Below, piece after piece: positions 1-51,514 of a DNA stretch of 51,514 nucleotides (position 1 is the stretch's first letter; each line of letters begins with the position of its first letter). The notes beneath the pieces are model-generated. The model was given only the letters and a program-made list of their open reading frames with translations. It searched no databases and was not told where the DNA came from. The stretch covers positions 1 to 51,514 of the IMG/VR virus record IMGVR_UViG_3300032240_002025; one strand, 5' to 3'. The position numbers and the translations under genes are program-made. The DNA is from a virus.

Positions 1-578
1 CATCGGTCATTCCATACTCTACCATAAACATTTGGATTAATTGAGGCATAACATTCGGCAACTACAACATCACCAACGTTGGCTTGTGAAGTACCCCATG
101 CCCAATCAATAAACAGTTTTTGCATGTGTCTTTGGAAACGAATAGGAACCTCTCCAGTGAACATAAGTTCAAGAGAACGTAAGTGTTGTTGTGTTAAAGT
201 ATAATTGATATACGATGCGGAGGTGAAGTCATATAACTCATTAAGGCGCAACTGATATCTCAAGTCAAACATATTAATAGTTGCCTGTGAATCGGTAATT
301 GGAAATACACGGGTAACTCCAACAATCTCCATCGTATTGTTGGAAGCATCGACAACATTACTTAAATCAATATACTTTTGATTAATATCAGCTTGTTGAA
401 TTGCTTTGACATAATATATTTTTTGTAGTCCGTCAAAGTGATAATCTTGCCAGTATTGTAACGCATCATCAATACGGTCTTCCACTTGGTCATCATCTAC
501 GTTAATTTCAATGACAGGGAATCCAAGTCTACGAAGGCAATATTGTTTGAAATCGTTTCTATTTGTTATTGTTGCCAT
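1..578 (-). CDS. 13: Neck protein gp13-like (partial, C-terminus outside window)
   Basis: Translated by hand from the minus strand; 192 codons are open and run off the left edge. The start is the ATG at 578, preceded by a strong AGGAGA ribosome binding site. The N-terminus contains the stretch EINVDDDQVEDRIDDALQYW, which I recognise from gp13 neck/head-completion proteins of aquatic T4-like phages. In T4, gp13 and gp14 form the neck that seals the filled head and joins it to the tail. The position, downstream of the tail-fibre block on the same strand, matches the T4 order (fibres/wac, then 13). It could be the related gp14, but the conserved N-terminus favours gp13. Confidence 0.75.
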   Translation of the reverse strand, partial: MATITNRNDFKQYCLRRLGFPVIEINVDDDQVEDRIDDALQYWQDYHFDGLQKIYYVKAIQQADINQKYIDLSNVVDASNNTMEIVGVTRVFPITDSQATINMFDLRYQLRLNELYDFTSASYINYTLTQQHLRSLELMFTGEVPIRFQRHMQKLFIDWAWGTSQANVGDVVVAECYASINPNVYGRVWNDR

Positions 579-581
579 CAA

Positions 582-619
582 TTTCTCCTATTATTAGTGT
601 ATTTATGTAACAGGAGAAA
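582..619 (-). promoter_or_regulatory. Late promoter inside an RBS-sequestering hairpin upstream of gp13
   Basis: On the minus strand a T4-type late octamer CATAAATA lies at 607-600, about 22 bases before the gp13 start. It sits in the loop of an inverted repeat: TTTCTCCT (619-612) pairs perfectly with AGGAGAAA (589-582), which is the gp13 ribosome binding site. Flanking pairs, including G-U wobbles, lengthen the stem. A read-through transcript would hide the binding site. A transcript starting at the late promoter (about 593) would lack the upstream arm and leave it free. The same logic is known for the T4 lysozyme gene e. Confidence 0.65.
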
Positions 620-625
620 CTAGTT

Positions 626-1897
626 TTAAATCTTCAGTAGTCCTGGTAATCTAGGTCCATCTTTAATGGCTACCAACCAAGTGGTTGTTACTAAAACATT
701 TAAACTTTTCATCCAATCATTTGGAAAATAAGTTTCTTTCCTATACTGTTGAAATTTAATATTTTTATTGTCTATAAAGTTAGCTAAGTAAGCATCTGTA
801 TAATATAGAAAACTGTTTTCATTCCAATAACTTACATGAGTGGGGTCTTGAAATGCTCCACGTCCATCGGTACTAGGGACATCAATAAAAGCCCATCCTC
901 CATGTGCCAATACTCTATGTATTTCAGACATGATTTTGGTTTTATCATGTAAATGTTCTAAAATATGACTGGCATTTAATACTCCAACTGAATTATCAGG
1001 TAAAGGAATACCATCATTTAAATCACAGTTAGGATAATCAGCCGTATCTCTAAGGTCTACCGTCACATAACCTGGAAATGGATTTAATCCTCCACCAATA
1101 TCTACTTTTAATAATCCTTTATTATCAGCATCCTTTTCTGCCAACTGTCTTGCATATTGATTAAATAACTCTACAGTTTTAATTTGTATATCAGCATTTC
1201 TACTGTTCATTGATGTATTAACACCAGTAACTCTGTAAATATAGAGAACTTTAGGTATACGAACCATCTTAGTTTTTAAGTAAGTTCGAATACACAATTC
1301 ATGGTCATCACAAATCTCCAATTCGGGGTTATGGCCACCAATTTCTTTATACACAGATGCTCTCCATGTTCTTACATGGTCTGGCGCAAACCAAATATAA
1401 CCTAAACTGTGACTAGAAGGTTCAAAACTATGCATCGCATACAAATCTTTACCTTTCCAATTATACATTTTATAGGTCCAGCCATTGTCTGCTGAATAAG
1501 GAACAAATTCATCTTTCATGTGATAAACAGCATTATCTGAATAAACAAATCCAGTTGATTCATCTTGGTATGCTTTATTTAATTCTTCTAAACAATCTGG
1601 AGTAAACATATCATCATGGTCTGCTTCAACTAATATATCACCTGTACCTAAATTAAACGCATCTAATTTTAAACGGCCAATACTGGCTGTTTGTCCATTC
1701 CAATGAAATATTTTTACTCTTAAATCATTTTGTATTTTTTCTGGTAAATGATGTGGAGTACATTTATTATTTGTTAAAATAATCCATTCCCAATTATAAT
1801 ATGTTTGATTAATAATTGAATCGTATAATTCAAGTAAATATGGGATATTTTCTGGACTGTGTTCAGGTGTGATAAAACTAAATTTGTATTGTTTCAT
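626..1897 (-). CDS. Glycosyltransferase (GT2) fused to SAM-dependent methyltransferase
   Basis: 423 aa. Residues 1-240 form a GT-A family 2 glycosyltransferase with an ADHDD motif at 92-96 that supplies the metal/nucleotide-sugar binding DxD. Residues about 263-400 form a class I methyltransferase with the SAM-binding loop VDIGGG (265-270), an acidic VDLRD after the second strand, and the HILEHLH and HRVLAHGG segments typical of Methyltransf_11/23. It probably transfers and methylates a sugar in the host cytoplasm. It follows the glycosyltransferase-oxygenase gene with a 3-base gap and lies beside the collagen-like fibres, so the fibres are plausible acceptors (inference). Lipopolysaccharide or host glycan modification is an alternative. 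Confidence 0.85.
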   Translation of the reverse strand: MKQYKFSFITPEHSPENIPYLLELYDSIINQTYYNWEWIILTNNKCTPHHLPEKIQNDLRVKIFHWNGQTASIGRLKLDAFNLGTGDILVEADHDDMFTPDCLEELNKAYQDESTGFVYSDNAVYHMKDEFVPYSADNGWTYKMYNWKGKDLYAMHSFEPSSHSLGYIWFAPDHVRTWRASVYKEIGGHNPELEICDDHELCIRTYLKTKMVRIPKVLYIYRVTGVNTSMNSRNADIQIKTVELFNQYARQLAEKDADNKGLLKVDIGGGLNPFPGYVTVDLRDTADYPNCDLNDGIPLPDNSVGVLNASHILEHLHDKTKIMSEIHRVLAHGGWAFIDVPSTDGRGAFQDPTHVSYWNENSFLYYTDAYLANFIDNKNIKFQQYRKETYFPNDWMKSLNVLVTTTWLVAIKDGPRLPGLLKI

Positions 1898-1900
1898 AAT

Positions 1901-3625
1901 TTAATCAAAGAAAAATAAATGTGTCAATCTGCCGTCTTGTTTGTTTTGTCCAAAATATGGTCCTGCCGAATGAATACATCTGGCATCCATGATGACTAAT
2001 CTATTATACAGGTTACCAGCTGAATCGGCAATATCAAATTTGGTAGAATCATAAAATCCACCAGAGAAAGCTCTATCAGCATCAGCATCTGTTGCTCTTC
2101 TGGCACCATTAATTTTAGACCTATGTAATCTTGTACCACTTTCTAATGGTGCATCTGGTGTCATGTATATCATGGCAGCCCATTTTTGCATATCATAATG
2201 ATAAACTTGTGGGTCTTGTGCTATACAAATTTGAAATACACCATTGTAACCTTGTTCAAAATCCACAATAGGTTCACCCATAATAAACTCAAAGGCTTCT
2301 TTAATTCCTTTTGGACGATAAGGTCTTACAGACCTAAGACCTTTGTACCATCTTAAATCTTCTTTATATTCAACTTGATTTAAAGCAAACTCTCTAATTG
2401 TGTCCGGATCATTGTAGAAATTATCCACAACAAACAATTTTTTACCGTATGATTTATTAATGTAAAATGGTGGATGTTCATTATGCCAATTATTTTCTTC
2501 TTGTAATTTACTACTTGCAAGTTGATGTAAATCATGTATTAAAGGTCCACCGTCATGATACATAGCTGAATTAACAAAATTAGTATAAGTTGGGTAGGCA
2601 TTTGTTCTTTCAGGTTGCATCATAATACTTGTATACTGATGCATATTTTTCCAATCTCCTAATTCTTGGTACTTATATGCTAAAGATAAGAAGTGGTCAT
2701 TTCTACCTGGTGCAAAAGAATTTGCCAATTTCAAATAACTTATTTGTTTTTCATTGTCTTTAAAATATCCATAGATTTGTGCAATCATTAACATAGACAT
2801 ATAAGAAACTTCATCAATAAATTGTGCTGATTGTGTTTCATCAAATCTGTGTGTATGATTTAGATATTCACTAAAATAATAGATACATCTACGACCATAT
2901 TCTTTCTTTTGACTTTCACCTAATGGAAAATTATTTGATTCCCAAGCATCAAAATAACTTTTGCCAATATACCAAAAATGATATAGGTTTGTTTTAAAAC
3001 TATCTTCAACCATCATCTTTTCTTCTAAGATGAGAGCGTGACTCATAAATTTGGTTGGTACTCCCCAACTTTGACCTTCGTTAAAACCAGTTTGTCTAAA
3101 TGATTGTGGCAATAAAACTCTTTGAAAATTATCACCAATAGTCTCATCAGCACAATAGATAGTTTCATGGCATGGGTCGTGATTAAATCTCCATTTCATT
3201 TTTGCATTCCACATCCAACATCTAGTGTATGTTGATGTGCCTTGAACACAAGGAATTTCCCAAGAATGAACTGATGTATCATCTAGAATTGACCAATCAA
3301 AATCATCATCTACTTGTAGAATCTCATCACAATCCATTTTAAGAATCCAATCGCAACCATGGTCAATACTTTGGCAAGTTTGTGTTAAATGGTCACGATT
3401 CCATCCAAAACCTACCCAGCCTTCTTCCACATTGTATAAAAAACCAGGTATTTGATGTTCAGTAAAAAACTCTTTGACAATTTCTTCTGTACCATCTGTT
3501 GAACCATTATTTTGTATTACCCAAAAATCAATATATTTGTAACAAGACTCCAACATTCTTCTAATTGTTTTAGATTCATTTTGAAACATTGTAGTCATTA
3601 CAATTTTACATTTTTTTTCAACCAT
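1901..3625 (-). CDS. Bifunctional glycosyltransferase and 2OG-Fe(II) oxygenase-like protein
   Basis: 574 aa. The N-terminus (about 1-230) is a family 2 glycosyltransferase with NNGSTDGT at 39-46 and a MDCDE motif (D98, D100) for sugar-nucleotide and metal binding. The middle (about 265-345) looks helical and TPR-like. The C-terminus (about 385-574) resembles a double-stranded beta-helix oxygenase of the DUF6445 kind, with iron ligands HYD (H476, D478), a distal histidine H552 in ARCIHSAG, and R566 in GRLTH as the 2-oxoglutarate anchor. Combining transferase and hydroxylase in one chain recalls animal lysyl hydroxylase 3 in logic, though no homology is claimed. Its start shares one base with the upstream stop (TAATG), so it is coupled to the next oxygenase gene. 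Confidence 0.8.
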   Translation of the reverse strand: MVEKKCKIVMTTMFQNESKTIRRMLESCYKYIDFWVIQNNGSTDGTEEIVKEFFTEHQIPGFLYNVEEGWVGFGWNRDHLTQTCQSIDHGCDWILKMDCDEILQVDDDFDWSILDDTSVHSWEIPCVQGTSTYTRCWMWNAKMKWRFNHDPCHETIYCADETIGDNFQRVLLPQSFRQTGFNEGQSWGVPTKFMSHALILEEKMMVEDSFKTNLYHFWYIGKSYFDAWESNNFPLGESQKKEYGRRCIYYFSEYLNHTHRFDETQSAQFIDEVSYMSMLMIAQIYGYFKDNEKQISYLKLANSFAPGRNDHFLSLAYKYQELGDWKNMHQYTSIMMQPERTNAYPTYTNFVNSAMYHDGGPLIHDLHQLASSKLQEENNWHNEHPPFYINKSYGKKLFVVDNFYNDPDTIREFALNQVEYKEDLRWYKGLRSVRPYRPKGIKEAFEFIMGEPIVDFEQGYNGVFQICIAQDPQVYHYDMQKWAAMIYMTPDAPLESGTRLHRSKINGARRATDADADRAFSGGFYDSTKFDIADSAGNLYNRLVIMDARCIHSAGPYFGQNKQDGRLTHLFFFD

Positions 3626-4344
3626 TATTTTGCTCTCTTTTCAATTAATTCTAATATTTTTTTATCATTCTCTTGTTCTTTTGATGGACTATATAATGCT
3701 CTTTTTCTTTTTGGTGTAGTTGAAGATAAATCTGTGTGATAGTATGTTGCCACACTTTTTCTATACACACCTTCAGGACAATTAATTGGTTCATTGAAAC
3801 CATGCCATGAGTTTTGTGATGTATCAAAAATAACAGCACGATTAAAAACACAATCAATTGTTTTAATTTTTTCTTTTGGTTTGTTTAATTTTTCATCGTG
3901 TGACCAGAACTCTAAATTACCACCCCATTTTGGATCCCAATCTGGTGTTAGATATAAAATGAGATTAAGTTTACGTTCTAGGTTCAATTTTGGATGTACA
4001 GCGTAATCAAGATGTACATTTAATTTTCCACCACGACCATGAATGTGCCAGCCGCCTCCATATAAACCCATATCACAATAAAGACTTTCTAAATCCATAA
4101 AATCTTTTAATGAATCAGTAAATTCAATGCCATTTAAATCATTGAATAGTTTATATGTTAATGGTGGAAAATGAAACCAATTGTTGATTGTCTTTTTTAC
4201 TTCCAATGGATTATCATAATCATACCAAATTGATGAATCAAAATCAGGAAATTCTATTGAGAGTTTTTTGGCTGTATTTAATGGTAAAAAATTATCAACA
4301 ATGAAATATTTAAAAGGCTCAACTTCCATAACAATATCATTCAT
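3625..4344 (-). CDS. 2OG-Fe(II) oxygenase (prolyl 4-hydroxylase-like)
   Basis: 239 aa from the preferred ATG at 4344. An in-frame ATG at 4368 overlaps the upstream gene, but the 4344 start directly follows the upstream stop and has GGAGA just before it. Motifs fit the prolyl-hydroxylase-like 2OG-Fe(II) family: HLD (H111, D113), NLILYLTPDW, WGGNLEFW, a distal histidine in WHGF (H181) and YRKS (R195) for 2-oxoglutarate. It should hydroxylate a protein side chain using O2 and 2-oxoglutarate. Its place between a glycosyltransferase fusion and collagen-like fibres suggests hydroxylation of fibre proline or another residue before glycosylation (inference). Confidence 0.85.
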   Translation of the reverse strand: MNDIVMEVEPFKYFIVDNFLPLNTAKKLSIEFPDFDSSIWYDYDNPLEVKKTINNWFHFPPLTYKLFNDLNGIEFTDSLKDFMDLESLYCDMGLYGGGWHIHGRGGKLNVHLDYAVHPKLNLERKLNLILYLTPDWDPKWGGNLEFWSHDEKLNKPKEKIKTIDCVFNRAVIFDTSQNSWHGFNEPINCPEGVYRKSVATYYHTDLSSTTPKRKRALYSPSKEQENDKKILELIEKRAK

Positions 4345-4345
4345 T

Positions 4346-4918
4346 CTATCTCCACTTAGGTCCTTCAAACCAGGCTGCTACACTATATCTAGTACCTCTT
4401 AAGACAGGGTTTGCACGATGCCTAAACATTGAAGGAAAGTAAATGATTGAACCTTGATTTTTAATTTCTTTATCGAGGGGCGCCACACCTTCTGTAATTT
4501 CAAAATCACCACCTTGATAATCATTTGGGTCGCTTAATTGAATAATACAGGAAAGTTTTCTGTGGTATATTGGATCATTGTTTAACCAAAAAACATCATG
4601 ATGTTCTTTGTATTCACCTTTATCAAGATAATTGTATTCAGCAATTTGAATAAATGGTAATCTTGTAATATGCACATTGAAAAAATCTCTGTTTGCTTGT
4701 AAAGCTGTTTTCCATAACTCATCAAATAACCAAGTAAATTTTGGATTGTCAGAATTAACAAACCGAATTTTACTTCTTCTAAAAGATAAATCTACCGTAG
4801 TATTTTCACCAGTACCTAAAATGCCGTCTTGTACCGGTATATCTGCCGCATCATCAATAATTCTTTGACAAATTACTGGAGAAAAATATGATTTAAAATA
4901 ACACCATTCACCATTCAT
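4346..4918 (-). CDS. 2OG-Fe(II) oxygenase, PKHD/prolyl-hydroxylase type
   Basis: 190 aa, a compact full-length oxygenase domain. It has HHD (H106, D108) as the first two iron ligands, CIIQLSDPNDYQGGDFEI as the conserved core strand pair, YFPSMFRH with the distal H167, and GTRYSVAAWF with R177 to bind 2-oxoglutarate. This closely follows the PKHD-type hydroxylase pattern seen in many aquatic phages. It lies directly downstream of the first collagen-like gene (12-base gap) and directly upstream of a second oxygenase, so the two are probably made together with the fibres. Confidence 0.88.
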   Translation of the reverse strand: MNGEWCYFKSYFSPVICQRIIDDAADIPVQDGILGTGENTTVDLSFRRSKIRFVNSDNPKFTWLFDELWKTALQANRDFFNVHITRLPFIQIAEYNYLDKGEYKEHHDVFWLNNDPIYHRKLSCIIQLSDPNDYQGGDFEITEGVAPLDKEIKNQGSIIYFPSMFRHRANPVLRGTRYSVAAWFEGPKWR

Positions 4919-4930
4919 AATAATTCACTT

Positions 4931-6427
4931 TCACTTTTTTGATTTAATATATTCTATCTGTTCTTTCTGTTGCTTTAGAGCTTCAATTAAAAGAGGTACT
5001 ATTTTTGCATATTTTATACTTAAATAGTTATTTCCTGATTTGCTCTGTCCATATTTATCTGTGTCAAAAGCCGCCAATCCTATAACTTCTGGTAAAACTT
5101 TTTGAACATTCTGAGCAATTAAACCTATTTGTTTTTCACCATCATTATTATAACCCATCTTTTTAGCTAAATCGTTCTGTTCATAATATACACCATTTAA
5201 TTCATTTACTTTTTGTAATGCTTCTTGTATGTTTGTTTCAATATCTTTTAATCTCTTATCAGAATAGTAAACGGTTATATCTGATGTAGCATAAACGTAA
5301 CCGGTTGGCGCACCAGAAGTGTTAACATTTAATGCAACAACTTGTGTTACTTCACCTCCTGAAGGTCCTGTTGGTCCTGTACTACCTGGACTACCTGGAC
5401 TTCCTGTAGGACCTGTAGGTCCTGTTGCACCTGTACCTCCTGTTGGTCCTTGAGCACCAGCTGGACCTGGAGAACCTGTTGGTCCTGTAGGTCCTGTTGC
5501 ACCTGTACCGCCTGTTGGTCCTTGAGCGCCAGATGGTCCTGTAGGTCCTTGTGATCCTTGAGGACCTTGTGCACCTGAAGCCCCTTGAGGACCTTGTGCA
5601 CCTGAAGCACCAAAAGTTCCTTGTGGGCCTGTTGTACCTGGAACGCCACTAGGTCCTGTAGAACCTTGAACACCTGCGGGGCCTTGTGGTCCTTGAGCGC
5701 CAGCTGGGCCTTGAGCACCTGTTGGTCCTTGAACACCTTGAAAACCAGAAGAACCAGGAGAACCTACAGGTCCTTGAAAGCCGGCTGGACCAGCAGATCC
5801 TTGAACGCCATTTGGTCCAGGAAAACCTTGAGGTCCTTGTCTACCTTGAAAACCAGGAGAACCAGGAGAACCTACAGGTCCTTGAAATCCTTGAGGACCT
5901 GTTGGAGATGCTCCCATAAAACCTTGAGGGCCAAGAGAACCTTGTGTGCCTTGAGCGCCAGGTACACCAGATGCACCTAATGGTCCTTGAACACCAGGTG
6001 AACCTAAAGGTCCTTGAAAACCTTGTGGACCTTGAGCACCAGTAGGTCCTTGACTACCTTGAGGACCTAAATTACCTTGAACGCCTGCAACTCCTGCCGG
6101 TCCTTGAACGCCATTTGGTCCAGGAAAACCTGAAGAACCTTGAGCACCTGTTGGTCCTTGTGTGCCTTGAGCACCTGTAAAACCTATTGCGCCTTGAAAT
6201 CCTGAAAGACCAACAGTACCTTGTGCACCTTGAGGACCTTGTGTACCTACAGAACCTTGTGGTCCTTGAACACCTGATGCACCTTGTGGTCCTTGAGGAC
6301 CTTGATAACCACTATAAGATGATTGTGAGGAAACCCAAACACCGTTAGCAGCAATTACAACAGTATTGGATGTGGTATTAGCAATAGCTAATCCATTTTT
6401 AACAATAAAATTATTATTGGTGGCCAT
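4931..6427 (-). CDS. Collagen-like tail fibre/adhesin with peptidase S74 chaperone
   Basis: 498 aa. A short N-terminal head ([15 protein letters not shown]), shared with the next two genes, is followed by an essentially uninterrupted Gly-X-Y region (about 42-355). Triplets GPQ, GAQ, GVQ and GPT dominate; GFP, GSP and GVP give some Y-position prolines, and no lysine is seen in the triplets. The C-terminal 110 residues are an intramolecular chaperone of family S74: SDKRLK has the catalytic Ser389 and Lys394 five apart, as in endosialidase, followed by [10 protein letters not shown] and LPEV. The chaperone trimerises the fibre and then cleaves itself off before Ser389. It ends in a Lys-rich coiled coil. 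It overlaps the upstream paralogue by 14 bases. Confidence 0.9.
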
Positions 6428-7931
6428 TTAACTTTTCCAATTCTTCAATTTCTTTTTGTTGTTCTTTTATAGTTTCTACAATAAGTGGAATTAATCTTTC
6501 ATATTGAATAGTTAAATAATTTTCACCTGATTTACTATTACCATTTTCATCTACATCAAACGGTGCTGGTTTAATAACTTCTGGCATAATTTTTTGAACT
6601 TCTTGTGCAATTAAACCAACTTGCCTTTTATAATCATTATAACCAAATTGTTCAGCAAATTTATTTTGTGTGTAAAAAATTCCATTAAGTGTATATAATT
6701 TATCACCGGCATTTTTAATAGTTTCAATATTATCTTTAAGTCGTATGTCGGAATAATAAGCAACAATATCACCTGTTGCATGTAACCATCCTGTGGTAAC
6801 TGCGGCAGTATTTACACCTAAAGCACTAACTGATGTTGATAAACTTGAAGGAGATGTTCCTGGTGCACCTGTTGGACCTGTAGGTCCTGTTGGACCTGTA
6901 CCTCCTGGACTTCCTGTACCACCTGTTGGTCCTTGAGCACCAGATGGTCCCGTAGGTCCTTGTGGTCCTGTTGGGCCGGTTGAACCTGTACCTCCTGCTG
7001 GTCCTTGAGCACCGGAAGGACCTGGACTTCCTGTAGAACCTTGTCTGCCTGTAAACCCTGTAGGTCCTTGAGCACCGGCTGGGCCTGAAGGACCTGGACT
7101 TCCTGTACTACCTGTAGGTCCAGTTGTTCCTGTTGGACCTGTAGGTCCTGTTGGACCTTGAGCACCAGAAGGTCCTTGTCTACCAGGAGCACCTAAAGAA
7201 CCTCCAGCACCTTGAAAACCTTGAACACCTTGTGGTCCTGTAGGACCTGCGGGGCCTTGAACACCTTGTGGTCCTGCCGGACCTTGAGCACCTGAAGAAC
7301 CAGTAGGTCCTTGAAGTCCTGAAAAACCTGGAACACCGGTTGCACCTGTAGAACCTGGAGCACCTTGAGCACCTTGTACACCTTGTGCACCTTGAGGACC
7401 TGGAAAACCAGCCATACCTGTAGGTCCTTGAGCACCTTGAACGCCAGATGGACCTGAAGGTCCAGGAAAACCTGAAGAACCTTGAGCACCAGCATTACCT
7501 TGCACACCTTGTACACCTGTAGAACCTGTGGCACCTTGAGTTCCTGGAACACCTGAATTTCCTATTGTGCCTTGAGCTCCTAATGAACCCTGCGCACCTT
7601 GAGCGCCCGTTGGTCCTTGTGAACCTTGTGGACCGGTAGCACCTTGAGTGCCTTGTACACCAGATACACCTTGAGCTCCCTGATTACCGTTTGGACCTTG
7701 AGCGCCTTGAACACCAGCTACGCCTTGAAATCCTGTTGCACCTTGTGAACCTTGATAACCTTGAGGTCCTGTGGCACCTTGTACACCTTGTGTACCTTGA
7801 GGTCCTTGAGCACCTTGAATATTTGTTGTTGGTCCTGTCCAAACACCACTAGAATTAATAACAGAAGTATTAGATGATGCACTAGAAACTGTTAAACCAT
7901 TTTTAATATTAAAATTATTATTGGTAGCCAT
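6414..7931 (-). CDS. Collagen-like tail fibre/adhesin with peptidase S74 chaperone (paralogue 2)
   Basis: 505 aa, same architecture as its neighbours: [13 protein letters not shown] head, Gly-X-Y triplets from about residue 38 to 350, then an S74 domain starting SDIRLK (Ser394, Lys399) with [16 protein letters not shown] and a C-terminal coiled coil. GPT and GPS triplets cluster in the C-terminal third, a pattern like glycosylated bacterial collagens. A 53-base segment in the S74 region (6529-6581) is identical to 8040-8092 in the next paralogue, a sign of recent duplication or gene conversion. The start overlaps the upstream stop by one base (TAATG) and has GGAGG before it. Confidence 0.9.
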
Positions 7932-9430
7932 TATTTACTTTCCTCCAATAATATTTTAATTCTTGTTTGTTGTTCTTTAACTGCTTCAATGAGAATTGGA
8001 ACTATTTTTTCGTATTGTACAGTTAAATAATTTTGTCCAGATTTACTATTACCATTTTCATCTACATCAAACGGTGCTGGTTTAATAACTTCAGGTGCAA
8101 AAGATTCAATTTGTTGTGCAATTAAACCAACTTGTCTACTATAATCTGTAAAACCATGTTTTTCCGCCACTTTATTAATTGTGTAATATATTCCTGTCAT
8201 ACTCTGTACTTTATATAAACAATCTTTTATGATTTCAATATTCTTTTTTAGTCTCTCATCAGAATAGAAAGCAACGATGTCACCCGAACATTGAATCGTA
8301 CCTGTAGGTCCAACTGAAGCATTAACTCCTAATGCGGAAACAGAACCAGTAGATGAAGTCGTACCAGAACCAGATGGTCCTGTTGGGCCGGTTGAACCTG
8401 TACCTCCTGTTGGTCCTGTGGGTCCTGTTGGACCTTGAGCGCCGGCTGGACCTGAACCACCTGTAGGTCCTTGAGGTCCCGTACCACCTGGACTTCCTGT
8501 AGGTCCTTGAACGCCGGCTGGACCTGGACCACCAGTAGAGCCTTGAGCGCCAGGTGTACCTGTAGGACCTGTGGCGCCTGCTGGTCCTTGAGCGCCAGGA
8601 CTTCCTGCCGAACCTTGAGCACCTGCTGGTCCTTGAGCGCCTGCTGGTCCTTGAACACCCTGTACACCGGATGGACCTTGAACACCTTGAGCACCTGTTG
8701 GACCTGTACCACCAGAAATTCCAGTAGCACCAACAGTTCCAGATGAACCTTGAGGACCTTGAACACCTGTAACTCCTGTTGCACCTTGTGGACCTATTAA
8801 ACCAGGCCCACCTTGAGCACCTTGAGCACCCTGTGCACCGAATGGACCTTGAGCGCCTTGTGGTCCTTGAGTGCCTTGAGCACCATTTAAACCTTGTGGT
8901 CCTTGAGCACCTTGCACTCCTGATACACCTTGAGGGCCTTGAACACCAGATGGACCTTGAGCACCTGTTGGTCCTTGTGAACCTTGTGGGCCAGTAGTAC
9001 CTTGAGCACCTTGCACTCCTGATACACCTTGTGGTCCTTGAACGCCAGATGGACCTTGAGCACCTGTTGGTCCTTGTGAACCTTGAGGTCCTTGAGCACC
9101 TTGTACACCTTGTGGTCCAGTAGCGCCTTGTACACCTGAAGCACCTAAAGTTCCTTGTACACCAGGAATTCCTGTAGGTCCTTGAAATCCTTGAGGGCCT
9201 TGAAAACCTTGTGGACCTTGAGCTCCAGCAAGTCCTTGTGGTCCTTGAATACCAGAAACACCTGTATTACCGGTTGGACCTGTAGAACCTTGAACACCAA
9301 TACTACCTTGAGCGCCAGAAGGACCAGTAATATTAGTACTTGGTCCTATCCATTGTCCTGAAGAATTGATAACATTTGTGTTACCAACGGCTAAACCGTT
9401 TTTAACTACAAATAAATTTGATGTGGCCAA
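7931..9430 (-). CDS. Collagen-like tail fibre/adhesin with peptidase S74 chaperone (paralogue 3)
   Basis: 499 aa, starting at a TTG codon at 9430. Alignment of the N-terminus (residues [14 protein letters not shown]) with the ATG-starting paralogues fixes this start, and the only nearby ATG (9437) is out of frame. Gly-X-Y triplets run from about 33 to 345, again mostly Gln/Thr/Ser rich. The S74 domain begins SDERLK (Ser390, Lys395), with [10 protein letters not shown] and APEV. Internal near-copies of a module around [19 protein letters not shown] show recent intragenic duplication. It is the promoter-proximal member of the collagen trio, 23 bases after the 690-aa fibre gene. Confidence 0.88.
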
Positions 9431-9453
9431 GGTTCATTGTCCCCTTTGTTTTT

Positions 9454-11526
9454 TTAAGATTTAACCAATTCTCTTGTAAATTTAATAAAAGAGTATTGAT
9501 TGACTGTTGGTGTAAATGTAAGTGTGAATGTTCCTGCCGTTATAGTGGCATCAAAATAACCAAGAGAATTTGCAGTTACAATTTCACCATACTGAACTAA
9601 ATTGGCTGTATTACCATCATGTATTGCTAATAATTCTATTGCATGATAACTTGAACCTGCAGTTATTTGACACAAGTATTTTGCAGTACGATATGTCATT
9701 GAAGACCATGTATCAACAGTTGAACTCATCATTAAAAATGATGTACAAGCCGAACCTACTGAAGTAAGTGAAATTGAAGTACAAGCATTATCATACATGG
9801 TAAATGTATTAGCCACCATGTCTTTAGCAGTAACTTTATTAGCGTTTACGTTGGCTGTAGCAAATGAATAGTGTGTAATATCAACGTTATTGTTTGCATC
9901 AATTTCAGGAGTATATCCTTTAAAGAAGTAATATTCTTTTGTACCTGAATCACGAATAAGTCCTGAGTGAGCATTTGTACCATCATTATAGTGACCAGCA
10001 AATCCAATATCTTTAGTATCTGATAAGTAATTACCAACACCTAATAATATTAATGGGTCATTCAATTCAAATGTTGTTGTATTGGAACTAAATGTTGTAC
10101 CTTGAATGATTAAGTTACCAGTAACAGTTAAACTATTATTGCCTGAAATTGTAACTGCACCAGAAATTGTACCACCAGAAGAATTGAATTTTGTATTCGC
10201 TCTATCAAAAGCACCTTGAGCTACCGTTGAAGTAGTATTCGCTAAAGAAAATGCCGATTGTGCATATACTAAAACTGTATTTGAACTATCATATGCTGAT
10301 TGAGCAAGAGTATTGGCTAAGTTTGCTTTGGCAAATCCAGCATCAGCAGTAGTATTGGCTACGTTTGCTTTTGAAAAAGCAGATTGAGTAAACACATTAA
10401 TTGTATTACCCCAAGCATAAGCAGCATCAGCAGTAGTATTGGCTACGTTTGCTTTAGCAAAAGCCGCATTAGCAGTTAAAGAAATATCAGAACTATTAGG
10501 TATTGATGTACCATTTAATACAAGATTTGTTGCATTATCTAACTGTAATGCACCACCAACACTACTTAATTTTATGTCACCAATATATAATGAATTTGGT
10601 CCAACATAAACTGATTTCCAAGGATAACTTGCTGAACCTAAAGTATTTGTATTTGCTGATGTTGGTAATATATTACCTGTTACAGTAACATCACCAGAAA
10701 TTGTACCACCAGACGAATTAAATTTTGTATTTGCTCTATCAAAAGCAGCTTGAGCTAACGTATTGGCTACGTTTGCTTTAGCAAATCCCGCTTCAGCTGT
10801 TGTATTGGCTACGTTTGCTTTAGCAAATCCTGCTTCTGCTGTAGTATTGGCCACATTGGCTTTACTATATGCTGACTGTGCAAATACATTAATTGTATTA
10901 GACCAATCATATGCAGATTGAGATACTGTTGAAGTAGTATTTGCTAAAGAAAATGCTGATTGCGCATAAAGTAAAACTGTATTTACTTTGGCAAATCCAG
11001 CATCAGCGGTAATATTGGCTAAGTTTGCTTTATCAAAGGCAGCTTGGCCAGTAATGTTGGCCGTATTTGCCATAGTATATGCTGATTGAGCAAATACATT
11101 AATTGTATTAGACCAATTATATGCTGATTGAGCAATTGTATTTGCCACATTTGCTTTATCAAAGGCAGATTGACCGGTAACGTTGGCTGTATTCGCTTGA
11201 TTAAATGCTGATTGAGCAAGTGTGTTGGCTAAATTTGCTTTGGCAAATCCAGCATCAGCAGTAGTATTGGCTGTGTTTGCTTTTATAAATGCGCCATTGG
11301 CAGTATCAAAAGCTGCCGCTGCATATGTACCAGTTGCTGCGCTATTGGCAGTATTGTATGCCGCTTGAGCAAAAGTTTGTGTAGCTAAATATGTACCACC
11401 AGGAGTAGCTCCGTCTTGAACAGAAATTTGTTTTGTGGTTGTATCAATTGCAATTTCACCCACAGCTCCTGTAAAAGCTTGGACTTGTGCAGTATTACCT
11501 CTTCTAAATTGTACTTGTGATGGCAT
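9454..11526 (-). CDS. Repeat-rich tail fibre with Mtd-like N-terminal domain
   Basis: 690 aa. Residues 1-50 (QFRRGNTAQVQAFTGAVGE, then QDGATPGGT) match the N-terminal attachment domain found in many phage fibres and in the Bordetella phage tropism determinant. Residues about 55-275 and 355-455 consist of a degenerate 14-residue repeat (AGFAKANVANTTAE and variants such as AQSAFDKANVANTI). At two heptads per repeat this fits a long trimeric helical shaft. Two copies of KFNSSGGTISG then lead to beta segments and a globular tip ending in TPTVNQYSFIKFTRELVKS. A GGAG element precedes the ATG and a late promoter lies 23 bases upstream. Confidence 0.82.
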   Translation of the reverse strand: MPSQVQFRRGNTAQVQAFTGAVGEIAIDTTTKQISVQDGATPGGTYLATQTFAQAAYNTANSAATGTYAAAAFDTANGAFIKANTANTTADAGFAKANLANTLAQSAFNQANTANVTGQSAFDKANVANTIAQSAYNWSNTINVFAQSAYTMANTANITGQAAFDKANLANITADAGFAKVNTVLLYAQSAFSLANTTSTVSQSAYDWSNTINVFAQSAYSKANVANTTAEAGFAKANVANTTAEAGFAKANVANTLAQAAFDRANTKFNSSGGTISGDVTVTGNILPTSANTNTLGSASYPWKSVYVGPNSLYIGDIKLSSVGGALQLDNATNLVLNGTSIPNSSDISLTANAAFAKANVANTTADAAYAWGNTINVFTQSAFSKANVANTTADAGFAKANLANTLAQSAYDSSNTVLVYAQSAFSLANTTSTVAQGAFDRANTKFNSSGGTISGAVTISGNNSLTVTGNLIIQGTTFSSNTTTFELNDPLILLGVGNYLSDTKDIGFAGHYNDGTNAHSGLIRDSGTKEYYFFKGYTPEIDANNNVDITHYSFATANVNANKVTAKDMVANTFTMYDNACTSISLTSVGSACTSFLMMSSTVDTWSSMTYRTAKYLCQITAGSSYHAIELLAIHDGNTANLVQYGEIVTANSLGYFDATITAGTFTLTFTPTVNQYSFIKFTRELVKS

Positions 11527-11548
11527 CTAAAGCTCCGAATATTTTATA

Positions 11549-11556
11549 TATTTATC
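11549..11556 (-). promoter_or_regulatory. T4-type late promoter octamer
   Basis: GATAAATA on the minus strand, 23 bases upstream of the 690-aa fibre start and inside the 39-base gap after the next gene. It differs from the T4 consensus TATAAATA only in the first base. Spacing is right for a transcript start just ahead of the GGAG ribosome binding site. Confidence 0.6.
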
Positions 11557-11565
11557 ATAGTTTAA

Positions 11566-12708
11566 TTATGATATAGTTCCTAAATCTGATATTTGTGTAC
11601 TCCCTATAGGATCCATACAATCAAAAGATGTAGTTAAACTAATTCCAAAAGCATCAACTGTAGGACCTGCTGCACCAACATAGGCTTCATTTTCATCATA
11701 ACTTTCATTTTTTAAATAATCATACACCGGAAAATAATTTAATGTTGAATGATTATAACCACCAATACCTTGGCTTGTACCGCCACCACCACCTGTAGAA
11801 TTAATTGTGATGGTTTTTGTTGAACTATTTGCTGATATGGTAATATTATTACCAGCTTGAATGTTCAATGCATCTGTTGAAGTATCCGCATAAATTGGAG
11901 TTCCATTTGCATTAACTGTTGCAAATGAATTCGTTGATGTTCCGGCCGCACCTTGTACACCTTGAGGTCCTGTACTACCTTGAGGGCCTGTTGGACCATA
12001 AGGACCTATACTACCTTGATAACCTTGAAAACCTTGTGGTCCAGTAGAACCTTGAACACCTACAGAACCTTGAGGTCCAGTAGAACCTTGAGCACCTACA
12101 GAACCTTGAGGTCCTGTGGCACCTTGTACGCCTTGAGGTCCAGTAGAACCTTGAGCACCTACAGAACCTTGAGGTCCAGTTAAACCTTGAGAACCTTGTG
12201 GACCGGTAGCTCCTTGTACACCTTGTGGACCGGTAGCTCCTTGTACACCTTGAGGTCCAGTTGAACCTTGAGAACCTTGTGGACCGGTAGCTCCTTGTAC
12301 ACCTTGAGGTCCAGTTGAACCTTGTACACCTTGAGGTCCAGTTGAACCTTGAGAACCCTGTGGACCTGTAGCACCTTGTACACCCTGTGGACCTGAAGCA
12401 CCTTGACCAATAGTAATTGTTTTTGATGTTGTATTCGTTGTAATACTAATACCATTTGCACCAGTAAAAGTGAGTGTATCGCTGGCACTTGTAGCTAATA
12501 TTAAAGATGAATTTGAATTAATTGTGGCAAAAGAATTTGCCGAACTTCCGCCTCCGCCTGAACCGGAAATTGTTGAGATTGTTCCATTAGCCGCACGATA
12601 AAATAATTTACCGTCAGCGTAGTTAATCGAAAGTTCACCGTTGGCTAGTGTTGATGGTACGTTGCCAGGAACTCCAGATTTTTTTAATACTATTGTTGTA
12701 TTTGCCAT
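11566..12708 (-). CDS. Collagen-like tail fibre without S74 domain
   Basis: 380 aa. The N-terminal module (about 1-50, TIVLKKSGVPGNVPSTLANGE) is the short fibre-attachment domain also present in the proteins at 13348 and 15306. Residues about 118-240 are Gly-X-Y triplets built from a [19 protein letters not shown]-type repeat. A beta-rich segment follows, then a C-terminal tip (about 310-380) containing YFPVYDYLKNESYDENEAY and ending LGTIS. Unlike the other long collagen-like proteins here it lacks the S74 chaperone, so it must trimerise by other means. It starts 5 bases after the coiled-coil gene. Confidence 0.82.
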   Translation of the reverse strand: MANTTIVLKKSGVPGNVPSTLANGELSINYADGKLFYRAANGTISTISGSGGGGSSANSFATINSNSSLILATSASDTLTFTGANGISITTNTTSKTITIGQGASGPQGVQGATGPQGSQGSTGPQGVQGSTGPQGVQGATGPQGSQGSTGPQGVQGATGPQGVQGATGPQGSQGLTGPQGSVGAQGSTGPQGVQGATGPQGSVGAQGSTGPQGSVGVQGSTGPQGFQGYQGSIGPYGPTGPQGSTGPQGVQGAAGTSTNSFATVNANGTPIYADTSTDALNIQAGNNITISANSSTKTITINSTGGGGGTSQGIGGYNHSTLNYFPVYDYLKNESYDENEAYVGAAGPTVDAFGISLTTSFDCMDPIGSTQISDLGTIS

Positions 12709-12712
12709 TTAA

Positions 12713-13318
12713 TTAAAAACTTCCGCCATCCTTTATTATGGTATTATTTTCTGGTGTAACAATTTCTAAATTTTCAATAACAACAGTATTTTTTATTTCA
12801 TCAATTTTTTTACGTTTGGCAGGAGTTAATTGTAAATAGTCAATTTTATCAGTCAATTCTTTAATTTTTTCACTATGTGATTCTTGTAAATTTTTTAATT
12901 TACTTTCATAATCATTGCGAGTATTTTGATGTAAATCTCTTTCTTTAGATAGTTCATTTCTAAAAGTATCTAAATGAGAAATTTGATGTTTTACATTATC
13001 ATATTCAGACCTCATTGAATTTAATTCATTTACTTGTCTGTTCAAATTATCAATATGTTCATTTTTTTGTTTCAATTCTGATTGTAAATTTTCTATACGA
13101 TTATCATTATCAACAGAATTATTATGTTTAATTATTTCTAATTCATCATTTAAATTATCAATAATACCATTTAAATTATCTAATTGTTTAGATTGTGTTT
13201 CAATAACTTCATTAGTAACTTTTGCATTTGCCTGTAAAGAAACATTTCTTACAATTGCGTCCGTTAATGTACTTGTTAAAATTTCTACATAATAATTAAC
13301 ATAATTCTCATTACTCAT
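12713..13318 (-). CDS. Coiled-coil protein of the fibre locus
   Basis: 201 aa. Not recognised as a named family. Residues about 25-165 have strong coiled-coil character, rich in Asn, Glu, Lys and Leu heptads. The C-terminus ends IIKDGGSF, matching the last residues of the three neighbouring proteins upstream (DGGTF, DGGSF, DAGYF). It may be a fibre assembly chaperone or structural rod; its coupling to fibre genes on both sides supports a role in adhesin assembly (inference). An AGGAG site precedes the ATG at 13318. Confidence 0.65.
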   Translation of the reverse strand: MSNENYVNYYVEILTSTLTDAIVRNVSLQANAKVTNEVIETQSKQLDNLNGIIDNLNDELEIIKHNNSVDNDNRIENLQSELKQKNEHIDNLNRQVNELNSMRSEYDNVKHQISHLDTFRNELSKERDLHQNTRNDYESKLKNLQESHSEKIKELTDKIDYLQLTPAKRKKIDEIKNTVVIENLEIVTPENNTIIKDGGSF

Positions 13319-13347
13319 TTCAAACTCCTATAATAAATTAATAAATT

Positions 13348-15261
13348 TTAGAACGTGCCACCATCCATTGTTGTTGTCCAAACAGGAACTCCTGCATTTG
13401 TTACAGTAAGAATTTGATTTGACCAAGTTTGGTCAGAAGTACCTGCAGCAGCGGTAACACCAATCGCACCTGTTCCATTACCATAAGTGATACCGTTTGT
13501 TGTAAATGAAGAAGCCCCAGTACCGCCTTGGCCTACTGTTAATCCAGAGATTGCGGAATATGTTAAAGCAGTTGTTCTACCATAAGCGTCAACAGATACA
13601 GAAGTGATTGTATTATTTTGTAGACCGGAAGTTCCTGTAACTGTTAATGATGAATTTGCTAATGATTGTAAGGCGCCTGTACCATTGCCAACTATCATTT
13701 GACCAGAATTAAACGTGCTTGCACCAGTACCACCAGACGGAACACCAAGAGCAGTACCTAAAGTAACAACACCAGACGAATTGATGTTCATGGCATCAGT
13801 AGTACCATTATTCACTACAAAGTGAATTGCGTTAGCGCTATGTGTACCAAGAACTAAATCTGCATCTTGAGAATATAAGTAAACTGCATTTGGTTTATCT
13901 AATACACCTGGACCAGAGAATCCAGAACTGTTCATACCAAAGTCACCAAAGTAGGTGTCGTTAGTAGACCTATCGTTATTTACAACGAAATCGACAGATG
14001 ATTGTGTTCCTGTATTAGCATTTTGAATAACAAATTGTGCAAAAGTATTACTGTTAGCAGAGAAAGAACTAAGTAAATTATTTGCAACGAATGTTGTAGT
14101 ACCAACAGAAATTAATGCAGCGTTGATATTTGTAAAGTTTGCAGTACCAGTAAATGTTGGACTCTGACTTAAAACAACTGAACCTGTACCAGTACTTGTT
14201 GTAGTTCCTGTACCGCCATTAGCAACAGGTAATGTACCACTTACGCCGGTTGTTAATGATACGTTACTAGATAAACCTAAATCAGCAATCAAAGATGCTT
14301 TAGTTAACGATGCATAGTTTACTGTATTGCCTGTTGGATCTGTTGTTAAATTCTTAAACAAATAGAAATTACCAGCAGATGTACCACCTGAACCTTCACG
14401 AATCAAACCGTGATAAGCTACAGAAGAACCTGTATTAGAACCACCATAGAAACCGATATCTACAACATCCGATGTATTATTATTTGCAGCTAATTTAATT
14501 AAAGAATCATTAGTTTGTACAGTAGCAGTACTTACAAATGTTTGTGTACCTGTAACAATTAAATTACCAGCAATTGTTAAGTCAGTAGAAATAGTTTGTA
14601 GACCAACCGAAGTTGTATTAGTTCGAGCAATCGTATTATCAGTAGAAATAACTACGTTAGCACCACCTGAACCATTAGCAGTTTCAGTTACAACGATACC
14701 TGTTCCGTTACCTATGATTGAAAGTACATTACCTGTTTGTAATGTACTAGTACCTGAGTTACCTGAAACTACAATACTAGAAGAAATTGTATTAGTTGTT
14801 ACAGAAAGAATACGACCGTTTGCACCAATTTGCAATGTAGGAATACTTGTTGGATTACCGTAATAACCTGCACTTAATCCTGAAACACTATTTAAAGAAG
14901 CATTTAATGAGACATTATTATTGCCTTGAAAGTATTGTGCTGAAGCGGTAATATCACCACCAGAAATCTGGAAAGTATTATTTGATACAGTTGCAATAGC
15001 TAAGTTAGCAGTACCAAATAATTGACCAAAAAAAGCACCATCAGACCTACGTTTTACTAACGTATTTGCTGTATTAGCAGAAGTTGCTGCGTCAATTGTT
15101 TGAGTATAAAGTAGACCACCAATATTAACAATGCCAGTTCCAGTAGTATTACCTAAGAAAAGTGTGTTTGAAAGGTACGAATATGCAAATTCACCTGAAG
15201 CTAAACTGGTCGGAGAAGAAGTAACGCTTGACCGTTTAATTAAAATATTTGTATTAGCCAT
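13348..15261 (-). CDS. Large tail fibre protein
   Basis: 637 aa. It has the short fibre N-terminal module (NILIKRSSVTSSPTSLASGE, about 1-50), then long Gly/Ser/Thr/Asn-rich beta repeats, including several GGTGA motifs (VANGGTGTT, VPSGGTGAS, GQGGTGAS) typical of phage tail-fibre beta shafts. It ends TTMDGGTF, the shared DGGxF-type terminus of this locus. It carries no S74 domain or enzyme signature. The first 80 residues align with the small protein encoded at 15306-15572, which looks like a free copy of this head domain. Confidence 0.8.
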   Translation of the reverse strand: MANTNILIKRSSVTSSPTSLASGEFAYSYLSNTLFLGNTTGTGIVNIGGLLYTQTIDAATSANTANTLVKRRSDGAFFGQLFGTANLAIATVSNNTFQISGGDITASAQYFQGNNNVSLNASLNSVSGLSAGYYGNPTSIPTLQIGANGRILSVTTNTISSSIVVSGNSGTSTLQTGNVLSIIGNGTGIVVTETANGSGGANVVISTDNTIARTNTTSVGLQTISTDLTIAGNLIVTGTQTFVSTATVQTNDSLIKLAANNNTSDVVDIGFYGGSNTGSSVAYHGLIREGSGGTSAGNFYLFKNLTTDPTGNTVNYASLTKASLIADLGLSSNVSLTTGVSGTLPVANGGTGTTTSTGTGSVVLSQSPTFTGTANFTNINAALISVGTTTFVANNLLSSFSANSNTFAQFVIQNANTGTQSSVDFVVNNDRSTNDTYFGDFGMNSSGFSGPGVLDKPNAVYLYSQDADLVLGTHSANAIHFVVNNGTTDAMNINSSGVVTLGTALGVPSGGTGASTFNSGQMIVGNGTGALQSLANSSLTVTGTSGLQNNTITSVSVDAYGRTTALTYSAISGLTVGQGGTGASSFTTNGITYGNGTGAIGVTAAAGTSDQTWSNQILTVTNAGVPVWTTTMDGGTF

Positions 15262-15299
15262 TTTTGGATCCTGTTATTGTTATTCTATTTTTATTATTC

Positions 15300-15307
15300 T
15301 ATTTATT
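15300..15307 (-). promoter_or_regulatory. Possible late promoter octamer
   Basis: AATAAATA on the minus strand, 39 bases upstream of the 637-aa fibre gene. It overlaps the stop codon of the preceding gene and has one deviation from TATAAATA, so it is a weak call. Confidence 0.3.
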
Positions 15308-15572
15308 AAAAACTACCACCATCTATTAAATCTACAAAAACATTGGCAGAACCATTAGAATCTCTAAAAACTAATGTATTTGCCGTATTATTTCTAGTTG
15401 CATTTTCAAGAGTGTTAATATAATACTGTCCGCCAATTTTAATTACATTACTATTGTTATTACCAATAAAAAGTGTATTTGAAACAAAAGAATAGGCTAG
15501 TTCACCATCATTTAAATCTGTTGGTACGGCAGTTACATATGACCGGAGTATTTGTATTATTGTATTGGCCAA
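15306..15572 (-). CDS. Small fibre-head protein (paralogue of the 637-aa fibre N-terminus)
   Basis: 88 aa from a TTG start at 15572, which directly follows the upstream stop (TAA, one base, TTG). The start is chosen because LANTIIQILRSYV aligns with MANTNILIKRSSV of the next gene; an ATG at 15593 would add seven residues overlapping the upstream gene. The protein consists only of the fibre N-terminal domain (DLNDGELAYSFVSNTLFIGN, GGQYYINTLENA) and ends DLIDGGSF. Being nothing but an attachment head plus the shared C-terminal tag, it may cap the baseplate/fibre socket or act as an adaptor (inference). Confidence 0.65.
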   Translation of the reverse strand: MANTIIQILRSYVTAVPTDLNDGELAYSFVSNTLFIGNNNSNVIKIGGQYYINTLENATRNNTANTLVFRDSNGSANVFVDLIDGGSF

Positions 15573-15573
15573 T

Positions 15574-15813
15574 TTAGAAATACCCTGCGTCAAGTGATGT
15601 TAAATTAAACGGTAAAGTTCCTGCATTTGTTAGATAAAAATTATCTGTGTTAGCACTATATGCAATAATAGAACCATCAGCCAAACCATTTAAGTTTAAA
15701 TCTGGTGCTTGGTGTAATCTATTACCTAAATTACGGCTTGTAACCGTAGGTGGAGTTGGAGTTCCAACTCTTACATTAATTGAGGCTGGAGGAGTGATTG
15801 TTACATTTGGCAT
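15574..15813 (-). CDS. Small virion-associated protein of the fibre locus
   Basis: 79 aa, not assigned to a named family. Proline/threonine-rich start (PNVTITPPASINVRV), a central segment LADGSIIAYSANTDNFYL that resembles a beta-hairpin seen in fibre proteins, and a C-terminus SLDAGYF related to the DGGxF ending of its neighbours. Its stop is followed after one base by the TTG start of the next gene, and its start overlaps the preceding stop by one base. Confidence 0.6.
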   Translation of the reverse strand: MPNVTITPPASINVRVGTPTPPTVTSRNLGNRLHQAPDLNLNGLADGSIIAYSANTDNFYLTNAGTLPFNLTSLDAGYF

Positions 15814-16148
15814 TATCTTGTTACCGATGGTAATACTTCAGCAATTCCTTCTAATATTCTCAATACATTATTACTTTGGTCAGTAATTTTGGCGTCATAC
15901 ACATAACGACCTGCTGGAATATTTGCTGTGTTTGCAGCCGATAAATTCAATGTAATTGAACCTGTATTTGAGTTAATTGATGTTTGAAATATCGCTGTTG
16001 TATTAGAAGAATAGTGAGATTTACGAATTTGACTATTGGCTGTATAACCTACCAAATTATAAGCATCACCATACACATCATCTAATGTGATGCTTGTTGA
16101 AAAAGTCGCACCTTGTTCTATGTAAAGATTGGTATATGCAGCTGGCAT
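15813..16148 (-). CDS. Conserved beta-sandwich phage structural protein
   Basis: 111 aa. NLYIEQGATFSTSITL, then NLVGYTANSQIRKS, ITLNLSAANTANIPAGRYVYDA and RILEGIAEVLPSVTR form the pattern of a small beta-sandwich protein widespread in tailed phages, where it sits near baseplate or fibre genes. It probably forms an oligomeric baseplate or fibre-base component, but the exact role is unknown. It is the first gene after a late promoter (16181-16188) and has AGAGGAAA before its ATG. Confidence 0.65.
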   Translation of the reverse strand: MPAAYTNLYIEQGATFSTSITLDDVYGDAYNLVGYTANSQIRKSHYSSNTTAIFQTSINSNTGSITLNLSAANTANIPAGRYVYDAKITDQSNNVLRILEGIAEVLPSVTR

Positions 16149-16180
16149 TGTTTCCTCTGTGAAATCATTATCCTATTGGA

Positions 16181-16188
16181 TATTTATG
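16181..16188 (-). promoter_or_regulatory. T4-type late promoter octamer
   Basis: CATAAATA on the minus strand in the 43-base gap ahead of the 111-aa gene, 33 bases from its start. It is followed at once by a small TATCC-AATA-GGATA hairpin. It should drive the group of small fibre-locus genes. Confidence 0.6.
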
Positions 16189-16191
16189 CCA

Positions 16192-19100
16192 TTATTTTTT
16201 CTTCAATTCGTCAATCTCAACTTTGAGTTCTTTGATAGCTTCAATCAGAACACCAACAATATTACCATAAGCTACAGATAATGTTTTATCATCATCATTA
16301 TTTTCAAGTACAACCTCTGGTAATATTTTTTGAATTTCTTGAGCAATTACACCAAGACCACGTTTGCCGTCTTTATCAAAACTTACACCACGAAGAGCAG
16401 AAACTTTATCTAAAGCATTATTAATTGTTGTTACATTAGTTTTCAGTCTCATATCAGAGTAGGCAGTGATATTACCTGGTGCTGTAAAATCTCCATCTGA
16501 AGTAAAGTAGTAACTTTTTCCAGTAGCAGTCATTTGAATTGACCAACTAAGACCCGGAGTAATTGGACCTCCAGAACCAAAATAACCCGCATCTTGAAAG
16601 TTTCCACCGCTTGATTGCGTCACAAACCTTATTGCCTTGCCAATACCACCTAGTGTGGTGACACAGACAAGATTATTACCAGTACTGACATTAGTATTAT
16701 ATGTATTAGCTATAATTTGCCCTTGGCCATTATTGATAATATATGCAGATATATTTGGAGCACCTTGTGTGCCAACAGTTAAAGGACCGCTAACTACTAA
16801 ACTTGACCCACTCGATAAACCTTGTGGTCCTGTAGGACCTTGAACCCCGCTAGCACCTTGAGCACCAGTAGGACCTTGTGGTCCAGTAGCACCTTGTGTA
16901 CCATTAAATCCATTAAATCCTTGAGGACCTTGAGCACCAGTAGCACCTTGAGCACCAGTAGCACCTTGAGCACCAGTAGCACCTTGGAATCCTTGGGGAC
17001 CTTGAGCACCAGTAGCACCTTGGAATCCTTGGGGACCTTGAAAACCAGCAACACCTTGAACACCTTGGAATCCTTGGGGACCTTGAAAACCAGCAACACC
17101 TTGTACACCTTGAAATCCTTGAGGACCTTGAAAACCAGCAACACCTTGTACACCTTGAAATCCTTGAGGACCTTGAAAACCAGGAGCAGTAGGACCTGTC
17201 CAATAACCAGCAGCATTTGCAATGGTTGTACTGCCAATTTTTATACCACCATTGGCTGACAATGTTGATGTTACAAATAATGTACTTTGTACATTTGTTG
17301 TTCCTGTAATATCTCCACCAGATTTTGCGAAATGTGCAGCATCGGTGTATGATTTTAAACCAGTATTTGCTTGGTCTACATATGCCTTCATAGCAGTATT
17401 CGAAGCAACTACATATGATGTCATGCCTGTGTTTGCTTGGTCAACATAGGCTTTCATGCCTGTGTTTGCTTGGTCAACATAGGCTTTCATGGCAGTATTA
17501 GATGTAGTATCTAATGTTTGTAAAAATGTATTAGCATTTGCCAAAGCATATGATGTTGCATATGTCATTGAATTACTTGAATAAGAATTACCACTTGCAT
17601 ATTCATCAGTTACAATACGATAAACAGAACCACTAATGACGTTTGCAACGCCCCATTCTTTATTTGTTTCATTCCAACGAATTGAAGCATTAGTTCCAGG
17701 TAATCTATTTACATTAAAATATGCATAATTACCTGCTGCAATTGCTGTACCACCATATAATGTAAAGCTTGGTGCTTGATATATTGTTGGTGAAGCAATA
17801 GTGAAATTACCTTGTACGGTTAATCCACCATTACCTGCTGATTGACCAACAACCAAACTATAAATGTTTGCTGATGATGTTGAATTACCCATGAATAAAA
17901 TATTAGGTACATTCAAATTACCACCAACTCCTAAGTCAGTAGTAGTGTTTGCTGTACCAACTAACTGTGTTGCACCTGAAACATATAATTTCGAAGCTAC
18001 AACATTGGATGCCTGTACATTACTATTAACCCATACATTACCTGTAGCCACAACATTTGATGTAGTAATATTACTTGTTACAAATATGTTGGATGAAAAT
18101 ATATTACTCGAAGCCGTTATATTAGTCGATACGATATTAGCTGCATTAATATTAGTAGTTACATAAACACTACCTGTGGCTACTACGTTAGATGTAGTTA
18201 CATTATTAGTTACAAATACATTAGAACTTATAATGTTACCAGAAGCGGTAACATTGGTTGATATAATATTGGCCGCATTAATATTAGTAGTTACATAGAC
18301 ACTACCTGTGGCTACTACATTAGATGTAGTTACGTTATTAGTTACATACACACTACCTGTAGCAACCACGTTAGATGTAGTTATGTTACTTGTAACAAAA
18401 GAATTAGATGAAAATATATTACCTGAAGCAGTTACGTTTGTAGACACAACATTGGATGCATTAATATTGCTAGTTACATATACACTACCTGTAGCAACCA
18501 CGTTAGATGTTGTTACATTATTGGTTACATATACACTACCTGTAGCAACCACGTTAGATGTTGTTACATTATTGGTTACATAAACACTACCTGTGGCTAC
18601 TAAATTAGCAGTCGTTACATTATTTGTAACATTTAAATTTGCTGTGTTTATTGATGTATTAGCTTGTACAATATCTATATAAGCATTACCAGTAACAGTT
18701 AATAACCTAGTATTGGCACTTGTATTGGCTTGTAATACATCAGTCCAAGTTTTTCCAACTACATTTAAAGTTCTACCAACATATGAATCAAGTGATGTAA
18801 TACTGTTACTTGTAGTTGTATTGTAAACTACATTTAAATTGTTTCCTAAAAATGTATTACCTGTAACATTTAATCTACCAGCAAGATTAGAAGTGTTGGC
18901 AACATAAAGTCCTGTACCAGGTCCGTTGGCTTGTATAAGGCCAGAAGCAATTAAAGTTAGTTGTGTATTTTGAAGGTATACTTGTCCTGATTGTACCGTT
19001 AAATTATTTTGAATAGTTGCTGACGAACCAGTACCGGTTACTTGTAAAGAACCAGCAAAAATTGCTTGATTATTTACTTGTAGTCCTAATGAAGAATCAT

Positions 19101-19236
19101 CTAAGTATAACGTACCTGAATTTTTATGATAATTATTGGCATGAAAATCATTGTTTTCTTTTGTTAGAGCATTGGTTGTGACAATCCAATCACCAAAAGT
19201 ATTACCAGTACTTAATAAAGAATATGCGTTAGACAT
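16192..19236 (-). CDS. Long tail fibre with 17-residue repeats, collagen-like segment and S74 chaperone
   Basis: 1014 aa. Residues about 200-420 are tandem 17-residue units around VATGSVYVTNNVTTSNV (51-base DNA repeats between about 18040 and 18650), a likely beta-helical shaft. A second region holds repeated AYVDQANTGMK-type units. Residues about 700-800 are Gly-X-Y triplets with [16 protein letters not shown] repeats. The C-terminal 88 residues are an S74 chaperone: SDMRLK (Ser927, Lys932), GLGVIAQEIQKILPEV and a Lys-rich coiled coil. This mosaic of shaft types suggests assembly by module swapping. It overlaps the preceding coiled-coil gene by 8 bases. Confidence 0.87.
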   Translation of the reverse strand: MSNAYSLLSTGNTFGDWIVTTNALTKENNDFHANNYHKNSGTLYLDDSSLGLQVNNQAIFAGSLQVTGTGSSATIQNNLTVQSGQVYLQNTQLTLIASGLIQANGPGTGLYVANTSNLAGRLNVTGNTFLGNNLNVVYNTTTSNSITSLDSYVGRTLNVVGKTWTDVLQANTSANTRLLTVTGNAYIDIVQANTSINTANLNVTNNVTTANLVATGSVYVTNNVTTSNVVATGSVYVTNNVTTSNVVATGSVYVTSNINASNVVSTNVTASGNIFSSNSFVTSNITTSNVVATGSVYVTNNVTTSNVVATGSVYVTTNINAANIISTNVTASGNIISSNVFVTNNVTTSNVVATGSVYVTTNINAANIVSTNITASSNIFSSNIFVTSNITTSNVVATGNVWVNSNVQASNVVASKLYVSGATQLVGTANTTTDLGVGGNLNVPNILFMGNSTSSANIYSLVVGQSAGNGGLTVQGNFTIASPTIYQAPSFTLYGGTAIAAGNYAYFNVNRLPGTNASIRWNETNKEWGVANVISGSVYRIVTDEYASGNSYSSNSMTYATSYALANANTFLQTLDTTSNTAMKAYVDQANTGMKAYVDQANTGMTSYVVASNTAMKAYVDQANTGLKSYTDAAHFAKSGGDITGTTNVQSTLFVTSTLSANGGIKIGSTTIANAAGYWTGPTAPGFQGPQGFQGVQGVAGFQGPQGFQGVQGVAGFQGPQGFQGVQGVAGFQGPQGFQGATGAQGPQGFQGATGAQGATGAQGATGAQGPQGFNGFNGTQGATGPQGPTGAQGASGVQGPTGPQGLSSGSSLVVSGPLTVGTQGAPNISAYIINNGQGQIIANTYNTNVSTGNNLVCVTTLGGIGKAIRFVTQSSGGNFQDAGYFGSGGPITPGLSWSIQMTATGKSYYFTSDGDFTAPGNITAYSDMRLKTNVTTINNALDKVSALRGVSFDKDGKRGLGVIAQEIQKILPEVVLENNDDDKTLSVAYGNIVGVLIEAIKELKVEIDELKKK

Positions 19237-19456
19237 TTGAACCTTTGCTTATTAATTGTGTCAATAGATGTTTGATTTCTTGAAGGTCATCTTTGACGAT
19301 TGCAATTTCTGATTTTACTTTATTTATTTCTTCTTTTTGTGTCTGTAACATACGAACTTTGGATAAGTATTCATTTTTAGAAGCCATATCAGTATCCATA
19401 AGAGCCATACTATTTGTGTCTCTTACAAAAGTAGAATTATTTACTTTGACTAACAT
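19229..19456 (-). CDS. Small coiled-coil virion protein
   Basis: 75 aa from the ATG at 19456, which follows the upstream stop in the string TAATATG; an upstream ATG at 19492 would overlap the structural gene. The N-terminus LVKVNNSTFVRDTNSMALM is followed by a charged coiled coil (about 25-70, with EEINKVKSEIAIVKDDLQEI). I recognise this as a small protein typical of aquatic T4-like phages, always near tail genes; no function is established. The final bases overlap the 1014-aa fibre start. Confidence 0.65.
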   Translation of the reverse strand: MLVKVNNSTFVRDTNSMALMDTDMASKNEYLSKVRMLQTQKEEINKVKSEIAIVKDDLQEIKHLLTQLISKGSNV

Positions 19457-19457
19457 A

Positions 19458-21623
19458 TTAGATACCTGTTCCTGGTGGTAGTGCCAATGCACGAAGATTT
19501 GTTAAATACGGTACAACAGTATTATCATTGGTTGCCAATACAATCTTAATGGCAAATTGACTAAATTCTGTATAAGTTTGGCCAGTTGTACTTGTATAAG
19601 AAATATTATTATTGGCTTGAGTACTACCATAAACACCAGGAGCAGCTTCAAATTCAATTAAATTATCTCTTGAGTTTGAGAATGTATTAGGATTACTTAA
19701 AGTTGACATCAACTGCCAAGAACCATCTTCAAAATTTTGTGTATCATTTCTATTTAATATTTTGTAATAAACAAAAATGTTTGTACCTGTTGGTCTATAA
19801 GCAGTATAGAATACTCTCAAATCACCAGAATCATTACTTGGTGTGAGTACAACTTTCTTAGTAAAATATTTAGTCCAAGAATTACCACCTTTAGGTGAAG
19901 TTTCTCCATACACTACAATAGAAGCATTTGATTTTCCAGACCTTGTTGTTGGGTCACTAATAGTAATTGTAGGTGTTTTGATGTAACCAGAACCAGGAGT
20001 TATTATATAACAAGATGTAATTGAACCACTAGCATTCGCTGTAACTCCAGCGGTTGCTTGTACGCCAGTAGAAAGATCCGGAGCACTAACTGTAACAGTA
20101 GATGTAAGAACACTATAACCATTACCTGAAGCAGTAATACCAATAACTGAATTACTTAACTCCATATTATTAATTAAGTATCTTACTGTGTAAAGTGAAA
20201 CTCCGTCATCTGAAATAATAGGGCTTACATCAGAATCAGTAGTACTTAATGTAGCATATAAAGAGAATGAATTATTTGAAGTTTGTAGTAAAGCTCTTTC
20301 TCCAAGTCCATCATCCAAATAAACACTCTCTGGAGTTGGTGTACCAAATTTTCCTGGAGTAATAGATTGCGCTGTTGTTTTTGTGTGGTCTGAATTTAAA
20401 GTTGTGATATAAGAATAATTAATAGATGCACCAGAAGGAACAAAATCTGTAGTTGAAACATTTAATGCATCAACTAAAGCATCTTGTGAATGGTTACCAT
20501 ATAAATTAGACACACTATCAGGATTTAATTTATGTAAAATATCATCAGCACCCATTTTTCTAAATGGTAAATTTTGTGGAACAACAAATGGTATTGTTGC
20601 ACTACTTGTACTGAATACACATTTATCTATTACAAACATTAAATCTTTAGTTTGGTCTGCTGTCCATGTGATGGCATTTTGTGATTCAAATAATGAACCA
20701 ACCTGTGGTAAAGCACCAATTTTAGTTGGATTTGATGGTTTATCATCTGTCGGTAAAGCTTTAGCCGTTGAAGGAACAGCCAAAGTATTTTGTTGCGCAT
20801 AATACAATTGATAATCAGCTGAAGTTGATTTAATCATAAACGCATACAATTCACCTGGTTGTATATAAACCGGAGCATCAAACATAAATTCTGTATATGT
20901 TTTAGAATCTAAGTAATGTGGATTATTTGATGTCAATACTTGATTTGGATGTAATAATTTAGTTGAGTAAGGCACAACTTGACCGTTAGGATATCCATTT
21001 AATGTACCAACAATCGATACAGTAACAGGAATATCTTGTGTTGGTTTTGAATAGAAAAATAGTTTTATAGATTTTATAAAAATACCGTTAGGATAATTAT
21101 CTTTTTCTACAATAAATGTTTGTGCTAAAGGATCATAAGGAGAAATTGATGAGATTGTTCCAATAAGTTGATTACTTATTTGATTTACTTGTGTGAAAGA
21201 ACCTGCGGCTGCATCGACAGAAGGTGAAAAATTTAATTGTTGTGATGAAGTCTGTAATCCGGAGGCAGTAAATGTGGCTTCAGAATATGTTGTTGCTGAT
21301 TCAGGAGCAGTTGCAACAGTTCTATTATCAATACGAAATACTCTTGTACCAGTTTGAAATGTGGTAGACGGAACGTTAAAGATACCAACAAAATTACCTT
21401 TTTCATCAGTAGATAATGTGGCAGTACTGCCTGATTGAATTGCTGACGAGATATTTGATAAACGACCATCGAGGCTATATTGTGAAGCTACAACACCATA
21501 ATCATCATTATATCCTAAAGAAATGTTTACAGGAGTATCTAATGTAGCAATTTTTGTAGTTGCATCATAACTTGTTATAGTTGCGGTATAATTGTAAATG
21601 CTTGAAAATGTTTGTGTTGTCAT
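19458..21623 (-). CDS. Large virion structural protein, baseplate/fibre junction
   Basis: 721 aa. Beta-rich and Ser/Thr/Asn-rich, no enzyme motif. It includes a jelly-roll-like middle (DPLAQTFIVEKDNYPNG, then VQPGELYAF-type segments) and a repeat SGNGYSVLTSTVTVSAPDL / TPGSGYIKTPTITISDPT. The same GSGY/NPGYGY-type repeat also occurs in the gp6-, gp7- and gp8-like proteins of this window. By gene order it occupies the place of T4 gp9-gp11 and may connect fibres to the baseplate (inference). Confidence 0.6.
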   Translation of the reverse strand: MTTQTFSSIYNYTATITSYDATTKIATLDTPVNISLGYNDDYGVVASQYSLDGRLSNISSAIQSGSTATLSTDEKGNFVGIFNVPSTTFQTGTRVFRIDNRTVATAPESATTYSEATFTASGLQTSSQQLNFSPSVDAAAGSFTQVNQISNQLIGTISSISPYDPLAQTFIVEKDNYPNGIFIKSIKLFFYSKPTQDIPVTVSIVGTLNGYPNGQVVPYSTKLLHPNQVLTSNNPHYLDSKTYTEFMFDAPVYIQPGELYAFMIKSTSADYQLYYAQQNTLAVPSTAKALPTDDKPSNPTKIGALPQVGSLFESQNAITWTADQTKDLMFVIDKCVFSTSSATIPFVVPQNLPFRKMGADDILHKLNPDSVSNLYGNHSQDALVDALNVSTTDFVPSGASINYSYITTLNSDHTKTTAQSITPGKFGTPTPESVYLDDGLGERALLQTSNNSFSLYATLSTTDSDVSPIISDDGVSLYTVRYLINNMELSNSVIGITASGNGYSVLTSTVTVSAPDLSTGVQATAGVTANASGSITSCYIITPGSGYIKTPTITISDPTTRSGKSNASIVVYGETSPKGGNSWTKYFTKKVVLTPSNDSGDLRVFYTAYRPTGTNIFVYYKILNRNDTQNFEDGSWQLMSTLSNPNTFSNSRDNLIEFEAAPGVYGSTQANNNISYTSTTGQTYTEFSQFAIKIVLATNDNTVVPYLTNLRALALPPGTGI

Positions 21624-21740
21624 TTATTTTACCACTTTGTTGATAAGAGTTTTTGGAACCAGAACAGAAAATAAAGCTACTAGGCCAATTCCACCAATAA
21701 GAATAGCAGGTAGAGAAAGAATAATTTTAATATATCTCAT
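21624..21740 (-). CDS. 38-aa single-pass membrane peptide
   Basis: A small gene between two large structural genes. Its ATG overlaps the upstream stop (ATGA at 21740-21737) and its TAA is followed directly by the ATG of the next gene (TAAATG), so all intergenic space is used. The product starts MRYIKIILSLP, continues with a hydrophobic segment of about 20 residues (AILIGGIGLVALFSVLV) and ends PKTLINKVVK. It looks like a small inner-membrane protein, possibly holin-like or an assembly factor; function unknown. Perfect coupling on both sides argues it is real. Confidence 0.6.
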   Translation of the reverse strand: MRYIKIILSLPAILIGGIGLVALFSVLVPKTLINKVVK

Positions 21741-24700
21741 TTGAATGCCTTTTCATACACCTTAGCAATATAATTCATGCTTGGTTCTTTTAATGTTTTC
21801 TCTGCTTGTTCAAGTTGTTTTTGTATTTTTTCTTTTACATTAACCATATTTGAATTATTTATGAGAGTACCTAAACCCCAACAATAAGTTTCACCAAAGA
21901 ATCTTACATACTTACCAATATAATCTGGTTTATCTGTAAGTCCTAATTGATATTTAATCTCATTGGTCCTATGTTGTGCCAAGTATTTTGCAATCGTAGT
22001 TACTAATGATTTTGGATGTTTTCTCATATGGTCAACAATGAAAAATGCCCAAGAATGATAACCTTTGATTGTATTCTCATCAATTTGTTTTGTAAATTCT
22101 AAATCAGCAGCAAGGTCATCCAATGACATTTCACCAATCTCAGTCATATGAGTACAGATTACCCGTCCACCACCACCGCCACCACCTGAAGGTGCTGGTG
22201 GGGGAGGAACATATGTAGCAGCAACGGTTACTTCATAAACATATTTTGATGTGATATTGATAGTTGAACCAGCATAGAAGTTTGTATTTGAAGAAGCATC
22301 AGAAGCCAATTTAACTTGATTTACTCCTGTAAACCATGCACCACCTTTTGGCATAATAATTTCAGTTGATACTCCTGTTGGTATACTATATGTTGAATAG
22401 TAAACTGGATTAATAGTATCAAATACAATCGTGCCAGCTGAATTTGTAATTGTTAAAGCAAAAGCAGAAGTTGTTGTTCCACTACTTGATGCAGACCAAG
22501 ATATTGTTTTTGGATTTGCGCTTGCTGAAATAGAAACGGTTGTCGTTGTTGGTGATACAGAAGACGATGTACCAATTGATGTTCCATTTGAATATACTGT
22601 TGCTGAACCTGAACAAGCGATAGTTAATGTATATGTATCTGTACTTGAAAATATTACAGGGAAAGCAGCATTATATGTTGCACTATTAGTTTGGTCACCC
22701 CAAATGCCATATTGATTTAAGAATGAACTATAATTACCTACATCTGGTGCCACATAGTATTGTGTCGTTGCACTTCCACCTAATACGTTAGCATAACCAC
22801 CACCAACACCTGATACTGTTCCTGATTGGTGTAAATTAATGATGTTAGTTGATGTTAGTGTTCCTTGCGCTGTGTTACCAGAACTTAAATAATTTCCATT
22901 TGAATCAAAGGTTGCATTTTGTAAAGTTGTTGTACCATAAGTGTTTGCTGTATTAACAACTTTAGCGACATACAATCTTGAAGTATTTGCTGAACCTGAT
23001 GTGCCAAAGTTTGGATAATTATAAACAGAAATAACACGAGCAACAGGATAGAAATTACCTGTACCCGCAAGATAAAAACCTACGATATCATTCTCTTTAA
23101 AACCACCATTTGTAGCATTAACATTAATTAATTCAATCGTGTTTGGTGCGGTCATATATTGACCAACATTTTTACCATCAAAGAATGTTGAAATAGGAGT
23201 ATTTACTAATAAACCTTTAGCTTTCACTACAATCTGTTGAGGTCTAATATAAGGCAATATAGAAATGTTTGTTAAAAATCCATTGTTAATTGCTGAACCT
23301 GTGGGTATAGATGTATAACCACTTGATGTAATATTTTGTAGTTGACTTCCGTAAGTATTGGTTAATGTTTGACTATAACCAATATTACCGCCATATGGAC
23401 CATTAAATCTTCCATGGTTCTCATAATTTGTTGTTGTTGAAGTTGAAGTTGTTGTACCAGGTATTGTATGCCAATCGCCCATATTAGTATAATTAATACC
23501 AGCTGACTGCTGATATACTTGTAATGCTGGGTCGGTCACTAATATTGCAGGCGCTTGATTGTTATCAACCCAATTATCCATTGGAGGGTTCAATTGTGTA
23601 ACACCTTCTTGAACAACCACATTAAATGGATTGACGCTTATCGTACTACTTGCCAAAGGTTGAACAATCACATTAGATGTTGTGTATGGTAGTGTAAATA
23701 TATTTGTTTGTGCTCCAGATATACTAGATACTGCATATGTATTTGTTTTGGATAAAGTACCTAAACTAGCTAATACAGCTGGGTTTTGTAATTGAAAATT
23801 ATTAACCAACGACAACGGTGACAATTGATTTTTTCTAATGTTAATATTTGAACTATAATCTGGATTGGTTGTATCAGCAGTAGAGAAAGATGAGAAGTCA
23901 TCAACAAGAATACCATTTTTAAAACGATTTAAACCGTTTGCATCTGGTACTTGTAATGATTGTGCATTTTGTTCTAATAAATTTAATGAGGTATAATACT
24001 CTAAATTATTAACACGGTCTTCCAAGTCTGTAATATCTTTTTTAGCCCAACGTTTGTGTAATACTTTGTTAATTGACAAACTAGATGTTTGAGTAGGTGA
24101 GTTTTCACCAGGAACGTAAGCTGTGTATGGGTCAAGTGATATATTTGCAAGAACCAAAGAGCCATCTGGCTCAGTTGGGTATCTAGGATTTGTAGATGGT
24201 GTACCTTCTATAATTAAGAATTGTTTATCCTTAGTTAAAATTAATTTATCTTTTCTTCCCAAATAATAAGAATAATCACCTTGGAAATTTGAAAGGTTAT
24301 AAGGTATCAATGTACCCACATCATTTGAATTTGTTGGTGTGGCTGTATATTCCCAAGTACGTGTTGTTGAGAAGTTTGCTCTGACTGGTCTAAAGTCAAC
24401 AGAATCAGCAAGTCTGTATGTTGTACCGTGTGTACTTGTATAACTTCCAATCTCTGCATAATTTTCTGGAGAAGTGGCAACACCACCAGAACCGAAACCC
24501 AAATAAGAGCGAACACTAAAGTATCCATCGCCACTACTACCTGCAGTATGGTCATAACAATCAAATATAACTAAAATATTACCTTGTGGTTTTGGAGCAC
24601 CAGGTAATAACTTAATTGAAGCATGGTCATAAAAATTATCTCTTTGACCATTATCAAATGAGAAGAAGTTTGTAACATCATATGTAGAATCTGATAACAT

Positions 24701-27058
24701 GGCATTTGTTACAACTGTTGCTGATGCTTTTGTATCAACAATCTTTTTAATTTTCTTAACATCACTAACATACAATGATATTGAAGATGGTGGATTAGAA
24801 ATGCCAGCATTAAGAATGTAAACTTGGCCTGCTGTTGGATACACATATGAGTTTGTGGCAACTACTGTACCAGAAACCTGAGCAAGAGCAGCAGTTGTAT
24901 TGCCTTTAACAAGATTTTTACTCTTTAAAACATATGAAGTTGAATCACCACTTGATACTTGAACTTGAGCAATAATATCAACAGTCTTACCAGAATATAT
25001 TCCTGATGTTGTATTACCTGTAAATGTTGCAGTATTACCACCTGAAATGGATATTGTATTACCTGATGATGAGAAGTCTAATAAACTGCCTGTTGCTCTA
25101 TCAATAACAATAAAATTTTGTTTAACTGCATCAGCACTTAATGTATTTGAACCTTGGAATCTAATTGGGCTACTAGCATTACCTGATTTAGAATCTAATG
25201 TTAACACGTTACCTGTAAATGTTTTTCCACGATATACTTTTGTTGAGTGATAATCTGTATTAGTTAATGTGGCTGCAAATGGATAACCAAGACTGAATAT
25301 CATTTCTGGCATACCAGCACTTTGATAAATTGTATCACCAGTATTAATACCACTAACTTTACCACTATTTGAATTAATATTTACGTTAGCTGTTAATCCA
25401 TATGAACCATTAACTTGTACAATAGATTCAATATCTGTAGTATTAAAGACGATAGAAAAATTAGATGTTGTATCTGGTGTTATTGTAAATGCTTGGTCAA
25501 CAGTAGCAACTTTTGTAGAACCATCATATGAAACAACTTTTCTAATATCACCAACACTTGTACCACCAGTAATAGATATTGTGGCACCATAGTATGCGTT
25601 GGCTTTAGATGAGAATTTGCCTGTCGTATCATAGAAAGCAATACTAGTAGTTGTTGATGAACCAGTTGCATTACTACTTAATGTATTTGTTTTTACATCA
25701 TTAACATATGCCTTATATACGTATGATTTTGTATTAGAATTTGTTCCAAATGAACTGTATGATAAGTTTCTAATATAACCAGTACCAACTAATGTTGATG
25801 TGTATGTAGTTGTATTTGTAGAAACAATATTTGAAGCTGGAACTGAATGTAAATCCACACTAGGCATACTTGTAACATCAAATACTCCATTGGCATTATC
25901 AACATAGAAGTAACTTCCATAATCAATATAAACATCATTATTATTTACTGATTCGGTTGTTTGCGCTCTATTACCTGTCAACAAAACTTTTGATTGATTC
26001 TCTACTCTGTAACCATGAACATAAGCAATACCAGGTCCTATACCTAAATTATATTTGGTTGAATCACCAGAACTCTCTGTGTTTGGAGTTAATTTAAAAT
26101 CATTAACAATGTAATCACCGTTAGTTTCATAGTCACGTTTAGCAAAATAGTCATCAATAACAGAGTAGACTGTACCATCAGTTTGCTTTAATATATTACC
26201 ATTTTCAATACGAAGTAATTCAATAAATCCATCATCATTACCTAATGTTAAAGGTAAAGTAATTAATTCTAATTGAATTACATAACGGTCAGCACCTGGA
26301 GATTGATAGTTTGAAGCACCAATTGCTGGGTCTAATAAAGAAGCATCATTAATGTAATCATAAATTGTTTCTGTAATTTGTAAGCCAACTCTAGCCGAAG
26401 GTGAATTATTATATTTACTTAAGATAGTGCTTTGTGGTTGAACAGAAACAAAGTTACCAATAGAATACTTTGTGAAACTGCCATCAGCATTAGGTGTCGA
26501 TGACTGTGAATAACCACGAACAACATAAAAAACACCATCAGAAATGGAAGCTACGGAAGATAATCCCGTACAAGTAGTGCCACCTGAAGTGCCAGTAGTT
26601 GTTGCATTAAAATTCGAACCATCAGCACAATAAATCACTTGTGCATCAGAAAATTTAACACCAGATAAGTATGAAACAATAAGTGTTGGTGGATCCCCCG
26701 TGACTGTGCCTGATGTAGTTGTTTCGATTGTCTTAATAACTTTAGCTAATATTGTACCAGTAGAATCTTGAATAACTTTATTAAGAAAATTTGAGGCTGT
26801 AATATCAACGCCAGCATACTGTGTATTTAATTTTAGATAATAACAATTTAAATTTGTTGTAACTTTACCACCAGTTACAGGTGTATTTTGTGAGAATATA
26901 TTATCGGCAAATTTGGAAATTTGACTTTGTAAAATAGTTTGTGCTTGTGTTAATTCACGAGCTTGTACCGCATAACCAGGTTTAAAAAGGATGCGATGAA
27001 AGTTTTTTGACGGGTCAAAGTCATCGTAATATGGGTCAACGTTAAAATTTAATGCCAT
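21737..27058 (-). CDS. Giant virion structural protein with DUF4815-type N-terminus
   Basis: 1773 aa, the largest gene in the window. The N-terminus (YYDDFDPSKNFHRILFKPGY then AVQARELTQAQTILQSQI) is the DUF4815 signature of large structural proteins in aquatic T4-like phages. The body is Ser/Thr/Asn/Gly-rich beta repeats. Near the C-terminus, VPPPPAPSGGGGGGGR forms a flexible linker to a final domain of about 150 residues starting RVICTHMTEIGEM and containing GYHSWAFFIVDHMRKHP, a helical module found at the ends of unrelated phage tail proteins. It probably forms a peripheral baseplate or fibre-network component (inference). Confidence 0.75.
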   Translation of the reverse strand: MALNFNVDPYYDDFDPSKNFHRILFKPGYAVQARELTQAQTILQSQISKFADNIFSQNTPVTGGKVTTNLNCYYLKLNTQYAGVDITASNFLNKVIQDSTGTILAKVIKTIETTTSGTVTGDPPTLIVSYLSGVKFSDAQVIYCADGSNFNATTTGTSGGTTCTGLSSVASISDGVFYVVRGYSQSSTPNADGSFTKYSIGNFVSVQPQSTILSKYNNSPSARVGLQITETIYDYINDASLLDPAIGASNYQSPGADRYVIQLELITLPLTLGNDDGFIELLRIENGNILKQTDGTVYSVIDDYFAKRDYETNGDYIVNDFKLTPNTESSGDSTKYNLGIGPGIAYVHGYRVENQSKVLLTGNRAQTTESVNNNDVYIDYGSYFYVDNANGVFDVTSMPSVDLHSVPASNIVSTNTTTYTSTLVGTGYIRNLSYSSFGTNSNTKSYVYKAYVNDVKTNTLSSNATGSSTTTSIAFYDTTGKFSSKANAYYGATISITGGTSVGDIRKVVSYDGSTKVATVDQAFTITPDTTSNFSIVFNTTDIESIVQVNGSYGLTANVNINSNSGKVSGINTGDTIYQSAGMPEMIFSLGYPFAATLTNTDYHSTKVYRGKTFTGNVLTLDSKSGNASSPIRFQGSNTLSADAVKQNFIVIDRATGSLLDFSSSGNTISISGGNTATFTGNTTSGIYSGKTVDIIAQVQVSSGDSTSYVLKSKNLVKGNTTAALAQVSGTVVATNSYVYPTAGQVYILNAGISNPPSSISLYVSDVKKIKKIVDTKASATVVTNAMLSDSTYDVTNFFSFDNGQRDNFYDHASIKLLPGAPKPQGNILVIFDCYDHTAGSSGDGYFSVRSYLGFGSGGVATSPENYAEIGSYTSTHGTTYRLADSVDFRPVRANFSTTRTWEYTATPTNSNDVGTLIPYNLSNFQGDYSYYLGRKDKLILTKDKQFLIIEGTPSTNPRYPTEPDGSLVLANISLDPYTAYVPGENSPTQTSSLSINKVLHKRWAKKDITDLEDRVNNLEYYTSLNLLEQNAQSLQVPDANGLNRFKNGILVDDFSSFSTADTTNPDYSSNINIRKNQLSPLSLVNNFQLQNPAVLASLGTLSKTNTYAVSSISGAQTNIFTLPYTTSNVIVQPLASSTISVNPFNVVVQEGVTQLNPPMDNWVDNNQAPAILVTDPALQVYQQSAGINYTNMGDWHTIPGTTTSTSTTTNYENHGRFNGPYGGNIGYSQTLTNTYGSQLQNITSSGYTSIPTGSAINNGFLTNISILPYIRPQQIVVKAKGLLVNTPISTFFDGKNVGQYMTAPNTIELINVNATNGGFKENDIVGFYLAGTGNFYPVARVISVYNYPNFGTSGSANTSRLYVAKVVNTANTYGTTTLQNATFDSNGNYLSSGNTAQGTLTSTNIINLHQSGTVSGVGGGYANVLGGSATTQYYVAPDVGNYSSFLNQYGIWGDQTNSATYNAAFPVIFSSTDTYTLTIACSGSATVYSNGTSIGTSSSVSPTTTTVSISASANPKTISWSASSSGTTTSAFALTITNSAGTIVFDTINPVYYSTYSIPTGVSTEIIMPKGGAWFTGVNQVKLASDASSNTNFYAGSTINITSKYVYEVTVAATYVPPPPAPSGGGGGGGRVICTHMTEIGEMSLDDLAADLEFTKQIDENTIKGYHSWAFFIVDHMRKHPKSLVTTIAKYLAQHRTNEIKYQLGLTDKPDYIGKYVRFFGETYCWGLGTLINNSNMVNVKEKIQKQLEQAEKTLKEPSMNYIAKVYEKAFK

Positions 27059-27067
27059 TTTATTCCT

Positions 27068-28465
27068 TTAGTATCCTAGTACAAACTTAAATTGTTCTAT
27101 TCCGTCCGAACTTCTCTGTACAGCACTTCTATTTTGAATATAAGCTATGTATCCTGAGAATTTCATAAACTTTGGTGTGGTTGATGCTAGTAAAGTTCTT
27201 GTGGTCCCTGAAGTTTGTCCTTGTATTGACAAATTTTTTGTTATAGTTCCATTTGTATTTATGAGCTTAATTACATTAGTTGATGTGTTAAAACTTAAAA
27301 CTGTTCCCGTAAAAATAGCTTGACCATATGTTGTACTGTTTGGATTAATATCAATTTGAACTACGGTTTCGTCAGGAGTATATGTACCAAAACCTGATGC
27401 AACAGTTACGTGCGTACTTAAATCATATATTGAACCATTAGCAAACGCTGGATAAGTATCATCAGCCATTGGATTAATCAATAAACCAACTTGTCGATAG
27501 TCAATGTCAATTGGAATATAATCAACACCATTTAATGTTTCAGTTGAATTAAACTCTGTAATGTACATAATGTGATTACATCCTAATTCGGATACTGGAT
27601 CGTAACCGTGGCCGCCTACAGGAGACACAGGTGCGTATGCCGCTGCATTTGAAGCCTGTGTATTAGCAGACGTAATAGACACGTTGGCGTATGTATAATT
27701 TGACCCTGGATTAAATATATTAATATCTGTGATAACTCCAGAGCTAATTGTTAAATTAGCAGATGCACCAGTACCATCACCAGTGATTGAAATTGTGGTA
27801 TTTGAAGGCTCATATTTGGTGCCACCATTCGTGAGTATGATAGCATCAATGCTACCAGTACCAGCTGTAGTTGTTGCATTTGGTGTTTGTGAACCAACTG
27901 GTACAGGCATCCAAGTTGAATCCATAAATTTTGTTTTTGTACCAATATCTATTGTGTAAATATATTTCCACTTGTAACCATCAGAACCGCTAGTAAAAAC
28001 TTGATTTGTATTATAAGTTCCTGGTTGAAAGAAAGGTTCTGTATTAGATAATCCTCCATTATTGTTGGCCAAACATTTAAATACTTGGTCATACCTATTC
28101 TTTACATAAAAATTCTTAACTAAAAGTCCTGTTGTATTTGACCTAGCAAACATATCAACATCATCTTGGTAATAAGCATAGTTTGTATTTGCAGACCAAT
28201 CTATTCTTTGTGCTACGGGAATTATATTATTTGTTGTGATTTTTTTCGCTACAAACATACTTTTGTATATATTTTTTAAATATTTTTGTGTTTGTAATGG
28301 TATATCTGGATTATTATCATCAGACCAAGGAATAACTTGTGATAAGAAACAATAAACTGCCTCTGTAGGCGAAGTTGTACCAGATAGAACAAGACTAGGA
28401 GCATAATAATCTTGTTTTATTTGAGAAGTATTGAATCCGTAAGTAAGTAGATTTTGATTTGCCAT
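27068..28465 (-). CDS. 8: Baseplate wedge protein gp8-like
   Basis: 465 aa against 334 in T4. The segment KNRYDQVFKCLANNNGGLS, followed by YKWKYIYTIDIG, is the conserved core of gp8-type wedge proteins. The middle holds a beta insertion with TNGGTKYEPSNTTISI and NPGSNYTYANVSI repeats, like those in the neighbouring gp6- and gp7-like proteins. In T4, gp8 dimers bind gp7 in the wedge. Order gp6-gp7-gp8 on this strand is as in T4. Confidence 0.72.
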   Translation of the reverse strand: MANQNLLTYGFNTSQIKQDYYAPSLVLSGTTSPTEAVYCFLSQVIPWSDDNNPDIPLQTQKYLKNIYKSMFVAKKITTNNIIPVAQRIDWSANTNYAYYQDDVDMFARSNTTGLLVKNFYVKNRYDQVFKCLANNNGGLSNTEPFFQPGTYNTNQVFTSGSDGYKWKYIYTIDIGTKTKFMDSTWMPVPVGSQTPNATTTAGTGSIDAIILTNGGTKYEPSNTTISITGDGTGASANLTISSGVITDINIFNPGSNYTYANVSITSANTQASNAAAYAPVSPVGGHGYDPVSELGCNHIMYITEFNSTETLNGVDYIPIDIDYRQVGLLINPMADDTYPAFANGSIYDLSTHVTVASGFGTYTPDETVVQIDINPNSTTYGQAIFTGTVLSFNTSTNVIKLINTNGTITKNLSIQGQTSGTTRTLLASTTPKFMKFSGYIAYIQNRSAVQRSSDGIEQFKFVLGY

Positions 28466-28475
28466 ATTTTATTTA

Positions 28476-31400
28476 TTAAGTATATCCTGCTGATGTGAGT
28501 TTAGTTATCTGAACATTTGCAGCTTTAGTTGTAAATACTTTGTTCACACTTATATTTCCAGTATTACTGTATGTAAAGTTGTTTGCCAAAGTTAATATTT
28601 TGGTGGTGTAATTGATACTAGTTACGAGTTTTACCTCATTATTTAATTTAATAAAATCACCAACTTGAATAATATCAACTATCGGATTGTTAGAACTATA
28701 ATTTCCATTATTGAATAGATTATATGATGAAGTATAAACATTTGATATATTTATAGTGTTGGATCCAGAGACCGCAGATCCTCTTGCCACATTTATCATA
28801 CTCAACCAAACATTATTCTTTAATGTAACTGTATTGGCAAGGGTGTTTATTGTATTCACTATACCATAGAAAGAATCATTGGCTTGATTTACAAAAGAAA
28901 TTATGGTATTTTGAGTAAAAATATTTGCTAAGTTAGCAATACCAGACCAAGGTAAACTACTAAATGATATAACATTTGAACTTAATTGACTAAAATCTCC
29001 ATTGGAACTTATCGTTGCGGCCGAATTGGCATTGGCTGTAAAATGAAATAATGTGTTACCTGTCTGTAAAGCATCTGATATTGATATATCAAAATTATTA
29101 TTAGACTTCATAGCAAATCGGCCAAGCACTTTCATACCAGTAGGATGTAACAGATTCAATAATGCTGTTCTGTATTTGGCAATTTCTTTTTCTAATGTAA
29201 TTTGATATGTGTAATTATTATAAATCTCATTCTGTAACACATCATAAGAACTAGGTTGACCGGAAGAATCTAAGTATTGTCCTGCACCTAATGTTAAACC
29301 ATTCAAGAATGTGGCAAATCCTGTTGCCGTACCATCACCATATGTAATTACTCCGTTGGCATATCTCTGACTATTGATACCATCAAACTGTGTTAGTATT
29401 GTTGAAGCATAGGTACTTGAAATATTCAAAGAATAATTTTTATTATTAGCTAAAATTGGTCGAGCAATGTTTGGAGTAGAATTATAATTATAAGTTCTTA
29501 AAATATATAAAGATTTTGTTGGATCCAAATCATTTTGAACTAATGTTAATGATTCTGCGGTCGACAAATATGAAGCTGTAGCTATACCAGTACCTTGGTA
29601 AAGAATGTCTCCTCTACTTGGATAGTTACCAGGACTTATATTTGTTACAACAACATCTTGTACCTTAAATGAAACATTCGGTGGAGAAATATAATCTTCA
29701 CCGTAATCAGAAATATTAATTTTTGTTATAGAACCAACTCGGTCTAATTCTGGAACAAACGCAGCGCCTTGGCCAATAATACCAGCAATTGATAATTCAG
29801 CGTTTACACCCGCACTAGACGTAATGGTAAGTGTAGGCAAAGCGTCTAATCTATAACCTAATCCACCTAATGAAGAGCGATAACCAGTTTTATCATAAAC
29901 ATAAGCAACATTTAGAATTGCTCCATTGGCAGCAACAGTAATCACATTTGCAAAAGCACCGTAACCGGACCCACCAATAAAGTTTATCTTATCATTGACG
30001 GCGTAACCTGTACCTTTTTTATCAATTTTAATAGGTCCAAGAATACCTAAAGCACCCAAATCACCCATCGATATGGTATCTCGACTCTTATATAAAGATT
30101 GTGCTGTAATAATTGGTGTTTTCTTTATACCACCACCTTGGTTTGTAACAATCACAGAAGAAATTGGGTATGTATTGAATGATGGAGCAAAAGATAACGC
30201 ATTAATTAATGTTGTATTTGCATTTGATATTGCTATGTTAGCAAAATAAAAATTAACTCCAAGATTTGAAGTATAAATTTTGTCATTTGCAAAGGCCAAA
30301 CCTAAATCTACACCAGCGTGTAGTATAAAACCATTGGATGTATCAAATAGATATTTTGTTTCTTGGATTGAAGGATTACCTGCCGTTTTTGAACCAATCC
30401 TATCATTTGGTATAAAACTAATAGTTGATATTGGATTGTAAAAAGAATTACCAATAAAAGTAATTTCTGTATTAACACCACCAATCTCAGCAGTAGCACC
30501 ACCAGCATTAGTAATATTAATTACACCTGTATTTGGTGTGATTATACTTGCTTGAGAATACCCAAACCCACCAAGTAAAATGCCCTGAGCATTTGCAATT
30601 GCAATACTTTTTATTGAACCTTTAGTTGTTTCACCAATGGTTGCTGTAGCACCAACACCACCAATACTATTTAATCCACCATAAACAACTACTGGATCAC
30701 CAAGATAACCTAATGATGTGTTGGCACCTTCATATAATAAACCTCTCTTTGTAGGAGTTACTTTTATCTGGCTTATTTGACCAACAATTTTAGCTCTTAG
30801 TGTTTTAGCTCCAGGAGTAGTAGATGTTACTATTTTACCATCTTTAAAATAAACATTTTGGTTATTACCATCAACTATACGGACAAATTCACCTGATTGA
30901 AATAATCTTTCAATATTAGAAATGAATACTTCAATTTTACCTTTGGATAAAACAGAATTTTCAATCGTTGCAATTGATTTTGTTGTTTCACCAAAAACTC
31001 TTAAATTATTTGTTTCTAAGAAATTTAAATCGGATGAACCTAATTTTAAACTTTTCGAAATATACCATTTACCTGAAGAAGCCTTTAGTACAGCGTCTTT
31101 TGTGTAAAAGAAATCCACATCAGAGTTATATAATGTTCTAAAGAAAAATTGAAATGATGCTGGTGTGCCTTTGGCTTGATACAGTTGTTTAGCTAACTTA
31201 ATTACTTTATTTTTATCAGCTAATATTTCATTAGGAAAATAAGAAATAAATTCATTATAAAAATGTGAAGTAAATGTATCAATAGTCTCATCAATGTCTT
31301 GGTATTCTAATAAATTTTTAGAACCATATGTTGCACCTTGTTGTGTAGTTGCTGTAGTAATTAATGAATTGGATGTGTTCGGTAATTCCATCCATTCATA

Positions 31401-31508
31401 ATAAGCTTGCAAAAACAATACAAAATTTTCGTAATCAGGGTTATCCCGAATAAATTCAGGTAACTGTGATGGTACTAGTATTGAAGTTTTTTGATTATTG
31501 GTTATCAT
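28476..31508 (-). CDS. 7: Baseplate wedge protein gp7-like
   Basis: 1010 aa, close to the 1032 aa of T4 gp7. The N-terminus (LPEFIRDNPDYENFVLFLQA, HFYNEFISYFPNEIL, YQAKGTPASFQFFFRTLYNS) is a conserved helical domain of large wedge proteins in T4-like phages. Beta-repeat segments with GYG motifs follow. Its assignment rests on size and position between gp6 and gp8. In T4, gp7 starts wedge assembly with gp10. The start overlaps the gp6 stop (ATGA). Confidence 0.62.
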   Translation of the reverse strand: MITNNQKTSILVPSQLPEFIRDNPDYENFVLFLQAYYEWMELPNTSNSLITTATTQQGATYGSKNLLEYQDIDETIDTFTSHFYNEFISYFPNEILADKNKVIKLAKQLYQAKGTPASFQFFFRTLYNSDVDFFYTKDAVLKASSGKWYISKSLKLGSSDLNFLETNNLRVFGETTKSIATIENSVLSKGKIEVFISNIERLFQSGEFVRIVDGNNQNVYFKDGKIVTSTTPGAKTLRAKIVGQISQIKVTPTKRGLLYEGANTSLGYLGDPVVVYGGLNSIGGVGATATIGETTKGSIKSIAIANAQGILLGGFGYSQASIITPNTGVINITNAGGATAEIGGVNTEITFIGNSFYNPISTISFIPNDRIGSKTAGNPSIQETKYLFDTSNGFILHAGVDLGLAFANDKIYTSNLGVNFYFANIAISNANTTLINALSFAPSFNTYPISSVIVTNQGGGIKKTPIITAQSLYKSRDTISMGDLGALGILGPIKIDKKGTGYAVNDKINFIGGSGYGAFANVITVAANGAILNVAYVYDKTGYRSSLGGLGYRLDALPTLTITSSAGVNAELSIAGIIGQGAAFVPELDRVGSITKINISDYGEDYISPPNVSFKVQDVVVTNISPGNYPSRGDILYQGTGIATASYLSTAESLTLVQNDLDPTKSLYILRTYNYNSTPNIARPILANNKNYSLNISSTYASTILTQFDGINSQRYANGVITYGDGTATGFATFLNGLTLGAGQYLDSSGQPSSYDVLQNEIYNNYTYQITLEKEIAKYRTALLNLLHPTGMKVLGRFAMKSNNNFDISISDALQTGNTLFHFTANANSAATISSNGDFSQLSSNVISFSSLPWSGIANLANIFTQNTIISFVNQANDSFYGIVNTINTLANTVTLKNNVWLSMINVARGSAVSGSNTINISNVYTSSYNLFNNGNYSSNNPIVDIIQVGDFIKLNNEVKLVTSINYTTKILTLANNFTYSNTGNISVNKVFTTKAANVQITKLTSAGYT

Positions 31509-33583
31509 GTACTTGTTTTGGCTGTAACACTAACTTTAATAGCATTTGAATCATAAGGATCAATAGTAATAATTCTATTATATGAAGATGATATAATGTT
31601 TGTAGTTGGAGTAACAGAAAGAGTTAATTGACCTAATGGGTCATTAACGCCATGAGGATTAAAGTTATTTAATGTAATAATACCATTGAGGTAATCAACT
31701 GTACCAATGTTAGAATTAAATATCGTTTTAACTTTGTTTGTGTTATTATAATATGCTCTTAATGTACCATATCTACCTTGTAGATTGACTACAACCGCAC
31801 CTAATTGACCTGTTGTATCACCAGATGCCGGAGTTATTGTTGCAATTGCTTGTGTATAATTATTACCAGAATTAACTACTGTAATCTTTGTTATACTTCC
31901 ATTTACAATAGTTGCTGTAGCAGTAGCGCCAGAACCATCACCTAAAATAGTAATTGTTGGGGCTGACTGATAACCATAACCTGGATTAATTACATCAATA
32001 GTATCAACGCCATATGTTGATGATGGAACTTCTTCAATGTAAATACCATCAATAATTGTAGATAGATTAGTTGGGTCTCTATATTGTAAATCAGGATAAC
32101 TTGTTATACCACTACCAAATTTACCTGGTTGAATAGGAGTATTATAATATAACTTATATGTTGTACCTAAACTTAAATTTGGTAAAAACTTTTTTTGTAA
32201 TTTAACATTAAATTCACTACTAACAATTGATTGGTTATAACTTTGAATTGTTGATAACAAATCATATGAATTAAACGTAGAGTTAAAAGTGTTTAATGAA
32301 CTATTACCCCAAGTTTGAATTGAAGATTTAATTCCTGTTGATAATTGGGCTGCTGTTAAATTTGTATTTTCTGCTGTGTAATATACTGAAGCATTTATTT
32401 GGATATAAGTATAATCAGGGTCAACAATAGTAGGTACAACAGTTAGTACTGAAATTGGTTTAATAACTTCAGCAATTAATCTTTGTTTTTGTGTTGCAGT
32501 TAAATTATAACCACCTGTTGGTTTCAAACAAACAAATACTTGACCGTATACAACCGGGTCATTTTCTTCTCCACCCCAAACATTAACAGCATCAAATGCA
32601 TAACCTAATGTATTCTGTTGAATGGCAGTAATGTAATCGTTTTTGCTTACTGCACGACTTTGTGCTGAGAAAGCCTTAGGTGCTTGAAATTTAATAGAAG
32701 TGATACTCTCTTTGTCTCCACCTGTTGACGCTTCAAAAATAGGATATATTTGTAGAGTAGTATAACCTGGTATTGAATCCATCAATACAAAATTATTGGC
32801 ACCAGCCGCCATCGTTCCTTCAGTAGAAACGTAAGAAATATTTACGATATTACCATCAGACAATAACTTTCCTAAAACACCATCACCAAAATATATTTCA
32901 TAATTTCCATTTAAAGCTTCTTGTAAAAAATATACAGTAGACGTTGAATTTAATGTCAAATAATTTGCAGCTGAATTATACACAGTAGTTGATGTGTTTG
33001 TTGATGATTCTTGTACAACAACTTCAATAGTCGTTGTGTCAATCGTTGCATCAGGTATTTGAAATGTATATGAAGGATTAGAAGTAGAATTTACTGTATA
33101 TCTATAGGATGCTGGTACACCTTGTTTAATAATAACAGTATCGAATGTTGCTGTATTGTTTATCGCATTGACTGCTTTGGCATCTACAGTTACAAAGTTG
33201 TAGTTTACTCCGTTAATTGCTTCTGATGTAAAATTAGTGAATTTAGGTAATGTAAATGCTCCATTGGCAGTACCATTAAAAACTAAAGATATTTCGGCTG
33301 AAGGAGCAATAGCTGATTTTGGTGTATAATTTAATAATTTGGCATGAGAAACAACCGAACTTCTTTGTAATGCTGAATCCAAAAACATTTCATTGGCAAC
33401 CATATTCAAATAATAAGCATTGTATTGTGTGTTGTATGCCAAAACATCCAAAAGAACAGACAATGATGAACCTTCAAAGTTATAATCTTTGAATGTAACT
33501 TGTTTTTGTAAATAGTTGATAAAATTAGATTTAATTGAGCTAAAATCTAATTGTGTTATGTTTATATTTGTATTTGAAGCCAT
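31505..33583 (-). CDS. 6: Baseplate wedge protein gp6 (Baseplate_J family)
   Basis: 692 aa against 660 in T4. The N-terminus with DYNFEGSSLSVLLDVLAYNT, YNAYYLNMVANEMFLDSA and LLNYTPKS is the hallmark of gp6/gpJ wedge proteins, and the central GGEENDPVVYGQVFVCLKPT is also conserved. A NPGYGYQSAPTITILGDGSG repeat sits in the C-terminal half. gp6 forms the inner iris ring of the baseplate that opens during sheath contraction. Its start overlaps the gp25 stop by one base (TAATG). Confidence 0.88.
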   Translation of the reverse strand: MASNTNINITQLDFSSIKSNFINYLQKQVTFKDYNFEGSSLSVLLDVLAYNTQYNAYYLNMVANEMFLDSALQRSSVVSHAKLLNYTPKSAIAPSAEISLVFNGTANGAFTLPKFTNFTSEAINGVNYNFVTVDAKAVNAINNTATFDTVIIKQGVPASYRYTVNSTSNPSYTFQIPDATIDTTTIEVVVQESSTNTSTTVYNSAANYLTLNSTSTVYFLQEALNGNYEIYFGDGVLGKLLSDGNIVNISYVSTEGTMAAGANNFVLMDSIPGYTTLQIYPIFEASTGGDKESITSIKFQAPKAFSAQSRAVSKNDYITAIQQNTLGYAFDAVNVWGGEENDPVVYGQVFVCLKPTGGYNLTATQKQRLIAEVIKPISVLTVVPTIVDPDYTYIQINASVYYTAENTNLTAAQLSTGIKSSIQTWGNSSLNTFNSTFNSYDLLSTIQSYNQSIVSSEFNVKLQKKFLPNLSLGTTYKLYYNTPIQPGKFGSGITSYPDLQYRDPTNLSTIIDGIYIEEVPSSTYGVDTIDVINPGYGYQSAPTITILGDGSGATATATIVNGSITKITVVNSGNNYTQAIATITPASGDTTGQLGAVVVNLQGRYGTLRAYYNNTNKVKTIFNSNIGTVDYLNGIITLNNFNPHGVNDPLGQLTLSVTPTTNIISSSYNRIITIDPYDSNAIKVSVTAKTST

Positions 33584-33975
33584 TACCTTGACCTTTGAAG
33601 AAGTAAATTGACTGTTGTTGCTCTTGTATTATTACCCACAAAAAAAGTCATGCTTAAATTAAATGAATTTTCATCAGGTGATACTGATGCATTAATTGTA
33701 TTAATTGTAATTCTTGGTTCAAAATTTGAAATTACATTTCTGACTTCATTTTCAATTAAATTTGCTGTCAACTGGTCTGCCGGTTCAAATAACAATTTAT
33801 TTAAATTTGAACCTAAATTTGGTTGAAATGGTCTTTCATAGAAACCAGTTAATAATAAATTTCTAACAGAACGAATTACAGACTGTTCATCATAACTTAA
33901 AGCAACATCATTGGTTACGGGTAACCTTTTAAAAGTTAAATCTAAATCGGAGTATATTTTTTGTAGGTTTGCCAT
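33583..33975 (-). CDS. 25: Baseplate wedge protein gp25
   Basis: 130 aa, the usual length for gp25 (132 in T4). It contains SVIRSVRNLLLTGFYERPF and NLGSNLNKLLFEPAD, the GPW_gp25 core, followed by ITINTINASVSPDENSF. gp25 sits at the gp6 dimer contact and nucleates the tail sheath. A perfect late octamer TATAAATA lies only 5 bases before the start codon and no clear Shine-Dalgarno is visible, so the messenger may be leaderless or the octamer incidental. Confidence 0.93.
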   Translation of the reverse strand: MANLQKIYSDLDLTFKRLPVTNDVALSYDEQSVIRSVRNLLLTGFYERPFQPNLGSNLNKLLFEPADQLTANLIENEVRNVISNFEPRITINTINASVSPDENSFNLSMTFFVGNNTRATTVNLLLQRSR

Positions 33976-33979
33976 TCTT

Positions 33980-33987
33980 TATTTATA
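33980..33987 (-). promoter_or_regulatory. Perfect TATAAATA octamer abutting the gp25 start
   Basis: TATAAATA on the minus strand is an exact T4 late promoter consensus, but its last base is only 4 bases from the gp25 ATG. A transcript from it would start at about the ATG itself. Real leaderless transcription and chance in an AT-rich gap are both possible. Confidence 0.35.
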
Positions 33988-34065
33988 CGCAAAAGTAAAT
34001 TCGCTTTTCTAAGTTTTGAGATGTCGCCGGAGAAATTCTAGGCCGGAACGCAAAATTTCGAAATT
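33988..34065 (-). other. Noncoding gap with a GC-rich block and 16-base palindrome
   Basis: Between the 269-aa gene and gp25. It contains a block noticeably more GC-rich than its surroundings (about 34025-34051, with GCCGG and GGCCGG) next to a perfect palindrome AAAATTTCGAAATTTT at 34052-34067 that overlaps the upstream stop codon. A 28-codon frame without ATG crosses the block on the minus strand. No known element was recognised. Confidence 0.4.
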
Positions 34066-34875
34066 TTAGGAATTAATTCTTGTGATGAGTTTTGCTGTTC
34101 CTATGAAATTGTTTGCCAAGTATTTTTCTGTTTCACTCATATTACCAATGGCTTTTACGGCATTATAGTCATTTACGAAATTCTTTACATTGTTATAATA
34201 AGTCACATCGGCATTTCTTCTACCACCCATCAAATTGTTTGTGTTTGCTAAATCACTATAAATTTGAGTAATTTGTGAATTTGTTAAATTAGATGTATTT
34301 GATGCAGGATCAATACTTGCTGATATTAAACTTACATAAGAACTAATTGTATTAGCCTTTGCACTTATCTGTGGGGTAACTAAAAGACTAGTAAAACTAC
34401 CCATTATTGGTGAAGTATTTGTTATTGCATCTGTTTGATTGGTAATATATAACGCCATTCTACCATAATTTAAAGCCGTTAAATAATAGGGTTGATCCTC
34501 AACTAAACCAGTAAAAGGTTCAATATTTGATAACCTATTTGTGTGTATCAGAAAAGTATTTGAAGTAGCTGCTAAAGTTGTTGCTGCTTCATAAATTGAT
34601 GAAGTTGCGTTTAAATTTGAAACATTGGCGGTCAATGTTATAATTGAATTTGCAGTATTCCATACACTTTGTGTTACATTTGCAACTGAATTATAATAAT
34701 AACCTCCAACATCATCATTTTTAATATCTGTGGCTTGCCATTCAGTAATGAAAGCCGGCATAGAATTCATATGTGATTGAGTATCTGCACTCATTACTTG
34801 CACATACCCGTTTGGGTCATCAAAATTGTAACCTAAAATGGTATATAAACCTGTAGCATTATTTACTGTTGGCAT
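34066..34875 (-). CDS. Conserved baseplate-region protein of unknown function
   Basis: 269 aa, not recognised as a named family. Mostly helical with Asn/Thr/Ser-rich segments; features include LGYNFDDPNGYVQVMSADTQ near the N-terminus and NNLMGGRRNADVTYYNNVKN near the C-terminus. It lies between the gp5 needle-like gene and gp25, so it is likely a baseplate hub or tail-tip component. Starts 6 bases after the previous stop. Confidence 0.6.
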   Translation of the reverse strand: MPTVNNATGLYTILGYNFDDPNGYVQVMSADTQSHMNSMPAFITEWQATDIKNDDVGGYYYNSVANVTQSVWNTANSIITLTANVSNLNATSSIYEAATTLAATSNTFLIHTNRLSNIEPFTGLVEDQPYYLTALNYGRMALYITNQTDAITNTSPIMGSFTSLLVTPQISAKANTISSYVSLISASIDPASNTSNLTNSQITQIYSDLANTNNLMGGRRNADVTYYNNVKNFVNDYNAVKAIGNMSETEKYLANNFIGTAKLITRINS

Positions 34876-34881
34876 AATATA

Positions 34882-35688
34882 TTAACCCCCAATCATAGGA
34901 GTTAGTGGAGGCGCTGTTTTAGGGTGTACATGAGTATTAAATGTAAGTAAGTTCATTACATCAAACCCTAAAATTGATGATGAAATGCCTTGAATTGACA
35001 ATGGTGCGTTCATAGATGCTGTTGCAGTAAGAATTCCTGTTGGCACATAAGGACCTGGAGTTACACAACCAACATTCACTCCACCTAATGTTTCTAATCC
35101 ACCAGTAGCAAAAACTTTAAAACCAGCAGTAACATTTGTTTTAGAAGATATTGATGTTGCTGTAATTGCACCTTGTACACGAAGGTCGCCACTAACAACT
35201 ACATCAGCCGGACTATTTAAAAATATAGTACCACCACCAAGGCCAGTTAAAGTATCTCCAGAACCAGCAGTAATATTAATATCTCCATCACTTGACAAAT
35301 CTACTCTACCTGCAGTATGTATATGTGATTTTCCACCAACACTTGCTTTTAAACTTCCGTCTATCTCCGATATCATATCACCATGAACAGTAAGTTTACA
35401 GTCTTGGTACACTTCAATATTACAAACTCCATGGATTGAAACATTATTATCTTTTACAATAACTGTAAAATTATTACCTTTAACTACAGCATCAGCATCA
35501 CCATTATGATACCAATGTTGATATGTGCCTGATGTACCATGTTGACGCCTCATAGACTCACTACCTGGCGTGTCATCCTTCATGTCCATATGACCTGCCT
35601 CAGTTTGAGTTAGGTTAATATATGGGTATGATCCTACTTGTGTGTTTGCTGATGTAGTCCATGTACTTCCGTAAATTTTATCTGCCAT
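34882..35688 (-). CDS. gp5-like beta-helical needle protein (tail spike tip)
   Basis: 268 aa. Successive short beta strands (GNNFTVIVKDNNVSIHG, NIEVYQDCKLTVHGDM, VGGKSHIHTAGRVDLSSDG) give the repeat pattern of the gp5 C-terminal triple-stranded beta-helix and related VgrG/gpV spikes. The C-terminus FNTHVHPKTAPPLTP is typical of proteins whose tip binds a PAAR or metal-capped end. In T4 this needle is fused to the gp5 OB and lysozyme domains; here it is a separate gene, with the OB domain at 36526. Confidence 0.75.
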   Translation of the reverse strand: MADKIYGSTWTTSANTQVGSYPYINLTQTEAGHMDMKDDTPGSESMRRQHGTSGTYQHWYHNGDADAVVKGNNFTVIVKDNNVSIHGVCNIEVYQDCKLTVHGDMISEIDGSLKASVGGKSHIHTAGRVDLSSDGDINITAGSGDTLTGLGGGTIFLNSPADVVVSGDLRVQGAITATSISSKTNVTAGFKVFATGGLETLGGVNVGCVTPGPYVPTGILTATASMNAPLSIQGISSSILGFDVMNLLTFNTHVHPKTAPPLTPMIGG

Positions 35689-35690
35689 GA

Positions 35691-36512
35691 TTAAGGTCTC
35701 GATTTACTTATTTGAACAAGTGGTGTTCCATTACCATCGGTAATTGCGGCCGATATATTTGTAACATTATTTTTGAAACTACTCAAACTTGATGTGAGTG
35801 TTGTTGAAGCATCAGCAACTCCTTTTGATAAAGCAGAAGGAACAGATGCTAAATTTGATTGTAAACCATTTAAATCTGTGCTTAATCCTTTAACTCCAGC
35901 TACAGCTTGATTTGATTGTCTGATAATATCTTTTGTTGTTGTTATTAATTCTGTTAATTCAGGACCTGCCACAAATTGCAATGCTTTTTTCAAAGCATTT
36001 TGTAATAAAACTAAACATTGAGTCAAGGTAGTAGCAACTCTCTGTGGTAAACTTTTAACAACATTAACGAAAAAGTTCACTTCAGCAATAAGTTCTTTTG
36101 CTGCTTTAATTTGTTCATTAATATAAGTTAATGTATTTTGAATTACTTTTAAAACTGCTAAAGCATCTTTTACAAATTCTTTAATTTGAGTTATAACAGG
36201 ACTTGTTCCATCACCAATTAATGCTGTTACAATTTTATTTCTAATTTCTTGTATTTTTTTATTTAATTCAGCATTTTTTTCTGCCAGTTGAAAAGCAACC
36301 CGTGATTTTGGATCGCAAATGTGCCATATATCAGCATTTGATAATGCAATTGAAGTATTTGCAATTGAACCTCTAGCTAATTTTGGAACTGTTGGGAATC
36401 CTGCTATTATCTTATCACCTTCTGCCACAATTTTTGGTGGATTTTGTTCTTTTAATTTTCCATAACTTCCTGGAACAGTTATCATTGGATCAAATTTTAT
36501 TGTAAACGCCAT
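35691..36512 (-). CDS. Helical baseplate hub-associated protein
   Basis: 273 aa. A beta-rich N-terminus (about 1-65, with PKIVAEGDKIIAGFPTVP) is followed by long amphipathic helices from about 75 to 250, including EIRNKIVTALIGDG and QIKAAKELIAEVNFFVNVVK. No enzyme motif. It sits exactly between the two halves of the split gp5 (OB protein and needle), so it probably takes part in the central hub or spike (inference). Family not recognised. Confidence 0.55.
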   Translation of the reverse strand: MAFTIKFDPMITVPGSYGKLKEQNPPKIVAEGDKIIAGFPTVPKLARGSIANTSIALSNADIWHICDPKSRVAFQLAEKNAELNKKIQEIRNKIVTALIGDGTSPVITQIKEFVKDALAVLKVIQNTLTYINEQIKAAKELIAEVNFFVNVVKSLPQRVATTLTQCLVLLQNALKKALQFVAGPELTELITTTKDIIRQSNQAVAGVKGLSTDLNGLQSNLASVPSALSKGVADASTTLTSSLSSFKNNVTNISAAITDGNGTPLVQISKSRP

Positions 36513-36525
36513 TTTTTATCTTTCA

Positions 36526-36840
36526 TTAGTAATCATTGTCTTGTTTAATACCGGGTATAACACCCATCATTATTGGAACTTGTGCCGATTCACTATCCAT
36601 AAAAAATCCAACGACCCATTCACCTAATGAAGGCGCTTCAAAATGTCTTGTGTTATTTATTGGATTCATTGGAAAAGCCCAAGGTAAATCTTCAGTTGCA
36701 ATTTCATCACCATACCAACCAAAAATACGAACTTGACACCGGCCTAATCCTAAAGGATCCATACGATTTTCAATTTCGCCTAGCCACCATACAAAACCAT
36801 TAAGACCAGCAAAATTATGATTGTTTGCACCTTTACCCAT
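36526..36840 (-). CDS. 5: gp5 OB-fold domain protein (baseplate hub), no lysozyme
   Basis: 104 aa. VWWLGEIENRMDPLGLGRCQ, VRIFGWYGDE, LPWAFPMNPI and LGEWVVGFFMD are diagnostic of the gp5 N-terminal OB fold that trimerises on the gp27 hub. The chain stops after the OB domain: neither the T4 lysozyme domain nor the beta-helix is attached. A needle-like protein is encoded two genes downstream. The start overlaps the gp27-like stop by one base (TAATG), keeping the hub partners coupled. Confidence 0.87.
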   Translation of the reverse strand: MGKGANNHNFAGLNGFVWWLGEIENRMDPLGLGRCQVRIFGWYGDEIATEDLPWAFPMNPINNTRHFEAPSLGEWVVGFFMDSESAQVPIMMGVIPGIKQDNDY

Positions 36841-38177
36841 TATATAATTCCTTTTACTGTATTATTCCATAGTGTAGATTTATTATCATTTCCTGGATAT
36901 GGAGTTGGTACACTTTCTTTTGTTATTTCTAATATAGTTCTAAATGTAGTTAAATCAATAATGTGTCGAACTCCAGTAATGAAGTAATTTCCAGAGTAAT
37001 ATTTATCGAGAGCTCCGTTATTTCCTACATTTCTAGACATTAAATTAAACGTAAGAACACGACCTACAGTTAAATTACAATCACCAGGCACAGATATTCT
37101 TAATCTTGTATAATTTGCTAATTGTAATTGTGCTGTTCTATAAGGAATATATGTTTCGGCATATACATCGTTTCCTGATGCACCTGGAACTCCAGCAACA
37201 TAAGAAGAACTAGCACTATCAAAATTAGAAAATATCATTTTTAACATAGATTGTGGAGTTTGATTTAACTTATCACCTTTTCTATTTGTTGAGTCATCAA
37301 TAATTGGATATGGGTTTAAATTTTTAGCACTTTGTTGATAAGTAACATAATTAAAATTAGTTATTTTTCTTTGCCTTGTTAATGGATTTGCCGATATTAA
37401 TTGATTGGCAAATGCGCCTGAAGTAATACCATTCAATGTATCAAAAGAATCTAAAAATTCGTAAGTTAAAACATTGTGTACATCACTATCTAAATTTCTA
37501 GCATCAATATTTTTTGGTTTATATGTGTATGTATAGTATGATGGTTGTTTCATCAAACTTTGTAATGACCTAAATTGAAAACCATTCTTATCCTCATAAA
37601 ACAACATATCAGCACCAGGATTTTGTGGATTAGGTCTTGCATAGTTTGTCAACCAATTAATTGCATCAAATGGTTTTAATGTTGGTATAATAAAATTATA
37701 TTTACCGTAAGTTGTTTCAATAGTACCTTTTTTATTTGCTGGTATTTTTAAATAATTATTCAATATATCATTAATATTATCAGAAACTAATTGATTCTTA
37801 TATGCTTTACTAATCTTGTATTGTTCGGATAATAATAATTCTTCTGAACAAAAATAAAGAACATAAGATTCTTTATACATTGTACCTTCAAGTTTTCTAT
37901 TACCTACTTTATATACACGAAATAATTTATCAATTTGATTACTACTGTCGCCAGATTTACTAAAAGTTAATCTAAGAAATTCTGTACCATTTATTGCTAA
38001 AGTTTCAATAAAGCCAGAAGCTTCAACTAACATCACATAACCACTTAATGTGTTGCTGAATATATCTTCATTGTAAGATATTTCTTGCATAGTATTCTTT
38101 AAATCAAACGTAGTAACTGAGGTTAATAACGTAAGATTCGTTAACGAATAATCTAGTTGATTCTTTATACCTGCCAT
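36840..38177 (-). CDS. 27: Baseplate hub protein, gp27-like
   Basis: 445 aa against 391 in T4 gp27. The N-terminal beta domain (SYNEDIFSNTLSGYVMLVEA), the middle YNFIIPTLKPFDAINWLTN with DMLFYEDKNGFQFRSL, and the C-terminal VPGDCNLTVGRVLTFNL with SGNYFITGVRHIID follow the pattern of gp27/gpD-type hub proteins. It forms the trimeric ring linking tail tube to the gp5 spike. It is coupled to the gp5 OB gene (TAATG) and follows gp53 by one base. Confidence 0.75.
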   Translation of the reverse strand: MAGIKNQLDYSLTNLTLLTSVTTFDLKNTMQEISYNEDIFSNTLSGYVMLVEASGFIETLAINGTEFLRLTFSKSGDSSNQIDKLFRVYKVGNRKLEGTMYKESYVLYFCSEELLLSEQYKISKAYKNQLVSDNINDILNNYLKIPANKKGTIETTYGKYNFIIPTLKPFDAINWLTNYARPNPQNPGADMLFYEDKNGFQFRSLQSLMKQPSYYTYTYKPKNIDARNLDSDVHNVLTYEFLDSFDTLNGITSGAFANQLISANPLTRQRKITNFNYVTYQQSAKNLNPYPIIDDSTNRKGDKLNQTPQSMLKMIFSNFDSASSSYVAGVPGASGNDVYAETYIPYRTAQLQLANYTRLRISVPGDCNLTVGRVLTFNLMSRNVGNNGALDKYYSGNYFITGVRHIIDLTTFRTILEITKESVPTPYPGNDNKSTLWNNTVKGII

Positions 38178-38178
38178 A

Positions 38179-38808
38179 TTATTGAGCCATCAAATTTTTT
38201 AAATCTTTTTCAAGTTGATTACTATATGAAGAATTAATTAATTTAATATTTTGTTTTGCTTCATTTAATTCTATTTCATAATCGTAAATGCTAACAGCGG
38301 TTTTTGATATTGTTCTGGTTACAGAAGCACCACTACTAAATGTTTGTGTTGTTGAACTTTCTATGGTACTATTATATGTAGTCAAATCAACCACAACAGT
38401 TTTTGATGTTGTAGTTAATGACGTACTATCATAAGATGTAATTGTTTTTCTATATTCTTGAATTGTGTTTGAAATATAAGTAAAAACTTGATTATCTCCA
38501 CCAGCAGCTTCACTATATTTGTTTATTAAATATGCATCAAATTGTTTAGAAGATAATGGCCAATCCCATTGAGGATCCATAATTTCATTTGCATAAAGAA
38601 TCATCCAAAACTTATTTGAATCATCATAATATTTGTTTGCAATAATATCAGGTCTATCACTTTCTTTTAAATCATATGAATAAAATAACAATGGATTTTT
38701 TAATAGTGATGGTATAATTTCTACTCTGGCCATTAAATTAGTCAATAAAATGGCATTATTTTTAGAATCTGAAGCAATAACTAAAGGAAAAGTATTAAAA
38801 TATAACAT
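38179..38808 (-). CDS. 53: Baseplate wedge protein gp53
   Basis: 209 aa, near the T4 length (196). The N-terminal half with YDLKESDRPDIIANKYYDDS and KFWMILYANEIMDPQWDWPL is the gp53 wedge signature (LysM-like DRPDxIAxKYY). The C-terminal half is Ser/Thr-rich and ends in a helix. In T4, gp53 completes the wedge and lets six wedges join around the hub. It starts 2 bases after the gp48-like stop. Confidence 0.82.
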   Translation of the reverse strand: MLYFNTFPLVIASDSKNNAILLTNLMARVEIIPSLLKNPLLFYSYDLKESDRPDIIANKYYDDSNKFWMILYANEIMDPQWDWPLSSKQFDAYLINKYSEAAGGDNQVFTYISNTIQEYRKTITSYDSTSLTTTSKTVVVDLTTYNSTIESSTTQTFSSGASVTRTISKTAVSIYDYEIELNEAKQNIKLINSSYSNQLEKDLKNLMAQ

Positions 38809-38810
38809 GA

Positions 38811-39941
38811 TTACCTTCTTGGATTTGTAGTATCATTGAAATTATCTCTTGTAAGAATATCCATTTCTTTAAATGACATCTGTAATGTTGTTTGTAACAT
38901 TGTACTATCTTCATAAGTAGCAAAACCATTTGGAGCATGATTAACATCTAAAGCCGTCATAACACAACGACCATATCTTGGTAGATTTAAACTTCTTTGA
39001 CCATTAACATAAAAATCAATTTCGAATATAGAAGGAGGTATTAAAAACATACTATTTGTAGTTGCTTGTGTATTTTTACCAGCACTTTGTCCTAAACTTG
39101 GTGAAAAATAAAATCTAAATTGATTAATTATATTATTTACTTGTATACCTTCATCTTTTGATTTTGGTGTAAATGTAAATGATAGTTGAAAACTTCTTAA
39201 TCCTGTTCCACGATAAACCATCTGCAATTGTGGGTTTATTGCATAACCTTGAGCTCTTTGTAATAATGTTCCTAAATTTTCTACATTAACTCCAGGAACT
39301 CCAATTGCGCTAGCCGCAGCAACTGCAGCTTGTACAACATTTGGATCGCCACCAAGTGAATTACCTTTACCTAAACCACTTAAAACTCCATCAGCAATAT
39401 TACCAACTGCTCTGAGTGTTGTTATTGCAGCACCCAAATCTTGTGTAAGACTCATTTCTTCATAGTTGGCGTCATATGCTGCAGTTAATGTGTCTGGCAT
39501 ATAAAGTGATATACAAGATTTGATTTTACTAATCTGAGGAGATACTGTGAATCCAAGGCCTAATCCTACAGCTCCTAAAACAGAAAAAGCACCAACACTT
39601 AAAGCTTTATTACCAGCAGTTGATTCAGAACCTAGTAATGCGCCCGCTCCAACTGCAACTCCACCTAAAACACCCACAGCAATTGCAGAGTTATTAGATA
39701 TTCCTAATACAGTTTGATTATTAGCAAATCCAGTTGAAGCACTCTTAATTGCTGCTGGTTCAATGTCATAAATTCTAAAAGTCACCCAATGATTTTTTTC
39801 ATTTTTTGAAGTATCTGTTTTTTCACCTAAATCACTAGGATATTTAACAACGGATAAATCATTGGACGATTCATCGAGTTTAGATAAAGGTCCACGTAGG
39901 CCTACAGCAGTATTGACCTGAGTTAATGTTATGTCTGCCAT
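38811..39941 (-). CDS. 48: Baseplate tail-tube cap protein, gp48-like (gp48/gp54 family)
   Basis: 376 aa. The C-terminal half (MVYRGTGLRSFQLSFTFTPK, FRFYFSP, PRYGRCVMTALDVNHAPNGF, LQMSFKEMDILTRD) is the gp48/gp54-type fold related to tail-tube proteins. A Gly/Ala-rich hydrophobic region (about 85-150) separates it from the N-terminus. In T4, gp48 and gp54 cap the baseplate hub and start tube polymerisation. Only one is found here, plus a gp19-like protein at 41020. It is the first gene after the late promoter at 39970. Confidence 0.75.
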   Translation of the reverse strand: MADITLTQVNTAVGLRGPLSKLDESSNDLSVVKYPSDLGEKTDTSKNEKNHWVTFRIYDIEPAAIKSASTGFANNQTVLGISNNSAIAVGVLGGVAVGAGALLGSESTAGNKALSVGAFSVLGAVGLGLGFTVSPQISKIKSCISLYMPDTLTAAYDANYEEMSLTQDLGAAITTLRAVGNIADGVLSGLGKGNSLGGDPNVVQAAVAAASAIGVPGVNVENLGTLLQRAQGYAINPQLQMVYRGTGLRSFQLSFTFTPKSKDEGIQVNNIINQFRFYFSPSLGQSAGKNTQATTNSMFLIPPSIFEIDFYVNGQRSLNLPRYGRCVMTALDVNHAPNGFATYEDSTMLQTTLQMSFKEMDILTRDNFNDTTNPRR

Positions 39942-39969
39942 TTTTTTCTCTTAAATTTGATATACATAC

Positions 39970-39977
39970 TATTTATG
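39970..39977 (-). promoter_or_regulatory. T4-type late promoter for the leftward baseplate operon
   Basis: CATAAATA on the minus strand, 29 bases before the gp48-like start, in the only divergent junction of the window. It overlaps the start of the rightward gp4 gene. It should drive gp48, gp53, the hub and the wedge genes. Confidence 0.6.
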
Positions 39978-40409
39978 GCATATTCAGGACTATTTAAACC
40001 AAAACACCCAGAAAAGTATGTTGGAGACCCCAACAATATAGTATATCGCTCGTCTTGGGAATGTAAAGTAATGTCTTGGTTAGATAATAATGATTCTATT
40101 ATATCGTGGGCATCTGAAGAATTACAAATTCCTTACATTTCTCCTGTCGATAATCGTTGGCATCGTTATTTTCCAGACTTTTTAGTTAAAGTTAAAACAA
40201 AAGATAATAAAATATCAACTATGATGCTTGAAGTTAAGCCAAAAAAACAAACAGTACAACCTCAACCACAAAAAAGAGTTACAAAGCAATTTATATCAGA
40301 AGTTACGACATGGGGCGTCAATCAAGCCAAATGGAAAGCTGCTAACGAATATTGTTTAGACCGTGGCTGGCAATTCAAATTAATTACGGAAGACCATTTA
40401 GGACTGTAA
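39975..40409 (+). CDS. 4: Head completion protein gp4
   Basis: 144 aa from the ATG at 39975 (MAYSGLFKPKHPEKY), matching the T4 gp4 start; an ATG at 39957 would add six residues lying in the promoter region. Conserved blocks are YRSSWECKVMSWLD, RWHRYFPDFLVKV and MMLEVKPKKQT, a nuclease-like fold with D and ExK residues. T4 gp4 is needed to finish packaged heads before tails join. In T4, gene 4 adjoins gene 53 on the same strand; here it is divergent. Confidence 0.87.
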   Translation: MAYSGLFKPKHPEKYVGDPNNIVYRSSWECKVMSWLDNNDSIISWASEELQIPYISPVDNRWHRYFPDFLVKVKTKDNKISTMMLEVKPKKQTVQPQPQKRVTKQFISEVTTWGVNQAKWKAANEYCLDRGWQFKLITEDHLGL

Positions 40410-40421
40410 CTAAATAACTAA

Positions 40422-41018
40422 ATGACATCTATCTTATCTTCAATAACGGCTGAAAGAAAATCTCAAGGACTTAAAATGTCCTCAAGAGAATCTTATGCTT
40501 GGTTATTAAAAAGAATTGCTGAATTAAAAAGTTCTTCAGCATTAGCAAGTGGTATTTCGGCTGAAAAATATAGAAATAAGAATAAGTTTATCTTAGGTAA
40601 CCTATATTATTTTTATTATGACCCAAAAGGTAAAGATGATTTGGATTATTATGATAAATTCCCTTTGGTATTAACATTAGAAAAATATTCTGATGGATTC
40701 TTAGGGCTTAACCTACATTATTTGCCAATACAATACCGAGTGGCATTTTTAGGTAAGTTGATGCCTTACGCAGTTCATGGTGATGAGGACGGAATTAAAA
40801 GGTTAAGAGTCAGTTATGACATTTTAAACGCATCCAAGCGCTTTAAAGCGTTTCGGCCTTGTCTTAAAAGATATTTGAATAGTCATATTAGGTCAAAAAT
40901 ACTTGCCGTTCAGCCAAATGAATGGGACGTGGCAACTTTTCTGCCTGTCCAACAGTTTAAAGGGGCTACAGCCAAAACAGTATGGCAAGAATCGGTAAAC
41001 GAAATAAGGAATAATTAG
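40422..41018 (+). CDS. Conserved T4-like phage protein of unknown function
   Basis: 198 aa. YYFYYDPKGKDDLDYYDKFP, DGFLGLNLHYLPIQYR, PCLKRYLNSHIRSKILAVQP and EWDVATFLPVQQF are strongly patterned and recur in proteins of aquatic T4-like phages next to gp4. No function is established. The position beside gp4 might suggest a head-completion or DNA-end role like T4 gp2, but I see no direct evidence. Stop and next start are separated by one base. Confidence 0.65.
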   Translation: MTSILSSITAERKSQGLKMSSRESYAWLLKRIAELKSSSALASGISAEKYRNKNKFILGNLYYFYYDPKGKDDLDYYDKFPLVLTLEKYSDGFLGLNLHYLPIQYRVAFLGKLMPYAVHGDEDGIKRLRVSYDILNASKRFKAFRPCLKRYLNSHIRSKILAVQPNEWDVATFLPVQQFKGATAKTVWQESVNEIRNN

Positions 41019-41019
41019 A

Positions 41020-41553
41020 ATGCCTTCCATAAAAGATTTTATTGGTAGTTTTAATAGAGGTGAATTAGCTAGACCAAATCGCTTTACTGCGGAAGTTACT
41101 TTTCCAATCTCACTAACAAAAAATAACACCACACTTGATTGTGAAACGGCCGAATTACCAGGTTTAACATATGCTACAACCGAACAAAAATTTGGTTCAA
41201 ATCCAATTGAAAAATATCCATATCATGTACAATTCAATGATATTAATTTAACATTTATTGTTCGTGAGGATATGGATATAAAAAAGAACATGGATAATTG
41301 GATGAATCTCATTTCTTCAAACAGCGGTTATAATTTTAAATATAAAAAAGATTATGCCGGCACTATAACAATTACACAATATTCTTTAAAAGATAATCCA
41401 ATATATCAAGTAGAATTAATTGATGCATATCCAATTTCAGTTAATCAACTTGATTTAGATTGGTCAAATGAAGGATACCATAAATTAACTGTTGTTTTTG
41501 CATATACATATTGGAAAAGTATTACTAGTGAATTGATTGCTAATTTTAAATAA
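41020..41553 (+). CDS. Tail tube protein, gp19 family
   Basis: 177 aa against 163 for T4 gp19. LARPNRFTAEVTFP, DCETAELPGL, YPYHVQFNDINLTFIVREDM and VNQLDLDWSNEGYHKLTVVF are the conserved tube/baseplate beta-barrel segments. It may be the main tube protein or a baseplate-proximal paralogue replacing gp54, since the main gp18-gp19 pair of T4-like phages normally lies elsewhere. It is in an operon with gp4 and the gp26-like chaperone. Confidence 0.78.
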   Translation: MPSIKDFIGSFNRGELARPNRFTAEVTFPISLTKNNTTLDCETAELPGLTYATTEQKFGSNPIEKYPYHVQFNDINLTFIVREDMDIKKNMDNWMNLISSNSGYNFKYKKDYAGTITITQYSLKDNPIYQVELIDAYPISVNQLDLDWSNEGYHKLTVVFAYTYWKSITSELIANFK

Positions 41554-41574
41554 ATTTAATGGAGTGAAAATAAA

Positions 41575-42300
41575 ATGGCTTTACCTAGAATTGATACACC
41601 GGTTTATGACCTTGAATTACCATTATCGAAAAAGAAAATACGTTTTAGACCTTTTTTAGTAAAAGAACAACGTAATCTGATGATGGCTATGGAATCTGAT
41701 GATAAAGAAACGATTGAAAGAAACATTCGTCAAGTGTTACACAATTGCACATTGACTGAAGGCCTTGATATTGATAAACTACCAATTATTGATGTTGAAT
41801 TTTATTTCATCAATCTTAGAGCAAGGTCGGTTGGTGAAGTAGTTGAAAATAAATATCGTTGTGAAAATGAGGTTGAAGAAAAACGTTGTGGTAATTTGAT
41901 GGATGTGAATTTTAATTTATTAGAAATTCAAATTGATTCGGATCCAACTATGTCGGATGTAATTCAAGTCAATAATCAAATTAGCGTTAAACTAAAGTAT
42001 CCAGAATTTTCTATTGTACAACGTGCTAGTAAATTTGAAAATACTACAGATATGGCATTTGATATGATTGTAGAAAGTATTGAATACATTTTTGATGGTG
42101 AACAATATTACTATGCAGAAGAATCTGACCCAGCAGAATTAATTGAATTTGTAGAATCATTAAATCAAGCACAATTTGAAAAGATTGAAGAATTTTTTAA
42201 TAAGTTACCAAAGTTAAATAAGAAAATTGAGGTTGATTGTAAAAAATGTGGTTTCCATCATACAATTAATGTGGAGGGTCTAGACTCTTTTTTCGTATAA
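41575..42300 (+). CDS. 26: Baseplate hub assembly protein, gp26-like (T4_baseplate family), with -1 frameshift site
   Basis: 241 aa in the zero frame, after GGAGTG. The N-terminus (PVYDLELPLSKKKIRFRPFL then VKEQRNLMMAME) is typical of the T4 gp26-related baseplate family. Four cysteines (C96, C105, C222, C225) look like a zinc site. The last codons are TCT TTT TTC GTA TAA: the run T-TTT-TTC is a classic -1 slippery heptamer, and 10 bases upstream lies GGAGGG. A -1 shift gives a 304-aa protein with 64 extra residues (next entry), as for the lambda G/GT tail assembly chaperones. It sits just before tape-measure candidates, as those chaperones do. Confidence 0.8.
   Translation: MALPRIDTPVYDLELPLSKKKIRFRPFLVKEQRNLMMAMESDDKETIERNIRQVLHNCTLTEGLDIDKLPIIDVEFYFINLRARSVGEVVENKYRCENEVEEKRCGNLMDVNFNLLEIQIDSDPTMSDVIQVNNQISVKLKYPEFSIVQRASKFENTTDMAFDMIVESIEYIFDGEQYYYAEESDPAELIEFVESLNQAQFEKIEEFFNKLPKLNKKIEVDCKKCGFHHTINVEGLDSFFV
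42273..42294 (+). promoter_or_regulatory. Programmed -1 ribosomal frameshift signal
   Basis: GGAGGG at 42273-42278 is followed, about 10 bases later, by the slippery heptamer TTTTTTC at 42288-42294, read T-TTT-TTC in the zero frame. The zero-frame stop is at 42298. The layout (internal Shine-Dalgarno about 10 bases before a slippery site) matches the E. coli dnaX stimulator. After slippage the frame stays open for 64 codons and ends in TGA at 42486-42488, overlapping the next ATG. Confidence 0.75.
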
Positions 42301-42488
42301 CATTTCGTCATGACAATCTGAAGAATTACTATAAAACAAACTTTGCATTAATGCAACACCACAAATATAGTTTGTTTGAACTTGAAAATATGCTGCCTTG
42401 GGAACGTGAAATATATGTTGCTATGCTTATACAATACATTGAAGAAGAAAATGAAAAAATTAAGCAAAGACAAGCAGCCCGTAGATGA
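42294..42488 (+). CDS. Frameshifted C-terminal extension of the gp26-like protein
   Basis: 64 codons in the -1 frame relative to the gp26-like gene. The product reads RITFRHDNLKNYYKTNFALM, then segments such as HHKYSLFELENMLPWEREIY and IQYIEEENEKIKQRQAARR. No start codon with a ribosome binding site is present near its beginning; the first in-frame ATG (42351) lacks one and would lose the first 19 codons. Its TGA overlaps the ATG of the next gene (ATGA), which argues that this frame is translated. Its position corresponds to T4 gene 51, but I cannot show homology. Confidence 0.72.
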   Translation, partial: RITFRHDNLKNYYKTNFALMQHHKYSLFELENMLPWEREIYVAMLIQYIEEENEKIKQRQAARR

Positions 42489-44524
42489 TAACTAAAAAAC
42501 TAAAAAACAAAATATTTGTTTGGAATCCTAATGCCTTCAATGGTAGAGGATATTGGTTCGTTTTAGGTAAAAATGGTAGTTATGGATTAGCTGCATCCAA
42601 AAAAGAAGCAGGATATCTAAGTCGTCCTACAGTAACTCAGACTAAGCAAAATTCTCCCGAACCAGAAGATACAGAAAGTGGAATTTCTGAAAAAGGTATT
42701 TCTGAAAATACACAACAATTCTTAAACGGTTTAAAAAATAAATTTAGCCTAAAAAACCTAAAGAACATGATTAAGCCTACAGGCGAAAAAATGACTGAAG
42801 GTATAACAGGTGAAAAAGACCAAAGTGAGATGTTTGGTAAAACAAAACCTTCTTCAATAACTCCTGAAAAAATTGGTAATGTTGATACAGCATTTTTTAC
42901 TAAGGTAGCAAGTTCTCGTATTGAAGCTCCAAAACGTGGAGATAGTATTGCGACTGTATCTACTAGAATTTTAGCTTTATTTGATAAAACGTATCAGGAA
43001 AAAAAATTAGAAAGAGAATTGATTAGAAACTTTGAGCATGAAAAAATGGCCGAAGATAAAAGGCGTCATGAAGAATTAATTAAAAAAATATATGAGTCTA
43101 AGGGAATGAAAACTCCCGGGGGTAAAAATGAAAATGTTACCAAGTTTGAAGATAAACTTGATAAACAAAAATTAGATGATATAAAAAATATTAAAATTGA
43201 AGAAGGTGCTGGAGGAGGAACAACTGGTGGAACTAATGCACCAACTGCACCTAATACAAACACACCAACTGCACCTAATACAAACACAACAACTGCTCCT
43301 ACAAATGCTGGACCTTCAAACGCATCGACCACAGCAACTAAAACAACTACAACAAGTGTTCCTCCACCTAATATTCCACAAGGTACATTACCAAAAGGCG
43401 TTAGTACTTTTAATAACTTTGGTCAACAAAGAGCAACTCATAAACACGAAGGTAATGACTACCCTGCACCTGTGGGTACACCTTTATTTGCAGTTAAAGA
43501 CGGAACGATTACTGAATCTCGTTGGCAAAATCCAAAAGTTACATCAGGAGAAGGTGCTGGATACGGTCAATTTATAGATGTTAACCATGGAGATGGAACA
43601 AGCACACGTTATGGACACTTATCAGAAATGATTGTTAAAAAAGGTGATAAGGTTAAAGCAGGACAACAAATTGCACTTTCAGGAAATACAGGACATTCTA
43701 CAGGACCACATTTACATTTTGAATATAGAGAAAATGGCGAACCAGTAAAACCTTATGATTACGGTATATTAGCTTTTAATCCTGGGAAAAAATTAGAAGA
43801 AGTTCCTAAAACAAATACAGAAACAGCAACAAAAATGAGTCCAGATGCTGAGATTGCTTTGTTTAGAGGAATTACTAAACAACCAGGTTATGAAAATAGT
43901 AGTGTGGGAGTTGATGCTACAGCTAAATCTTTAATGGAATCTGGATTTAAAGCTGAGGCAAAAGATTATGATAAATTTGTTCCACCAAAAGCAAAAGACG
44001 GAATGCCTTTATATGGATTTAGTGCTGGTGCTGCGCCGGCTATAGAATTTGCAAGAAAAAATCCAAATGTTAAATTTTCAACTGCATACCTTATAGACCC
44101 GCATAGTAGTTCATTAGGTCCTTTATTAGATAATGTACCAAAAAACATTAATAAAATTATTGTTTGGTATAATCCAAATCAACCTTATTTGAAACCTTAT
44201 TTAAATAGAATGGTTTCTCACGATAATATTGAATTTAGAAAAAATTATACTCCACATATGTTGATGCCGCAAAATTTGAAATCAGAAATTGTGGCTGATA
44301 TAAAAAATAAAGCAACACAAATAGCATCAAATGACAAAGGAACTGATTTAAATAATAAATCTTTAGAAAATAAAAATTTAAAAAATGAAGTTAACCCGGT
44401 TATTGCAGTTAATAATTCAGAAAGAACAACAAAAATAGGAAATAAATCTGAACCTAAAATATTAGTAGCTAAAAATAAACCAGATTTACCTATATTCATG
44501 CAAGAATCAATTCAATTTAGATAA
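42485..44524 (+). CDS. Tail-associated protein with M23 peptidase and serine-hydrolase-like domain
   Basis: 679 aa. Residues 1-45 form a module (KIFVWNPNAFNGRGYWFVLG) repeated at the start of the next protein. Low-complexity and helical regions follow, then a Thr/Pro/Asn linker (about 245-300). An M23 endopeptidase spans about 305-430 with HEGND (H321, D325) and HLHFE (H409, H411) as zinc ligands, so it should cut peptidoglycan cross-links. After it, about 455-610 resembles an alpha/beta hydrolase with GFSAG (S513), LIDPH (D538) and TPHML (H591) as a possible triad. The start is coupled to the frameshift product. Position and length suggest a tape-measure or hub protein that opens the cell wall during DNA entry. 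Confidence 0.75.
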   Translation: MITKKLKNKIFVWNPNAFNGRGYWFVLGKNGSYGLAASKKEAGYLSRPTVTQTKQNSPEPEDTESGISEKGISENTQQFLNGLKNKFSLKNLKNMIKPTGEKMTEGITGEKDQSEMFGKTKPSSITPEKIGNVDTAFFTKVASSRIEAPKRGDSIATVSTRILALFDKTYQEKKLERELIRNFEHEKMAEDKRRHEELIKKIYESKGMKTPGGKNENVTKFEDKLDKQKLDDIKNIKIEEGAGGGTTGGTNAPTAPNTNTPTAPNTNTTTAPTNAGPSNASTTATKTTTTSVPPPNIPQGTLPKGVSTFNNFGQQRATHKHEGNDYPAPVGTPLFAVKDGTITESRWQNPKVTSGEGAGYGQFIDVNHGDGTSTRYGHLSEMIVKKGDKVKAGQQIALSGNTGHSTGPHLHFEYRENGEPVKPYDYGILAFNPGKKLEEVPKTNTETATKMSPDAEIALFRGITKQPGYENSSVGVDATAKSLMESGFKAEAKDYDKFVPPKAKDGMPLYGFSAGAAPAIEFARKNPNVKFSTAYLIDPHSSSLGPLLDNVPKNINKIIVWYNPNQPYLKPYLNRMVSHDNIEFRKNYTPHMLMPQNLKSEIVADIKNKATQIASNDKGTDLNNKSLENKNLKNEVNPVIAVNNSERTTKIGNKSEPKILVAKNKPDLPIFMQESIQFR

Positions 44525-44532
44525 ATTAAAAA

Positions 44533-46404
44533 ATGACAAAAACAAAAGCAATTACCAAAAAACTAAAAGATGAAATATTCATTTGGGATCCTACTGCGTA
44601 TAGTAATAAAGGATATTGGTATGTCTTGGGTACTACAGGTGCGTTTGGAAGACCAGCAAGCAAAGCTGAGAATATAAAATTAGGTAAGCCTCCAAAACCA
44701 GAAACAGAACCAGTTTCACCACAAGTAATTAATGATTCTGATGTGGCCAAAGAACCTACTAAAGCAAAGTCGGTTGAATATCGTAAAGCTAAAAAGGTTG
44801 GAAATCAATCTATAAAAGAATTGGCATTCAAAAAATACTTTGATGAAGGAGAAAGTTTAGGTTCTGCAATTAAGAGTAGTATTTCTGATAAATTTAAAGC
44901 TAGAGTTTCTAACATCAAAGAGAAATTTGACCCGCTCAATATTGCTAAGAATGTATTTGGCAATAAGATAGCGGCCGTTATTGGCCGTAAGATGGGTAGA
45001 GATGAAAAAGATATCAAATATTTTACTGGTTATGGTAACAAAAAAGCCAAACAAGTTGGAGAAACTTCTACAAAAATTGGTAAAGTTGGAGATGATAATC
45101 TTGAAGAAGCCTTACACACAAAAGTATCTTCTGGTAATAATACAAGAGTAAGAACAAAAGAAAGTGTTACTGATATTTTAGCTAAGTTATATAATTTAAT
45201 TAAAAAGCACCACGATGAAGAAATCAAAGAAAACAAATTACATAAAAAAGACCAAGAAAAATTTGAAGAATTAAAAAATACTTGGAACAAAGAATTAATT
45301 CAAGCAATAACAGGTAAAGAAGAAGAACCAACAATAAAAGTAAAAGAATTTAATAAGTTTATAACAGACCTAACGGATAAACTTGAGGAGATGGCTGAGG
45401 CAATTTCAGCTACTGCATCAGGTATGAGTATCGCAGATTTTGGTAAAAAAGGAGCTAAAAAACGTTTAGGTAAATCTTTATTATCTGGAGCTGCTAATCT
45501 TTTAGGTCGTGTAGCATTAGCAGTTGCAACGAATCCTGTTACATGGATTGCTGGTGCCTTTGCTTTACCTTTCATAGGTGCTGGTGTTGAATTGGCTGAA
45601 ATTAAAAAAGATCCTAATAATCCAAAATATAAATTTAATCCTTATGCAATGGTTGAAAGAGGTGAAGCTAAAGACATTGGTGAAGCTGAAAAAATGAATA
45701 AAGATAGGGGTTTAAAACAAGTAAGAGCCCCAGAAATTGAAGATGCTCTCAAAGATAAAAATGTTACTGATGAAAAATTGGTAGAAATATATGGTTACCC
45801 AAGAGAAGTATTGAAAAATTTTGTAACCCAAAACCCTAAAGGTGTCTTGCAAGTTGTTCCGGAAAGATTGAGAGCAGAGGTTAAAAAAGAAATTGAAGTA
45901 CCAACTCAAACTCAGCAAAGTTCAGAATCAAGTTCTTCACAATCAAAGTCATCAAATAATACAGCATCACAAGTTAGCACAAAAGATGATAAGAGTCTTG
46001 ATGAATCACAAAAAGATGTGGGAAAACAAACTGTTTCAGTTGCATCAGCTAATGAGACACAAGGTTCTACACCTTCAATATCAGAAAGTCCCACAGCAAC
46101 AGAAGAAACGACACCTCAGCTTGCAGGAATGGATTCAAAAATAAGTCCAGAAATAGAATCAACACTTGCTTCAGAAATGTCAACTACTCCAAAATATGAT
46201 ATTGCTTCAATAATTAATGAAAATGTGGATTTAAATAATAGTGAAAATATGAATTATGGCAGTTCTATTATTGCCGACAATTCAAAGAAAATTAATATTA
46301 TTAATCAAAATAACGATGGACTTTTGATAGAAGAATTAACGAGTGTTAGATTAGAAGAATCTACACTTAATAAAATTGCAAGACAGAGTGTGCGATTGGT
46401 ATAA
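44533..46404 (+). CDS. Candidate tape-measure protein (gp29-like position)
   Basis: 623 aa, near the 590 aa of T4 gp29. It begins with the same module as the preceding gene (ITKKLKDEIFIWDPTAYSNK then GYWYVLG). Long charged helices span about 80-290. A hydrophobic segment (about 325-360, VALAVATNPVTWIAGAFALP) could cross a membrane on injection. The C-terminal 170 residues are Ser/Gln/Thr-rich and probably disordered. Helical rod, membrane segment, size and location after the chaperone fit a tape measure; direct homology is not shown. The stop is just before a terminator serving the opposite strand. Confidence 0.6.
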   Translation: MTKTKAITKKLKDEIFIWDPTAYSNKGYWYVLGTTGAFGRPASKAENIKLGKPPKPETEPVSPQVINDSDVAKEPTKAKSVEYRKAKKVGNQSIKELAFKKYFDEGESLGSAIKSSISDKFKARVSNIKEKFDPLNIAKNVFGNKIAAVIGRKMGRDEKDIKYFTGYGNKKAKQVGETSTKIGKVGDDNLEEALHTKVSSGNNTRVRTKESVTDILAKLYNLIKKHHDEEIKENKLHKKDQEKFEELKNTWNKELIQAITGKEEEPTIKVKEFNKFITDLTDKLEEMAEAISATASGMSIADFGKKGAKKRLGKSLLSGAANLLGRVALAVATNPVTWIAGAFALPFIGAGVELAEIKKDPNNPKYKFNPYAMVERGEAKDIGEAEKMNKDRGLKQVRAPEIEDALKDKNVTDEKLVEIYGYPREVLKNFVTQNPKGVLQVVPERLRAEVKKEIEVPTQTQQSSESSSSQSKSSNNTASQVSTKDDKSLDESQKDVGKQTVSVASANETQGSTPSISESPTATEETTPQLAGMDSKISPEIESTLASEMSTTPKYDIASIINENVDLNNSENMNYGSSIIADNSKKINIINQNNDGLLIEELTSVRLEESTLNKIARQSVRLV

Positions 46405-46424
46405 AAAACCCCGCCGAAGCGGGG
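46403..46424 (-). terminator. Rho-independent terminator of gp32
   Basis: On the minus strand a six-base GC stem CCCCGC/GCGGGG closes a C-UUCG-G tetraloop (46424-46409) and is followed by six T residues (46408-46403). It lies 25 bases after the gp32 stop, between convergent genes. The plus strand has the stem but no T tract, so it mainly ends leftward transcription. Confidence 0.9.
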
Positions 46425-46449
46425 TGTAGTACTTGCACGGGATTCTTAA

Positions 46450-47325
46450 TTAATCTTCTTCAGCTAATTTAGCAAAATAGGAAATATCATCATCATCTTC
46501 AGATAAAGCAGGTTCAACAACTGGCTTCAGTTGTGCTTCTTTAAGTTGTTCTACTGTAGTCTTTGGTTTAAAAACTTCACCATTCAGACCAAGTACTTTA
46601 TCTAAACGCTGTTTCAACGCATCATAAGTTTTAAACTCACTCTCTTTAGTCATTTCTGTTAAAGAGTATTCTTTCTTCCAAATTGCTTCCATTGCATCAT
46701 CATCATTTAATAATGGAGATGCTGATTCAAATTCAGACTTATCATAATTCTGATAGCCTTCTACTTTACGAATCTTCAGCTTGAAGTTAGCACCTTTCCA
46801 TAAATCAAATGGATTAATTGCTGTTTCATCTGCAAAAGCAGGATTCATTGCTTCGGTAATCTTATCAAAGATTTTCTTACCAAATTTAAACAATTTCACT
46901 TGTCCTTCATTTTCAGGATGTTTTGGATCCGAAATGATGTATACATTGGCAATATAATTCAACTTACGCTTTTGTTTACGGACAACTTCTTTGTTTGCTT
47001 CAATGCCTGAATTCCATAATGTAGAATTATGCTCACATACTGGACATTGTTGATTCATTGTCGTTAAACAATTATCAATTAGCCAACCACCAGGACCTTG
47101 GAATCCATGTGAGAATACTTTAACCCAAGGTAAGGCATCATCACCATCAGCTTCTGCGGCAGGTAGAAAACGAATAACAGCCATGCCATTACCTGCTTTG
47201 TCTACTTCTGGACGCCAGAAATTATCTGATTTTTCTGAACCTTCTGTGGGAGTGTTTAATGCTTCGATTGCTTTGGATAGTTTATCCAGATTGCCTGATT
47301 GGCGTTTGAGATTTGCAAAACTCAT
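46450..47325 (-). CDS. 32: Single-stranded DNA-binding protein gp32
   Basis: 291 aa from the ATG at 47325 (MSFANLKRQSGNLDKLSKAI), preceded by AGGAAG; an upstream in-frame ATG at 47370 adds an unrelated 15 residues. The basic N-terminus is for cooperativity. The zinc site is H73, C86, C94, C97 (FSHGF, NCLTT, CPVC), with FWRPEVDKAGNGMAVIRFLP before it. The acidic tail SEDDDDISYFAKLAEED recruits replication partners. It coats single-stranded DNA in replication and recombination. A strong sigma-70 promoter and a leader of about 60 bases precede it, and a terminator follows. Confidence 0.93.
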   Translation of the reverse strand: MSFANLKRQSGNLDKLSKAIEALNTPTEGSEKSDNFWRPEVDKAGNGMAVIRFLPAAEADGDDALPWVKVFSHGFQGPGGWLIDNCLTTMNQQCPVCEHNSTLWNSGIEANKEVVRKQKRKLNYIANVYIISDPKHPENEGQVKLFKFGKKIFDKITEAMNPAFADETAINPFDLWKGANFKLKIRKVEGYQNYDKSEFESASPLLNDDDAMEAIWKKEYSLTEMTKESEFKTYDALKQRLDKVLGLNGEVFKPKTTVEQLKEAQLKPVVEPALSEDDDDISYFAKLAEED

Positions 47326-47392
47326 TGTACTTCCTTTCGTATTAACGGTGTATAAACGGAATATTTTCAATAACTACTCATAATCAACTGCT

Positions 47393-47422
47393 AGTATATC
47401 ATTTTATTTAGGCGTTTGTCAA
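47393..47422 (-). promoter_or_regulatory. Sigma-70-type promoter of gp32
   Basis: TTGACA (47422-47417), 18-base spacer, TATACT (47398-47393) on the minus strand, about 68 bases upstream of the gp32 start. The spacer contains CTAAATAA, close to a late octamer. This is one of two good host-type promoters seen in the window and fits early or constitutive expression of gp32. T4 gp32 represses its own translation through its leader; whether this leader does so cannot be seen. Confidence 0.8.
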
Positions 47423-47895
47423 GTGTACATTGACATTATTATGCGTGTATGCAATAAATTTTCATAAAGTATACCAATACCACCTTCTCTCCTCCAGTCA
47501 TCAATATTCTTGCTAGTATCATCTATTAGAATAGAATCTGGAGTTGCGTAATCTTTCTTTAGGCGTGCACCAGGTACTAGGATTACAGGGAAGTCTATCT
47601 TATGTTTCTTTAACCACTCCATCTTTTGTGGTCGTATTTTATCGTCACGATTTTCACTTGAAGTGGAACTAAGAATAATAATTGGTATACCAGTACTTTT
47701 TAAATAGTCCATCAATTCTATGGCTTCTGGCATTAAATCTAATGTGGCAAAATGTCTTTCTTCAATAAATTTATCAAAGAATTGTACCCACTTTTTATCT
47801 CTTTCAGATTGCTTTGTGGTAATATTAAATAATTCAATATATCTTTTATCAAAGTCAGCAATCACACCATCCATATCAAGGTATATATTTTTCAT
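47419..47895 (-). CDS. HAD-family 5'(3')-deoxyribonucleotidase-like phosphatase
   Basis: 158 aa. The N-terminal YLDMDGVIADF (D7, D9) is the HAD nucleophile motif I, IIILSSTSS is motif II, and SILIDDTSKNIDDW with its Asp pair is motif IV. Size and motifs match the NT5C-like family of small phage and bacterial nucleotidases that dephosphorylate dNMPs. It lies between gp59 and gp32, so it may tune nucleotide pools during replication. The start overlaps the gp59 stop (ATGA). Confidence 0.8.
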   Translation of the reverse strand: MKNIYLDMDGVIADFDKRYIELFNITTKQSERDKKWVQFFDKFIEERHFATLDLMPEAIELMDYLKSTGIPIIILSSTSSENRDDKIRPQKMEWLKKHKIDFPVILVPGARLKKDYATPDSILIDDTSKNIDDWRREGGIGILYENLLHTRIIMSMYT

Positions 47896-48491
47896 CTAAA
47901 ATTTTTTACTAATATATTTTTAAAAACTTCTTTATCATATTGAACAAATGGCGTATACTTTTCAATTTGTATTTGCCATATTGGCCAAATAATATCCTCT
48001 TTAATCTTTTTTGTCCACATTGGCCAAAAATTTAACATATCATTCATAATAATAACGGTCTCTATTGATACCTTATCTCGCATCAATAATCCTAATAAAT
48101 TTGGATGTTCACCGTTATGTACTTTAATAATATCTTCTTTATCATCTTCAAAATGATCCACAAGGTATAGAATATCATTCTCAAAAATATAAGTCAAGCT
48201 CTGTTGCCGTTTTAACCATTTTTTATAGGCATCTTCACCTTCAGCATTGGTCATTTCACCAATCCACTTATCGCCTTCTAAAAAATTAGCAATATAGAAT
48301 TGTTTTAATTCATCCAAAGAATATTTACGGCTAAGTTTGTAGAATGAATACTTGTCTTTGCGAGAAGCAAATGTAGTTTTACTCACATTAGTCTTACCAT
48401 TATACTTAAAGTAATCATAAGATTTTGATGTAAAGTGCAACTTCAAAGCATTATATAAAGCAAAGGCTGCAAAACCTGTTCCCTCGTTCAC
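47892..48491 (-). CDS. 59: DNA helicase loader gp59
   Basis: 199 aa (T4: 217). LYNALKLHFTSKSYDYFKYN, SRKDKYSFYKLSRKYSLDEL and FIANF-like YIANFLEGDKWIGEMTNAEG align with T4 gp59. It binds gp32-coated fork DNA and loads the gp41 helicase. The start is GTG at 48491 overlapping the upstream stop; the first codons (MNEGTG) are identical at DNA level to the duplicated 15-base junction before the upstream oxygenase. In T4, genes 32, 59 and 33 are adjacent; here extra genes lie on both sides of 59. Confidence 0.88.
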   Translation of the reverse strand: MNEGTGFAAFALYNALKLHFTSKSYDYFKYNGKTNVSKTTFASRKDKYSFYKLSRKYSLDELKQFYIANFLEGDKWIGEMTNAEGEDAYKKWLKRQQSLTYIFENDILYLVDHFEDDKEDIIKVHNGEHPNLLGLLMRDKVSIETVIIMNDMLNFWPMWTKKIKEDIIWPIWQIQIEKYTPFVQYDKEVFKNILVKNFR

Positions 48492-49042
48492 TTTAATGCT
48501 TCGTATTGTTTAATTAACTCTAATACATTAAAATAACTTAACCCACTTGTTAATTTGATACAGTACTGTAGTAAAAATTTTGGTTCGTTATCAAAGTTAA
48601 TGCCCGCATGAAGATTTTGCGAATTCAACGCAACCCATTGTTGAGGATTGATTTTCATTTCTACAAGTGGCTTATATCCGACAATTTTATCAATTGGAAT
48701 TGGGTTATTAAAATAAGAGTGTTCTTCTGCGTTTTGCGCCTGAAAAAATGTATGTTTATTTTTAGTACAATTTATATAATTTAGATTGCACGCATTTCTT
48801 CGGTCTACATGCCAGTTATACATATTAGATGGTGGCAACATAAGCATACCCATTATACCCTTACAATGCGGATGCATAAACGATAAAAATGGATCTTCAT
48901 TGATTAACGATTGACTAATATTAATTTGATATTGGTCGTTGTCCTTGCCGGCGGACCCTGCAAACATCTCAAGTTTCATATCGTTAAACAATCTGCCTAA
49001 CGGACTAGAGATTTCTGTTGCATAAAAATGATTTTCTGACAT
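48488..49042 (-). CDS. 2OG-Fe(II) oxygenase/cupin-like protein inserted between gp33 and gp59
   Basis: 184 aa from the ATG at 49042 with GAGGGA before it; an alternative ATG at 49060 overlaps the gp33 stop. MYNWHVDRRNACNLNY gives an HxD iron motif, and WVALNSQNLHAGIN provides the distal histidine, with a basic residue in EPKFLLQY. This fits a small 2OG-dependent or aspartyl-hydroxylase-like fold; the substrate is unknown. The gene is flanked by a 15-base direct repeat (48476-48490 and 49045-49059) and interrupts the T4 33-59 order, so it looks like an acquired gene. Confidence 0.65.
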   Translation of the reverse strand: MSENHFYATEISSPLGRLFNDMKLEMFAGSAGKDNDQYQINISQSLINEDPFLSFMHPHCKGIMGMLMLPPSNMYNWHVDRRNACNLNYINCTKNKHTFFQAQNAEEHSYFNNPIPIDKIVGYKPLVEMKINPQQWVALNSQNLHAGINFDNEPKFLLQYCIKLTSGLSYFNVLELIKQYEALK

Positions 49043-49056
49043 GACTGTTCCCTCGT

Positions 49057-49278
49057 TCATATTGGTAATTTGGATGTTTTCTTTAATAAATTTAAATCTT
49101 GTGCTTCTTCTCTAATCTCAGATTTCAAAGCAGAAGATATGAGAGTGGCCGCAACTTCAACTTCAAGGCCACTTTCTTTACAATGATGGCAAATAGCATC
49201 CATCAATCCAAGTTTTTTGTTTATCGATAATTCTTTAATCATCATACTAAATTCTAAAATCTCATCTTTTGTAGGCAT
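49057..49278 (-). CDS. 33: Late transcription coactivator gp33-like
   Basis: 73 aa. The pattern EILEFSMMIKELS, LMDAICHHCKESGLEVEVAA and LISSALKSEIREEAQDLNLL ending in LKKTSKLPI matches the short gp33 late-transcription coactivators of aquatic T4-like phages. gp33 links RNA polymerase to the sliding clamp and works with the late sigma factor gp55 at TATAAATA promoters, which are present here. The location close to gp59 and gp32 agrees with the T4 order. Confidence 0.75.
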   Translation of the reverse strand: MPTKDEILEFSMMIKELSINKKLGLMDAICHHCKESGLEVEVAATLISSALKSEIREEAQDLNLLKKTSKLPI

Positions 49279-49279
49279 A

Positions 49280-49801
49280 TCAATTCTTATAAAATATGTG
49301 TTGACCGATTCGTAATACCCTTTTTAGATTCCATCCAGGATTTACATAAACGGCATGGTAATACATCGCATTTGTTCTTGCTATTGTATCATGTACATAT
49401 GGTTCTGTCAATGCTTTACGAGCAACTATTTCCGATTCTTGCCATGCGTACTTGTCCCTCACTACCATATTCTTGAGGCAAGTCCATGAGAATTGGCAAA
49501 CAATAATTCTATTTGGTGTAAGTGTTCTTTGATAAACAACTTCGCAAATGGTAGAAGGAAAATTAGGATTATTGGCACGATTTAAAGTTACCTGTGCTAC
49601 GGCTAATTTACCTTCAAATGATTCTGTGGCAGCCTCAAAGTAAATATTGTTTGTGAGGCAATTTAATTGTTTGGTGAAATCGGCAGATACTTGTGTTTGT
49701 ATCTGGTCTTCCATGTAACTTTGTGCTACAGTTGGAATTGTATAGGCTAAAATGAACACTATTAGTAATGCGGCAATACTTTTTGATTTTGATGCGAACA
49801 T
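49280..49801 (-). CDS. SleB-type cell wall hydrolase (endolysin candidate)
   Basis: 173 aa from the ATG at 49801, preceded by AAGGAGATATA; a start at 49849 would add 16 residues. Residues about 9-27 are a hydrophobic segment (AALLIVFILAYTIPTVAQ) that may be a signal-anchor-release or signal peptide. The catalytic domain has NNIYFEAATESFEGKLAVAQ with E56, then VTLNRANN, and later YAWQESEIVARKAL and AMYYHAVYVNPGW, as in Hydrolase_2/SleB lytic enzymes. It should cleave peptidoglycan in the periplasm for lysis. Confidence 0.85.
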   Translation of the reverse strand: MFASKSKSIAALLIVFILAYTIPTVAQSYMEDQIQTQVSADFTKQLNCLTNNIYFEAATESFEGKLAVAQVTLNRANNPNFPSTICEVVYQRTLTPNRIIVCQFSWTCLKNMVVRDKYAWQESEIVARKALTEPYVHDTIARTNAMYYHAVYVNPGWNLKRVLRIGQHIFYKN

Positions 49802-49849
49802 TATATCTCCTTGTTGAATTGGCCGGTCGAAACCAGCCAAAGTCTCCAA

Positions 49850-50128
49850 TTACGAATGTGACTTCTTCGATTTTACTTCAGGTGTTGCTGGAGGGGTTTG
49901 AGAAACAAAACCATTGAAAGTTTCAGCTTTCTTAATGATTTCATCTTCTGCGGGAAAATGCGGTAAAACTGGATACTGTGGTGATTCTGTACCAGCAATT
50001 TTAGCTGCATCTACTTTGATATGCCAATCTTGTTGTAACGCATCACGTTGTGTGTGATAGTTATCAGTTAACATATCTTTGGCCATTTTTAAGAGTTCTA
50101 GCCGAATCTCATAGGGTGTCATAGACAT
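49850..50128 (-). CDS. Conserved small protein of unknown function
   Basis: 92 aa, start ATG at 50128 after AAGGAGAAG. MTPYEIRLELLKMAKDMLTD is a helix and FPAEDEIIKKAETFNGFVSQ a second conserved segment, with a Lys/Ser-rich tail (TPEVKSKKSHS). I recognise the general type from aquatic T4-like phages but know no function. It is the first gene downstream of the tmRNA. Confidence 0.65.
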   Translation of the reverse strand: MSMTPYEIRLELLKMAKDMLTDNYHTQRDALQQDWHIKVDAAKIAGTESPQYPVLPHFPAEDEIIKKAETFNGFVSQTPPATPEVKSKKSHS

Positions 50129-50175
50129 TTACTTCTCCTTTTTGTGTGTAAACTACTGTGTTATACTACTAAAAT

Positions 50176-50207
50176 GTAAGATGATTCTGTTGCCAAGTTC
50201 ACCTTAC
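50176..50207 (-). terminator. Hairpin at the 3' end of the tmRNA coding piece, possible weak terminator
   Basis: On the minus strand GTAAGGTGA (50207-50199) pairs with TCATCTTAC (50184-50176), nine pairs including one G-U, followed by ATTTT. It may bound or stabilise the tmRNA coding piece, or partially end transcription before the 92-aa gene. Confidence 0.4.
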
Positions 50208-50487
50208 GAAACTCCTACTTACCTGAATCAGGCAGCTAGTGCATAACTTTCGTCATTTGCATTTATACTTTTTGCTTCTTCGGCCGAGTATCCTCAACCC
50301 TAACGTCTTTAGCTTTGACGATTCTCCATTGTTATACTAATCAGGCAATCGAATCCAATTCAGGCCCATCAGAAACATATTCAGCTTTCGCTTTGCTACC
50401 AGAATAATCGGTTCGGAATATGTTTTTGGTGGACCTGCCGGCATCGAAGCCGGGTCTTACCAAACTTTCAAACAACTTCTACGAATT
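50176..50487 (-). ncRNA. ssrA: Circularly permuted (two-piece) tmRNA
   Basis: Read on the minus strand. The acceptor piece comes first: H2 3' strand (about 50482-50457), T arm CCGGC-TTCGAT-GCCGG (50453-50438) and AGGTCC-A-CCA ending at 50427. A 59-base intervening segment (50426-50368) follows, closed by AAACATATTC/GAATATGTTT. The coding piece then starts GGGCCTGAATTGGATTCGA at 50367, whose first seven bases pair with CAGGTCC of the acceptor piece; the GGATTCGA is the invariant tmRNA D-region. UUGCC (50348-50344) pairs with GGUAA (50461-50457) as H2. The tag frame GCA-AAT-GAC-GAA-AGT-TAT-GCA-CTA-GCT-GCC-TGA (50260-50228) encodes ANDESYALAA. Function: rescues stalled ribosomes and tags products for ClpXP. 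The outer ends are estimated. Confidence 0.9.
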
Positions 50488-50489
50488 TT

Positions 50490-50630
50490 TTATTGTACAG
50501 AATTTGTTTTTGCTTCATCTTTCTTCTTTAGAGATTTCTTCAATATTTTCATATAGATTTTTTTCTCTAATTCTGTGTGATGATATAAACACGCCTCGTA
50601 CAATTTATGGATTAATTTTTTAAGTTTCAT
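50490..50630 (-). CDS. Possible 46-aa protein ahead of the tmRNA
   Basis: An ATG at 50630 opens 46 codons: MKLKKLIHKLYEACLYHHTE, then segments such as KKIYMKILKKSLKKKDEA, ending SVQ. The charged helical composition looks protein-like, but the likely transcription start of the sigma-70 promoter falls at or next to this ATG and there is no Shine-Dalgarno, so it may instead be untranslated 5' leader of the tmRNA precursor. Confidence 0.4.
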   Translation of the reverse strand: MKLKKLIHKLYEACLYHHTELEKKIYMKILKKSLKKKDEAKTNSVQ

Positions 50631-50636
50631 AATTCT

Positions 50637-50665
50637 ATTATATACTAATATTTATGAAAAGTCAA
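50637..50665 (-). promoter_or_regulatory. Sigma-70 promoter of the tmRNA with nested late octamer
   Basis: TTGACT (50665-50660), exactly 17-base spacer, TATAAT (50642-50637) on the minus strand, a near-perfect host promoter. CATAAATA (50656-50649), a late-type octamer, lies inside the spacer. It would transcribe the acceptor piece first and then the coding piece, and could be active both early and late. Confidence 0.8.
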
Positions 50666-50680
50666 GCAGTAAAGTGGTAT

Positions 50681-51391
50681 TTATTGACCTAAATTGAATT
50701 TCATACCAGTTGCCTGTTCAATGGCAGTCATATTTACTTGATATTTTGGTAAATCCGCAACTGGAAGTGCAGTATTTGGCATTAAATACGCCTGTACCTT
50801 TCTACTATTCTTCTCAATAATAATCTTATATAAACGTGTTGGAATACCTAAACCGTTACCAGTTACAGGATGTCCTTGGTCGTAAATACCACCAGAGATA
50901 ATATAGAAATCTGTATTAGGTGCTGAAGCCCATTGGCGTTCCCATGTTTCTAATTGTTTCCAGATACCACGATTATTGTTAGCAACTTGTGGAACCATAT
51001 TAGATAAATTAAAACTCTCACTCATAATCTCATCACTTTGAGTATTATTACCTGCGGGCGCCATATGTCCACGGTCATGTGTTTTACCAACAGTAGCATA
51101 GTCCGCCAATGTAGCAGAACATTGTGGTGTAACAGATAAATCAGGATGAAAGTTATCTTTACGTTTTGCTGAGCCGGTCATTGCGGCTGGGGTTAGGTGC
51201 TCAAATACTGCCACAGGTGCTTTAACTGAACAACGGTGAATCACAGCATAATTCATATGACAAATTTCTTGGTCACCTGGTTGTGCCTGATATTGTGGAG
51301 TTCCATTGACCGTGAATTGTGGGCATTGTTTGTTAATCTGTGCAAATACAGATAGTGGTAATAATAATGCTAGTAGTAATAACTTTTTCAT
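50681..51391 (-). CDS. Secreted DNA/RNA non-specific endonuclease (NUC1 family)
   Basis: 236 aa. Residues 1-17 are a signal peptide (MKKLLLLALLLPLSVFA), so the enzyme goes to the periplasm. The catalytic motif DRGHMAPA (D106-A113, His109 as base) and the metal-binding NNNRGIW region (N140 with downstream E149) define the beta-beta-alpha-metal nuclease family of Serratia nuclease and EndA. Cysteines may form disulfides. Possible roles are destroying competing incoming DNA, or scavenging nucleotides. The start overlaps the upstream stop (ATGA). Confidence 0.9.
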   Translation of the reverse strand: MKKLLLLALLLPLSVFAQINKQCPQFTVNGTPQYQAQPGDQEICHMNYAVIHRCSVKAPVAVFEHLTPAAMTGSAKRKDNFHPDLSVTPQCSATLADYATVGKTHDRGHMAPAGNNTQSDEIMSESFNLSNMVPQVANNNRGIWKQLETWERQWASAPNTDFYIISGGIYDQGHPVTGNGLGIPTRLYKIIIEKNSRKVQAYLMPNTALPVADLPKYQVNMTAIEQATGMKFNLGQ

Positions 51392-51514
51392 AATTGTCCT
51401 TTATAAAACTGAATTGCCTCAACTAAACCCTCAATGTGGTCTTCCGTTTTTTCAATGAAAACAAGAGGCTCACTATTCTCAACGGCCATAATGATGACCA
51501 GCTTATTTATAGGA
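51388..51514 (-). CDS. C-terminal fragment or 33-aa protein at window edge
   Basis: The frame is open to the right edge and ends in TGA overlapping the nuclease ATG. From an internal ATG at 51489 the product would be 33 aa (MAVENSEPLVFIEKTEDHIE, ending VEAIQFYKGQL). Whether this is a complete small gene behind the late octamer at 51504 or the end of a longer gene cannot be decided here. No family recognised. Confidence 0.45.
   Translation of the reverse strand, partial: PINKLVIIMAVENSEPLVFIEKTEDHIEGLVEAIQFYKGQL
51504..51511 (-). promoter_or_regulatory. Perfect TATAAATA late octamer near window edge
   Basis: TATAAATA on the minus strand, 15 bases ahead of the ATG at 51489. It could drive the small gene and the secreted nuclease late in infection; it may equally lie within a longer coding frame. 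Confidence 0.45.

Follow-up and report, generated by a model that had tools for sequence, protein, structure and literature searches.

The end of the window analysed here, which is the whole 51,514-nucleotide (51.5-kb) stretch of IMG/VR virus record IMGVR_UViG_3300032240_002025, raises the question of whether a T4-like phage carries its own gene for tmRNA, which releases stalled ribosomes, in the rare circularly permuted, two-piece form, and if so where the gene came from and what it would do for the phage. An initial annotation, made from the DNA letters, had proposed both the gene and the T4-like character of the phage. The latter is supported by T4-type genes for gp32, gp59, a gp33-type coactivator and baseplate wedge proteins; the gp32 shares ~57% identity with its INPHARED homologues from cyanophages and marine viruses, and the nearest relatives of the window are other IMG/VR contigs, presumably freshwater phages, to judge from the metagenome sources taken overall and not record by record.

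The tmRNA identification is also correct. A covariance search matches the minus strand to Rfam model RF04321 with 92.3 bits (cut-off 47; E 1.3e-16) over model positions 1-213 of 213, the full length and not half of a structure, and together with the anatomy and covariation described below we conclude that the phage two-piece tmRNA is real and complete, and very probably functional. A reading of the gene as a standard tmRNA was considered and rejected. The beta-specific model RF01850 gives 44.1 bits, below its gathering cut-off of 84 and only slightly above the score of the alpha model (37.0 bits, itself below a cut-off of 50), and we count this against the explanation favoured below. ARAGORN, suggested alongside Infernal in the initial annotation, returned no tmRNA call on this gene, which leaves the covariance model as its only detector; the miss may be due to the six-base T loop.

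The complete gene, whose anatomy was read from the sequence, occupies 50486-50176, and all of its features lie on the minus strand. A 60-nt tRNA-like 3′ piece (50427-50486; identified by RF04321, anatomy and covariation, with predicted mature ends) comes first, followed by a 59-nt spacer (50368-50426) and a 192-nt 5′ piece (50176-50367). In the 3′ piece the H2 strand GTTTGGTAA (50457-50465) pairs with TTGCCTGAT (50348-50340) of the 5′ piece with one U-U mismatch, the T arm CCGGC-TTCGAT-GCCGG (50438-50453) has a 5-bp stem and a six-base loop, and the acceptor strand CAGGTCC (50431-50437) forms seven base pairs with GGGCCTG (50361-50367), the 5′ strand of the stem as placed by anatomy and covariation. 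The piece ends with the discriminator A and CCA, such that T arm, discriminator and encoded CCA span 50453-50427. The intervening segment, which would be removed, contains a perfect 10-bp inverted repeat, AAACATATTC/GAATATGTTT (50425-50416 and 50382-50373). Besides its acceptor and H2 strands, the 5′ piece carries a D-loop analogue in the signature GGATTCGA (50349-50356), the first two bases of which are the G18-G19 equivalents; the hairpins CGTC...GACG (50304-50320) and GGTTGAG-GATA-CTCGGCC (50282-50299), the second missing from about half of the relatives; the tag frame GCAAATGACGAAAGTTATGCACTAGCTGCCTGA (50228-50260), with resume codon GCA, tag ANDESYALAA ending in a hydrophobic C-terminal degron, and stop TGA; and a 9-bp 3′ terminal hairpin, GTAAGGTGA/TCATCTTAC (50176-50207). 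The initial annotation had described the 3′ half first, the 59-base spacer with its 10-base inverted repeat, the seven-position acceptor stem, the inter-piece H2, the signature, the encoded CCA and a 10-codon tag ending in LAA, and all of these are found on the minus strand within the interval it named.

The minimum-energy fold of the gene lies 3.3 sd below dinucleotide shuffles and includes the acceptor stem, T arm, inter-piece helices and 3′ hairpin. For covariation, 13 phage sequences were aligned without the spacer to a hand-drawn structure of 50 pairs, the relatives sharing ~61-87% identity with the window across the region of the gene. Paired cells make up 96.5% of the total, and 111 cells show double changes, where shuffles give 34.5 and partners slid by 1-3 columns give 25 at most. 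Both sides have changed at 4 of 7 pairs in the acceptor stem, 5 of 8 in H2 (98% of cells paired; 8 of 9 positions pair in the window), 3 of 6 in a further inter-piece helix, 7 of 9 in the 3′ terminal hairpin and 3 of 5 in the T stem; only 75% of T-stem cells are paired, in part because of an alignment gap, and read sequence by sequence the five pairs form in nearly all. Every cell of the CGTC...GACG hairpin is paired, with both sides changed at one pair. The double changes in inter-piece helices, stems and 3′ hairpin indicate that the two pieces evolve as a single structure, and the alanine signal G3.U70 is present in all 74 genes compared.

Because neither blastn of the tmRNA against INPHARED nor an exact DNA pattern search of IMG/VR found anything outside the window, relatives were gathered through neighbouring proteins. 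RF04321 matches occur in 49 of 100 related IMG/VR records, 21 of the 50 found via the nuclease and 28 of the 50 found via gp32; many of these records are fragments, so that absence of a tmRNA means little. All 28 matches in the gp32 group have the same strand and precede gp32 by 2.0-6.2 kb (2.86 kb in the window), and the tmRNA follows the nuclease gene by at most about 200 nt in the majority of the closest relatives. Tags of ~28 residues, compared with 10 in the window, are found in L165, L166, L168 and L178, from records of 119-344 kb (for example AKASTGEVTVSGKSVKFSARTAKASLAV and AKASTLGTVKVAMGKNFRFGSRTEAVAA), and seven copies (L170, L173, L177, L165, L178, L167 and L172) end in ACCG, ACCC or ACCT and not in ACCA; as the final A is absent from the gene, CCA addition would be needed.

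The gene order in the window, all on the minus strand where coordinates are given, is nuclease, 46-codon ORF, tmRNA, 92-aa protein, endolysin, gp33-type coactivator, hypothetical protein, gp59, deoxyribonucleotidase and gp32. The upstream neighbour is a DNA/RNA non-specific endonuclease (50681-51391; PF01223, 141 bits), which adjoins the tmRNA in close relatives; the 46-codon ORF (MKLKKLIHKLYEAC...; 50490-50630), read from the sequence between promoter and tmRNA, has no Pfam match. Downstream lie the 92-aa protein (49850-50128), which has no match in profile searches including Pfam, the cell wall hydrolase or endolysin (49280-49849; PF07486), the gp33-type late-transcription coactivator (49057-49278; PF16805), the gp59 helicase loader (47892-48491; PF08993/PF08994) and the gp32 single-strand DNA-binding protein (46450-47370; phrog_224). 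Elsewhere in the window, tail-fibre genes of collagen-like type, rich in repeat matches, occupy positions 4931-7931 and 16192-19236, and the two share similar tail-fibre C-termini.

These observations bear on whether the gene could be a neutral relic, a host ssrA picked up through recombination or imprecise excision and put to no use by the phage. In favour of this, host ssrA genes serve as integration sites and prophages contain ssrA fragments (PMC9004378). The strong covariation, the full-length gene, the fixed position in 28 of 28 gp32-group matches and membership of a phage-only clade nonetheless make a relic extremely improbable.

The tmRNAs of Bxz1-group mycobacteriophages and Bacillus phage G are one-piece and are not known to be permuted. 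They share with that of the window that they are encoded by a phage (PMC4131195). The initial annotation knew of no permuted example in a T4-like phage, a statement that the literature overturns: Melnitz, a T4-like phage of OM43, carries a two-piece SsrA, annotated as such, in the corresponding place immediately before the late-transcription coactivator gene. The same study reports many two-piece tmRNAs in marine phages, and its count of 133 unique tmRNA structures from phages includes 53 two-piece ones, 50 of them from marine or aquatic sources (PMC9004378). Another paper lists 79 phage tmRNAs and introduced RF04321 (PMC11915505). Methylophilales phage Melnitz and the pelagimyophages HTVC008M and Mosig (PMC9004378) are, like the phage of the window, T4-like with a permuted gene, and in both Melnitz and HTVC008M the tmRNA likewise lies upstream of a gp33-type coactivator, gp59 and gp32, with a nuclease gene upstream. 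Melnitz differs in its alpha-type T loop (GGCAGTA, as opposed to TTCGAT), in its longer spacer (142 nt, as opposed to 59 nt) and in its published glutamine riboswitch (PMC9004378), whereas the window has no riboswitch match. We confirmed RF04321 matches in Melnitz, HTVC008M and Pseudomonas phage SM1. Those in Pelagibacter phage HTVC008M (L288; NC_020484.1, 145161-145370; 90.6 bits), at the Melnitz locus, and in SM1 (L286; NC_041877.1, 54071-54370; 118.6 bits) are unannotated permuted tmRNAs; Pseudomonas itself has a one-piece tmRNA.

Where the gene came from was addressed with a tree of phage, betaproteobacterial and alphaproteobacterial permuted tmRNAs (65 rows, 184 columns, moderate resolution); the genome pattern scan had also picked up some six standard one-piece tmRNAs that happen to be preceded by TCCACCA, and these were excluded. 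The tree separates alpha from beta at a support of 98/95, with the window on the beta side and Melnitz on the alpha side, and places the window within a clade of 27 rows, all from phages (98/95), where L175 is the row closest to it (94% across the columns retained). Phage copies L183, L184, L187, L162, L164 and L167 are placed near bacterial beta sequences. A weakly supported position of the window near Melnitz, seen in a tree without alphaproteobacteria, was discarded, as adding them parted the two. The gene shares its piece order, the tag ANDESYALAA and the 3′ hairpin loop CTTGGCAACAGAA with the betaproteobacterial RF01850 genes of Alcaligenaceae (Advenella, Oligella, Brackiella), whereas spacers in the phage lineage are mostly 55-140 nt as compared with about 24-42 nt, and the phage T loops are varied. 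Judged by its place in the tree, the gene is of betaproteobacterial type yet long resident in phages. Direct host assignment failed, with no bacterial tmRNA close to that of the window among those collected, and a match over the cut-off was found in only 17 of 300 sampled Burkholderiales genomes. The suggestion that the permutation should trace the host lineage is thus upheld as far as the beta side of the tree, but the old phage-only clade names no host. While the category and the locus were already published, the beta-side all-phage clade, a separate and widespread branch, is new here, as are a concerted switch at two positions of the tRNA-like domain and the upstream promoter and spacer ORFs described below.

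The D-loop/T-loop contact that forms the elbow of tRNA is usually invariant. In the window the T loop is the hexaloop TTCGAT, which makes for an unusual T arm and, like the low beta score, counts against the favoured explanation. Phage T loops fall into TTCGA (18), TGCRA (19) and GGCRGTA (5) types; those of bacteria are TTCGA in beta, with a few TTCAA, and GGCRGTA in alpha. With tRNA numbering applied by analogy, the TTCGA type has U at position 55 whereas the TGCRA and GGCRGTA types have G there, and the contact co-switches in 74 of 74 genes, U55 occurring with G18 and G55 with A18. The switch accounts for nine changes on a tree built without these regions, and six of six independent supported pairs agree (sign test p 0.03); even between close relatives this difference occurs, the window having G18/U55 where L175, the complete relative nearest to it, has A18/G55. 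SmpB binding requires the D/T-loop interaction, according to Barends 2002 as cited in PMC3968760. We found no prior report of the co-switch in the literature searched, subscription papers lying outside that search.

The spacers also vary in content. An ATG with a Shine-Dalgarno-like motif opens a frame to the spacer end in five of the 36 distinct phage spacers that are 55 nt or longer, where shuffles predict 0.23, although the motif set was picked after inspection and the result is therefore a lead only. Small spacer ORFs reaching the start of the 5′ piece are seen in L164, L176, L192, L198 and Melnitz (L287), and in weaker form in L189 and L194 (for example MDDDLARFAMGMVAVIVIGAIVLF, then a stop); the 59-nt spacer of the window has no such ORF. 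A common motif, GAACC...GGTAGCAAA, surrounds a small hairpin in the spacers of the window (50368-50426), L200, L201, L205 and L209, and is kept although the spacer is expected to be discarded. A wider picture, to which we give even odds, is that an old two-piece tmRNA branch belongs to the freshwater T4-like phages, where it has a fixed locus; within this branch G18-U55 and A18-G55 toggle as a unit even between close genes, the spacer sometimes holds a small protein gene, and the locus acts as an exchange site for tmRNA types (alpha and beta) and spacer genes.

What would the phage gain from such a gene? Most relatives, the window included, encode an ordinary ANDE/ANDS...LAA tag, which favours plain ribosome rescue. 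The initial annotation had also raised redirected proteolysis, and the authors of the Melnitz study offer as an alternative that host proteins are tagged early and their amino acids recycled (PMC9004378). An early-type promoter, the ordinary LAA end of the tag and the very different long tags of related jumbo-phage copies would all be in keeping with this. However, the tag is of the standard ANDE.YALAA type and residue-identical to Alcaligenaceae tags, so that no new specificity is apparent, and tmRNA tags only the products of stalled ribosomes; we therefore regard redirected proteolysis as unlikely. SmpB was not found in 19 phage records, in a search that recovered it from bacterial controls (10 rings in 14 control genomes), and host SmpB is accordingly presumed. 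Dependence on the host's pool would suit a decoy RNA that binds SmpB of the host and thereby inhibits its trans-translation, a role proposed for the tRNA-like-domain-only RNA of mycobacteriophage DS6A (PMC4131195). The DS6A type can be set aside, as it needs the tag frame to be absent and that of the window is present; more generally, the gene keeps the tag frame, resume codon, 3′ domain and G3.U70 where a tRNA-like domain alone would suffice, and a decoy role is very improbable.

The timing of expression is suggested by a sigma-70-type promoter, TTGACT-17-TATAAT (50637-50665, minus strand), between the nuclease gene and the tmRNA, called from its 11/12 consensus match only. Of 46 phage copies, 30 have a promoter matching at least 10 of 12 positions in the 250 nt before the tmRNA, compared with ~5 expected from base-shuffled sequence, and in several copies the -10 box ends 6-15 nt ahead of the tmRNA. 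A region-wide shuffle gives similar numbers of weaker sites, and the weight therefore falls on the strength and recurrence of the promoters. Since such a promoter predicts early transcription by host RNA polymerase, the role late in infection put forward in the initial annotation is not favoured.

The explanation we prefer, with a probability of about 0.85, is that the window contains a working, phage-owned ssrA, a two-piece tmRNA of betaproteobacterial type that is expressed early and uses host RNases, AlaRS and SmpB to sustain ribosome rescue. We infer that the host sigma-70 promoter would drive the tmRNA, with the gp33-gp59-gp32 block downstream, and that host tRNA-processing enzymes would excise the 59-nt spacer, RNase P cutting before G50367 and 3′ trimming proceeding to the CCA at 50427; spacer removal by tRNA-processing enzymes is known for permuted tmRNAs (PMC11915505). 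The pieces would be held together by the acceptor stem, H2 and two further inter-piece helices, host AlaRS would charge the CCA end by way of G3.U70, and host SmpB would bind the D/T-loop elbow. The charged complex would then free ribosomes stalled on broken mRNAs and add ANDESYALAA for host proteases, the likely benefit being that rescue capacity stays high from an early stage of infection, as host DNA and mRNA are destroyed.

The early promoter makes this a testable prediction on when phages need ribosome rescue, and the phage gene set constitutes a natural experiment on tmRNA design, in which the concerted 18/55 switch offers a direct test of how far SmpB, AlaRS and the ribosome tolerate an altered elbow.
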